DNA of 64,000 bases from Isoetes taiwanensis. Its lineage: Eukaryota > Streptophyta > Lycopodiopsida > Isoetales > Isoetaceae. The notes beneath the pieces were generated by a model. That model saw nothing but the letters and a program-made list of their open reading frames with translations, was not told the origin of the DNA and did not search any database. Where the stretch lies: contig JAJEKV010000001.1 in NCBI GenBank assembly GCA_021234155.1, forward strand, positions 18,805,382 to 18,869,381, written 5' to 3'. Position 1 is the first letter of the stretch. Every line of letters starts with the position of its first letter. Of this stretch, positions 1 through 64,000 are shown piece after piece. The position numbers and the translations under genes were made by a program.

Positions 1-34
1 CACCGATCAATTCCAGCGGGCTGTCGAGCAGGAC

Positions 35-831
35 ATGCAGGCCAACCCTCCACGCTACTTCCTAGAACTTAAAAGAAGAACAGACATCAGGATAGCCAGG
101 GAAAAGCGAGCAGAGGAGCAAGCCGCACTCCTGGCGCAATCACAGAGGGCAACGCAATTGACAGAGGAGGCTGCTAAGCTTCGGGAGGATACTGTCCATC
201 AACAGCAAGTAGAACAGGAGCAAGCCCTGAAGAGAATACAGGATGAAGCAGAGCAGAGGGCAAGAGAAGCAACAGAAGCAGTAAAGGAGCGGTTGAGGAA
301 AGAAGAGGAAGAACGGCACAGGCAAGATCAGCCACCTCCAGAAGTTCGTGTTCCTCGCCGAAAACTGAAGCAGACACCCCGTAAATCGGGTGCTCAGTAT
401 AAGGACCAGCTCAAGGCTCGGGGGAGTATCGCTAAGGTTGCAGGGGACAATCGGCGAGACGAGATCATCCGAAAGGCCAGGCATCTGAGGACAGCTGGGA
501 AAACTATTCCTGGAGCTCTACCCCAGCCTAAGAGGAGGCATCGTTACAAGCCTGACACCGTGGCACTTAGGGAAATAAGGAAGTACCAGAAATCCACCGA
601 GTTTTTGCTACGAAAACTTCCTTTCCGCGTCTGGTCCGAGAGATTGCTCAGGAATTTAAAACGGATCTCCAGTTTCAGACTCATGCCATTCTAGCACTCC
701 AGGAGGCAGCCGAAGCCTATTTGGTGGCCCTCTTCGGCGATGCCAATTTATGTGCAATCCATGCCAAGCGAGTAACGATCATGACAAAGGACCTTCAGCT
801 AGCACGCCGGATCCGTGGGGAACGGCCATGA
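35..831 (+). pseudogene. Coiled-coil protein with histone H3-like C-terminal part, carried in the Gypsy element
   Basis: The reading frame is already open at the window edge, so the true start may lie further left. Residues 11-100, counted from the Met at 35, are charged Glu/Arg/Gln-rich and coiled-coil-like. Residues 107-120 contain KQTPRKSG, close to the H3 tail motif KQTARKSTGG including the Lys9 context. Residues 169-188 read [20 protein letters not shown], almost the H3 alpha-N segment. H3-like sequence continues to a stop near 831, although not in one uninterrupted frame, so the copy is broken. The tail-to-core linker is longer than in ordinary H3. No intron is seen in the H3-like part. 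It lies about 2.6 kb upstream of gag in the same orientation, inside the retroelement, which suggests capture of a host H3 sequence. A resident CENH3-like host fragment is the alternative. Confidence 0.75.
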
Positions 832-1108
832 TTATGTAAAACAACCATTTTGTATCTATGTAACTTGGTATATATATAAATACAAATTTTGTTTTGACTT
901 TTTAGTCAGCGTATGATTTTCTTCCTTTTATATATGTATATTGGAAAAAAAAAATATAATAAAATAAAATTAAATAAATAATTACACATAATTAGCTGGC
1001 GCCTTGAACGCCGTGCCCGAAAGTTTAAAAGTAATTTTTCCTTTAGGGTTTTCATTCACTTTCTTATTCCTTCCGTTTTCTTCCTCCTCCCATCTGCCGT
1101 CTGCAGTA
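832..1108 (+). other. AT-rich spacer between extra ORF 1 and ORF 2
   Basis: This holds no coding sequence. The first half is AT-rich with TATATA runs. A TGGCGCC-type motif lies at about 996. The end is a long pyrimidine tract closing in CTGCAG just before the ATG at 1109, which looks like a splice acceptor. Confidence 0.5.
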
Positions 1109-2518
1109 ATGGATTACGCTGGGCGCCTATCATGGTACATGGGAGGCGAGCAATGGGATCCCCAGGTTCCCTACCCTCTCTTGGATCCCATGTTACAGTG
1201 TACAATCGACCTTATCGACAACATGCGAGCACACCCTGACTATGCGACCTTCCTGGAGTTTTATGATGAGGAAATCCTGCCTCAAGCAGAGTTTTTCGGG
1301 GAGCCGCCTCAACCCTATCTTCACAGGGATATCCTGGAGCACATGTTTGGGGATGACCGTCACAGTTATGATATGCTTAAGGGCATTCTCAGACATGCTA
1401 AGCACGCCCCCATTATTGACTGTGGCCCCAACGGCCTGTACTTTGAGGCCCAGTTTGCCCTTGCTCTTATCATGGATAGATATATTGATGGTACCGACAC
1501 GGCCTTAGAGCAAGCCAAGTTCCCACTTCCTCCAGATCCTGAGGAGGATGAGCAGATCAGCTATGCCGACTTTGTAAGATGGAAGAAATTGGCCACAGAA
1601 AAGCCTTTACCTCGTAGTAAGGGTCAAGCTCTTGTCGGCTTAAGCTCGCTTTCTACCATCAAGGTTGGGGATCAAGACTACTTGCTACTGAGCGACATTC
1701 AATGGGCGTATCAGCATATCGCCAACAAGGGCAAGCAAAAGACGGCTCATCTTCTCTATGAGCTGGCCGAGTATTGTCAGGGTCAGCATGACTTCATTGA
1801 TTATTCTCGTCCCGTCTATGTGCCGGAGATACACCAACTGCTCAACTATCAGCCTCTTGATGTTGAGCCTATCAGCACACTCTTATCCTTACGCCAGCTA
1901 ATGATTCAGGGTACTCCGTCCTCAGTTCCTGAATCGGCTTTCCGTGCTACGGGGCCACATGTGCCCAACATCAACGATGTTGTCGTCAAGATCGAAGACG
2001 ACCCAACCATGGAGGATTTATGTGATGAGGGCCAGTATGCTCAGGAGGAGAAGGATTTTGCCATGGAGGAGGAACTGCCCCAGAACTTCGAGACTGAGTT
2101 GGCCTCTTCAACCCATTCGACAGTTCAGGGGTTGAAATGCCATATTACCCGGTTCTTCTTGTCGGCTTTCACAAGCAGACAGGTTCTCTTCTTTGCTAAA
2201 GCAATTGCACCTGAAGCAGAGGCGCCTGTATGGGCACTCAGAGCACTTTCAACCACAGCCGGCCATAAGAAGTTAGCTCCTAACCTTGAGCAGGTCATCC
2301 TGGTAAATCGTGATCTAGCCATTGCAGTGTTTGACCATGATATTGGTTCTTGGATGAACATGAGTCTGCTGGTTGCCGCGCCATTGGCTACAAATGTTCC
2401 TCCAGAGATAGCTTCATCAGCTGCCTCATCAGTTAATCCTAGTGTGCTACTCCTGCAGCATCGACCAGAGCCTGAGTTTGACACCCAAGCACAAGATGTT
2501 GAAGGGTCGACCTCTTAG
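1109..2518 (+). CDS. Extra ORF 2 of the Gypsy element, unknown protein (469 aa)
   Basis: This is an uninterrupted frame of 469 residues starting MDYAGRLSWYMGGEQW. The ATG at 1109 is preferred over the one at 1004 because the intervening 35 codons are a hydrophobic translation of a pyrimidine tract. I recognise no domain: there is no zinc knuckle, protease or transmembrane segment. The first 270 residues look globular and are rich in aromatic and acidic residues (for example HRDILEHMFGDDRHSYDML). The last 200 are more Ser/Thr/Pro and Glu rich. It sits between the H3-like block and gag, in the same orientation, in a place where Tat/Ogre-type Gypsy elements keep an additional ORF, though those lack a chromodomain. 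That it stays open in an old copy suggests it was translated. The function is unknown. Confidence 0.6.
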   Translation: MDYAGRLSWYMGGEQWDPQVPYPLLDPMLQCTIDLIDNMRAHPDYATFLEFYDEEILPQAEFFGEPPQPYLHRDILEHMFGDDRHSYDMLKGILRHAKHAPIIDCGPNGLYFEAQFALALIMDRYIDGTDTALEQAKFPLPPDPEEDEQISYADFVRWKKLATEKPLPRSKGQALVGLSSLSTIKVGDQDYLLLSDIQWAYQHIANKGKQKTAHLLYELAEYCQGQHDFIDYSRPVYVPEIHQLLNYQPLDVEPISTLLSLRQLMIQGTPSSVPESAFRATGPHVPNINDVVVKIEDDPTMEDLCDEGQYAQEEKDFAMEEELPQNFETELASSTHSTVQGLKCHITRFFLSAFTSRQVLFFAKAIAPEAEAPVWALRALSTTAGHKKLAPNLEQVILVNRDLAIAVFDHDIGSWMNMSLLVAAPLATNVPPEIASSAASSVNPSVLLLQHRPEPEFDTQAQDVEGSTS

Positions 2519-2707
2519 TTCTAGTTTTTAAGCAGACAATTATATCTAGTTTTAAGTAATTTTGATTGCCATTACCTTTAATGGGCCATCACATAATCTA
2601 TGTACTCTTTTCTTATATATATTCCGGGTTTTTCCTTATATTTTCTTGTACTATTGAAAACCCTTGAATTGTCTTTTCTCTTCAATGTTTAATTCTCTTC
2701 CTTAAAG

Positions 2708-3157
2708 TTGGAGTGTAGAAGAATTGTTCAATGTATATATATTTACTCCTGTCGTCTTGCAGAAGAGACACTCGAGGAGTACGAAGAGAGGATCACCGAC
2801 CAGATAAGAAGGGATGATCAAGGGCCTCCCGAACAAGATTACGGCCAAAGATATGGGGAGTACCCGGAACGAGAGGATGACTATGAGATGGATGAACCCG
2901 AAGAGCCGGAAGAGCCTTATGATCCAGACAAGGGTATGGAGGTAGTTAACATCCTCAGAGAACGGGCCTTTGACGACCTGAAACAGACCCTTCGCCGCAC
3001 ATGGGACTATTGGAGTATGTCCAGGCACGAAGCTTTCGAGGATGCCAACGACCACTTATGGCAAATCTTCTATGCATTAAGGAGGCTTTTCAATCTCCTT
3101 ATTATTAGCCCCACATGGGACTACCAGCCTGTCATCGTCGTGGCTGGCACGTTATAA
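2708..3157 (+). CDS. Extra ORF 3 of the Gypsy element, acidic protein fragment
   Basis: The open frame is 149 codons. The credible part begins about 2762, after a pyrimidine-rich stretch ending in TTGCAG that resembles a splice acceptor, and reads EETLEEYEERITDQIRR. Residues 35-75 are strongly acidic with repeated Glu-Pro and Asp-Tyr (DEPEEPEEPYDPDKG). The remainder is amphipathic (RAFDDLKQTLRRTWDYW). No known domain is recognised. It may be an exon of a larger spliced product together with the neighbouring blocks rather than a separate protein, because its own ATG lies in non-coding-looking sequence. Confidence 0.4.
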   Translation: MECRRIVQCIYIYSCRLAEETLEEYEERITDQIRRDDQGPPEQDYGQRYGEYPEREDDYEMDEPEEPEEPYDPDKGMEVVNILRERAFDDLKQTLRRTWDYWSMSRHEAFEDANDHLWQIFYALRRLFNLLIISPTWDYQPVIVVAGTL

Positions 3158-3479
3158 GCTTCGTCCGAGTCATGCGTGAAAGGCGTTCGCTATTCCATCA
3201 TGTACCCTTTTCGAACCCCTAGGTCCGGGACCCCTCAGTTTTGTTTTGTTATGTTTCAGTGTGACTAAGAAAGTGGCCCATGTATAAAATCCACTTCTGT
3301 ATTATATAACTTTAAGTTGATAACTACCTTCAGTGTGAAGTTCTTCAATGTAACAGTTGTTTTGACTTATAATCAAAATCTTTTCTCTTGTCTTCTCTTA
3401 TTCACTCTTACAAGATTACTACCCAAAATGATCTTGTTGTGAGACTTGATGTTGTTGAAATTCTCGCTTATATCTTGTT
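3158..3479 (+). other. Spacer between ORF 3 and gag-pol
   Basis: No reading frame of note is present. The stretch is AT-rich and ends in a pyrimidine-rich region (TCTTTTCTCTTGTCTTCTC) before gag, similar in character to the spacers ahead of ORF 2 and ORF 3. Confidence 0.4.
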
Positions 3480-6400
3480 ATGCTCAATATAGGCGGCAGT
3501 AACGCCGCCTGGCGGAACACCCTCGAATGCCGATGGGTTAACCCCCCGAAAGCAGAACTTATGTTGATGAAGAGGCAACTAGTTGAGTTGCAGACTTATG
3601 TGCTGAATGTCAACCCACCGCAGCATGCCCAGGAGGATGGACCAGAGTTACCTCCGTTACCGCCAAGTTCCCCACCACAGCAGCCTTCTGCACCTGAATC
3701 CAGTCCTGCACCCGTACCGAGGAGGCACCGTTCCAAACGTCATCGAAGTTCCTCTAGGGACAGTGCAACATCCTCCCAGTCAGCTTCTTCTGAGTCTTCT
3801 GAGTCGTCGGTATCATCCGGTGGCCATGCACATCGCCGGGACAAGGAGTACCGTAAAACGGTTGATAAATCCATAACCAGTATCTGGAAAAATAGGAAAT
3901 TGGCCCAATTTGATGGTAAATCTAGAGGTGGGCTGAATGCAGAGTCCTGGCTCGACGAGATGAAGGAATTTGGGAAATCCTATGGAATGACGGAAAAGGA
4001 CACAGGGAAGGTTGCCACCACAAACCTTACAGGAGCTGCCCGTATTTGGTGGAAGGGCTATGCCAGAGCCAAGCACCTGGACAGGAGCAGGTGCAAGTTC
4101 AAAAAATTTGCCAAGGCTTTTAAGTCGCATTATGTGCCTCGTGCGCACAAATGCCAACAAATCCAGACCTTCTATAGGTTAGAGCATAAAGGGATGTCAG
4201 TTCAGGCCTACACTGATGAATTCATGCACTTGAGGCTGTACGTACCAGGGATGAATGAAAAGAGGGCGGTGGAGGGCTACATTGAAGGGTTGGCCCCATC
4301 CATTAAACGAATGGTTAAGGCCATAGACCCAAAATCAGTTGCAGAAGCTGAGGCTAAGGCATTAAGCCTCGAGGAGGACACACCAAGGAGTCAGTATCCG
4401 CGTCCTGCTTCTTACTCGCAGCCACGACCGTCCACACCTTACAAACCCCGCTCACCAAGTCCGGGGCCCTCTCAGCAGAACTCTTATGGCCGCCAGGAAA
4501 AGAAAGTCACCTTCAGTACGCCCGATAAATCGAATAATGTCGGCGAGGAAGTTCGGAACCTTTTACAGTCTATTCCTAAAGAGGCTCGAGAACAGCTCCG
4601 CCGAGATAAGGCATGCTACAGGTGTATGCGACCCGGCCACTTCATGCAGAATTGTCCTTATGTCACGCAGACTGCCCAGCTGGCCATGGCCGACCTTGAT
4701 TGGGATGATCTTGAGTCCACACCATATGTCGAGGACGAGGCTCCCGAATACATTCACGGTGCATCTCATATTCTTGCAGCCATTGAAACTGGCAACGCTG
4801 AAAGTCAGCCTTTCATAATTTTGATGGATACGGGTAGTACACATAATTTTGCCTCTCCTAGAATGGCCCAAGTATTGCAGCTTGAAACGTTGAGATCCCG
4901 ACCAAAGCCAGTCACGTTAGCCAGTGGCAAGATCAGGCACACTCATGGCCGTCGCATTAACCTTAAGATGCAGTTGCCAGGTGCACCAGTTGCCTTGGGT
5001 GCCGAGTTAATGGACATTGGCAAATACGATCTTATTGTTGGTATGGAATTTTTGGCATCTGCAAAGGCCAATATAGACTGCGAGAAACGAGAGGTTACCT
5101 TCAACGCCGCTAACGGAGCACGCGTGACTATAAAAGGTGATCCATTCAACCCTATTATGCAGTCTATGTCCATCGCGCAGTTAGAAAAAGCGTTACGCAA
5201 GGAAAAGCTCCTTTGCGTCATTAGACTTGCCTCTATTGAGTCAGATGCTAAGCACAAGCAAGTAATTAACACCTTGCCAGAAGGGATTGCTAACCTTCTC
5301 CGAGAATTTAGCGATCTTTTTCCAGATGAGATCCAGAAGCTTCCTCCTTTCAGAGGGGTAGAATGTGAGATAGCTCTAGAACCAGGTACTAAGCCTACCA
5401 GTAAGGCCCTGTACCGAATGAGTCCTCCAGAGTTGGCAGAGCTTAAGAAGCAACTTCAGGAGTTACTAAACCTAGGTTTCATTCGGCCTAGTGTTTCGCC
5501 TTTTGGCGCCCCTATCCTTTTCGTTAAGAAAAAGGATGGCTCCTTGAGGATGTGTATTGATTATAGGCAGCTGAATAAGCATACCATCAAGAATCGCTAC
5601 GCTTTGCCTAGGGCAGATGATTTAATGGACCAGTTGCAAGGGGCCAAATATTTCTCGAAGATTGATTTACGCTCCGGATACCATCAAATAAGGATAAAGG
5701 AGGAGGACATCCATAAATCTGCTTTTCGCACTAGATATGGGCATTATGAGTTTACCGTTATGCCTTTTGGATTAACTAATGCCCCAGCCACTTTCATGCG
5801 ATTAATGAATGATGTCTTTCGACAATACTTGGATGATTTTGTTGTTATCTTCTTCGACGACATTCTCATCTATAGTAAAACTTTGGAGGAGCATGAGCAA
5901 CACCTTAAGTTGGCCCTACAAAAGCTAAGACGCCATCAGCTCTTCGCCAAACTCTCTAAATGCAAGTTTGCCACTCCCAAGGTGGATTATTTGGGGCATA
6001 TCATTTCAGCAGAGGGAATTGCTACCGATCCAGCAAAGATCGAAGCAGTACGGAATTGGCCTATTCCAGGTAATGTTTCAGAAGTTCGAAGTTTCTTGGG
6101 ACTCGCAGGATATTATCGGAAAATTGTTAAGGATTTTGCAACAATTGCCGCACCTCTTACTGATCTTACAAAGCACGAGAAGGTGAACGATTGGATGGAA
6201 CATTGGAAAGTGAAAGTCCAGGTAGGCTTTCAGAAGCTCAAGGATGCTTTAACGTCTGCACCAGTCCTCACTTTGCCCGATCCTGAAAAGGATAAACTAG
6301 TGGCAACGGATGCTAGTAAGATTGCTACCGGTGGAGTCCTAATGCGAGGGGAGAGTTATTGCATATGATTCAAAGAAGATGAACGATTAACCTAACGTAA

Positions 6401-8150
6401 AATGATACCCTACCCATGATCGAGGGAGTTGTTAGCGGTTGTCCGCCTTCTGCGTATTTGGAGACACTACCTTCTTGGTAGAAGATTTCATTTGGATACG
6501 GATCATCGAGTCTCATTATTTATCCACCCGACCAAATCTCAATCACCGCCGAGAAGATGGATGGAATTTCCGGAGGAATAACGACTTGAGATTATGTATA
6601 AGCACAGGAAGCACAATGTGGTTGCGGATGCATTGTCACGCCATCCTTTGATAACCCGAACCCATTGTAACATAATTTTCCACACTCACCCGTGAGTTTG
6701 GGAAGCAAATAGAACAGACCTTGGCCATGCATCCCGGAATTCTGTGATGTTTGGGGTAGTTTGAGTAAAAGAAGCACGCCTGACAAAGAACGAAAGCTTT
6801 CGTTCAATATAAGAAAGAGGGCAACTTGTTATATTACAAGGATAAGTTGTGTGTACCGAGACTTCGAGGTGCGTAAGCTAATTCTCCATGACACACACAA
6901 CAGCCCTATAGCGGGACATGCGTGTTTTTATGAAGACCTACTTTAAGATCCGCTCAGTTATTTTGGCCGATGAAGAAGGATATTGCTAGATACACATTAG
7001 CGATGTCGTGTGTCAACAAACCAAGGCTGAGCAATTAAGAAGTTGCAACCTTTGGATGTGCCCAGCATAAAGTGGGAAGTGATAACCATGGACTTCATTG
7101 TCGGCCTTCCGCGTACTCTCTAAAGGTGGATATGATGCATTGATGGTAGTGGTTCGACAAATTGTCGAAAATGGCTCATTTCTTCGCCATGTCGCACTAC
7201 CGACATTACGACCTTGACACCGCCACGCTATTTGCAAAGGAGATTTTCAGGTTGCACGGAATGCCAAGAGTTATTGTATCGGCGGGGATCCCAAATTTGT
7301 AAGTGCATTCGGAAAGATTTCTTCGCCACCATCCGGACCAAGCTTGCTATGAGTACAAAGATATCATCCCTCGACGGATGGTCGCACGTAACATTACCAA
7401 TCGTATTATAGAGGATATGCTGCGAAGCTATGTGTGGAGTAAGCAATCACAATGGGCTGACTATATTTATCTAATAGAGTTTGTCTATAACAGCATGAAA
7501 CAGGAGTCTTCCAGAATGTCTCCCTTTATGATAAACTATGGTTATCAATGTCTTACTCCCGACACATGGCACAACCCTGTTTCTAAGGTGGAGGTTTCTC
7601 AACAACTCCTCTTGGAAATGCAAGCTTTGGTTGAAGAAGTTCGTGGTTACTTGCTAGCTGCACGCAGTCGGCAGAAGAGTATAGGGGATAAGCACAGAAC
7701 CCTCCAGGTGGGTGAGTCAGTTTGGCTTAAGATCAAAGTAAAACAAGCCAAGCTTAAGATTGGTAACTGCAAGAAGTTGGCACCCAGATGGGCTGGGCCA
7801 TTCAAGATTACTGAACGTGTGGGAGAACAGGCATATCGCTTGGATTTGCCACCCCGCTTGAAGATCCACAAGGTCTTTCACGTGAGTCTTCTGAAACAAC
7901 ACACCCCTGATCCAGAGGAGGTTTTGGATACCCCAACCCTCCTAGAAATGACAGAGGAGCAGCTGGAGATAGTGCCTGAAGCTCTTCTTGATCGAGCTTA
8001 TAAAAACGGAAGGACTCAAATGTTGCAATACTTGGTTAAGTGGAAGCACTTACGGTTGAGGATGCTACCTGGGTGATGACGATAGACCTTGACAAGCACT
8101 ATCCGGACTTCATGCGGGAATCTCGTGGTCGCACCATCAACGATGCTATC
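3480..8150 (+). pseudogene. gag-pol polyprotein of the Gypsy chromovirus, broken
   Basis: Gag comes first, with the Gypsy capsid-like segment (about residues 150-290). A CCHC knuckle [14 protein letters not shown] follows at about residue 381, then the protease motif DTGSTHNF and a reverse transcriptase with [34 protein letters not shown] and the catalytic [10 protein letters not shown]. RNase H and integrase follow. Late integrase is seen at about 7440-7560 and a GPY/F-like region at 7680-7890. A chromodomain begins about 8010 (MLQYLVKWKHL). Gag and reverse transcriptase are in one frame, as is usual for chromoviruses. The second half is broken in several places, so the copy is inactive. Confidence 0.9.
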
Positions 8151-8604
8151 AACCCGCTCGGCGGTAAGCTTGAAGGCTTGATTCCGCCAATCATGCAAGA
8201 GAGGGTAGATGCATCGTGATCTAATAATAGTTACCGATGATGAGATCACCTTGTGTTCTCTAGGGCGTGGTGTATTGTTGATGTTGACATGACCGCGATT
8301 TGCTTGGAAAGTATACAGTTGATAGGTCGCATTCATCTCTAGGCTATAATGGGAACTTGACCATTCCTTATGCCACAAATGAATTGCAAACTATAGACAT
8401 GATAGGTTCCCTTGTAGAGAGATTTTCTTTTTATTTATAGGGGTGGTCCCTTCAACCACAATCTAATTATATTATTGATCTTATATTATAATGTTAGGTA
8501 ATGGACCAAGACCCTAAACCTGACTCCGAGGATTTGATTGACCAATGGTGGAGACGATGTGTGCGTAGTTCAACTAAAATTTCATCTTGACTATGGCTTC
8601 AACA
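8151..8604 (+). other. 3' untranslated part of the Gypsy element
   Basis: This lies after the chromodomain and before the purine tract. I see no coding potential and no repeat of note. Confidence 0.5.
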
Positions 8605-9489
8605 TGAAAGGGAAAAGGAAAAGGAAAAGGAAAAGGAAAAGGGAAAAGGGAAAAGGGAAAAGGGAAAAGGGAAGGGGAAGGGGAAAAGGGGAAAAGGGAA
8701 AAGGAAAAGGGAAAGGAAAAAGGGAAGGGAAGGGGAAGGGAAAAGGAAAACGATGAAAGGGAAAAAGGGGAAAGGAAAAGGAAAAGGAAAAGGGAAGGAA
8801 AAAGGAAAAAGATGAAAGGAAAAAGGAAAAGGAAAACGGAAAAAGAAGGAAAGGAAGGAATGGAAAGGGAATGGAAGGAATGGAAGGAAGGAAGGAAAGG
8901 AATGGAAGGAAAATGGAAGGAAGGGAATGGATGGAAGGAAGGGGGGAAGGAAGGAAGGAAGGGAAGGAAGGAATGGAAGGAGGGAATGGGGGAAAGGAAT
9001 GAAAACGGAAAGATTAAAAGAAAAGCCCATGGAAAGGAAAAGAGAAAAGAGGGGGAAGGAAAGAAGGAAGGAAAGAGAAAAAAGGAAAAGATGAAAGGCG
9101 AGGAAACGAAGAGCCATGGAAAAGAGTACGGGAAGGAAAGAAAAATGAAACGAAGAAAGGAAAGTGGAAGGGAGTATGGATGAAGATGGAAAGAAGGAAG
9201 GGATAAAAGGAATGGAAAGACATGAAGGAAGGAAGGAAGGAAAGAAGGAAGGAATGGAAAGGAAAGGAAGGAAGAGGAAATGGAATGGATCTGGTGGAAG
9301 GACATGAAGGAAGAGGAACGAAATGGAAACGGAAGGAAAAGAAAGGGAAAAGAGAGAAGGAAAATGGGAAGAGCGGAAAGCTATAAGAAAAAAAGAGAAA
9401 GAAAAAAAGGGAAAGGGGAAAGGGAAGGCAAAGGGAGGGAGAACGGGGTTAGAAAAAAAAAAGGGAGAATAAAAAAAGAAAGAAATTAA
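8605..9489 (+). repeat. 880 bp purine-only low-complexity tract (GGAAA/GGAAG-type)
   Basis: Nearly every base on the plus strand is A or G. Short units of AAAGG, GGAAA and GGAAGG vary irregularly, with only occasional T and C. Long apparent reading frames on both strands (Lys/Arg/Gly on plus, Phe/Pro/Ser on minus) are artefacts of composition. It lies in the 3' untranslated region of the Gypsy element, about 400 bp before its polypurine tract. It probably grew by slippage from a purine-rich stretch. Confidence 0.95.
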
Positions 9490-9882
9490 AGGTTCCTAAT
9501 TTATGCCCAGCAAGGCTGGGTACCATTACTAGTATATACTGATATATTGACATGCAGGCCAGCTGAGCGGGGCCTGGTGTGCGGACTGGGCCCATGTATA
9601 GAGGGTTGCTGATGACCCGACTTTTTCAGATCCGTTTTGTTTACATGTGTGATTTCTGTCGTCTATGATGTTTTAAATCGGACTTCGGTCCTTGAACTTT
9701 CTCTGATCATAAGTTTGTAAAATGCACTTTGGTGCTTGCACTTTGATATTTTCAACTTCAATGTATTACTGTCTCAAATAATGAGTTATCTCCCTTTCTT
9801 AACTATATTCTTTCCTAATTCAGTTTCTTTAAGTAACTGTCTCTGATTAACATACCCCAATGCTGAGGACAGCATTGTTTTT
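9490..9882 (+). other. 3' untranslated part of the Gypsy element before the polypurine tract
   Basis: Nothing coding is visible. It links the purine repeat to the polypurine tract and LTR. Confidence 0.5.
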
Positions 9883-9895
9883 AAGGAGGGGAGAA
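9883..9895 (+). other. Polypurine tract of the Gypsy element
   Basis: AAGGAGGGGAGAA stands immediately before the LTR start TGTGACG. This is the usual plus-strand primer position, and its form is typical of plant chromoviruses. Confidence 0.85.
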
Positions 9896-11281
9896 TGTGA
9901 CGTTCCACGTATTTATACGGTATACATAACGTATTCATACGGTATACGTATAAATATACCGACACGTCACCCATCAAAGATACGCCACCTGGGGGTATTG
10001 TAACCTAGGGGGTTGACCTAAAAGGGGTTAAATCAGCTATGCTGATTTAACCATTAAGGATAATAACCTATAATTTAGGGATCAATATCAAATGGATTAA
10101 TTAGGCTAATTAATGCTTTGGGAAGGCGCCACCTGGCCTAAATCGATTGGCCAGCATGGGGATTTCCAAATTGGGCTGTCAACCTGATCCCTATCCCAAA
10201 TTGACTCCCAAAATTCGTCCAGAAAGGAGCAGGAGCTGAGCGCCTACCCCTGACAAGCTGAGCGCCACCATACCAAGCACTCTTACCTGTGTAGCTGAAG
10301 CTGAGCACCAAGACCCAGGAAGATGGAAGCACCAAACGATAACGGGTCTAGCAGGAACTCAGGTGGGTGGCTAGGATAGCTTGTGAATTCTAGATTAACG
10401 CCCCTGTTGGGCATTGGTTGTGTTTGTTTCTCTGTTCTCTCTATGTTTTACTTGTAGGCACTAACCCTTGATTGTAAAGGTGAGTTCTCTTTTTTATTTT
10501 TATTCTGGTTTTTTGCTCTTAAAGGATGGATTGATAGCTCTTTGCATAGTATTACTCTTGAAATGGGGATTACGGGGGGTAGAGACCTCTGAGCCCATTC
10601 ATTGTAGTATGCTCCTAGATAGAGCCCTGTATTATCTTATTAGATGCGGCCTGTGTACAAGAGACCACCGGGTCGTAGATGCTATGGTCTGGCTTAGCAC
10701 CAGAGAAGGGACACAGTGGTGAAGTGGGGGTAGGGTCTTGCACGAACATAAAAGGCTCCCGAGACTCCTACAATGGGCTAGTCCCGATAGCAGGTCCACG
10801 TAGGGCTCTGCATGGGTCCGACACTCCTCGGGTGTAGAGGTGTGATCCGTGATGGAGCATCTTGCACTTTGAGTAGATTTAGGGTGAGTAAGTCGGGTAT
10901 GAATGCGCGGGGTCGCTGATGCGCACGTATTCTCTAGCTCACCCATGGAACCACTGTGATCCTAGAAGGGGCGCTTTCGACCGCCTCATCGGACCGGGGG
11001 CCATGAACCCCGGGTGGGCCGGCAGGGTGATACCTCGAGCCTGCGTCTCCAGGAAGGCTATAAGCGAAGCCATAGCGTGAATCGACCCATCCGCAAGGTG
11101 TGCATGGGGAGGGGCTGATGGAGTGGATAACCCTAGCCCGATGTTCTATGCCCCCAACGCCAGGTTATACCTCACGTCGCGATCTCTTGAGGCCGAGCCG
11201 TCAGTCTATCCTCACAGGAGTCTGAACCGGGGTAGAACCTGGGGTTTGGGGCGTTTTCCTTAGGGTTGGGGGTGTAAATAT

Positions 11282-11299
11282 GGTAATGCTACCCAAAAA
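11282..11299 (+). repeat. Left terminal inverted repeat
   Basis: GGTAATGCTACCCAAAAA, an 18 bp exact match to the reverse complement of 18844-18861. Confidence 0.9.
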
Positions 11300-11598
11300 G
11301 CACTGTCCGGACAAGTGCTGTAAGTGCTTTAGGTGCTTTACCCTCGAGTGCTTTTTCGTTCAACGACATCGTTTGATGATTACTCCAGAAATAGAACGGA
11401 TCATCCCGTGGAGGTAGGGATCGATGACATGGATGATCCCGCGCGAATTGGGAGATGAATTTTCATGTTTGGCGGGATTTCTAGATGGCGGGATTCTTGG
11501 AGGGAAATTCTTGGTTGTCATTCTTTCGAAGATTTCCTGTAACGAGATTTTCCTGGCTGTCTTCAATTCCAATCCAATTCAATCTTTGATCTGTTCTC

Positions 11599-14500
11599 AT
11601 GGCTGATAATTCACTTGCAATTCTCAATCCGAATGCCAATCCCAATTCTAATTCCGAGAGCATTGTTGATCAGGAAAGGAGAATTTATCTGGATTTTGAA
11701 GCCAAGAGGAAGAGAGAATCCAGAAAGAGATTGAAACTAAAGGAAAAAGAAAACATTGCACCAAATGAGAAGAAGAGAAAACATTTTCTAAGTGATAGAA
11801 GGTTGCAAGAGCTGTCAAAAGAGCTAACTGACTCTTTTAATCACATTGTGAGGAATGTTTCAGAGGATTTAGACAAAGGGAGAATTCTTCAAAGACTTTT
11901 GAAGAAAAATACACATTTACCATTGCAAGGAGAATTACCAGATCCCAAGAACCTGGCTGTAATGCATACCATGATTTCCAATGTCCGAGAGACAATGCAG
12001 GCCCAAAAAATGCAAAGAAAACTGATAATTTGCAAGCAAGAAAGAGCACTCTACAAATGGCAGCCTGTTCGGGCCCAGGGATCAATCAATCTGTAATTTC
12101 AAGGGTTCTATCTATTCCACGAAAAACTGTTGCCATGGCATTTAGAAGACGAATTTTTGCAGAATCTGAAACTGGCCCCTGGTCAATGTTTGGAAGGAAG
12201 AGAAGAAAAGATGCCTTCACAGCTGAAGAAATAGCCACAATCAGGAAGTATTGGGACGAAAATACCAGAGTATCACCTTATAAGAAGCATGTGAGGAAGC
12301 ATTTGAATGATAAAGGTGAGAAAATTGATCATCCTATTCATCTGCTAGAGATGACACAGGTATAGTTTCGACCATACATTTTGAATGCTTTCTTTCTTTC
12401 TTTTTGTTTAGAAAGTAACTAAATTTTTTCATTGTGCAGGTTCAACTATATCTTGGTTTCAAGAAGGAACATCCAGATATGAAGATGTCCCAGCAGGCTT
12501 TCGAGAAACTGAAGCCAAGCTACATTAGAAAATTAAAAGAAAGGGAGACCTGTTGCTGCCAATACCATTTGCATTTAGAATTTGCAAGGCAGGCCATCAA
12601 TAATATGAGGACAGATCCTCATGGTGTTCACAAGGAATGTAAATGTAAGTGCAAAGTTTGTGGCCCAGGTCAGATCTGTATGGCCAAGGAGAACACCATT
12701 AAATCAACTAGTGATTATTGGAGAATGGTGGTGTGCCAAAAGGATGAGAGTGAAGAGTGGCATAAGCACGTGTGTTTGATCTGGAACTTGTACAAAGTGT
12801 GGGTTAAAGAAGTAAGTATGGTTTCCTTTTGCTTGTACATTACTTTTAAGTAGTATCTAATCTAAACATGTTTCCTGTCTGATAGTCTTGGTCATCTTTT
12901 CCTCAACAGAGTTATCTTGTCCAGGTTGTATGTGAGTGTCCCTGCTTAAAAGGAATGCTCAGCTTCACTCAAACACAGGAAAAGATTGAGTGTTCATGCC
13001 TGCAGATTTATGTTCTCTGAAATTTCAAAGTCTGCTACCTTGAAATAACTAAGTCTGTAACTAAATCACATTGTGCCTTGCTTTTATTTGAAGCACTAAG
13101 GTTTGCAGGTATTCTCTGAGTTGTCGAGTCTAATCCAGGTGATAGAATTCCAAAATTATCCTATTAGAGTGATGTGCAAAATCTTGGATTCTGCCAGGGA
13201 CATTGACCAATTCTTGACCCGGTCAGTGTGATCATTTTCAACAAGCTCTGATGCAAGACTTCAGTCCAGACTGAATCCACATATTCTCAGCCCCTTTGAG
13301 TTCATGCCAAGATTAAAATCATTTGCAAAACCATTAGGTTGTGGCTGTAAGGAGTCTTAGAGTCTAGCGCTTTTTTTTTTCTTGAATTGGGAAAGTTGAA
13401 TGCGATACATCCGCCATTATTGTTTTGTATTGCGGGTTGTCAACATGTCCTAAAGAGAGGAAAGCAAAAGTCTATCAATGTCCAATGGAAAGTATTTGAA
13501 AAGGTACTAACTATCAAATTCAAGCATATTACTTTTTAGGAGTTGAGCTAATCATTTGACATTGAACCCGGCGTGACAAGAAGTCCAAAAAAGAATCTTG
13601 CCAAGCTATCTAAACCTGCAAAGGTTACTAGATTGGCCTACAAGACAGGCAGTCCTTTTGAATTTAATGAGCATGCAACAAAGACTATGAAGTCTTTTGT
13701 TCCACATAATTATAAAGCTCATTGGCAAGCTAAGGAATTCAAGAAATGCTTGGCAACCATACCGGATGATACTATTGTTTACGTCATAGACTTTGCAGAA
13801 AATTACGGATTTAAGATCCAACAGGGAAGCTCAATCACGTCATTGGCATCTTGATCAGGTGTCAATTCTAGTGCATATTACTTACAGGAGGATGAAGAAA
13901 GAAGAAGAAGAAGAAAGAAGGAAGAGAGCTTGAACAAGAAGAACAAGGACTCGGCCAAGGAGAAGAGAAAACAAACTCTCAAAGGTATTGTAAAGGAGAC
14001 TCATTTCTATATTAGTGATGACAAAACACATGACACAGAATTTGTCCAACATTGTCTACAAATGCATGCTGATTGGTTGCAAAGTATTGGAGTTGAATAT
14101 AAGAAACATGTATTTTGGAGTGATGGCTGTTCTTCACAGTTCAAGTCTTCAAGACCATTCCATTTTCTTGGTAGATTTTATGGGAGAAAGGGTAAGGATC
14201 TCCTATGGAATTTTTTTGCTAGCTCACATGGCAAAGGTGAGCATGATGGTGCTGGTGCAGTTATAAAGAGGATACTAACTCAAGAGCAAATGAAGTACAA
14301 TGGATGCAAACTGCAGTGTGCACATGAGGTTGTTAATTTTCTCCAATTGTACTTTCAAAATCATCCATCTGATAATGATATCAAAAGGTATTATTCCTTT
14401 TTTTTTGTTGTTTTTAGACAGTGCTGAATTCTGCTGTCCAGCACTTAAAGCACTTACAACACTTGATGTTACAGGTTATTCTGGGAGGTGGAGTCTTCAA

Positions 14501-15012
14501 ACATTGACAGATCTGAAAAAATTGAATGCCATACCTTGAAGGGAACAACAAAGCTTCACTGCATCAGGCCATGTGACAAGGAAAACTCTTTGAAGGTAGC
14601 TTATAGACCATTGTCATGCTTTTGCAACTATTGCATTCAATTCAAGTGGGATAAATGTGTGTATGTGAGTCGAATTGGTGATTGGGAGAACAGTGAGTTG
14701 AGGTTAAAGGAGACTAGGAATACAGGTAACAACATTGAAAATGAAGAAGAGGCCGAGTTTGATATTGAGGAAGAAGAAGAGGATGAAGATGATGTAATGA
14801 GTTCCATGATAGAAGTGGGGGATAATTTTGCTGTAAATGCTGAAGAAGGTAATGAAGAAGGGGTAGATTTTTATGTGCTTAGGTGCACTGAAGCAAAGAA
14901 TAATTTGCTAGAAAATTATAAGGATGGATGGGGGAATGTGTTTGGGGTAGAAGAAGTTATTGTCTCGGGACTTTATTACAAACAAATTCTAGGTCGTCCT
15001 AAATTTTGGTGA
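11599..15012 (+). pseudogene. Transposase-like gene (DDE/D RNase H-fold type), interrupted
   Basis: Exon-like blocks lie at 11599-12096, 12030-12359, 12440-12853, 13573-13854, 13930-14388 and 14475-15012. Canonical introns fit at 12360-12439 and 14389-14474. The N-terminal part is basic. A Cys/His-rich block follows (FEKLKPSYIRKLKERETCC, then CKCKCKVC). Candidate catalytic positions are the Asp in VYVIDFAENY (about 13790), the Asp in FWSDGCSSQFK (about 14120) and the acidic residues of SHGKGEHDGAGA (about 14230). A second Cys cluster and a long acidic tail close the protein. A one-base shift after DFAENYGFKIQ and another between the first two blocks break the frame, so this copy is probably inactive. 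From memory, similar DFAENY...SDG...SHGKG proteins occur widely as unannotated transposon-like proteins. Superfamily not assigned. Confidence 0.7.
13193..13364 (+). repeat. Internal direct repeat, copy 1
   Basis: About 170 bp, from GCCAGGGACATTGACC to GGCTGTAAGGAGTCTTAG, recurs with modest divergence at 15391-15558. It lies in a presumed intron of the transposase-like gene. Confidence 0.8.
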
Positions 15013-15724
15013 TGGAGGACAAACACGAGGCAAGTGTTTATAGCCATCTTGTAAGACCGGTCAAAGTTTGACATGATTCGGATGAAGATGACTCTAACAT
15101 GTATACCATGGATGAAGACACTTGCCAACAAATCATGAGTAGTCTTCCAACTACCTCATAGAAGGTAATGGATGAAGTATAATGGATGCAAACTGCGGGG
15201 ATCAAAAGGTATTTTCCCCTTTTTTAGTTCTTTTTAGCATGTTCTCGATAAGTCTTTGCCCAAGACTTAAAGCACTTACTGACACTTATTATTATTGTGT
15301 TTTTTCGGGAGGCGAGTCTTCAAAATTTGAATCTAGTGGGAGGTTAATTCTGAATTACGATCTTTGGGAGGTGCGCAAAAGTTGACTTCGGCCGGGGACA
15401 TTGACCAAATTTTGACCTGGTCGGTGTCATCAATATGAACAAGGTCGATGCAATACTTGGTCAAAATCAATCCACATCTTCTCAACTCCTTTGAGTTCCT
15501 GCCAAGATTAAAATCATTTGCAAACAGTTTGGGTTGTGGCTGTAATTAGTCTTGGAGTACAAAATGGTACATTGCAAGATGGTACAAAATTCTTTTGTAG
15601 TTACAAAATGGAGACAAATCTGCACTCTCATAGTATCTGTACAAAATGGAGGCAAATCTGCACTCACATACTTACATGCCTCTATGTAACAAAATTGAGG
15701 CAATTTAAAAAGTTTACACTAGGA
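15013..15724. other. Region between the two convergent genes of the DNA transposon
   Basis: It holds the rearranged duplicate of transposase-gene segments (15180-15560) and a short direct repeat of an ACAAAATGGAG(A/G)CAAATCTGCACTC unit at about 15603-15666. No independent gene is seen. Confidence 0.6.
15391..15558 (+). repeat. Internal direct repeat, copy 2
   Basis: Second copy of the 13193-13364 repeat. Just upstream, 15180-15330 resembles 14290-14510, including the AATGGATGCAAACTGC start and the CTTAAAGCACTT intron motif. The 15180-15560 stretch is therefore a rearranged duplicate of parts of the transposase gene. Confidence 0.75.
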
Positions 15725-18633
15725 TCAGGAATCTAAAAACTTCTGTAGATGAACCAACTGGTCTGCACTGAAAACATTTCGATGTGCATCAACTAACCAC
15801 TGAATCTGGCCCTTGCATGCTTTGACCAGCAGTTTCTTATCTGCTCCAATGTCCTGCTGGAATAATTCTTCAAGAACACCCAAGGAAAGACTTGTATAAC
15901 ATTCTGCTCTAGTGTTATCCTTGATGCTGACTAAAGTATCTTCAAACATGTGTAACCTGTCTAATTATTGGAAGCAAATAAATGTCCAGAATTGTATCGG
16001 TTGGTCGTGGTGAAAGTAGGCACCATAATGGAAGTAAATGGTGGGGACAGAAATGTCTTGTAAACCTCATCATGCAAGAATTACATTTACGCCATACTCG
16101 GGGAAAATTTGCATATACCTTATGGAGTGGCTTCATAAAAATAGGATTAGAAGACTCCAAAAGGATACTTGAAAGGCATCTCATCACAGAAACTCTGGTC
16201 CCAAATGAAGATGAATTTGTCTTTCTTAGCAGGACATAGGACATCAAGCACCTCATGAACATTAAATCTGTTCATAGAGGACCAAATGGCTAAGTCATAC
16301 CAGTAAGATGCTTCCTCCAAGAAAGCATGTACTCCGACTGAATACAACTACTTTGTTAGTTGTTGATGATTTTAATAATTGAGGGTTTATCTTTTAAGAT
16401 CATCCCTCAATTGACTGCCTCTTCTAAACGTCTTCACGAGAACGCCATTAAGATCTAGAATCAGCAATCTCTTTTGCCTAATAACAATTGGCGGTCGCGG
16501 TGGAACTTGAAGCTACATTTACACTTTGTACTTGATGGACCTAACATTCACAACATTAATCAAGTGAATACACACCCAAATTCAAGTACAAATATTGAGA
16601 TTAAATTAAAAAAGCACAAGACCTGGAAGTTAATAGGGAGACATTTAAATCCTCATCACTTTGGACTACTTTGTCACTCCCTGAAGATTACAGAAGACAA
16701 CTCAAATAATGAATACAATAATTTAAGAATTCAAATTAAACAATCAGGAATGAATTATTCTGCTCAAGGGGATGCTGTTAATCCCCCTCATGGATTCAAT
16801 CATTGCTGCAATTTTTGTACCTTTATCTTGTACAGAGATAGTCTTTGCGGCTTGTACATTTGGTGCAGGTTCTAGTATTGGCTGCTCTTCATGAACTTCT
16901 TTTGAACTTTCAAACCCTGCACCTGCAATATCAGCAAGGGTTGAGTTTATGTTGTCCATGACATTCTTCTCAACCTCTTCTTCATTGCCTTGCAAGTTCT
17001 GTTGCCCTGCATCATTCCCATCATTCTTTTGACCTCTCCCTCTCAAAGGATACTTTCTAGTAACCTTGGCTTTGGTCTGAACAGCTGCTTTGGCCTTGCC
17101 ACCTCCTTTCTTTTGCTAGTCTATTCTTTATTCAATGTCTTCTTTTCCTTCCTGTCTTCTTCACAACCATCATCAGCTTTTTCTTCTTGATCTTGCTTAC
17201 GCTTCTTCACGGTTGGAGTGTGTAAGACATACTCAATCTCCTCATCACAGGCGACCTTTGTTTCTTCACGAAATTTCTTGCCACTTCTTAACTGCATTGG
17301 GGTCACCTGTCCCTGAACATTCTCTGTTTCAATATCAGAATCATCCCTGACATGACTCAACCTTCTCTTCGTGCTAGTAGAAGGGGACTTCAATTGGTCA
17401 GATTGCACATCTACTACATCTTCAATTGCCCGGCCTGTATTTGATCCCAAATCTGATTTTACGAAACTTAATCTAGGATCAAAGGAAGCAACACTGCTCA
17501 ATGCAGCAGGAATGCTCAAGCCAAGCTCAACATAAAGGTCTTCAGGAACTAGGCATTCACATTTCAAACATTTGCCTTCCTTTAACAAGGCAGCACACAT
17601 CACATGATATTCATGTGAGCAATCAAGAATTAAAGAAAGCTTGTACTTATCAGGAAATCCCAAACCACAAGCATTACAAAAATTTTGTAAAAAACCTGGA
17701 AGATTTCTCTTGATGGTGTTATTGCAGAAAGTTGAATTCTTGATGTCTCCTAGACTGTCAAGGTTTTTTGCATATTCCTTGGCTGCCTTGATGTCACCAT
17801 CCAGTTGAATTAATTGTGCCTCCAAATTTCCCTTCTTCAAAATCAGATCGGATCTCAGTGCATAATGACTCCATGGACTCTGCAAAGCATACTCCTCAAA
17901 CATTAACTTTCTCTCCAACTCCTTTATTTCTGTTCTACTTCTGTGTCATGAACATGCCCCTCTTTTCAACAAGCATTGATTTCAATCGTTCCATCTTTGT
18001 GTCTTTTTCGGTTAGCCTTTTAAAAATTTTGTCATTTGACTTTTCTTCTTGTTTGCCCGGGCTAACAACTATATCCTGCATTTCTTTTTCCATCGAGTTT
18101 TCTTGATCATAAGTTTTTTTCCAGATTCTCTGTCACTATCTGCGATTCGGTTTCAAGTTTGTGCGATCAAGTTTACTACTTGCTACCTCTTTTGCTTCAA
18201 ACCGGGGCTTTGAATCAATTTCTTGTTTCTCTTTAAAACCCTGAACTCTCGGCCTGCTATGCCTGTAAACCATAACCTGTGCACCATATGCAGCCCAATT
18301 GATTTGATGGCCTTCAGGATCTTCAAGACCTTCTTGGCAATTTTCCCAAGCAAATGCAAAGGGCAAATTGCTTTCGACTTCATTGTTTGAAACCCCGTCT
18401 GGATAAAGAATCCTTAACAAACTGTCCAATTTGGCCTTCAGATGTGGCTGAATAGCAGCAACTTTAGTGCCAGCCTTCGACTTGGAATTGAGGGGTTCTT
18501 GCCAAACTAATTCCCACTGTTCTTGTGTAACATTATTTGCCAGCCAATTGAATCTGCTCTGAGGCTGCAAACCATGGTTTGAAAGGCCGTGTATCCTTTC
18601 GAAATCCTCAGCTGTAACTGCCTCCTCTACCAT
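15725..18633 (-). pseudogene. Accessory protein with RING-H2-type zinc finger, in the DNA transposon
   Basis: On the minus strand the gene starts at an ATG at 18633 (MVEEAVTAEDFERIHGL). The block 18633-18136 encodes a Trp-rich N-terminal region. The block 17918-17121 holds a coiled-coil-like stretch and then a zinc-binding pattern C-x2-C-x15-C-x-H-x2-H-x2-C-x8-C-x2-C (residues 81-120 of that block), which matches RING-H2 spacing. A charged, nuclear-signal-like tail follows. Further blocks at 16347-16147, 16262-15942 and 15949-15725 continue leftward in shifted frames. Either introns or frame breaks separate the blocks; I cannot separate the two. It converges on the transposase and lies within the same TIRs. 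Ubiquitin ligase activity is an inference from the cysteine/histidine spacing only. Confidence 0.6.
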
Positions 18634-18843
18634 TGTAATCGATTCACGAATGTAAGTTCCGGATAATTGATCTATGATGTGAGCGGGAGAAAAACAGAGC
18701 CAAAGAAACACAAATTGGGATAAAAAAAAAGGAAGGTGCCTGGAAGCTAGGTGCGCGCGGGAACCGAGGTCGAGATTGTGGGAGGTATAACTACGGGTTG
18801 CTAAGTGCTTGGAAGTGCTTTAGGTGCTAAGTGCTTTCGCGTT

Positions 18844-18861
18844 TTTTTGGGTAGCATTACC
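18844..18861 (-). repeat. Right terminal inverted repeat
   Basis: TTTTTGGGTAGCATTACC, the exact partner of the left end. The neighbouring 18795-18840 repeats AAGTGCTT units. Confidence 0.9.
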
Positions 18862-19154
18862 GATGCATATTCTTTGCCGTTGGTATTTGGATGGATGATC
18901 CACCCTTCGTGGTGGATATTTATATATATATATATATTTGTGTTGTGTGCTAACATCTATTCATGCTTCCGCGACTTAGGAGTCCCACTGAAGGCGTGGG
19001 CCGAATGACACCTCCGTGTCCTTCACTCGGGCATCTCTCTATAGATGGCCCGGGATAGACGGAGGGCCCTGTTCATGGCGAGATGGTCGCCATGGGAGGG
19101 GAAAGTCCCCGTATGTATACGGCCGGGGGTCGTATATATTCAGGGAGCGTCACA

Positions 19155-20244
19155 TCAGCAAAGCAGATGAAGCTGTAATATTCATTCCTCATATCTTATC
19201 ATAAATTTTCTCTGAAAACCCCAAATGGATCATTGATTTCTTTAAGAACTCCCAATTGATGGTGTCACAAGCCCTTTTAAAATCGAGTTTCAGAAGCCTA
19301 CATCCTTGGTTGGATTGCTTGTTCCAGTGCAAACATTTAGCAGCACCAATAGTTATCAAGGATGTATCTGTCATGTAAAAAAGCTGATTGACATAGGCTA
19401 ATAACTGACTGGAGCACCATCTTTAACCTGTTAGCCAGAATCTTTGCTAAGACTTTATAGGTTGTATTAGTGAGGGAAATTGGTCTCCAGTTCTCTAATT
19501 CTTCAAGACACTCAACCTTTGGAATAAGAGCTATGTGCCCAGCATTAATAGCAGGATTTAATTTGTTTGCTTTCCAAGCCCCCTGAAAGAAATAATTAAA
19601 TCAGCTTTCATCACTTCCCAAAACTCCATGTAAAATTCAGGCTGGAAGCCATCAGGTCCAGGACTTTTGCCCTTGGCCATAGATTTAAAAGTGTCCTTAA
19701 TTTCTTCCTCCTTGGGAACAGCTAAGAGTTCAGCTTCCTCAATTTGTTTTTCTTTTCTTGGAATCTTGTCAAAGAATTCTTGGAGCTTAGAGTGATTTAT
19801 AGGTTGCTCAGTAAAGAGTTTAGAATATTCTGCATGGAAGAAGTCTGCAATACTTTTTGAATCTTCAAACCATTTACCTCCAACTCCTTTTGCCCTAATA
19901 ATTCCATTGTTCAATAGCCTGTTTTTAGCACTCCTGAAGAAAAAGGCTGAGCTACTATTGTCCATACAATTGATATAATTGCATCTACTTCTTACTGAGA
20001 GACTTTTAGCCTCGTCCTCCTCAATATGTTTGAGCTTGAGCTCCATATCAGCTTCTTTTTCCTATAATTGAATGTTATTTTTATCTGTGAACAACTCCTT
20101 CCTTACCTTATTGATTGCTGTATGAATACTCAATTTTTCCTGTTTTTTACTCAAATACCAAGCCTTCCCCCATTGCTTTATCCACCCTTTAATCCTTCTT
20201 ATTTTTTCAATAAATTCCTTCATAGATTCTGTTGATCTGATCAT
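19155..20244 (-). pseudogene. LINE reverse transcriptase domain, interrupted by the Gypsy insertion
   Basis: The block 20244-20062 is the WGKAWYLSKKQEKLSIHTAI linker. The block 20046-19558 has the diagnostic KSMAKGKSPGPDGFQPEFY motif. The block 19374-19189 has LLKLDFKRACDTINWEFLKK, the first palm motif, in which Tyr is often found where Cys stands here. A stop follows SEKIYDKI and the homologous sequence runs into the Gypsy LTR at 19155. The FADD catalytic box is not in the window. Confidence 0.85.
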
Positions 20245-20531
20245 AGATAGTGAAGTGTAGAATGCTTAAACTCATCACATAACCTTTGAATTGTTTAAAC
20301 TCATCACATAGAATTGCTATCTCCTCCCTTTTGAGATAACTCAGCTTTTGTCAAAACCTGGGGGTAATGATCTAAAATGGAATTACCAGTAGCTCCAGTG
20401 ACAACTACCTTATCCCAAGAGTCAAGAGTTTTATTACATAAGTAACATCTATCTAAAAGACAGGGCACTCTTTGATCTTTTTTCCTTTTGTTACTCCAGG
20501 AATAAGTGTTGGAAGAGGAAGGAGGAATATA

Positions 20532-21011
20532 TCAGAATAAGGACATTAAATTCTCCCAAGCCTCCCTTTCTTTGCTCGACATGTTCATTTTCTTTCCTAA
20601 TTTCTGATCCCAGGTTGGGGTATTGTTAAAATTTCTTGCCATCAAAATGTTATCCAACTTGGAATGTTGAATCCAGCAGGCAATTTCTAACCATTGTACC
20701 TCCCTTTCTGCAGGGTCAGTGGAAGCATATACATTCTTGTTATCTATGTAGAGCACTTCTACAGTCCATCTACCAGAGGGATGCACATATTTATTACTGC
20801 ATGGAATACCCATCCAAGGTGAGCATATTCCACTCCTAGTACCATCTGCCACAGTCCAAACAGAATCCCCAACTCGAGTAATGCACTCTCCCAAATTGCC
20901 TGCCTCAAATTTGGAAAGTCTGTGTTCCTGTACCAGTAGCATATCTGCTTTCATCTCCTTGATTGTAATTAAGGCTCTTTTTCTCTTTAAGGGGCCTCTG
21001 ATCCCCCTCAT
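20532..21011 (-). pseudogene. LINE endonuclease domain
   Basis: MRGIRGPLKRKRALITIKEM, then LLVQEHRLSKFEAGNL and LDNILMARNFNNTPTW match the APE-like endonuclease that opens plant LINE ORF2. The usual GDFN metal-binding motif reads ARNFN, so the catalytic Asp is lost. It nicks target DNA in active family members; this copy cannot be functional. Confidence 0.8.
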
Positions 21012-21107
21012 ATTCCAAGTAACTATTTTTATTAAGCTGGGTATTTTTTCCTTAGTTGCACCCTAAGATTTGAGCCAGGATTACCAGTATAGAATTGAAC
21101 CTTTTTA

Positions 21108-22459
21108 TTATTTTTCTTCCCAATAGGAGTAAAAAAAATCTTCTTTTGAAGCATCATCATCATCCCTGTCATTGAGATTCAATTCTTGATCTATCCCTCC
21201 AATACTGTGATTGATATCCTTCATAGGGGATTTATTAAAGAATTTAAACTCAGTCCCCTTATCAGCAGGGGTTTGAAATTCTTCCAAAGGAGTGCAAGGA
21301 ACTATTTCATTAACCTTATCTGCCTCCATTTCTTTGCTAGCTTTCTCATTTTTCTCCATGATTTTTAACAGAATGTCGTGCAACCCTGGCTCAGACTATT
21401 CTTCCCCATCTGGATCAACCTCAGATTGTTCATGTCCATTTGGAGCATCCTCCTTTTGAGGAGTATCAAATGTAATCTTATTGGGAATTACAGGAGGTTG
21501 TGCAGCCATGGAAGTCTGACCTTTAAATATTATGGTACCGCAAATAGTAATATCTAAATCAGTCGAAGCAGGGTAATCATTTATAGGAGGAAGACTGGAT
21601 TCTTTTTACTTTTCACTAAGTGTGCTGGAGTGACAATCAATCCATTGTGAGCATATTCTTTTCCTTTCGGAATAGTTTCTTGGCCATGTGGGCTTATAGG
21701 GTCCTTGGAACAGGAGTCAGTTAATCTCTGGCCAACTGATGGTCTTATAGAGTTAACCTGATCCTTGCCAACCCCCTGGCCACCTGGGCTTATAAGTAGA
21801 CTATTCTGTTGGTCTTGGTCTTGGCCACATGGATTTACAGAACTAGTCTGACCACGGTTTGGACTTATAAGAACCTTGACCTGGTCAGTAAGCTTGAAGT
21901 CTTGTACCTTCTTTTTCCATTCCTTTCTGACTTTTTTATTTTGATTTTCCAACTTTTATATTTCCTCATGAGTCTTTCTTTGTTGTTGTTTCCTTTTCTT
22001 TCTCTTAGCAACTGATGTCCAACAAGCTACATTCTTTCCCTGATGAGGGTTTTTATTCAGCCCCTGACCACCATTTAAAACTTCTATTCCTTGTGTTCGA
22101 TGATCAGACTGTTGAACTAGATTTGGCATCCTCATCCACTGCCCCTTACACACACCCCCCCCCTCCCCATAAAGTCTTAATCCACATGCATTGCATGGGA
22201 TTGGCAGTCCTGACCATATTAAATTTTGTTTCTTAGGGACATCAATATAATCCACATACTCAATTTGTTTGGGGATGGGTTTAAGAATATCAAATTGGAC
22301 CCAGATTCTTGGCGCCCTATTCGAGATTACCTCACACCCGATGTATTCCCCAACCCCCTTAAACAATTCCTTTAGGATATCTTCATGCCAGTATATCGGT
22401 CTCAATCCTTGAATTGAGCAGGAGGCCGGGTGCTGTAATTCGTCCAACCGTCTACTCAT
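21108..22459 (-). pseudogene. LINE ORF1 remnant
   Basis: The N-terminal block at 22459-21956 reads like the plant LINE ORF1 (DUF4283-type RNA-binding protein): WVQFDILKPIPKQIEYVDYI, then the start of a zinc knuckle, LPIPCNACG. The knuckle lacks a clean CCHC spacing. Blocks at 21952-21581 and 21383-21108 are hydrophilic and acidic, matching the variable tail of these proteins. Stops and frame changes separate the blocks, so the gene is dead. The first codons may be missing through 5' truncation at 22461. Confidence 0.65.
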
Positions 22460-22479
22460 TTCCTTTTATTTTTCCTGTC

Positions 22480-25230
22480 TCATGCAACCTCGATTCCCAA
22501 GAACTGCCTTAGCTCACCTAGATCTGACATTTTGAAATTTTCTTTTAATATGTTCTTGCATCTGTTTAGTATCATTGTGTTGCTGGCCGCCATCACACAG
22601 TCATCCATATACAATCCCATTATGCAATAGTCTTTCTCATCTCTGAAAATATACACATTTCCATCACGTTTCAGTGCCTCAAATCCCTGTTCTTTCAGAT
22701 AATTATCAATACATTTGTTCCATTGTCTGGGAGATTGCTTTAGACCATAAACTGCTTTCTTCAGTCTCCAGACTTTATTTTTGCCTTCCTCATACCCAGG
22801 TGCTTGTTTCATAAAGATTTCTTCTTCCAGATCAGAATTCAAAAATGATGTGCTAACATCCATATGATGTAGCTCTAAATCACATGCATTTGCCATGGCA
22901 ATTAGCATTCTAATGCTTGTTAACTTAACTACTGGAGAATAAGTCTCTTCATAATCCACACTTTGTTTTTGGGAATATCCTTGTTCTACAAGTCTCGCCT
23001 TATATTTAGTACTTCCATCTGCATTTAACTGTAGCTTGTAGACCCACTTGTTACCAACAATATTTTTGTTTTTAGGCATATCAACCAATTCATATGTTGA
23101 GGTTCAGTCAAATGCATTAATCTCATCTTCCATTGCCTCTCTCCACTTATTTGCATTTAGAATGCTCATAGCATCTTCAAAGGTCTGGATTGTTGGTAAA
23201 GCATTCTGGATTACAACTGCAGTCTTAACTGCCTCTTCCCAAAGAAAATTAGGAAGTCCAGAGTGTTTAAGCATGGCTCTAACTGCATTTAAAATACTTT
23301 TATTTTTTCTCTCAGCTATGCCATTTTGTTGGGGAGTCTAACTGCAAGTATATTGTCTCTTTATTCCTTTCTTTATGCAAAAAGTTGTAAATTTGGCTGA
23401 CATATATTCTCCTCCACTGTCTGATCTGACACATTTGATTCTTTTTCCTGTAGAACATTCTACCTCTGCTGCAAATAGCTTAAAAGCCTCAAATGCCAAA
23501 TTCTTGCTTCTTAAACAATAAACTCTTGTTTTTCTACTGTAATCATCAATGAAAGTTACGAAATATTTCTTACCTGGAATCCCTGTTATGTTCAGTGGTC
23601 CACAAAGATCTGTATACACGAGTTCCAAGATGTCTTTTGCTCTCTCATTTGATCTTGAAAAATGCAACCTGCATTGTTTTCCTAACATGCATACTTTGCA
23701 TACATGATTGACAACTTTACTATTAGAGCTTTGTATCAATCCTTTGTTTATTAGGTACTCAATATTTTTTAAATGTGTGTGACCAAGTCTCTCATGCCAG
23801 CATATCAGATCATGAATGGTAGCAACATTAATGCTGTTCAAACAAATTTCCAACACGTTTCCCTAAGAATTTCAATTTACTTCCTTTATAAACTTTATAT
23901 TCAAGTTGCTCAAACACAACTTTGAAGCCCATGTCAACTAGTTGACAAACTGAAATTAAGTTCCTGACTAAGCTTGGAACACACAACACGTTTTGTAAGT
24001 TAACTGCTCTTCCTTCTAAATCAAACAATTCTAATACTTCTACTTCTTCAATCTTCTGCAAACTGCCATTTCCAACTTGTACATGTCCTTCTTTATTGCT
24101 TTTGCACTCCTTTAGCAACTTTGATGTATACGTTATGCTTTTCTCAGCTCCACTATCTAAAATTAGGAGATTATCATCATCATTATTTGAGCAAGCAACA
24201 AAAATTTCAGATTTTCTTACCTCATCATCTGTTCCTGATGTTTCTTCTTCCAACTTGACTTCTTCTGCATGTTTGCTTCAAAAACAGCTTTTCCTCTTCC
24301 CCTACCTCTTCCCCTTGCATTGGCATTTCTTCCTCCCCTTCCTCTTCCTCTAGAGTTGTCTTTGGGTGTGGAGCAAGTTGAAGCATAATGACCTCTGCCT
24401 CCACAATTATAACAGTTTATTTCTTTTGTCAAGTTTGGACAATTTATCTTTATATGCCCATGTTGATTACATTGGAAACAAGGTCCAATTCTGCCTCGAT
24501 TTTCCCCTTTATCTTTTCCTTTTGTGAATAAGATCTGACTTGTTTCTTCTTCATCACTAACTTTATTCTGCTCTATTTCTGTCTTCAACATTCTTTCAGC
24601 TTCCTCTCTAGTCCTTGCTATTGTCCTTATGAAGACAACTATATTTCCCAAACTTGTCACAGTTCTGGAGATTGCAAGAACTTGTTGCTGTTGAGAGTAG
24701 GACACACCTGCACCCTCAAGATCTGCAATAATATTGTCAAAACTCTACAAGAACTCATTCACATTGCTTTTGTCAACAAGTTTCAATCTTCTCAATTCAT
24801 TTTCCAAGACATCGATCTGTGAAGAGGTCTTTTCCTCATATGTCATCAGCAAATATTTCCACATGTCTCTGGGATGTTTCCCTCTTAGTTTCAACACAAT
24901 TCCAGAACTTACTTTGCTCATTATAATTCCTTGAGCCTCCCTTAACTTTGCCTAACTTTCACTGCCTTCGCTTGCACCATAGGTTACACTTACCTCTTTA
25001 CCTTCTTCTCCAGCCATACTCTCAGCTTCTGCTGTGGAACTCCCTTCCTCAGCAACATTTGAAGACTTGTATTTAATTTCTTTTACAACTATATTCACTG
25101 GCTCAACAATTTCCCATAAATCCTCCACTTGCAATACATGCTTTATCTTCTCTTTCCAGACCTGGAACCCTGAATCTCCTTTGAATACTTCAATAGCATT
25201 CAATAACCCTGCACCAAAACGGCTAGACAT
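22480..25230 (-). pseudogene. Copia element 1 gag-pol remnant
   Basis: Blocks are seen for gag (25230-24952 and 24705-24217, with both zinc knuckles and an RGRGRGRG stretch), protease (24253-23828), integrase (23856-23338, with HERLGH and HVCKVCMLGKQC) and RT (23088-22480). The copy is broken in several places and lacks the 3' part of pol in this window. Confidence 0.85.
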
Positions 25231-25236
25231 TTTCTA

Positions 25237-25248
25237 GCTCTGATACCA
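25237..25248 (-). other. Primer binding site, Copia element 1
   Basis: TGGTATCAGAGC on the minus strand, complementary to the 3' end of initiator-Met tRNA, one base from the LTR end. Confidence 0.9.
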
Positions 25249-25249
25249 A

Positions 25250-26108
25250 TGTGAGTAAATTAATAACCGGAGTTGTTTGTAACTCTATTTGACCAAAGAA
25301 AAATATCTAGCTTATTTAAATCACTACATATAATTTCAACATGTCTCAACACATGTCTACAATGCAAATGTTTGCATCCAGCTATTACTCAATCATAGCA
25401 AGAAAATCACAATTATACTAGCCATAAATTATGCTTGAGATATGACCATTGTCAACCTTTACAATAATTACCCATTGAAGATAAAATCAATGGTAATATA
25501 AAGCACAATGCTCATTAGCCTTCGATTACCTTAACAACTGCAGACCTTTTATGCAAATAATTGTCGCTGAGAATGATCACAAAATTTAAACATAAAATCG
25601 ATCCTTCTTACTTCTTATATTTATAATGGACAGTTCCGGCGGTGCTGGAACTGCCCAAGTCCTCCGGATCCGTCTTCGATCTTATCTTTTCAGGAATCCA
25701 GATCTGAAGAAAGTTTCTACTTTCGAATATGTTTTGGCTCCAAATCATTCGATGCTGAAAAATATCATTAATAATATTTTCCCCTTTTTGCTTTATTCAT
25801 ATTTTCCACCATAGATCAAGAAACCATGAATATCCCACATTCATATCATAAACTATGAATATCCCAAACGAATTTTTCATGTCTCTTGTCTTCACCCTAG
25901 GTCACACCACATCAGATAACTAAATCTTTTCACTTGAACTCTATAAGATCCAGTGTTCCCAAGCTGGAGTTCTATTCAACTCCTTCTATTTCCCTTTATC
26001 TGTTAATTGTCTGGTTGCTCCCTTTTTCATTCCAGCTTCTGAGCATACAGTTAAATTTTCAACTTGAGCTTATGAACAATAAGTTGTGAACTGAACAATA
26101 TTCTCACA
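25250..26108 (-). repeat. Central LTR shared by the two Copia internal regions
   Basis: On the minus strand it starts TGTGAGAATATTG and ends TTTACTCACA. It has a polypurine tract on one side (element 2) and a primer binding site on the other (element 1). Confidence 0.85.
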
Positions 26109-26139
26109 TTCCCCTTTTTTCAGATCACAACTTTAAAAT

Positions 26140-29100
26140 ATCCCTGCAATTTAATTTTGTAATCAACTTCTGAAACTTAATATAGCTTAATGCCTTTGTC
26201 AACACATCTGCTAGTTGCAGGGGTTTTTTAATCCTAGTAGTAATGATTGTACTAGCCCATTGTATGGGTCCCATGACCTATTGGTCTTCGTGGACGTTAA
26301 AAAAACTATTCTATTCTATTCTATTCTATTCTTCAGACCTAACATATTCGACCTGTATCAAGGATCTTCTTACCATATCTCTGATAAAATGTAACTCCAT
26401 TTCTATGTGTTTTGTCCTCTCATGTTGTATAGGATTTTTGGTCATAGCTATACAACTCTGATTGTCACATAGCAACTTTGTACCTTCTTTTTGAATCAAG
26501 CCAATCTCTTCCAAAAATCTTCTACACCATACTATTTCCTTTGCTGCAAGAGTTGTTGCTGCATATTCTGACTCAGCTGTAGATAGAGCAATTGATGACT
26601 GTTTTTTGCTTCTCCAACTAACTGGTCTTCCTCCAAGCATTAACAAATAACCTGAAGTTGATTTTCGTTCATCCTGATCCCCACACCAATCTGCATCACA
26701 ATATGCCTTTAGGATTAAATGATTTGTATCAAAAATTATCCCAGTACTCTTTGTTCCTTTCAGATATCTTAATACCTTTTTGGCAGCTAACCAATGTCTT
26801 TTTCCAGGATCATTATTATATCTACTAAGGACATTAACTATATATGCAATATCAGGCCTTGTATTGTTAGCTATGTATAACAAACTTCCTATCAAAGGTC
26901 TATAAGCAACTTCAGCCATTTCATCTCTCTCTTTGTTTGTCTGTGGACATAATTTTCTTGAAATCTTCATTCTTGGCACAGCTGGGAATTTGATAGGATT
27001 ACAATCTTTCATGTTAAATCTGTCAATCACAGTATCAATGTACTTTTCCTGAGAAAGTGTGGTCCTTTTATTTTTCCTGTCTCGTGCAACCTCGATTCCC
27101 AAGAACTGCCTTAGCTCACCTAGATTTGACATTTTGAATTTTTCTTTTAATATGTTCTTGCATCTGTTTAGTATCATTGTGTTGCTGGCCACCATCACAC
27201 AGTCATCCACATACAATCCCATTATGCAATAGTCTTTCTCATCTCTGAAAATATACACATTTCCATCATGTTTCAGTGCCTCAAATCCCTGTTCTTTTAG
27301 ATAATTATCAATACATTTGTTCCATTGCCGGCGAGATTGCTTTAGACCATAAACTGCTTTCTTCAGTCTCCAGACTTTTTTTTTGCCTTCCTCATACCCA
27401 GGTGCTTGTTTCATAAAGATTTCTTCTTCAAGATCAGCATTCAAAAATGCTGTGCTAACATCCATATGATGTAGCTCTAAATCACATGCATTTGCCATGG
27501 CAATTAGCATTCTAATGCTTGTTAACTTAACTACTGGAGAGTAAGTCTCTTCATAATCCACACCTTGTTTTTTGAAATATCCTTGTGCTACAAGTCTTGC
27601 CTTATATTTAGTACTTCCTTCTGCATTTAACTTTAGCTTGTAGACCCACTTGTTACCAGCAATATTTTTGTTTTTAGGCATATCAAGCAATTCATATGTT
27701 GAGGTTCTGTCAAATGCATTAATCTCATCTTCCATTGCCTCTCTCCACTTATTTGCATTTAGACTGCTCATAGCATCTTCAAAGGTCTCAGGGACTCCAT
27801 TTTCCAGAACCATTAGAGCTTCAGTTATGTTCCATTTGTTTGCATTCAACCTACTACTTCTGCCATCCCTTTGTCTTCCATAATCTTCAGTGTTTATGCT
27901 TAAATCATCTTTTAGTTTTTTCCCTTCTGCTTTCCTTTTATAGTGCCCTGCATTTGAACTTTCATGAAAATTCTCTTGATTATTTTCCACATTCTGATTG
28001 TGTTCAATCTCCTCTCTTTCCTCTTCTTCTTCGCTGTCATTTTCAATATCCTCAATATCCTCAGGTCTTGATAAATCTGAAGATTCAATCAATTTATCTG
28101 ACTTCTTTTGCTCCTCTTCTATCATATATTTTGTCATCTCCTTTTGCATATGTTCTACACTTATTCCCCTTGGCTTGTACAATTCTTTTTCTACAAATTC
28201 AACATCCCTGCTAACTATAATTCTCCTAGCTGCAGGATCATATACTCTATATCCTTTCGAATGCTCATCATACCCTACCAAGTAGGTTATTAGTGACCTA
28301 TCATCAAGCTTCAGTCTTTTCTCTTCTGATATATGTGTATAGGCTAGACATCCAAATGCTATGAATTTTTCATAGTTTCATAATTTTTCTGGACTTTTTC
28401 CAGCCAATACCCTTGTTGGTAAAGCATTCTGAATTACAACTGCAGTCTTAACTGCCTCTTCCCAAAGAAAATTAGGAAGTCCAGAATGTTTAAGCATGGC
28501 TCTAACTGCATTTAAAATACTTTTATTTTTTCTCTCAGCTATGCCATTTTGTTGGGGAGTATAACTGCAAGTATACTGTCTCTTTATTCCTTTCTTTATG
28601 CAAAAAGTTGTAAATTTGGCTGACATATATTCTCCTCCCCTGTCTGATCTGACACATTTGATTCTTTTTCCTGTAGAACATTCTACCTCTGCTGCAAATA
28701 GCTTAAAAGCCTCAAATGCCAAATTCTTGCTTCTTAAACAATAAACTCTTGTTTTTCTACTGTAATCATCAATGAAAATATTTCTTACCTGAAATCCCTG
28801 TTATGTTCAGTGGTCCACAAAGATCTGTATGCACGAGTTCCAAGATGTCTTTTGCTCTCTCCTTTGATCTTGAAAAAGGCAACCTGCATTGTTTTCCTAA
28901 CATGCATCCTTTGCACACATGATTGACAACTTTACTATTAGAGCTTTGTATCAATCCTTTGTTTATTAGGTACTCAATATTTTTTAAATGTGTGTGACCA
29001 AGTCTCTCATGCCAGCATAGCATATCAGGAATGGTAGCAACATTAATGCTGTTCAAACAGTGAGGATCAATGCCAAACAAATTTCCAACACGTTTCCCTA

Positions 29101-30466
29101 AGAATTTCAATTTATTTCCTTCATAAACTTTACATTCAAGTTGCTCAAACACAACTTTGAAGCCCATGTCAACTAGTTGACAAACTGAAATTAAGTTCCT
29201 GACTAAGCTTGGAACACACAACACGTTTTGTAAGTTAACTGCTCTTCCTTCTAAATCAAACAATTCTAATACTCCTACTTCTTCAATCTTCTGCAAACTG
29301 CCATTTCCAACTTGTACATGTCCTTCTTTATTGCTTTTGCACTCCTTTAGCAACTTTGATGTATACTTTATGCTTTTCTCAGCTCCACTATCTAAAATTA
29401 GGAGATTATCATCATCAATATTTGAGCAAGCAGCAAAAATTTCAGATTTTCTTACCTCATCATCTGTTCCTGATGTTTCTTCTTCCAGCTTGACTTCTTC
29501 TGCCATGTTTGCTTCAAAAACAGCTTTTCCTCTTCCTCTACCTCTTCCCCTTGCATTGGCATTTCTTCCTCCCCTTCCTCTTCCTCTAGAGTTGTCTTTG
29601 GGTGTGGAGCAAGTTGAAGTATAATGACCTCTGCCTCCACAATTATAATAGTTTATTTCTTTTGTCAAGTTTGGACAATTTATCTTTATATGCCCATGCT
29701 GATTACAATGGAAACAAGGTCCAATTCTGCCTCGCTTTTTCCCTTTATCTTTTCCTTTTGTGAATAAGATCTGACTTGTTTCTTCTTCATCACTAACTTT
29801 ATTCTGCTCTATTTCTGTCTTCAACATTCTTTCAGCTTCCTCTCTAGTCCTTGCTATTGTCCTTATGAAGACAGCTATGTTTCCCAAACTTGTCACACTC
29901 CTGGAGATTGCAAGAACTTGTTGCTGTTGAGAGTAGGTCACACCTGCACCCTCAAGATCTGCAATAATATTGTCAAAACTCTGCAAGAACTCATTCACAT
30001 TGCTTTTGTCAACAAGTTTCAATCTTCTCAATTCATTTTCCAAGACATCGATCTGTGAAGAGGTCTTTTCCTCATATGTCATCAGCAAATATTTCCACAT
30101 GTCTCTGGGATGTTTCCCTCCTAGTTTCAACACAATTCCAGAACTTACTTTGCTTATTCTAATTCCTTGAGCCTCCCTTAACTTTGCCTGACTTTCACTG
30201 CCTTCACTTGCACCAGAGGTTACACTTACCTCTCTACCTTCTCCTCCAGCCATACTCTCAGCTTCTGCTGTGGAACTCCCTTCCTCAGCAACATTTGAAG
30301 ACTTGTATTTAATTTCTTTTACAACTGTATTAGCTGGCTCAACAATTTCCCATAAATCCTCCACTTGCAATACATGCTTTATCTTCTCTTTCCAGACCTG
30401 GAACCCTGGATCTCCTTTGAATACTTCAATAGCATTCAATAACCCTGCACCAAAACGGCTAGACAT
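26140..30466 (-). pseudogene. Copia element 2 gag-pol remnant
   Basis: The gag/protease/early integrase block is 30466-28769, a further integrase block is 28722-28378, and the large 28281-26326 block covers late integrase, RT and RNase H. The end of RNase H (QLADVLTKAL) is recognisable near 26200, beyond a small insertion. The copy is broken in a few places but nearly complete in content. Confidence 0.9.
26232..26333 (+). mobile_element. Short insertion with (TATTC)n tail, non-LTR retroelement-like
   Basis: About 100 bp interrupts the RNase H end of Copia element 2 between sequences coding VRSEE and QLADVL. On the plus strand it ends GTCTTCGTGGACGTTAAAAAAAC followed by four to five TATTC units. 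Microsatellite tails of this kind are typical of the 3' ends of some plant LINEs and SINEs. No clear target duplication is visible. Confidence 0.55.
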
Positions 30467-30472
30467 TTTCTA

Positions 30473-30484
30473 GCTCTGATACCA
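30473..30484 (-). other. Primer binding site, Copia element 2
   Basis: TGGTATCAGAGC on the minus strand, placed one base from the LTR as in element 1. Confidence 0.9.
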
Positions 30485-30485
30485 A

Positions 30486-31029
30486 TGTGAGTAAATTAAT
30501 AACCAGAGTTGTTTGTAACTCTATTTGACCAAAGAAAAATGTCTAGCTTATTCAAAACACTACATATAATTTCAACACGTCTCAGCACATGTCTACAATG
30601 CAAATGTTTGCATCCAGCTATTACTCAATCATAGCAAGAAAATCACAATTATACTAGCCACAAATTATGCTTGAGATATGACCATTGTCAACCTTTACAA
30701 TGATTACCCATTGAAGATAAAATCAATGGTAATATAAAGCAATGCTCATTAGCCTTCGATTACCTTAACAACTGCAGACCTTTTATGCAAATAACTGTCG
30801 TTGAGAATGATCACAAAACCTAAGCATAAAATCGATCCTTCTTACTTCTTATATTTATAATGGACAGTTCCGGCGGTGCTGGAACCGCCCAAGTCCTCCG
30901 AATCCGCCTTCGATCTTATCTTTTCAGGAATACAGTTTCTTATCATTCCAGCTTCTGAGCATACAGTTAAATTTTCAACTTGACAGCTGCTTATGAACAA
31001 TAAGTTATGAACTGAACAATATTCTCACA
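30486..31029 (-). repeat. 5' LTR of Copia element 2
   Basis: It has the same ends as the central LTR (TGTGAG...CTCACA on the minus strand) and closely similar sequence. It is followed by the primer site. Confidence 0.85.
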
Positions 31030-31746
31030 CCCCTTCATGACGAATGCAAACAATGATTGCATGGGTTTCTAATTGTTTCAGCCTGTTAGGAACAAAGAAG
31101 TGCTTGAGGCAGGGTATACCTTTAAACCCTGGCTTCCTTCGTACCAACTGGGATCTCAAAATGTTCCTTTGCACTTCATTAATTTGGTTCAGAATGGGCT
31201 GCACCACTTGAGATTGAAGTTGAAGGGGAGAAATTCCATTTTGCAATCTCGTGACTCGACAATTCTCCATCTCCATTTGCTTCACATCGACCAGCCAGCT
31301 TCCGAAACAGACAAAAGAGCTATGTTTTCCTCCTTCTACTAAAATCTTTAAAAGATTTATGATTTGCTGCAGTCCTTGATTTGACATTCCCCTGCATAAG
31401 TTAATAAGTTCATTCCAGATTGGAGTATCTGACCCCTGTCTTGTTCCAAATCTAGCCCAGAGGTAGCCATCTCACCCGGTGGTCCCACCTTGGGCCCAAT
31501 CCCAATCATCAGATTATCCCCTGTTACTGTCCCAACTGCTTGGTTCACTGTCCCAGAATTCTCTTCCCCAATTGTACGTCCATTCAAATTTTGTTCCTGC
31601 TGCACACATCTCAAGATCAACACTGTTTGTATGTCCACCATCTTGTTACCATTCAACTGATGGGCCTGACCAGAACTCATGTCAACCTTAAACCCTAATC
31701 GTCCATGGCGCTCTCTCTCGCCAGTCTCCTGCAACAACATGTTCAT
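31030..31746 (-). other. Unassigned minus-strand open stretches
   Basis: Two overlapping frames (31746-31357 and 31387-31025) abut the outer Copia LTR. The first is Gly/Gln-rich (MNMLLQETGERERHGRLGF). The second is more ordered (FVCFGSWLVDVKQMEMENC). I recognise no domain. They may be a remnant of a further retroelement into which the Copia pair inserted. Confidence 0.3.
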
Positions 31747-32025
31747 ACCTTCGCCATGTTCATGTCATATATGGGGGATTTCAAGGAGGATGTGCCGATG
31801 TGTATAGTTAGAGGTACTAGGGATTTGGAAGCTTGAGTATAGTCATATGGGACTCACATTTGCCATGTTAATGTAACATTCTTTAAGTGAGCCCTACGAA
31901 ATTGACAAAATTGGTAAATAGGAAGTTGACCCAAAAAAAAAAACGAGCAGGCTACGAAATGCAGATTTGTTGCACTACAAAAAGCCATCCATTATTCATA
32001 ACTTACACCAGTTTGGAAAAGGGAG
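31747..32025 (+). other. Upstream region of the TPD1-like gene
   Basis: I see no coding sequence or repeat. Presumably it contains the promoter of the gene at 32026, but no convincing TATA box was picked out. Confidence 0.3.
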
Positions 32026-32189
32026 ATGGCGCACAGATTCATCGTTGCTTTACTCATCCTAGCAACTACGGCACAAGGTACATTTCAAATCTTCGATTAA
32101 ACAGACTGATTAAAGATACTGTTTGAGGAATCGAATTCTAAAATAAATGGGCGACCATTTTTTTTGTTTTTTTTTTGTGCAGGATGCAA

Positions 32190-32199
32190 CAGGGACGAC
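32190..32199 (+). repeat. Target site duplication, left copy
   Basis: CAGGGACGAC, identical to 32712-32721. Confidence 0.9.
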
Positions 32200-32711
32200 G
32201 GAAGACCGTTCCGGGATGTGGTTTTTCCGGACACCCGTTATCAGCCATTGTGGTTAATCCGGACACCCGTTATCAGCCATTAAGAAGTGCGCAGTTTGAA
32301 GCCCAAAAACCAACTGTTTTTGCCCTTTTTTTGATCGATTCTGCTCTATTTCCCCTTAAATCTCTTCCTCTCTTCATCAATCTAGCATAAAAGGGGTATA
32401 CAAAGCGATTGGTATGCTTTTTAAAGCGGATCAAACCGCCCATGGAGCGGCAAAGTGATCGATCAAAATTTCGCCCGCCGCCCATACGGTTCTACGCTTG
32501 GTTTTGGTCGGATTAACCACTTTTTGTCGGATTAACCACTTGGCTGATATCGGATGTCGAGATTAACCACCCGGCTGATATCGGATGTCCGGATTAACCA
32601 CCACGGCTGATATCGGTGTCCGGATTAACCACCACGGCGATCTGGGATGTGGGATTAACCACTCTGTTTTGTCCGGAAAAACCACATCCCGGATGATATA
32701 TACGGAGTTCC
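32200..32711. mobile_element. Mutator-like MITE with tandem-repeat ends
   Basis: A perfect 10 bp target duplication, CAGGGACGAC, lies at 32190-32199 and 32712-32721. The ends are inverted: left GGAAGACCGTTCCGGGATG, right (reverse complement) GGAACTCCG followed after a 7 bp offset by CCGGGATGTGG. Just inside each end, units of about 32 bp containing CCGGACACCCG or GGATTAACCAC with GGCTGATATCGG repeat two to five times, in inverted orientation at the two ends. A 9-11 bp target duplication is diagnostic of Mutator-like elements. No coding capacity remains. Confidence 0.85.
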
Positions 32712-32721
32712 CAGGGACGAC
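32712..32721 (+). repeat. Target site duplication, right copy
   Basis: CAGGGACGAC, identical to 32190-32199. Confidence 0.9.
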
Positions 32722-33018
32722 TATTTGACAATAACACAGACTCCAATTCCAAGGCCGGCGCCGCTCAAGGGAGGGATTGAAGTAAGCATAAGCAGCAATT
32801 GCGACTGCACAATTCAGGAGAATTTTGTAGCTTGCAATAGCCAAGATATATACACTGTTTCTGGCGTCAATCCTCATTATATAATGTGGATCCAACCGGG
32901 CGTTTGCCAGCTGAACGACGGCCTCCCTCTGCCTCCCCGTTTTAGCATCCAATTCCATCTCCAACTTCCGGATCCTCAATTGGGTTTTGCACTTTTCAGA
33001 CAAGTCTCCTGTTCTTAA

Positions 33019-33441
33019 TTGTTTTTTCTATTCAGTGTTTCTCATGTCTCAGAAGCATTTCATTCAATATATTTGATTTTAAAAGCTTAAAGTTGCGGTG
33101 TTTCAGTGGAATTTTAGACCATCTGTTAACCGGGTAAATGCAGTGGAAGCCACAATTGTCTTATGTTGTCTCTCATTTACACTAATCATGTTGCCTTACA
33201 ATCTTAGACATGCCATATCTTAAAGAAATTGCCAAATGAAGAAGAAGGCAGCGTTGTTGTACCTGATGTAAGTACTAAGTAGTCAAAATGCCAATCTTGG
33301 GCCAAAAATTGTTAACCTAGGTAATAAGTTATGGCAACACAGCAGGTCCGTGAGAATTCAATCGGTTATACCATGCAAATCCTTCTATTTATTTGTATCA
33401 GACACTAAGCTTACATAAACTTCAAGCCATCTTAGATTACA
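33019..33441. other. Region between the two convergent small genes
   Basis: This is AT-rich intergenic sequence between the 3' ends of the TPD1-like gene and the peptide-like gene. Nothing else is recognised. Confidence 0.4.
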
Positions 33442-34512
33442 TTATATATGTTTAGGGTTAGGCGGCCAAGCAGGGTAGCCCTTAAGCTCGAAAAATCGCC
33501 AAAAGGCTATTTTTTTGGACATTTGCCTTATTTTTCACTACTGTTGAGTAGGATCAATTAGGAGTGGTGCCAATGAAATATCGCCAGCTTGTCTACGAAA
33601 TTTTCTCCCTCCACTCATAAGTTAGCCTACGTCACTAAATGATGGATTCTTGAATTCGCCCCCATGTGAATTTTATTCTTGGTAATTATTATAAAATCGC
33701 CCCTTAACCCCCCAAAAATAATGTAAGATTAATATGAATTCTATTCTTGGTGAGTTTTTGAATTGCCGTTTCGAAAAAGGGGGTTGGGAGGGGACCATGC
33801 ATGTTACATGGATCTCATGATCCATCCTTTTCTCATGTTGATACTAATCAGCTTGGCCTTTCTCTTGTGAAGACACTTATGCCAATGTCTGGTAACATGT
33901 ATATTCATTATATGAGCATTACGCTTACAACTGTATCGGACATAACAAATATATATTGTAGACCCGAATTTTACTTGAGAAAAAAGTATATATATTCCAT
34001 CATTTGATGGATGAAAGATTCGCCACGGTTGCTACAACTCAGATTGAAGCCCGAAACAAAATCGCCAACATAACTAATCGAAAAAAGATAAGATTCGCCT
34101 CACATTCTAAATTACACTTATGAAAATTTGGGCTTAAGGGCTACCCTGCGGCCAAGGTGCTCTAAAATTTGTTCCGCGACTGTGTGCAGGGCCTATGTAG
34201 TCACTAAAAAATGGCATATCTGCCTGCAAACAACATTATCATAGATATTTATTTTTTCTTCTGCTTTGCGCACAAATCAAAGCGAATCATATATATAACT
34301 TAACTTACATCTGAAGTTTTCTGAACAAAAAAACCTCTCCTCCCTCCCACCAACGCCCCGTATTTTTTTGCTTGTGCTTTTCCTGCACAAAATTCAGTTA
34401 ATTTTTGTCTTGCAATCGTATTTCATTTCTTACACAAACATACTTACTTACCGGAACAAGTCGAAGTTATAAGAAGAATTGCAAGCACTAGTACAACTTT
34501 TGTTTCCGCCAT
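33442..34512 (-). pseudogene. Candidate secreted peptide-hormone precursor, last exon split by a hAT MITE
   Basis: Exon 1 (34512-34452) encodes a signal peptide, MAETKVVLVLAILLITSTCS. Introns with GT...AG ends fit at 34451-34383 (GTAAGT) and 34308-34224 (GTAAGT). Exon 2 (34382-34309) gives a basic, Gly-rich stretch. Exon 3 (34223-34149) gives ADMPFFSDYIGPAHSRG and further residues up to FRAPWP. There the MITE begins; the original frame resumes at 33462 with PNPKHI and a stop. The uninterrupted form would be 76 residues. Small size, signal peptide, a DY pair (the tyrosine-sulfation context in PSY, RGF and CIF peptides) and a Pro-rich basic end suggest a sulfated peptide precursor. I cannot match it to a named family, and an upstream in-frame ATG at 34629 is possible but less likely. 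As it stands the product would end QGSP. Confidence 0.45.
33471..34148. mobile_element. hAT-type MITE (678 bp)
   Basis: Terminal inverted repeats CAGGGTAGCCCTTAAGC lie at 33471 and, in reverse complement, ending at 34148. A perfect 8 bp target duplication, CGGCCAAG, lies at 33463-33470 and 34149-34156. The CAGGG start and 8 bp duplication identify the hAT superfamily. There is no transposase; it is AT-rich with a few long T/A runs. Confidence 0.9.
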
Positions 34513-35850
34513 TGCTGCTTTTTCTTTAGTGTAAGTATTAAGCTTATTTGAAGCCTCACATTTCTTACTCTCGGATTTATTAGCATGAGAGCTTTCATTC
34601 ACTATTGAGTTAGCTTTCTTTCTTTCCATCCCTACATTAAAAATCTTATCTTATCTTATCTGTGGTTATCCCTGGCTGTACGCTTAAAGAATTGGCTTAG
34701 ACCCTTTTCCCCTCTCACAATCCATCTTATTAATTTGGAATTTTCCGGTGTGGCCAAAAACTCTTTTGGTTTTATTTTAAAGTTGGTTTCCTAAGGTTTT
34801 GAAGGTTTAGGATGCCGGAAATAATTTGGGGTTCTCCAAAAATCGGGTAGGCTTTTTTTCATACGATTTTTTGCTGTATATGCTTCATTCACGGCATTGA
34901 TGCCAGGCTCTGATATCTAGCGATATGCATGCGACCAAAAAAAGAATACGAGGTTTTCTGGCTAGCCTAGAAGCATATCGCACCAAAATTCCTCAGCAGA
35001 TACCCTGTGCAGGATGATTCTATCTGCAACGAACATATGGCTTCTCCACATAATCAAAATTCATGAACAAGCTTTTGGACGATTTGTGGCTTTTTCGTAG
35101 TTGGAAAGGTCGGATGGTTGCTTAAGCAGGCTATGGAGGCCAGCTTATCCAGAGTTGCTTATCCAACATTCAAATATATAACTTCTTCTAATTTCTTCAT
35201 TTTTGTTTGAATTTCTTCAGCAAGGTGTCATGCCAAATTTTTCACCATTTTTGGAGCTCATCTAATAAATGGTTCTCCGGTGCAGGTTTGGGTTTTTGCT
35301 GCTGATCCATCACGGCAACTGCATCGACAATAGCTGTTCATGACAATTAGTTTCAATATCTCTGTCCTTATATTCTTTGTTGTGCAGGCTCTTGCAATAT
35401 CTCTCAACCAGATTTAGTGCAATACAAGATTTGTTGCTGCAGGGCTTCTGTGTAAGTACTTAGGGCTTCACAACAAGTATGCTTTGATGGTTTACTTGGT
35501 TGCTCACTTTCATTTATGGAATTGCATTTCAGAAGAAGTTTTGCAGATGCATCATTCCCAAAGTATGCCATAGAGCTTTCCTTTTGTGTTTAAGCGAATC
35601 GCTTCTCTGTCGTTAGGTAGTAGGATCCAGAAATTGCTCTTAGATTTAGAAGTGTTTTTGTGGGCTGCGTTGGCATCTTCTGTGTTGTGTTGCTCTTTGT
35701 CCTTTGTCCAGGTTTTGTATTTGATGTATTTGTAATGGTCGCCTTACTTTCTTTTAACTTTCATCAGGTATCTACAAAGAAGCTTCTCAATTCTTCTTGA
35801 AGGAAATGGTTTTTGTATCATTCTCTTTCCATAGATCCTCTTTTGCATAA

Positions 35851-36262
35851 TGCATGAATTTCTCGTGCTTTCTCATGTTATTATATTAATTCATTGTCAA
35901 ATTCATTAATACTTGCTAGGTTGCAGTCCTCCAGTTCAAAGGCTTCTTTTAAAGTAGAACATCATTGCGCTTTAGCCCGAGGTTGTGGTTATGTTCTTCA
36001 TCAAAATACATGCTTCTGATTCAAGGTACTAAGTCAACGTTCGCATCAAGAGGTAATGCATGGATCTTCTTGCTTTTTCACATTATTTTATCAAATCATT
36101 GTCAAATTTATGTATACCTACTAGGTTGCAGTCCTCTAGTTCAAGGGCTTCTTTTAAAGTAGAATATTGCTGCCTATTAGGCGGAGGTTGTGGTTATGGT
36201 CTTCATCAAGAGACATGCTTTTGATTCAAGGTGCAAAGTCATGTTCCTTTGTGCAGGTTACA
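35851..36262 (+). repeat. Imperfect tandem duplication, unit about 205 bp
   Basis: Units start at 35851 and 36057 (TGCATG(A/G)AT). Both contain GGTTGCAGTCCTC(C/T)AGTTCAA, TTCTTTTAAAGTAGAA and GAGGTTGTGGTTATG. Divergence is clearly visible, so the duplication is old. Confidence 0.8.
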
Positions 36263-37969
36263 AGTTCTATGCTGGTTTCCTTTTATTACGCAATTATCTT
36301 TTGGTTAAGTTATCCTTCGTTACTGTGATAGTTACTGTGATATGCTTTTGCTTTCTCTAGAAACCAATTTTGTTGCACCTTCCTCTAATTTTCTGCTCAG
36401 CAAGCAATAAAGCAAGATGTTGGGGTAACCAAGGGAAGTTCCATTATTTTAGAGCTCCTTTTATCTAATTTGATTTTTCTTTTTAAAGCACATGCATGTT
36501 CTTTGTATACTTGGGCATAAGTTCTCTAACAGCATGCCTGATGTTGTACATCTTATGCTTGATTAGGGACCTATTGTGACTGCAAAGACCTCCTATCTGT
36601 TATAACAAGGTTAATATCCTACGTAATCAATCTATTTGTATCCATGTATTTGCAAATGGAGGGATATGGTAGGATCTAAATTGTGAGTTTATTCTATGAT
36701 AATGCAGTTTCTGGCATATTGGTATATTCATTATAAGTTTCTTGCTATGAAGCCTTTTGAGATTTTTCCATCTCTTATTTTGTTTCATATTAAAATTCTA
36801 CATACGAATTGTAGGTCACTAAACAATCACTGCCATGGATGGTTGTTTACTCTCTCAGGCGAACTCTCTATGGTCTTCGAGGTTAGATTTGTCCTTAAAA
36901 GATAGCGATTTATCAATGCCACTGATTTTTATTTGCTTCATATCATTTGGCAGCTTTGCAACTGCTGAGGGTCCTGGCATAGTCGATCTTATTACGTAGG
37001 TGATTTATTGCAAAGGTGATCTTATTGCAGAGCAGATGTTGCAGCACCATCCTTAAAAGTAAGTGTAAATGCATATACAAGGAAATAGTCTTTGCAATGC
37101 GCATATTGTGCAGATTAGCCATCACATTTTGTGCAAATTAAGTCCTCGCTAACATGTTTCAAGCTATATCTCTAGAGGAGTTGTGGCAACAAACACACAC
37201 CGGGGGATCTTTTCACATTCGAAGAGTTATATCTATTCTGGTAAGCCACTTTGAGTGGCGTATGTACTGGCAAATACAATTCGATTTTCTGCCTTTAAAA
37301 GGTACCCACATTTTTTCTACTCATTCTCTAAATCTTTTCTCTTTAAACATTTTTGTTATTTATTGCAGATTACATCTGTTTGAGACAAAGTGACATAATA
37401 TTGTTCATAGAAAAATTATAGAGGTTCAGCTACTAGAGATGCCAATGTATGTCCATGAACCATGCATATGCAAGATTGCTTAATATTAGATATTTTCATA
37501 TGTTGCCAAGGTTAGCACTTATGTTGAGTAGAAGTTCAGATCTAGGAACTTTCGATTTATTTACAACCCATTGTTTAGAAGTTTTGGCATTGTGATACTT
37601 CATTAGTGTCATCCCATTTGTTCAACTTTGGATTTCACTTAATTGTCATGAAAAGATTTATGGCTAGATCCGCTAGAAGGTGAAGATTATGAATATTCCA
37701 GCAGTTAGAAAGCATTCACAGAAAACTGAAAGAATGTGAATCAAAATATGTTTTATTGTGCACTATTTGGTTTTGCTTATAGGCATACACAGACTGTTTG
37801 AGACTGCTTCATTCAAAAGCGAAGATGCTTGCAAGCTATGGATTTCGGATCATGCAGGTACATGCTTGCATCATTTTACTGCTGTACATACATATCTCTC
37901 ATGCCATTCTTAAGCTTTTATCTTCAACTTATTTGGTAATAGTGTACGCACGTGCTTTTGAGATGGTGA

Positions 37970-38180
37970 AAAAGGATTCCATGTTTGTTGGCTATTGGAT
38001 GTTCCATAATTATTTTGTCCTCCTTTCCATTTTCCTCTCAGTCAATTGATAGCCCAAAATTATTATTACACGGGATATTGCATATGATATCTCCAGGAAC
38101 TCTGTTTATGATTTCATGTTTGTTGGCCGCTCGATGTTCCATAATTATTTTGTCTTTTCCATGCCCTCCATTTGTATCAT
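37970..38180 (+). repeat. Imperfect tandem duplication, offset about 133 bp
   Basis: CATGTTTGTTGGC...GATGTTCCATAATTATTTTGTC occurs at about 37980 and again at about 38116. Confidence 0.7.
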
Positions 38181-39132
38181 TCATTCCTTTGTATTTGGCT
38201 TCAAATCTTTAATTTCATTTATGCTGCAAGAATGTGGCAAATGCTCAGCTTTTAGTTATTTTGTAGACTGGTTCCAGTATGTACCTTTGTCCTACAACAA
38301 ACCTGCAAGAGATACTGGAGTCTTCCATAATAAGTCCACCTAGGTTTGCATGTGGCTATGTAATAGATCTGCAAGAGACACGGTACTTCACAAGGGTTTT
38401 ACACTATGGATTACTTCAAATATTGTATCATGGCCACGTCCTTTTTCTCAGCATTATGGCCCTCCTATTCAGGGCCTATCTCATGACCTATACCCTGTAG
38501 TAATGGGTGGTAATTCTGCCGAGAAAATGGAACAATAATGTCAGGTTGCCCTCTTCAACTGCTGCTTTGCTTAGAACAGAATTGGGAGATCTATTATGGC
38601 CCATGAAAGCTTCGTTTGAAGTAGCATAGTCACTTAGGCAGATAATGGCCACATGTCATTTGAACTCTTGCTGCTGCTGAGGTGCAGAGAGGAGCAGCAA
38701 TAACTGTTACATGTAATATAATGTAGTCGTTTGAATTGATTGTTTTGCACATTAATAGTTCATATGTACAATTTTTTGAAAGCTTCCCACAACACATAAA
38801 GAAAGAGCAAAGAGATTTATGCAACCGATTTTTCATATATGCAATACCTAATGAGCATAACAAGTAAACCCAGAAATTCTTGCAACAGAGCACAAGCATT
38901 GTGCTCTGTCCTGTGGCATTTCACCTGTGGGCCATTACATATGACAGCATCAAGGGCACAGCAAAGTCATTAGGTGCCCCATCCCTGTCGCCTTCACATA
39001 TGTGCAAAGAAGTAGAATAGCAATGTGCAACTTATTAATGAAATTGCAGAGAAAGAATAGAAGGCCCTTTCCATACATGGAGTGCTTTAAGGACCTAGGC
39101 CAGCTTCCCCTTGAGCAGGTTCACATGCCTCA

Positions 39133-39564
39133 TTGGCTGTCACAGCCCAAGTCACCAACATAGAGCTCAAGCTCGCTCACCAATGCTACAGCTCAAGCTC
39201 GCTTCCTCCATTCTGCAACTCCCATACACGAATAGCTCGTACTGCAACTGCAAATGAGTTCTCATCCTCCCTGCCCCTCACACTCTTCCTACACAGATCT
39301 ATGGCCTCATCTAAGCTTCCAGCATACAAATTCACTCCACTCTTCCCCTTCCCTTTTCTAGCCTGCCTCTTTAAGATCTTACCTATGAATTGTAGAGACC
39401 TTTGGCAGCTCCAACACAGATGGCAGCAACGAAATTCACAGACAGAATCTAAGGCTTCAACAAGCACCGAAATTCACAGACAGAATCTACTACCACTATG
39501 CTCTGACTTACCTCCAACAGCCCAAAGAAGGCCGCCCATGCCGATTCTTCCTCCTCGCCTCCAA
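39133..39564 (-). other. Possible host-gene remnant interrupted by the large hAT
   Basis: Open stretches exist on both strands (plus 39133-39573; minus 39467-39186, containing LDEAIDLCRKSV). The hAT target duplication GCCTCCAA ends this segment and restarts at 50224, so the sequence originally ran on into 50232 onward. The minus strand of 50232-50390 has an ATG-initiated frame (MASRVWICTG). I cannot name a product. Confidence 0.25.
39557..39564 (+). repeat. hAT target site duplication, left copy
   Basis: GCCTCCAA, identical to 50224-50231. Confidence 0.9.
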
Positions 39565-39639
39565 CAGGGATAGGTTCTATACGTACAAAATTAAAATTCC
39601 TGACGTATAAAGTCAAAAAATACGTATTTTTTAATAAAA

Positions 39640-39960
39640 TACGTATTTAACGATAAAACCTCGCCGCGGAAAAAAAAAATTCAGCGTCTGAAAAGATCCG
39701 GGAAAGCGTCTGTGAAAAACTTCGCGACGCTTTAAATACGAATTTTGGCGTCGCAAAAGTACTGACTGACTTTTCGCAGACGCTTAAAATCGCGATTCAG
39801 CAAGACGAAGTTTTTTTCACAGACGCTGCTTTAAACTTTTCGGCAGACGCTAAACCGGGCGGTGTGTTCGCGTCTGCGATTTTTTTTCACAGACGCTGAA
39901 AAAGTTTTCACAGACGTCTGAATCAAGTTTTTCAGCGACGTGAAATTTTTTATATATTTT
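39640..39960 (+). repeat. Left subterminal array of CAGACGC/GCGTCTG motifs
   Basis: At least eight copies or near-copies of GCGTCTG and CAGACGC occur in both orientations, often flanked by A/T runs and TTTCACAGACGCT. Short motif clusters next to hAT ends are the usual transposase-binding sites. Confidence 0.75.
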
Positions 39961-41169
39961 CGGCTGGCGGATTAGGTTTTTTTTAGCCAAAAAAGGTAAT
40001 TTGCTTCGCCCAACCTTGCAATTTGCCACCCAAAACCTTTTTTTTTTTTTTGTTTTTGTTAGTTTTTAGGTTTTTTTTGTTGTTTTTGATAGGTAGGCGT
40101 GTTAGGTCCAAGTAGTTAGGCCCCCCTTGTTGCCCCCGCGGGTGTAAGGGGCGAACGATGGTGAGTGCCTTGTTTACGTGAAAATGAGCTTGGCCTATTT
40201 TAGAAAAAAAAAAATAATAATAACAATTTAAGCAAATAATAATTCAAGAGTAAAGTAAAAAAAAAGAAAACCAAAGAAGAAAAGAAATTGGTTGCCTTCC
40301 CTTAAACGACAACTGAGAGGGCTTTTTTAGGGTCGCGTGTTGCTAAGAGCATAGGCATGCCCCTTGCCTGGTATTGCCGCATTTATTTGCGCCATGCCGA
40401 GGGTGGGTGGCACTGCTGAAGCTTAAGGCAACTAGGGTCATCCTTTATTAGGAGTATAACCCTCGCCTGACGCCGTTGTTGGCCTTGGTCACGCGGTGTC
40501 GAAAGGTGTGCGTTGTACTTTTATTAAGGGTTAGAAGAATGTTTTATTAATTCACACCCTAGTTCCTGATGGTGTTGTTGATGAAAGTCCGACACTAATA
40601 TAGGAACTGGCGTATGTTTTGATAAGCATTCGATTGGTCTCGTCTTTTGAAAAAAGCATGACCTGGGGACAAGTGCAATGCATTTAAAACTTGCTAGCCT
40701 TGCATTTTGGCAGTAGCTGGGCTATAGATCATAAATCGTGTTTTGGTCCTTTTATTTGTTACCCTATAATTGGCCTTGCACATACATACTCATGTTAGGG
40801 TCTTAGTGTAGGAATAGGAAGCGTAAAATTAGCGTTTTGTTTTGGTTAGAGTGAGTTGATTTACCCTCATGTGCTAAGCACTAAATTCAAAGTTTTATCT
40901 TTGCTTGACTTGTAGGTGTTCTTTGTTGTGGGTTTGTGTATTATCGCTTGATGCATTTTGCTAGTCTGCTAGACAATCCTTTAAAACAAGCAGTATGACT
41001 TCAGAAGAGAGAGAGGAAGTTAACTTGCAACCAAATGTGGCATTAGTGTCTCAGATAGAGCGCAAAGCGTCTCAAACACGTGCTCTGAGCTGCAACTGAG
41101 TCATCTTAGCAAAGACCGCCGCGTAGAAAAAGAAGTAGACCACAACAAGCATGGTCTACTTTGAGACCA
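39961..41169 (+). other. 5' region of the hAT element before the accessory gene
   Basis: No recognisable coding sequence is present. T and A homopolymer runs occur at 40040-40080 and 40200-40265. It may hold the promoter and untranslated exons of the accessory gene. Confidence 0.4.
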
Positions 41170-44100
41170 GATTTTATGAACTGGTTGTGTAATCGGCTAT
41201 GCAATGCCTCAGCTCAAGATTTGGAATTGATTACCAGAAATGAGGAAGGATGGCTAGACTACCATGCGGGGCTGGTAAAAGATGCCGAGAGGGCTTTTAA
41301 GCTTCAATGATGGAGCTAGAGCCTGCAAAGAGTGAGCAAGAGAGGTATACATGGATAGTGGGTAATATCAGCCGCACTACCGGCAATATGATCACAGAAG
41401 TTGCAAATTTGAGTAGTCATCGCTTGAGGCTAGAGCTGAAAGAAAAAGCCAGCACATGGAATGCGGCATGGACCAACAGAAAATTGAAGAAAGAAGCCCA
41501 TCAACCCCCCCATCTTGTTAAGAAAGTGTTGGCACAAACCATAAAAGCTAAACGTCCCGGTGAGAGACGGATAGGGAGTGGGAAGCTCGTAGAAGAGCGG
41601 ATGCTAAGACTACTTGGTTTGCCATGGTAGACTCATCACAAATAATAAAACGGAAATCTAATTGGTTCTCGGTTCATATGGCGCGATTGTACAAGTGCAA
41701 TATTTTAGGGTCTAGTTTTATTAAGGATGAACCTTATTGTGTAAAACTTCAACATAATAATTTTCAGTCTAGTACAGAACCCAATAAGTTAGTGGAAGCT
41801 ATCTTTCAAGAACATGAGGGAGTCGGGGAATGCAAGTTAGGCATGGGTGTATCATCATTTGCATTGGTAGCACAACCGCCTAGAAAGACAAGGCTTAATT
41901 TTCCCATTTTGGAATGGAGGTTCGTTGGCAACCTTCTTCACAAGTCATGGGTCCAATGCCTTTCTTGAGCTTGCATTTAAGAAGTTGGGAGCTGTCCCCG
42001 AGTTGAGAGGCGGACTTGAGTCGCTTGAGGAGCGCAGAAAAGAAAGAATTATTTGTTGCATCTAGGGTTGGGGACTTAGCAATGTCATTCGTAGAAGGGA
42101 CTCAAAGCTCCATCAAGAAAGATATTTGCATATGGACTTGCATCCGGACAATATATTGCTCCATTTTGATTATGGAAAGGAGAAGGGATGTATTAATCCT
42201 CAGTCGTATACATTGGCATTTGTGATTGGGGTGAATCGAGGTTGATCCACGAGGCGGTGGAGGTAAAACGATGGCATTACAAGGGTATGGATGGCGAAGG
42301 TAAGAAAAGAATTGAGATGGAAAGGGCGGGGCATCCATATATGCATGATGATCTTTTTTTTGGTAGTGGCTCAAGGCGATTCGCAAGGGTTGACTTTGAT
42401 TTACACGGGGCAGCGTACATTGTCTACTACTTAGCTGACTTTGCTAGTAAGCACTTCTACATGGAGTCAATAGGAAACTTGGAGCAGCAAGGCAAGCATC
42501 GGAGAATGTGCGACTATTTGAAACATTGCGTTGAGTCGCCAATGAGGGACAAAACACGAAAATTTGATATGGCCCAGCTACTTGACACAATGCGAGGCGA
42601 TTTTCATTGCTCTCCAATTCCGTGGCACGAGGCCACAATTGGAATCAGATTGATTCTTCAACTTGGCTGTGGTGGCGACGATGCATTAGACCAAGTTGGT
42701 CCTAGTCACGCCCTAGCGTGCATATTCACTTACATTCAAACATCCTTGTATTACATAATATTCCAACTAAATTCATTAAACACTTATCTGATGCTATTTG
42801 AAAGATTATTGTCTATGTGTGTTGTGTAGCTTAGTTTTCCTTTTTCGTGTGTTTTTTGTGTTATTTATTCTATGCTTTTTTATATGTCGCAGCTAACGAA
42901 CATTATAAAGACAAGAAGTCAAAGCACACCTATACAAGTCAGTCAGTGCACCTATAGAAGTCAGCAGTCCAAATTATGTCCCACGAACAGGACGAAGAAT
43001 TGAATCCTGACCCACGGAATGTGGGTGCGTCAGAGCAGCAGGATCAGCATGGATTTTCGGTTCCCTCTAATTTGAGGACCCCCTCTACTCAGTCTCCTTG
43101 GCATGAAGGGTTGGAGAACGAGCTTGAGATGTCAGCTGCTCGGCAAATGGAGAGAGCAGCAGCACATGCAAGGGCGAATGAGTTTATACGCAGCGAGTTA
43201 AGAAGGTTGCGTGCGATGGATGAAGTTTCAAAGAGGGATAATTGCACCATCACAGAGGTGCATAATGTAGCTGGCGAGGCAGGGCCTGGCTATTGTCCAA
43301 GTGGAGCAGACTACGACGATGTAATCACAAATTTGGACAAGAATGAGTTTGAAAGTGAGTGGCCTAGTAGGCGGGGTAAGTATAAGGCTCACGAGTGCAA
43401 GAATGCTGTGGTTCGAGCAAAAGCAGTCGAGCGTCATGTCCAAGTGAAGGGACATTTACCCCACAACGGTGAGTTTAGTAAGAGTTTTTTGGCGAGCAAG
43501 TATACTACGAAGCTTGTGAAGGAAGTGCCCGTAAATTATGGGAGTAGGAAATGGAGGCAAAGGAAGCGGTAGTGGCAAAAGACGAAGAGGGTCAAGCTAT
43601 CGGAAGATGGCGAGAGTGGGCCATATGGTGAGCCCATCACCATTACATACCTTGTTCGGGACGCTATCCAACTTTTGGAGGTGACAGGGTAGCAGCATTT
43701 GGAGCCGTGAATGACCTTGTGGATATTCGGGCCCAACTAGAGAATGAGAGAAGTCGGAACCTAACACTTTTCAAGAGAATATTCGCTTGAAGGACCGTGC
43801 GATGGGTATGACAAGATGGCGGCTGAATTAGAGGACGCTTAAACGGCAACTAGCGGCATTAAACGAGGGGAGGCAACGGTCCTTAGAGAAAACAACGAGC
43901 ACTTGCGCAATTTGACCAGATCATTAGACTCGACCCTTTTAGGGTGACTTGGGCGAGTCGATATCCTATCTCCCTCGAGTATTTGTATGAGAGAGGTGGG
44001 AAGAGCTAAAGGTTGTTGATTACAGACATTGCCAATTTTGTGGTGACAACGACACAGTGGGCTGGTACACTCTAGGGTGTGGGCATCGTATGCACATGCG

Positions 44101-44390
44101 ATGTGTTCTTGATTGGATGTTGCAAAGCCGCTTTCATCCAACCTTGCAAGACGGATGGATTTTTCCCGAGTTACAATATGCCATATTTAATATGCAAGGT
44201 CGCATGCCAGCGTTGCCACATTTGGACCGCCGAGGAGGGATGGGCAGATGCACACTTTTCAAACCTTTCGCGAGATGGAATTGTTGAGGGGGTGGAGGAG
44301 CCGCGTGAAGGAGAGACAAGTGCCGACATTAACCCGGTTCTTACCACCACCTCCGGGCCTTGAGGGTGATTATATTGATCCAAATGACCA
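41170..44390 (+). pseudogene. hAT accessory gene: kinase-like domain plus RING-H2 segment
   Basis: Blocks at 41307-41630, 41624-41968, 42242-42829, 42976-43572 and 44057-44363 run in one direction. A kinase-like catalytic loop, HMDLHPDNILL, lies at 42129-42161, and a DFG-like CDWGES at 42221-42238 in a frame one step different. RVDFDLHGAAYIVYYLA (about 42390) fits the following kinase helix. A hydrophilic coiled-coil-like part (42976-43572) comes next. Then CQFC (44030-44041) and CGHRMHMRC (about 44078) lead to CQRC (44205-44216), which together fit C-x2-C...C-x-H-x2-H-x2-C...C-x2-C. Several frame changes are present. Captured host domains or a long-standing hAT accessory gene are both possible. 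Confidence 0.55.
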
Positions 44391-44851
44391 ATGAAAATGA
44401 GATATTACATTTTTAGACATGCCAAATTTTGACCTGTATCATTTTGTGAATGGCGGGTATAATGACGTTATTTCAAACAAGGTGTAATGATGTTATCAAA
44501 GGATCGAGTAGTGCTCATAGTAAAAGCATCGAGACTTCCAAATCGCTCTTTCGTTTTCTGTTTGACGAGTAAAGGCATTGAGACTTCCCAATCTCTTTTA
44601 TCCTGGCTTAGTCTCTTTTGTTTGTCCTCTTTGCTCACCCCCGGCTCACCCTCGTCGAGTCTCCTTCGTTTCTCGTTTATCGTATCTAATTTGCCCCTAG
44701 GATGACATCGCCACTTCGGTGTGGCGAATTAGATACGTTAAGCAGGAAACTCGAAAAGGGAGTAAGCCAAGAGCGCGACCCTCTTGGATGGTCATGGTTG
44801 GATGGTGAGTGAGTCAAAACATCTGCACACGCAACCCTCTTGAATGGTTGT

Positions 44852-45118
44852 CAGGTCACCAGGCCTTATATTCTCCATGGCAAACAATATAGACTTCTCG
44901 AAATTCTTGTTACCTCCTTTAGAAGGAGCGAGCTTTGCTCTCACTCTCTTTTGCGTGTCTCTGTGTCAATGTATCTTAGATACTTTGCTAGGTTATATTA
45001 CACAAAGACGCGCAAAATGGGGGTCGGAGCAGAAATCGTTCGTTCTAGAGGAGGTTACAAGGTTTTTGAGTACTCTATTTTTATTGTGGCCACGGAGGAT
45101 ATAAGGCCTAGTGGTTGC
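44852..45118. repeat. Hairpin B, copy 1 (about 265 bp foldback)
   Basis: The left arm has AGGCCTTATATTCTCC and TTGTTACCTCCT. The right arm has AGGAGGTTACAAG and GGAGGATATAAGGCCT in inverse order. A partial second copy lies at about 45766-45975. Confidence 0.75.
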
Positions 45119-45180
45119 TTGCGATTCTGTGGGTTCATTAGATGTTAGTGATTGAAGCAAGCTTTGACTCCTGAATTCAA

Positions 45181-45300
45181 GCATCGAGACTTCCCCGTTT
45201 TTCTTTCCCCCCGGCTCTTTGGGCAATGTAGCTTAGTTTACATGCTAAGTTCCATTGTCCAAAGAGCCGGGGGAAAGCAAAGATTGGGACGTCTCGATGC
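45181..45300. repeat. Hairpin C, copy 1 (120 bp foldback)
   Basis: The first ten bases, GCATCGAGAC, are the exact reverse complement of the last ten. Inner arms CGGCTCTTTGG and CCAAAGAGCCG also match, around a loop near TTTACATGC. Confidence 0.85.
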
Positions 45301-45602
45301 CTGGACCCAGGTCTCGAGGCGTCAGAGGTGAGAGCGCACTCTAATTTCAAGCCCTGGCTTAGTCTCTTTCGTTTTCTGTTTGGTGTATCTAATTTGCCCC
45401 CTAGGATGACATCGCTCACTCAGGTGGCGAATTAGATACGTCAAGCAGGAAACTCGAAAAGGGAGTAAGCCAAGAGCGCAACCCTCTTGAATGGTTGTCA
45501 GGTCACCAGGCTTTATATTCTCCATGGCAAACAATATAGACTTCTCGAAATTCTTGTTACCTCCTTCGGGTTAATTGGATGTTAGTGATTGATGAGTTCA
45601 AG

Positions 45603-45716
45603 CATCGAGACTTCCCAATCTTTCTTTCCCCTCCTCTTTGGGCAATGTAGCTTAGTTTACATGCTAAGTTCCATTGTTCAAAGAGGGGTGAAAGCAAGGT
45701 TTGGGAAGTCTCGATG
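45603..45716. repeat. Hairpin C, copy 2 (114 bp foldback)
   Basis: CATCGAGACTTCCCAA and TTGGGAAGTCTCGATG are exact inverted ends. The overall sequence is similar to copy 1. Confidence 0.85.
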
Positions 45717-46266
45717 TTTGTACTGTGTCTCTTTCATCCCCGGCCCGGAGCGTTATCCTCTTGAATGGTTGTCAACTCACCAGGCTTGATATTGTTCGCT
45801 ACAAACAATATAGACTTCTCGAAATTCTTGTTACTTCCTCTACAAAGAGCGGGCTTTGTTCTGACTCTCTTGTGTAGTCTCTCTGTGTCAATGTAGCTTA
45901 GTCACTTTGCTAGGTTATATTACACAAAGAGGCTCACAATGGGGGTCGGAGCAAAAATCGTTCGTTCTAGAGGTTGAACTTGCTATGACGTCAGAGGTGA
46001 GAGCGCACTCTAATTTCAAGCCAAAGTGGTGCCTGGGTGTTGTCCATCTATATAGCGGTTGTTAGACACCAAATCATGGAACATCCTAACTCCTGCTATT
46101 GATGGAGAACCTTGAGCATCACTATGACTTCAAATTAGAGTACGCGTCCCCTTTGGCAAGGTGGTGGATTGTAGGTAACAAGGTTTTTGAGTACTCTATT
46201 TTTATTGTGGCGGCGGATGATATCAGCCTAGTGGTTGCTTGCGATTCTGTGGTTGCACGCCGATGG

Positions 46267-46439
46267 CATGCCAAATCGCCATTTGGATGCCATCTGGACC
46301 TATAATTTGTACCTCCGGATCCATTCTTTTGGGTGGCACATGCCATGCAAACCCATTTGGGTATTCAGAGCATGTGCCACCCAGAGGAATAGAGTACAGA
46401 TTATAGGTCCAGATAGCATTCAAAGCCCAATTTGGCATA
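46267..46439. repeat. Hairpin E (about 173 bp foldback)
   Basis: The arms carry ATCTGGACCTATAAT and ATTATAGGTCCAGAT as an exact 15-base pairing, plus ATGCCAAAT/ATTTGGCAT and GGGTGGCACATG/CATGTGCCACCC. The loop is near 46350. Confidence 0.85.
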
Positions 46440-46450
46440 CCGAAGTTATT

Positions 46451-47276
46451 CCCGACTTGGGTACCCGGTACCTTGTGAACCCGATGGATCAGATTCGTAG
46501 AGGGGCTGGTCCGGGTCGTTTTTTGGCCCCTTCGCATGCGTAGATTACTTCTCATCAGCAAGATTCTGGCGCATGCGAAGAGGCAAGCAACAACGGAGGT
46601 CGAGACGGGTCTGATCCAACGAAGGTTTTCAGGGCACTGCGGTTACACATGAAAGAAACATAGAAAGAAACATAGAAAGAACTATCATACATTAACGAAA
46701 CATTTGTGACAAAAAATTATAACCAAAAACTTCTTTTTTATTAATAGTGCCAGGGACGGTTACAATAGTATGAAAATCCTCAATACCAATTACAAATGGT
46801 GAAGATACTCATCACATCATTTTTCTAGGCGCCTTCTTCATCGGATTTCATCATTTGCGGTTCCATCCTCTTCTTCTTTGGGGACCTAGGTTCAACCTCC
46901 GATGACCCTTTCCTTTAGTGAAACGCCCTCGAGACGTGTTTTTCCTAGCCCGTTCTCTCGTTTGTCAAGGTAAAGCGCCAAAGGTGAGTCCGTTGGATCA
47001 CGTAAGCCGATCCACGCCATCAACCGCATTGCTCGAACTCGGCCTTTCAGATCGGACTCCTCGGTATCCCGGCCGTCGGTGATCCGTCCGAGAATATGGC
47101 TTGGTCTATATCATCTTCGTCATCAACGAAGTGGGTAACGTTGAATGTCTTCATCAACATGGCTTGCGGCATTTATTGCAAGCATCTCGCCCTCACCGTC
47201 TTCGGTTTGTCCTCTTCCACTTCGAATCGTGATCCATGAAAGGAAATCGTAGCTTATCGATTGCGGATGTACCCCA
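46451..47276 (-). other. Downstream of the hAT transposase
   Basis: No domain is recognised. GCATGCGTAG...GCGCATGC gives a small palindrome near 46535-46580, and AAAGAAACATAG is repeated at about 46651-46680. Confidence 0.4.
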
Positions 47277-49206
47277 TTACGATTCAATAGCCGCCGGTTT
47301 GAGAAGTTGTATACAAGTTTTATGCGCCTTCTTATGTAGCAAGCGATTGCGGGTGACTTTGTGTATGTACTTATAGGCACTCCAATTCCTCTCACTTGCA
47401 CTATTGGAAGATACCAAAGAGAGGATAGTCATTGCAATTGCACGCAAGGTATCGAAGAACTTGCCCATGGGCTTGCCACCATGCATATGATTCCATATTT
47501 GGTTCCTTCTTATGACTCTCCGGTCGCGTCCGTGAAGCTCTTCATCATCGCCCACCTTCCACTTTCGAGGTTCGGTATTCGTTAACTTCGGCAATGAAAA
47601 GCTTGTAGTCCGATTTGTTGGGATAGAACATTTTGCAACCTTCTTCAACGAGCCCATCACTTCTTTATCTCGTATCTTTGGTCCATATCGTGGTTGTGTG
47701 GGTCTAAGGCATGCGCGGGCGCCATGAAGATCATTGTATGACTTCTTCCATCGTTCATTGAAGTCTCTCGAGTAGTCTTTGCTTGCTTTTAGCATTGTCA
47801 AATGGGCATTGGGACCATCACGTTCTAGGAAGGATTGAATGGAGTGCCAACACCTCCAGACCTTTCCGATTGCTTGCCTTCGAAGAATCAAGGGTTTTGA
47901 TGGCATGACAAGCGGGTTGCATGCACCTCACAACATTTTTACACCTTTCCAAAATGTCTCCCCAAGCATTTTCGAAGGGCAGCAGCTTCTTTGTCGGTGT
48001 TTGGCGGCATTTTTCCCTTTCTCGCCTTCTTTCCCAATCAAAAAACTCGTATGATTAAAGGTTGAGATAATCCAATCACGACACTTCAGCACTCTTTCAA
48101 AGGCGGATATAATTGGAACCAAACCGAGTTTGCCGGGATTCATGAGTGCTAGGCTCTTCCGACGCGAATGACTTGTAAATGGCATAAATTGCCGGCTTTT
48201 TTTGTGATGAATTTTACAAGCCGACGCAGCTTTCGAATGGGATCTTTGAACCACGTGTCTTTGGAGAACCGGTCCTTCAAAGAATAGGTTCAGGCAATGG
48301 CATTGGCAACTAGTAGCATGCAACCCTGGAAATTCGGACTCCAGTAATTGACCCGCTAGCTTGCAATTAGACGCGTTATCCATTACAACTTGAAATATTC
48401 TCTTCGGTCCAAAACTCTCTATCACGGCCTTTGTTTTCTGAAAAATCCAATCTCCGGTCACTTGGTCGGGTTTTGGTTTCTACGGTTTTCAAAAATACTT
48501 CACCCCCTGGATACACGATCATGAAATTAATAAGATGGTCCTTGTTTACATTGCTCCAACCATCAGTCACTAATGAAGCTGGCCGCGCTTCAGTCACACG
48601 ACACAACTTCATCTCCACCCTCTCAACCATTTTTCCATGTATTTCATCAACCATTTTATTGTTGGCATGCTTGTATGAAGGCAGTCTAAAAGCCGGTCCT
48701 GCTTTGGCAACTTCTTGGAAGGCTTCTTTCATTGCTTTATGCTCCAGAATATGTGGAGACAGCCCAGCATATAAAAATGCCTCTACAACCTTGGTTGTGT
48801 CTTCTTCAATTGCTCGATGTTAAGCAATGATCAACCCTCTGTTGCTTCGATCTGTCTTTCCACTATTTCAATTGTCTCTATCATTCTCGTTCTCCGGGTG
48901 CTTATACCTATTGACCCTAGTCCGCCCTCGACGGTATCTTTGTCCCAACAGGGGTGGTATAGTTATCTTCGTCCTTCACCCGGCCCTGCTCTTGAGTATT
49001 CGTAACTCGTCTTTTTCTCATATTATTCTTCGTTTTGCGTATCCCATCCAGTCGAGACAATCTCTCGATGGCATCCTTTCGCAAGTCAGCAGATGCAGTA
49101 CAAGTTGCGACACCGACGTCTCGTTCACGTAAGATGTGAGCTCAATTCTTGTTGCGAGAACCATTTACCGATGTGTATCCACAAAACACACATTCCCACT
49201 CATTTG
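47277..49206 (-). pseudogene. hAT transposase, broken
   Basis: Read right to left: a BED-type zinc-finger start, WECVFCGYTSVNG (49203-49144), then a DUF659-like core with TEARPASLVTDGWSN (about 48560) and FQVVMDNASNCKLAGQLLE (about 48370). An extended linker follows, and then the C-terminal hAT dimerisation domain with LSLVSSNSASERNWSAY (about 47390). This is the order in plant hAT transposases, which cut and paste elements with 8 bp target duplications. Frame shifts separate the blocks at about 48400 and 47915 and in the finger, so the enzyme is inactive. It belongs to the element whose ends are 39565 and 50223. Confidence 0.85.
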
Positions 49207-49839
49207 CGCCAAACTCTTTCACAAACTCCCATTACGGGCCTCTTTTAGACCGCAACTCCGCATCAGCGACCATGTGTGCGAGTTGCGGCCCCCGCGGCCC
49301 TCGCCACGCGCACACGCATCCTCGCACCTCTAGAGATAGATGCATGGCTGGCCGCCTCGCACCTCCAGAGGTAGATGCATGACCGGTTAGCCACCATTGC
49401 TGACCGGACGGTGACAATGTCTCTTAATCGACTCCTTGATTACACGAACTAAAGGAAGGCATTATATATGCAAAGGAGCAAGCTCACAATGCATATGTTA
49501 CGTCGGCGTTCCCGAAGAATCAAGGGGGGTTGGACGGGACCCTATAGGATATTCTATGGAAGCAGATGCCAACCCAAGGCTGGAAACCACTGGGACGGAG
49601 TAAACTCACGTTCCAGTATCCAACGTCAGGCTCGGGACTCGAAAAACGACACCTCAAAGGCAAACCGTTTCCCAAGGAGTATTTTGACTCAACCTGGCGG
49701 TCAACGTTCGAGGTGAATTCTAGGGCTAATCACGTTTTTCTTATATATACTATTAATGATTGCCACAAAAGCGGGCCAAACGATTGGCGCAAATATTTTT
49801 TTGCTTAGTAAACCGGGGGCAAAATTTAGAAATTTTACC
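49207..49839 (-). other. hAT region upstream of the transposase
   Basis: No domain is recognised in this presumed 5' region of the transposase gene. GCACCTC(T/C)AGAG(A/G)TAGATGCATG is a short direct repeat at about 49324 and 49359. Confidence 0.35.
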
Positions 49840-50125
49840 AGACGTCGAAAAACAACTAAACCGCGTGCTGCGAAATATTTTCGGCGACGCTTGAAGATTA
49901 AGATTCAGCGTCAGCGAAGTTCAAATTATTTCGCGGCGTCGCCGAAAAACTCTAAACAGCGTCGCCAAAAAAATTCAGCGTCTGTTGTGGCGCCGTTACA
50001 GGCGCCGAAAAAAATTGGTTTCAGCAGACAACAAGCGGTAATCTTCAGCGTCGCGAAAATATTTTCAGCGTCTGCGGTTTTGTTGCTGGCAGACGCGCGA
50101 AAATTTTTCGACGCCGGAATTGTTT
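49840..50125 (-). repeat. Right subterminal array of CAGACGC/GCGTCTG motifs
   Basis: Five or more copies or near-copies (CAGCGTCTG, GCAGACGCG, TTCAGCGTC) mirror the left subterminal zone. Confidence 0.7.
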
Positions 50126-50223
50126 TTTTAGTATTTTTTGCGTTTTATACGGCAAATTTGTGCCGTATCATTCAATTCATACGTATTCCGTATAAAACGT
50201 ACAGCGTATTGAACCTATCCCTG

Positions 50224-50231
50224 GCCTCCAA
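50224..50231 (+). repeat. hAT target site duplication, right copy
   Basis: GCCTCCAA, identical to 39557-39564. Confidence 0.9.
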
Positions 50232-50474
50232 CGTGGTCACTCCAGTCCGCCACCTGGATCTCCGCTCCCGACTTTCCCTGCTACCGTTCCGACCCTGTCA
50301 AAACAAAAAAGTTTTCCAGTGCAGATCCAAACCCTGGACGCCATCGTCAGCAAAATACGGTGGCATATACGAATACATGCCATAAACCTTTGCAAACCTT
50401 ATGTAAGCGCTCCCCCATTCCACATTTTTGCCACCTTATCTCTTCTGGCACATTAGAGTTATTATATCGTGGGT
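50232..50474. other. Flank right of the hAT insertion
   Basis: This continues the locus at 39133-39564. A minus-strand frame near 50342-50232 (MASRVWICTG) could be the first exon of an unknown gene. Not assigned. Confidence 0.25.
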
Positions 50475-50567
50475 CCAAGTTAACAAATTTGGAACCATAG
50501 AAATGTTTGGGCCAAGTCAATAAGTTTGGAACCAGAGAAATGTTTGCGGCCAAGTCAACACGTTTGT
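50475..50567 (+). repeat. Tandem repeat, 37-38 bp unit, about 2.5 copies
   Basis: CCAAGT(T/C)AA(C/T)A-AGTTTGGAACCA-AGAAATGTTTG units start at 50475, 50512 and 50550. Confidence 0.85.
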
Positions 50568-50629
50568 TCGCGGCAGCCTTGGCCCCCCGAGCGATAAATT
50601 TCTTGTGATGAATAACGAAGATAACTTTT

Positions 50630-50745
50630 CTTGACGTGTCGGTAACTCCGTCGGACCTTCAACTCTTTTTCTCCCAGTTTTACTCTGTTCCTGCACGCCA
50701 TGACTTCCGTTCTTTTATTCCTTCGTCAATTTCTTCCTCTTACCC
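50630..50745 (+). repeat. Upstream duplicate of the receptor-kinase 5' end
   Basis: CTCCGTCGGACC...CACGCCATGACTTCCGTT resembles 51016-51130, which spans the start of the kinase gene. The copy keeps an ATG but its frame soon departs from the kinase ectodomain. Confidence 0.8.
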
Positions 50746-51077
50746 TTTACTTCAGCTTCTCATGGCTCCATCTTACTTCAGATTCCTGTTCCATCTTAGT
50801 TCAGATTTTGTATTTATCAGATAAGATAAGTTAACATCAGTTTGTCTTTCTCCTCTTTTATTCTGAGCAGTGAGCATATGGTTCTGGCGCCTGTATTTAC
50901 TGTAACTTAGTCTATGGCTGCATCAGCCATTTGTCTTTCTTAGATATTCTTCAGTCTTGAAATAATGGTCGCCATTAATGAAGATGAACTGTCTTTGGAG
51001 ATGAAATGTCTTTGAAGGGCAACTCCGCCGGACCATAAACTCTTTTCTCCCAGTTCTACACTCTGTTCCGACACGCC

Positions 51078-52921
51078 ATGACTTCCGTTGTTTTTTCCCT
51101 TTGTCTTTTCATCCTCTCATTTCTTCTTCCTTCTTCAGATGCTGCTATTTGTGCTTCTCAGGAGTGCAATGACTTTCACATTTGTTATCCCTTCAGTTTA
51201 GGTTCAAATAAAAGCTGCGAAGGACTCCCCAGTTATCGTTTGCTATGCCAAAATGGGGCTCTGTTCATCAACGGCCATAACGTGACTGACATCGACTATT
51301 CCAGTAAACAAATCAGTGTGAAGGAGAGCGATTGTGCCATGTTCGACAATAACTGGACGGAATTTCTAGAACAGGTTCCAGGTGCTAATGCCTCCGAGGT
51401 TACTTGTGATAACATCCTAATAATCCAATGGACCCTAGACTCAGGTGAGTGTAAATGTTTAAAATCTGATTTATAAACTAAGTCTGAAAATCATGCTGCG
51501 CTTTCAGATCCAGTTTGCAAAGGCACAAAAAAATCCAACTCCAAGACGGCTGCCGTAGTGGGTAAGTTAAGTCAAAGTCAGTGCTTTAAGTTGTGTTGGT
51601 AAGCTAAGTAATGTCGATCTGTGATGAATGAATTGTTGTTGTGCAATCTCTTATGATTCTGAGATAGATGAAGCAATTAGAATGTCAAAAAAAATTTACG
51701 AGTAGTTTGGAAGGGGTAAATTCAGGTATTTCGGTGGTTGTGGTTGTGGTGCTGGTGCTGGGTTTGGGGGTTTGGGTATATTATTGGAAATGGAAGAAAA
51801 ACGAGAGGGAAGACTCTCCGAGCAGCACCCAGCTGAAGAATCTGCAGCAGATCATCAGTTCACATCAGGGAAGAGAAAGTGCAAAGCTATACAGCTATGC
51901 GGAGATGGAAAAGGCCACCAATTCCTTCTCCGCTGATCTGAAGCTTGGCGCTGGCGGATTCGGCACTGTTTACAAAGGCACCCTTCAAAACGGCACTGTG
52001 GTGGCCATCAAGCGATCCAACCAAACCAGCGAGCAAAGCATAGACAATTTTGTGAACGAGGTAACCATTTTGTCACAGGTGAATCATCGCAACCTTGTCA
52101 AATTGCTTGGCTGTTGTGCTGCAAGAGAAGGCCAGCTGTTAATCTACGAATATGTCTCCAATGGAACATTATTTGATCACTTGCATGGAAAACTCAAAAA
52201 TGGAGGCCTTAGTTGGGATATAAGACTTCAAATTGCAGTGGAAACTGCTGAAGCTCTGGCATACTTGCACTCTGCAGCATATCCCCCAATTTACCACAGG
52301 GATGTCAAATCTTCCAACATACTTCTAGATGACAAATTCATGGCTAAAGTGGCCGATTTTGGAATCTCTCGTCTTGTTCCTGTTGATGCCACGCATATTT
52401 CGACTCTGGTCCGTGGAACTCCTGGGTACTTAGATCCAGAATACTACGAGACCTTTCAGCTGACAGAAAAGAGTGACGTATATAGCTTCGGAGTAGTTCT
52501 GCTGGAATTAATCACTGGCCAGAGACCGATTGACTTCAATCGACTTAATAGAGACGCCAATCTGAGTATATATGCAATTCCAATTATTAGGAAAGGAATG
52601 CTTCTCCAGATTTTGGATCCCAACTTGCAAGCTTCTATCAATCCCGAGATTCTTGTAAGCATAAAAGCTGTTGGTGATTTTGCCCTTGAATGCTTGGCTA
52701 CTAGAAGGGAGGATAGACCCTCCATGAAGCAAGTTTTGGAAGAGCTGCTTAAAATCAAAGGACCATCCAGAGTCGGAAAAGGTGGTAGATCTCACTCAAA
52801 TAGCTCTGCAACAGCTTTCAATTTGACGTCTCATCATTCGTCATCTCTACTGACTGTGATGGCTGACTGTGATGGCTTGATATGGCATCAGTCCCTCTAC
52901 AACGTGACAAGACATTGTTAG
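51078..52921 (+). CDS. Wall-associated-kinase-like receptor-like kinase, three exons
   Basis: The exons are 51078-51444, 51508-51561 and 51726-52921, joined by GT...AG introns in the same phase, giving 538 codons plus stop. Residues 1-22 are a signal peptide (MTSVVFSLCLFILSFLLPSS). A short ectodomain with CASQECNDFHICYPFSLGS follows, like the galacturonan-binding (GUB_WAK) domain. Exon 3 opens with a transmembrane segment (ISVVVVVVLVLGLGVWVYYW) and a basic stop-transfer. The kinase domain has GAGGFG, VAIKR, HRDVKSSNILL, DFG and GTPGYLDPEYY, so all catalytic residues are present. Such proteins sit in the plasma membrane and signal from the cell wall. The ectodomain is shorter than in classical WAKs and lacks EGF repeats, as in WAKL/LRK10-like members. 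No frame break is seen; this is the best intact host gene in the window. Confidence 0.85.
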
Positions 52922-54720
52922 CTATTGCTATGCAAAGGAAGGAGCTGTGAGCAGGGTTCGAAATTTTATGAAAAATGAGGTAAACAAAAATCCTTTTAGT
53001 TTTGAAATAAATACGACATCTCAGCCGGAGATGTCTAATCCAATACTTCTTTAGAACAAAAAGTTGTTGGCAAAGATAATGAGATCTTATAAAGTTCTTG
53101 GCAAAGATAATGAGAGCAATGTTTTGATGTAGCAAAAACTTTCATAAACATTTTATACAAGATGGTCCTGTGTCGCATTGTATATTTGACGACTTGGACA
53201 TCTTTTTTCAAATTTCAACATATGGGTTGTGGTGGTGTGCCTTATTCGGCCATATGGACGAAATGGAATCAGAGGCCGAAAAGGGGAGAAAAGGGAAAAT
53301 GAGAGGGTCCAAAATAAAAAAGTTGTTTTTATTTATTTTATTTAAAAGCAAAGGTAATTAACTTTTTTGTTTTGTTAATATTTAAAAGGTGAATTTCTAT
53401 GTATATCTAAGATAAGTTACATGAAATAAAATATACATACTAAAAAAAATCCTTCTCCACTTAAAAAGAGTAGGACAAAGTCCTCCTCTTCAAAAACTAG
53501 TAGGATAAAAGTCCAATTCGATCCTTTTTTTTTGTAGGACAGCATGTCGTACTCATGTCAACATCATCTGGACATTGGCAAATTTTATAGGACAAAACGT
53601 AAAGTTAACCTCACTTTTTTCGAACCCTGGCAATGAGAACAACACAACATTATTCTATAGTCAATAGATCGTGGCCCCATTCACCTTACAATAGGTGCCT
53701 GCCAATGCCAAAGAGCAAATCGTTGTGCTTCATATAATCCATTTTACTCTGTCGTTCCATCTTCCAGGTCGCCGCCGGCGATAATTGATGCACAAATTCG
53801 TATCTGCAGACGCCGCCGGGGCAAAAACAGGGATCGGGCTTTTTTGGGAAAAAAAGGTCTATCCATCATCACTACATATGTAATTGGGTTTGCAGTTTTT
53901 CATTTTTGTTTTTGTTCCACTTGAATTTTTCCGCGCCGCAATCTATCTTTATATTTTGTTGTCACGTTTTTCTTCGAGACCTCCGATGCTGTAACCTGTC
54001 GGGATATGCAGTTTTTCCTAAGTCAGTGAACAGTCTGGCAAGGTAATGAAATGATCCAACTGGCAGTGTGGCGGTGGACAGCTTGATCCGGCATTCACGT
54101 ATATAAGAAGCGATGCCCACTCTATAATTCTGAAATTTTGCTAAAATCGGCTCTGCTCCAATCGATGTCATTCGATTGCTCCCAGATAAGTCTACTCTTA
54201 CTTCCTACTAAAAATTCCTTCTCTTTTATACAATGTTTTCCTTGAACCCGGCACAAACCCTTGGTATTTCCTTGAAATCAAAACATGCTGAACAGAACAT
54301 TATGGGAAACCGATTTCGAAGATTATAACTAGAAATGTTCCAGAAGTCTTCCGGGTACCTTTATTCCCACAAAAGTGTGCCCCGATTGGAAGAAGGCCCT
54401 TGCCTCCAGAGCCATGATTCCGGCATTAAAAATTCGTGGTAATCTGTTTTCTCTCTGCCCAAAATTGGATGAATGATGCCCATCATTTGCAAAATAAATA
54501 CTACCCAGTTCCCACAATCATCGTGCAAGGGTCCAGATCAGGCTGCGAGATGCCATCATTCATCCAATTCAAAGCGCCTTATCCATCTAAGTTTCTTGAA
54601 ACATTGATACCTGCAAGAACATACAAAAAACAGAGGAAAAAAAATAAAATAGGCTTCGCCCTGTGCAGAAAGGCGATGTCAGTGGCCATGGCTGGCAGGG
54701 ATGGAAAAAAAATAGGGTCT
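52922..54720. other. Intergenic region after the receptor kinase
   Basis: No gene is recognised. Short open stretches (53170-53361, 54171-53962, 54517-54329) have no domain or codon pattern supporting them. Confidence 0.5.
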
Positions 54721-54724
54721 CCGG

Positions 54725-54810
54725 TGAAAGGCAGAGGGGCCGAAATGGCCAGATCTGAAGGCAGAGGGCCGAGACAGCCAGATCCGAAGGCAGAGGGTCG
54801 AATTAGCCCT
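54725..54810 (+). repeat. Tandem minirepeat, about 30 bp unit, three copies
   Basis: GAAGGCAGAGGG-CCGA-A-AGCCAGATC units repeat three times. A looser relative (GAAGGCAGAGGACAGAAGGCAGAG) and the phrase CTGACCCGTCGC recur near 55204-55240. Confidence 0.75.
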
Positions 54811-55554
54811 TGTGAATCTTGCAAACTCTGAGATCGGATTACTTCCTCAGGCCTGACCCGTCGCGCATTTAGAAACACAAAATAACAAGCAGAATAGCCT
54901 TGATCGCTGGATTTGGCGCAGAGCTCAAACTAGCTGGCATTTGTCAATATGTTTGTGTGAGGAATAAGGCATGAAATACATGAACACATGTTAAGGCTAA
55001 TTATTAATGAATCCTATAGGCAATAAATATTTTGGTACCTCACACACAAAAGGCACACACTTGATAGATCGCAGCCTACTGTAACAAAAGGCATATTTGA
55101 ACTGTAAAGATAAGGTAAGATTTGGCTAAGAGAAATGATTATAAAATTGAACAAATGGGGTCTTTCATTAAAAAGGGCACTTTTACGTAGCTAGCACAGA
55201 GCCGAAGGCAGAGGACAGAAGGCAGAGAACCCTGACCCGTCGCTTAGGTTAATGAAGAAATTGACCCACCCAATTGTTTTTTGCCATGTCACCAATCTAA
55301 TGCAATTGTTTTTTTGCCATGTCACCTACCTAATGCCTAGGAACTACATAATACATTCATAGCATACAGGGTGATGTGTGAACTGGACTACGCCCAAAAT
55401 CCACCATCCATAAATTCATTCCTTTTCGCAATTAACATGAGCAAGGGTTCAAGGTCGACCGAACGACCTTCTCAAACCCACAATCCAAAAACAATCAAAC
55501 GCTGATCCCAGACCTATTGTTAGCAGCCAACGCTAGGAATTATGTGGGTATTAT
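54811..55554. other. Intergenic region
   Basis: Nothing coding is seen. TTTGCCATGTCACC(A/T)A is repeated at 55279 and 55315. Confidence 0.4.
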
Positions 55555-56330
55555 TATGACTTTAATTCTTCCTAGGTATATAATTTGGCGCAATTGCTAA
55601 TTATAATTCATTCTATATAGGACCATTGACAATATATCCATGTTAACCTTAGGAATTAGAATTCTTCGTGCAATTGAATAATTAGCCATGTTAACTTTAT
55701 AAATTGAGTTATGATCTAGATTAACCTTAAGAATTGAATTCTTCACAAATGAATAATTAGTTTGAATACATTACTAAGTTTAGATGAATTGTGTGGGGAA
55801 TTCTAGGTATTATAAATTCTATACAATTGCTAGGTATATAATATTAACTAAGAATTGTGTGAGTATTATTATTACTTCAATTCCTAGGTGTATAATTCCA
55901 CACAATTACTAGTTAGAATTCATTACAATTCTATATGGGACCCTAGTTATCCCGACATTATGTGGGCCTACTTATCCAATTAATATTAGGGATTCATTTA
56001 TTATCCACGTTGTGCACATTAACCTTGGGAATTGAATTTTCATGCGATTGAATAATTATTTACATTAATCTGGAAAATTGAGTTATGATCCACATTAACC
56101 TTAGGAATTGAATTTTCATGCCATTGAAAATGAATAATTAGCTTGAATTCATTACTAGATTCATTGAGTTTTGTGTGGAATTCTAGGTATTATGACTTCG
56201 ATTGCTAGGTGTTTAATTCCACGAATTAGGTAGTTAGGATTCATAACAATTTTATGTGTGAACCTAGGTATTTGAACCATGGCCGGAAGTAGTTAACGCA
56301 CACCAAGTTATCCACATTGACCTTAGTTAT
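55555..56330 (+). repeat. Diverged AT-rich tandem array, unit about 317 bp
   Basis: About 2.5 units begin near 55557, 55876 and 56190. Each has ACTT(C/T)(A/G)ATT-CTAGGT-TATAATT, ATTCAT--CAATT-TAT-T and a later TTAACCTTAGGAATTGAATT. Spacing between units is 319 and 314 bp. No coding sequence is seen. Confidence 0.75.
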
Positions 56331-56929
56331 TTGGACCAGAATTAGAATTTACATATAATCTCGCAAGAATTCCCCAATAATTTGATAAAAATGTACGCGG
56401 GTTATGTCATATTTAACGAAAACATATGCACATGGGGTACGTCACAATGTATTCTTAACCTAAATTGGAATGCAAGAAATTGACTTTGCTATTTTTATTA
56501 GCCATTTGTGCAAGAGACCGTGGCAAGGATGTTGGTGGCAAAAATATGCCAAATGAAAAGGGATTTGATAAACAATTTAAGTGATATTCAATGGTTTTTT
56601 TTTGTTTTTTTAATACCCTTTGCATGATTTGGGATGCCTCATTGTTTGAGATGCCTCTACCCTCATTGTCTTTTCATATTGGTTTTGATAGGTCTCTATA
56701 CTCTTTGTTTGCTTGCTAAGTTTGTCATTGTTTGAGGTATGGGATTGGGTATGTACCAGACTCATTTGTTTTGTGGTTTTGTGTTATAGCTTTGAGAATA
56801 AGCCTTTGTTAGTGTTGACATGAGTTTCGAAGAAAGAAGGTGAACAAAACAATATCAAGTAAGTATCTATCCCCCACCATTATTCTCTTGAGGCCTCAAT
56901 AATTTATCTGAAATAGGACATATGTAAAG
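56331..56929. other. Intergenic region
   Basis: No gene or clear repeat is recognised. Confidence 0.4.
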
Positions 56930-57370
56930 CACCATGGAGGATAATGATAGAATTGTATAAGGGGATGTAGCTGAGAGATATAGAAAGAAAGCATGACAGA
57001 GAGATAGAGAGCGCTATGGAAATTTGACTGAGGGAGATAGGGAGAGGATACGAGAAAGAACTAGAGAGCGTGCAAGACAATGACGAGCTAAAATAGTAGA
57101 AAAAAGAAACGTAGAAAAAATAGCTACAGATGGATCAGCAGAGCAGTACTATAAATTTGGATAGTTCTGCTGAAGAGTGTTACATAAATTTAGCTGAACA
57201 TAATATACAAAGAAGACGATTTAAGAGAACTGAACGTTATGCCAACTTATCAGAAGAGGATAGAGAGAGCATACGTCAAAAAGAAAGAGAACGCTATGCA
57301 AACCTACCCGAGGAGGACAAAGACATGATACGAACGCTATGCGAGTTCAACCCTAGAGGACAGGGATAGG

Positions 57371-57372
<2 letters not shown>
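56930..57372 (+). pseudogene. Helitron-like N-terminal remnant with RERYANL peptide repeats
   Basis: Degenerate repeats of the form RERYxNLxEEDRExIRxRxRER occur three to four times (for example RERYGNLTEGDRERIRERTR near 57010 and ERYANLSEEDRESIRQKE near 57235). They are cut by stop codons. The same type of repeat recurs at 60990-61170 ahead of Helitron-like sequence, and many plant Helitron replicases have such repeats at their N-terminus. Probably one Helitron later split by other insertions. Confidence 0.5.

Positions 57373-57374
<2 letters not shown>

Positions 57375-57450
<76 letters not shown>
57375..57450 (+). repeat. (GA)n microsatellite
   Basis: About 38 uninterrupted GA units, followed by a looser GAGA-rich stretch to 57550. 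Apparent Ser-Leu frames on the minus strand are artefacts. Confidence 0.95.
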
Positions 57451-57454
<4 letters not shown>

Positions 57455-57979
57455 TTGGCCACATGTCGACCGAGAGATGACGAGAGAGAATAATGAGAGA
57501 ATACGAGAGATGAGAGATGGGGAGAGATGGAGAGATGGGTGAGAGTGGGAAAACCCAACTCTCACCTCGAGATGATGATTCGCCCCTAACGCTAGGGGCG
57601 TTTTCATTGCCCACTAACCAAACAATTAGCCTTAATTTTCACGCCTCAAAAAACCGCCCAAATGTTTCCCATTAATCAATAGCAGGGGCCATTTCCCTGT
57701 TTCTTGATCTTCAAGGCCGCCTAATTCTTGCTCCAAGTATCCAATTCCTCGAAGCAATTAGCCGACACGATCCGTGTATTCATCGGATCACGCAGGGCAT
57801 TTGCATTATGTTTTTGTGCATTCGTTCATTAATTTCGATCGTCAATTTCCTTTTATGTCGTCCTTATTCCCAATCAATTAATTGGATTCGGATGTCTAAG
57901 GCCTCTCGACCGCTTTGCCGAAGAACCAAGCAAGCCTTTCGTGCCTCCTCGGGTTGAAAAAATGGCACCAAGAAGGACG
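57451..57979 (+). other. Region between the GA tract and the Harbinger ORF1 remnant
   Basis: A small palindrome CGCCCCTAACGCTAGGGGCG lies at about 57582-57601. The left end of the Harbinger element should be here, but I could not identify its TIR or a TTA/TAA duplication. Confidence 0.4.
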
Positions 57980-59032
57980 GGAAAATGGCAGGCCGGATCT
58001 CCATGGATGTGCAATTGGAGACTAATTCCGAGCCAATTCCCTCTTCAAGGCGGTCAAAAGAAAAGAGATCCAAGCGTGTATTCAGTGAAATTCGGGCATC
58101 CTCCAATATTGTGAGTGAATCTTTAGAAACCGATTTACGCTTTGGCTATTGTTGTGCATGAGAAGGAAAATTCAAAAGTGATAGACACAAAGAATAGGAA
58201 GTCCCTGTGCAATGGACGGATCACGGTGTCTCCACATTCCTCAATCTCCGAGCGAGATGAAATTGGTAACCAGGAGGCACCCTCAACCTCTCCAACACAC
58301 AATGGAGGAAATTATGATGAAATTGCAGCCCTTTGTTGGGGGTTTAGTGGAGCTGAGACAACTAAAGAACAAATGGGATAAGCCGCAAGCTAAATTTAAA
58401 GATGAGAAGGAGGCTTGTAGCCATCTGAGGTTCGAACCATCCGGTTGGCGATGGTATGACAGAATGGAAGAAGTTAAATATGGTGTCACCTCGATAATCC
58501 AATACCAGTCTTTTGGTGATGATGGTGAATTTGGCAATGAAGCTTTCGAGTCGCAGACTTGCATACTAATTACTCGAGAATCTTTCATGAATAGCAGTTT
58601 TTTGAAACTGTTGGAACAGAATCGACATTTGAAGACCAATTTCTTTGATCCACCCAATTCAAACAATGATGTGAACACGGAAATCGAAAGCGATCCGGTG
58701 ATGCGAGAAAATCCAATCAATAGGACACCCACAGAAACCGCATTGCATTCTTCAAGTCCTAGATCGCAAAGATGTAATCAGCACGAGTTTGTGGAAAACC
58801 TACAAGTAGAAAGAAGTCCAGGTTGCAAATAGATGAGGACATTGCAATGGGAATATCACAGATGGCAAGCACATTTGGGGACACTGAGGTGAAGAAATTA
58901 GATTTTCTGAAAGAAGAAAGTGCAAGGAAAATTGAGTTGGTCAGGGAATTGGAAACAATAAGATCTGCAAACAGTCTGAAAATTGCAGAGTCAATGGCTG
59001 CAATGACTCAAAGCCAGGGAATAAATTACTAA
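57980..59032 (+). pseudogene. PIF/Harbinger ORF1 (Myb/SANT-like) remnant
   Basis: Blocks at about 57985-58130, 58212-58832 and 58823-59032 run in the same direction. The middle block contains ELRQLKNKWDKPQAKFKD followed by a Gly-Trp rich stretch, resembling the second half of the Myb/SANT-like domain that PIF/Harbinger ORF1 proteins use for DNA binding. The last block (KKLDFLKEESARKIELVREL) is a C-terminal helix. Frame changes separate the blocks. It works with the transposase in intact elements; here the partner is the minus-strand remnant at 60313-59849. Confidence 0.6.
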
Positions 59033-59600
59033 TCGCATATTTCTTATTAGCCAGAATGACTTTAGCTAAACTTGCTCGATATTAGTCCCAAAACTTTCTG
59101 TGGTTTAGCTAAACTCTACACATTTTTCCTCTCATACTTTCTAGCGTTTAGCTAAACTACCCCAAACATCATCCCAAAAATTTCTATGGTGTGGCCTTCA
59201 AAAAATATTAAGCCAAATTACTCTACTTTTTTTCAATTGTTTCCGCTTATTTTAGTCATTTTCTTTGTGAGAATATTCTAAAATAATGTTAACTAGCAAA
59301 GTCTAGGACTCAAATTAATTCATAATTCTAGAAACTAAACTACTAATCATATATTTCATATAAACTAGAATGATGTTAGCTAAACTAGCCCGAAAGTCAT
59401 TTTAAACGTTTCTATGGTTTGGCTAAACAATACGAAATTTTACTCTCTTACTTTCTAGCATTTGGCTAAAGAACTCCAAGGTTGGTGCAGTCCCGAAAAA
59501 AGTTAAGCTAAAATTATTATTTTTTTCCCAATTTTTTCCATTTACTTTAGCCAATTTTTTTTTAAAATGTGCTAAAAAATCGCCAAATAGCTAAGTTTAG
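59033..59600 (+). repeat. Imperfect tandem duplication, unit about 311 bp
   Basis: Units start near 59031 and 59342 (CTAATC(G/A)(C/T)ATATTTC). Both have TTAGCTAAACT, TTTCT(A/G)TGGTTT(A/G)GCTAAAC and TACTTTCTAGC. It occupies the place between the two Harbinger genes where the catalytic half of the transposase would be expected. Confidence 0.8.
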
Positions 59601-59848
59601 CCCTTAAATTATTCCATGCTCAAAGCATATGTGAAATGACAAAGGAGACCTTGCTCGAAATTGCCAAACTTGCTGCCAAAAACAAGGAATAAAGGTTCGT
59701 TTTCAGTTATTTGCTTTTTAGAATTTCTTTTTTGGAACTGTCAAAAAATCATCCAGTAGTCTTAAATATTAAAGAAGTTGTACAGCCCTATTATTTTAGC
59801 ATTAAATATTGCCTTCTAGTCACAGTCATCCAAATTCGTAAAGGCTAC

Positions 59849-60313
59849 TTAAGCTCCCTCCAATTCTTGCATGCAAGCCGCTGCACCATATATATTGGGC
59901 AACCCAGTTGCATCATGGAATTCCTTAATGCACTGAATTAATCTTGCACCTGTAGGCATTGCAACAAAACGTTTGTACAGCATTGTCTTCGAAGCCAATA
60001 CAAGTGTGATTTTCTTGGTATATTTCTGTACTGTTGCCTTCCCAACATAAAATCTCTGACCGACATGTAGGGGCATATCCCCGTGTGCAAGAAAATACAG
60101 AACCATAGCAACTGCTTTCCTCGGATCAACAGGGGGCCTTATTTTATTACCCGGCCTGACAAGATAGGGCACAATTAAACCTACTAATCTCTCAAATGTG
60201 GCTCTCTTCATCCTGTAAAATTGGTGCCACATATCATCTTCGAAGGAAGCTATACAATTCCATGCGTGGTTATCAATATTATCCCATTGAGTTCTCGCCT
60301 TGGAGCAATCCAA
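59849..60313 (-). pseudogene. PIF/Harbinger transposase, N-terminal half only
   Basis: MWHQFYRMKRATFERLVGLI, then DPRKAVAMVLYFLAHGDMPL and LIQCIKEFHDATGLPNIYGA match the DDE_Tnp_4-type transposase of PIF/Harbinger elements up to the GLPN-x-GA-x-D segment, where the first catalytic Asp should follow. The rest, including the DDE residues, is missing. It converges with the Myb-like ORF1 remnant. Confidence 0.75.
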
Positions 60314-60853
60314 AATCTTCTAGGTGGTCTTCTAACCTGCTGGAACCCAGAACCATTAACGCTGCAGATCGCAAAAAACATACCATTGTTGTCTTCTAAA
60401 ACATCATCATCGAAGCGTATCCGGGGGATCTTCGAGCTCGTTGAGTTCCAATAGCCGCAAACAATATCTCAGAATGCAAATCCGAGTGTCAAAGCCCGAA
60501 AAAGCATGGCAATCATACCAAGAATGACCGGATCCATGGTTCAGTGGCCGGAATCGAAAGAATGGGGAGGGAAAACTAGAAATGAATTATCCCACATAGC
60601 CCGGCCGAACCAAGAAAAACAGCTTGAATATCCCACAATTTGGCGCCCGAATTGAACGTTACGATCGAATTATCCCACATTTTTCGTCGCCGGAATTGAT
60701 GCACGATCAAAAAATCCGCAAACAAAGCAAAAATTCACGCCAATAACAGAGGCTGTTAAGCCTCGAGAGACAATCATCTCTCCTCTCCTCCCGAAAAATA
60801 CGCATATTTCGTGGGAGGAACCATGATGTGACGAGAGACATTTTTTTACGAGC
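60314..60853. other. Region right of the Harbinger remnant
   Basis: No coding sequence is recognised. The right end of the Harbinger element should lie here but no TIR was identified. Confidence 0.4.
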
Positions 60854-60860
60854 ATGTGGT

Positions 60861-61970
<1,110 letters not shown>

Positions 61971-63051
61971 CAAAATGAATTAAGACTTGAGTCAAAGGCT
62001 AAAAGAGAAGTCAAAGAGAGAAGACCCCTAGTCAAAGATTGGAAGACCTCCAAAGAGTATGATATTTTGTCACCTTTTGAGATTTTGGGATTATCTTAAA
62101 GTTCTTGGCTCGAGAAGGCATTGTTCACATCCATACTCACACCTCATATCCTTTCTTCATCCCATTCATCCTATTTCCTTAGCTCAAAGTTTTTTTTCCT
62201 AGGTCAAATCTCACACACTCCATATTTCATGCTCATGCACCATGTGAACACATCCATCACACATACACTTCATAATCCATCACCATGCACATGAGAAGCT
62301 TGAAAAGGCTACTCCAAAAAGGTCAATCACAAGCCAATTTCGTCATTCTCTCTCTAAAAAAGAAAAAAGAAGAGGAGAGAAGGTCAAAAGATTCATCACA
62401 TCATTAGTTCAAGACCAAAGTAATGGTCAAAAACCAAGTGTCAAAGAGCCTAAGTTGGCTACCTCGAAAAAAGGCTAGGTCAAGGTCGAAAAGTCACCAT
62501 TTAATGCCACCTTACAATCAAAATCATTTACACCATCCACATCATCACCAAGTCACCTAACACGTGTCATTCACACTTTTGTACACTTCATCAAGATTCG
62601 ACCTAGGGAAACTTTCTTTGACACCCTGCCTTCCACATCACCATGCCACATCATCACCATTGCCAAGTCATCACCCTCATGCCACTTCATCTTGTATACC
62701 ATGGAAAATGGGCCAAAAAATAAAGTTGGCTATTTTCAAATTTTGTTTTTTCCACCTGAAAGCTCGCAAAAAAGTATACAAAAAGGTGGTCAAAACTCCT
62801 CATTTTGACCACATCTAACCCTTGATTTAGGCATTCTTGGAATTCACGCCACACTTCATTTCTGCAAAAAATTGGCTTGGTTGCCCCCCCAAATCCACAT
62901 CATTTTTCTGGCCAACCCTACCTCGCCATGTGGAAATCCGCCGAGCCCATTTTTTCCTGTAAGCCTGTGGGATATACATTTTGGTTTTTTTCAAGAACCC
63001 TAAGGAATTTATGGCAAGATCCGAAACTCTAGCCTAACTAACAGGGAAATC
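61971..63051. other. Region rich in GTCAAAG and CATCACC words, no gene
   Basis: No open frame of note. Words such as GGTCAAAG, CACCATGC and CATCATCACC recur irregularly from 61970 to 62700. Possibly non-coding part of a retroelement; not assigned. Confidence 0.4.
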
Positions 63052-63423
63052 ATGACCAAACCGGCCCGATTTAATCTTTTTTATGCCAAGAACCTCACTA
63101 AGAACGGTAAAAACTCCATTTGTTACTGTCAGACAAGATTGGAGCCATGCAAAGGGGGTTTATTCGAAAAGGGGACATCAGTTAGTAAGGTAATCATGGC
63201 TACAACACCTCAACTGACTATTCTACAGGTCAAGAAAAATTCTAGCAGGCAGAGAAGGCCAGATCCAATCCATTTCATCAAGAACCGACCAGAAATTGTC
63301 GGGTTTAAGGGAACGATCAGGCTTCAGGGATTCTTCGAGCACCACAGCGCCTTGAGTGATCAAATCCAGCATCCTAATGATTGGAATGACCTCTGTCTGC
63401 CCTGCATTGCCTCCTTGTGTTAG
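63052..63423 (+). other. Unassigned open frame (123 codons)
   Basis: The translation (MTKPARFNLFYAKNLTKNGK...) is basic, with NRPEIVGFKGTIRLQGFFEH in the middle. I recognise no family, and composition does not prove it is coding. Confidence 0.25.
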
Positions 63424-64000
63424 ATTTCTTGAAGATCTGATGCAATAAAGTCTTATATTATCCTTTGAAGTTATGTATTACCTTTGATTCATACATTTCG
63501 TGAATTTTCCTATGCCAAATTGCTGGGAAATTCATTCATTGTAAACCTTGGAAGCTCCTTTGAATGAAAATTTGAAGTTGGTGAAGAATGTGCATTGTGT
63601 TGATCCAAAGTTCGAGTATTGGAAGCACCATCTATGCCAACAACAAAACTATCTGTGGTTTGTATGAGTTATCTTAGTTTAAATTTTAATCTAGAGTGTA
63701 CATTTCAATATTGCATTGTTTAGTTACTAGGAATTCCTTCTAAAATCCAAATAATTAGCCGAACAACATTTTGTGTCAGGTCTTCTTCACCTACAGCCTG
63801 TACCCATCTCCAGCAAGCTGTTTCCTTTTTATAAAAGTAAAAAAATTATGTTAAGCCTTATCTCAAAACTTGTTTTCTAGTTCTGTCTCAGACTGTCACA
63901 AAAAAATATGCAAAAAATTGCATTTTTGCACACACTAGCAATCTTTCTGTTGTTTTAAGTTGATGCACATGTCCTATAGGTTATGCAGAGGGTATCAAAG
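63424..64000. other. Right edge of window, no feature recognised
   Basis: AT-rich sequence without a gene, RNA or repeat that I can support. Confidence 0.4.

Follow-up and report, generated by a model that had tools for sequence, protein, structure and literature searches.

Why should a DNA transposon of the quillwort Isoetes taiwanensis carry a dense array of long hairpins, and could these hairpins be precursors of small RNAs that serve the element itself? We analysed the array in a stretch of 64,000 nucleotides of contig JAJEKV010000001.1 (the window, to which all positions refer unless another contig or copy is named), where a preliminary description had placed a cluster of MIRNA-like hairpins inside a hAT element.

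The host element and its genes

The host of the array is a hAT element of 10.66 kb (39565–50223). It is flanked by an 8-bp target-site duplication, GCCTCCAA, at 39557–39564 on the left and 50224–50231 on the right, and it ends in short terminal inverted repeats (39565–39584 on the + strand, starting with CAGGGATAGGTTC, and 50204–50223 on the − strand) that are identical in 12 of their first 12 bases. The decayed transposase gene (46860–48950, − strand) contains a DUF659 domain (4.4e-13), which is matched at 1.3e-28 in a 434-aa frame of sister copy L024, while a Dimer_Tnp_hAT match (0.00047, 20.3 bits) lies just below the cut-off of 21.4 bits. The sole match of the transposase in the protein collection searched was one distant DUF659 protein.

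Two further genes lie on the + strand, convergent with the transposase. The first, at 41200–42829, is a decayed kinase-like gene with an open relative of 574 aa in copy L011 (PF07714, 5.4e-12; PF00069, 2.8e-11). The second, at 42958–44390, is a decayed coiled-coil/RING-finger gene (“U” plus RING) that forms a single frame of 495 aa in copy L013 and one of 373 aa in L027, both with matches to PF00097 and PF13639; no homologue of the RING frame was found in the protein collection searched. All three genes are thus decayed in the window copy, whereas sister copies show long open frames for them. The hairpin array is located between the 3′ ends of the kinase and RING genes on one side and of the transposase gene on the other.

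Other frames surround the element. A stop-free kinase frame of 417 codons (Pkinase, 1.3e-49) adjoins it at 51668–52921. The − strand of 22480–30469 holds what we take, from inspection of the frames by eye, to be two copia-like element remnants, and a frame at 59849–60319, which has no Pfam match, resembles a PIF/Harbinger transposase.

Structure of the hairpin array

The foldbacks are real and far above chance. The preliminary description had counted seven or more of them in five types, and we find eight of types A to E between 44600 and 46445; a further hairpin just downstream, at 46476–46640, adds type F and brings the number of types to six. All are given here for the + strand, with z-scores from 60 dinucleotide shuffles each. 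Hairpin A1 (44600–44780, z −4.7) is followed by B1 (44825–45135, z −17.6), whose arms are about 130 nt long, by C1 (45160–45321, z −17.2), A2 (45345–45485, z −8.3) and C2 (45593–45725, z −13.5). Hairpin B3 (45748–46256, z −13.1 including D) is interrupted by the nested hairpin D (46003–46145, z −6.1), and the array closes with E (46265–46441, z −14.3) and F (z −4.5). Two stretches are incomplete units: remnant left-arm copies of hairpin C at 44519–44606, which fold weakly and form no hairpin C of their own, and B2 (45477–45566), a lone left arm of hairpin B without a long foldback. The long arm matches quoted earlier are present as described, with ATCTGGACCTATAAT pairing in E and CATCGAGACTTCCCAA forming the ends of C2. 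Every foldback exceeds its shuffled controls, from F as the weakest to B1 as the strongest. Of the 180-nt windows, 48% of 67 inside the array reach a folding energy of −60 kcal/mol or lower, compared with 1.7% of 2048 elsewhere in the 64 kb. Several foldbacks are duplicated, as had been noted, and the repeats look like tandem copying of a hairpin block.

None of 24 weak Rfam hits reached the gathering score, so that no known miRNA family was matched. A coding origin of hairpin E was considered on account of a 29-codon open frame in one arm and was rejected, the frame having no PDB match. A codon-degenerate pattern made from hairpin E found one array and two identical places in the genome, and the one that was read is AT-rich and noncoding.

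The array as a trait of the transposon family

In 20 copies of the element that were found by similarity to the array, the units occupy the space that separates the + strand genes from the transposase and follow a shared order. Rearrangement is frequent, with losses and many duplications, and E occurs in up to four tandem copies. Because these copies had been retrieved through the array itself, a search with transposase DNA was also run. From its 40 scored candidates, 15 loci that were absent from the listed array hits were fetched, and all 15 contain array units; 13 have multiple hairpins, and in two, L033 and L036, nothing but E/F is left. Every copy examined thus has at least some of the array, which disposes of the concern that the hairpins might be absent from other copies. 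Directly beside the copy L012 lies an inverted second piece of the same hAT family (L012:8583–10000), consisting of the right end and the transposase.

Exchange of the array between lineages

Five of the 20 array-found copies (L013, L014, L016, L017 and L019) belong to a diverged lineage, here called type 2, as opposed to the type 1 lineage of the window. Between the two lineages the kinase genes are 67.8% identical (14 vs. 5 copies) and the transposase genes 81.7% (16 vs. 5 copies), whereas the array from C2 to F is 94.0% identical (7 vs. 5 copies), a value on a par with the 93.5% seen within the window lineage. Identity between the lineages increases near 44650 and drops again near 46690, and in a tree of the array the diverged lineage is placed beside L020 and L027. 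Because the array is near-identical while the kinase and transposase genes have diverged, these comparisons indicate that it has passed between the diverged lineages as a cassette, and this exchange hints that the array is useful to the elements.

In comparisons of one sequence pair each between the lineages, the kinase gene gave a dS of 1.85 and a dN of 0.29, the RING gene a saturated dS and a dN of 0.23, and the transposase gene a dS of 0.89 and a dN of 0.11; a further comparison for the transposase, made with L017, was left out because no more than 28 codons could be aligned. The low dN/dS suggests that both the kinase and the RING gene have a function in the family, and they are apparently accessory genes of the transposon.

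A more distant relative is found on contig C976, where a 4.3-kb element has an 8-bp duplication and the ends GGATAGG(G/T)TC. These ends resemble those of the window element in 10 of 14 bases (inverted), for one of two candidates with equal score, and the element has a 73% DNA match to window positions 47084–47338 in the 3′ region of the transposase. In the 9.1 kb of C976 that was read, tblastn gave no kinase, RING or transposase match below E 0.1, and the element is thus assigned to a third lineage by its DNA match and its ends. The element contains four C-type hairpins with 69–77% identity and z-scores of −3.0 to −5.9. It also has a hairpin of 200 nt at C976:17975–18175 (L045 with L053 and L052; −86 kcal/mol, z −13.2), for which no significant match was found in the window. 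A frame adjoining the C976 element, without significant Pfam match, presumably is BED-like. Elsewhere, L054 (C1058:10359050–10359400) is a C-type hairpin of nearly palindromic sequence with a strong fold on either strand, and L055, a related C-type site, has lost its fold (z −0.1).

Evidence for constraint on the RNA

Plant MIRNA precursors are recognized by a foldback of less than 300 nt whose duplex has few mismatches, by precise products of 20–24 nt with 2-nt overhangs, and by a guide that is the most conserved part. Could the hairpins of the array have been maintained as such precursors? The consensuses of B1 and B3 differ in 17 pairs, of which five changed from one Watson-Crick pair to another on both sides (double compensatory) and one from Watson-Crick to G·U on both sides; in eight others a standard pair is retained or newly formed, in two a standard pair is lost, and one is unpaired in both consensuses. 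No unique 21-nt conserved block was found between B1 and B3, and hairpin B is at the size limit of 300 nt.

Across the C-family classes C1, C2 and C′, the last being the C hairpin of the diverged lineage that lies outside the shared array, one window of 21 pairs holds just 2 of the 31 variable paired columns (permutation p 0.002). In eight hairpins of the family, three of which (H2, L054 and L056) had been retrieved through this core itself, divergence amounts to 0.107 in the 5p block, 0.241 in the 3p block, 0.329 and 0.345 in the outer stems, and 0.597 in the loop. In the five hairpins not found through the core, the respective values are 0.076, 0.238, 0.254 and 0.376, and 0.521. Tests of the 5p block on two sequences at a time are weak (p 0.028 and 0.10 against the outer stems; p 0.067 and 0.70 against 3p). 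Among 41 C copies, private changes number 3 in 1716 positions of the block and 26 in 3246 elsewhere (p 0.005), a deficit that may be partly mutational because most copies look dead.

The duplexes of C1, C2 and C′ have 1–2 mismatches in 22 pairs and no bulge, as expected of a plant MIRNA foldback, and the diverged hairpins H1 and L056 have six unpaired positions of 22. The C family is also the only one in which the putative guide is more conserved than the star, stem and loop. Its conservation predicts a 21-nt product, UCUUUGGGCAAUGUAGCUUAG, which on the + strand would correspond to the 5p positions 45216–45236 in C1 (TCTTTGGGCAATGTAGCTTAG) and 45635–45655 in C2, both predicted by comparison; the 3p (star) strand of C2 is predicted from pairing, with a 2-nt offset, at 45666–45686. 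The other hairpin types are known from similar copies only, and for this reason no guide can be predicted for them.

A further possible trace of RNA pairing lost its control on recheck. The six consensus stems read on the + strand have 42 G·U and 21 A·C pairs (binomial p 0.011), distributed as 5:5 in A, 16:4 in B, 4:0 in C, 6:4 in D, 3:5 in E and 8:3 in F. The contrast with decay that an initial single-copy control had suggested (244:228; Fisher p 0.031) was rejected, because for A and C this control also counted differences between classes. When class consensuses are used, the copies give 198:147, which compared with 42:21 yields p 0.21 and with the class total of 64:32 p 0.13. The + strand bias toward G·U is therefore weak and may be mutational.

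Search for targets

A genome pattern search with the C block, allowing up to three mismatches and excluding array flanks, gave 108 places (100 of them listed) and 51 places, mostly arrays or array relics. Among the 12 places that were read, two (L046 and L048) are weak sites standing alone and one (L058) is a weak 3p-like site; none is convincing. The exclusion of array flanks lowers sensitivity, so that a target with two or three mismatches may have escaped this search. In the genome pattern searches, no host target or parent gene of the array was found among the places read. The earlier reservation that the arms might match only themselves is thus largely borne out, with the exception of a single site within the kinase gene that the element itself carries. 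To this site the left arm of hairpin B (about 44875–44895) is complementary with three mismatches in 5 of 5 type 2 copies looked at and with four mismatches in 5 of 5 type 1 copies looked at. Since single shuffles of the array also reach three mismatches, in 2 of 15 targets, the site is a weak lead and may be due to chance. No 21-mer of the array matched the element's genes, outside the array sequence, at fewer than three mismatches.

Interpretation of the array

We hypothesize that the hairpins are MIRNA-type precursors clustered in an accessory, exchangeable cassette which the hAT family carries and which serves the element, and we give this reading a probability of roughly 0.5, a value that was lowered because the wobble contrast failed on recheck. 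The designation “MIRNA-like” gains support in so far as pairing appears to be maintained between B1 and B3 and a duplex-sized block of C appears conserved above the opposite arm and the loop. The proposal of a “young MIRNA nursery” agrees with the way array content turns over from lineage to lineage but suits C poorly, because the C-type hairpins are deeply diverged. According to the hypothesis, the array would be transcribed into + strand RNA, in the same direction as the kinase and RING genes; this RNA would fold into hairpins and be cut by a Dicer-like enzyme, and products such as UCUUUGGGCAAUGUAGCUUAG would enter Argonaute and repress transcripts to the element's benefit, with host silencing factors or competing elements as candidates. 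The boldest form of the hypothesis, namely a polycistronic microRNA arsenal of which at least one guide, UCUUUGGGCAAUGUAGCUUAG, is kept in three lineages and which, together with the kinase and RING proteins, would disarm host silencing or rivals, is tentative and on the whole rather unlikely.

Might the array instead be a passive, foldback-rich spacer, in which inverted duplications were amplified in tandem and kept paired through exchange between arms and elements at the DNA level, with no small-RNA function? The frequent rearrangement of the array would agree with this, and so would its exchange between lineages, itself a DNA-level process, and the loss of the wobble contrast. Nor do recent copies evolve more slowly in the array, private changes being 0.0217 in the array (ARR, 7 copies), 0.0082 in the kinase gene (KIN, 14) and 0.0125 in the transposase gene (TNP, 16), values that come from samples of different size. 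However, exchange between arms predicts that both arms are equally conserved, and in C the 5p block surpasses the 3p block, if weakly in single comparisons. Moreover, C-type hairpins last in three lineages with barely alignable noncoding flanks, although C′ may go back to an earlier exchange. On these grounds we consider a mere spacer a doubtful explanation that still deserves attention.

Less probable again is that small RNAs of the array, as hairpin siRNAs in the manner of Mu killer and MuDR in maize, silence this transposon family and thereby control the element itself or its rivals. The complements of the C block are mostly other arrays, among the places listed, and the kinase-gene site could pair with the left arm of B; against this, no closer match of an array 21-mer exists in the element's genes, and the kinase site may be chance. 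Furthermore, the transposase strand has a candidate AATAAA at 46737, ahead of the array, so that the transposase RNA may exclude it. We regard it as very improbable that every hairpin is a separate small transposon, a nested MITE: several hairpins are of MITE size and D does interrupt B3, but the order of the units is common to the copies, save for losses and block duplications, and no free-standing unit was seen among the 40 candidates scored of 1437 from the array search.

Relation to known systems

Tandem MIRNA clusters of plants, MIR395 among them, are loci of the host, and their targets are known. The array shares with them the tandem arrangement of related precursors of similar size, and differs in being borne by a transposon and exchanged between element lineages. 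In maize, Mu killer produces an inverted-repeat RNA whose arms match the MuDR transposase gene. Like Mu killer, the array is inverted-repeat sequence from a transposon; unlike it, its arms have at best the site with three to four mismatches in the element's kinase gene.

The closest parallel comes from rice. According to the portion of the report available to us, miR820 precursors lie in CACTA transposons, are expressed as a single type and target OsDRM2, the likely parent gene, and miR820 has been proposed to act against host silencing (PMC3459959). Both systems place a MIRNA-type hairpin within a DNA transposon, where it is multiplied along with the element; compared with the one type and known target described in that portion for miR820, six hairpin types are arrayed here in a hAT element and are known from sequence (PMC3459959). 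The array is most likely a multi-hairpin counterpart of rice CACTA/miR820. In MITE-derived MIRNA genes, as the accessible part of the source describes, inverted repeats of transposons serve as MIRNA precursors (PMC10004981). The hairpins of the array are likewise inverted repeats of a transposon, with a predicted precursor role; however, the precursor is the MITE itself in those genes as far as this source part goes, whereas the array hairpins lie as cargo in the interior of a long hAT element that bears genes (PMC10004981). A literature search, which covered few subscription papers, found no report of such an array.

Small RNAs of four lycophytes, apparently including I. sinensis, have been sequenced, and a clear 21-nt peak is described for nearly all lycophytes and ferns studied, according to the excerpted text of that survey (PMC5569507). 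The exact 21-nt prediction made here is thus directly testable in quillwort small-RNA libraries. Small RNAs normally act against transposons, and a transposon with a conserved, shared set of MIRNA-type hairpins would, if this reading is true, be a direct example of an element that uses RNA silencing for itself. It would further mean that small-RNA cassettes move between transposon lineages, and that MIRNA genes can spread without duplication of host genes.
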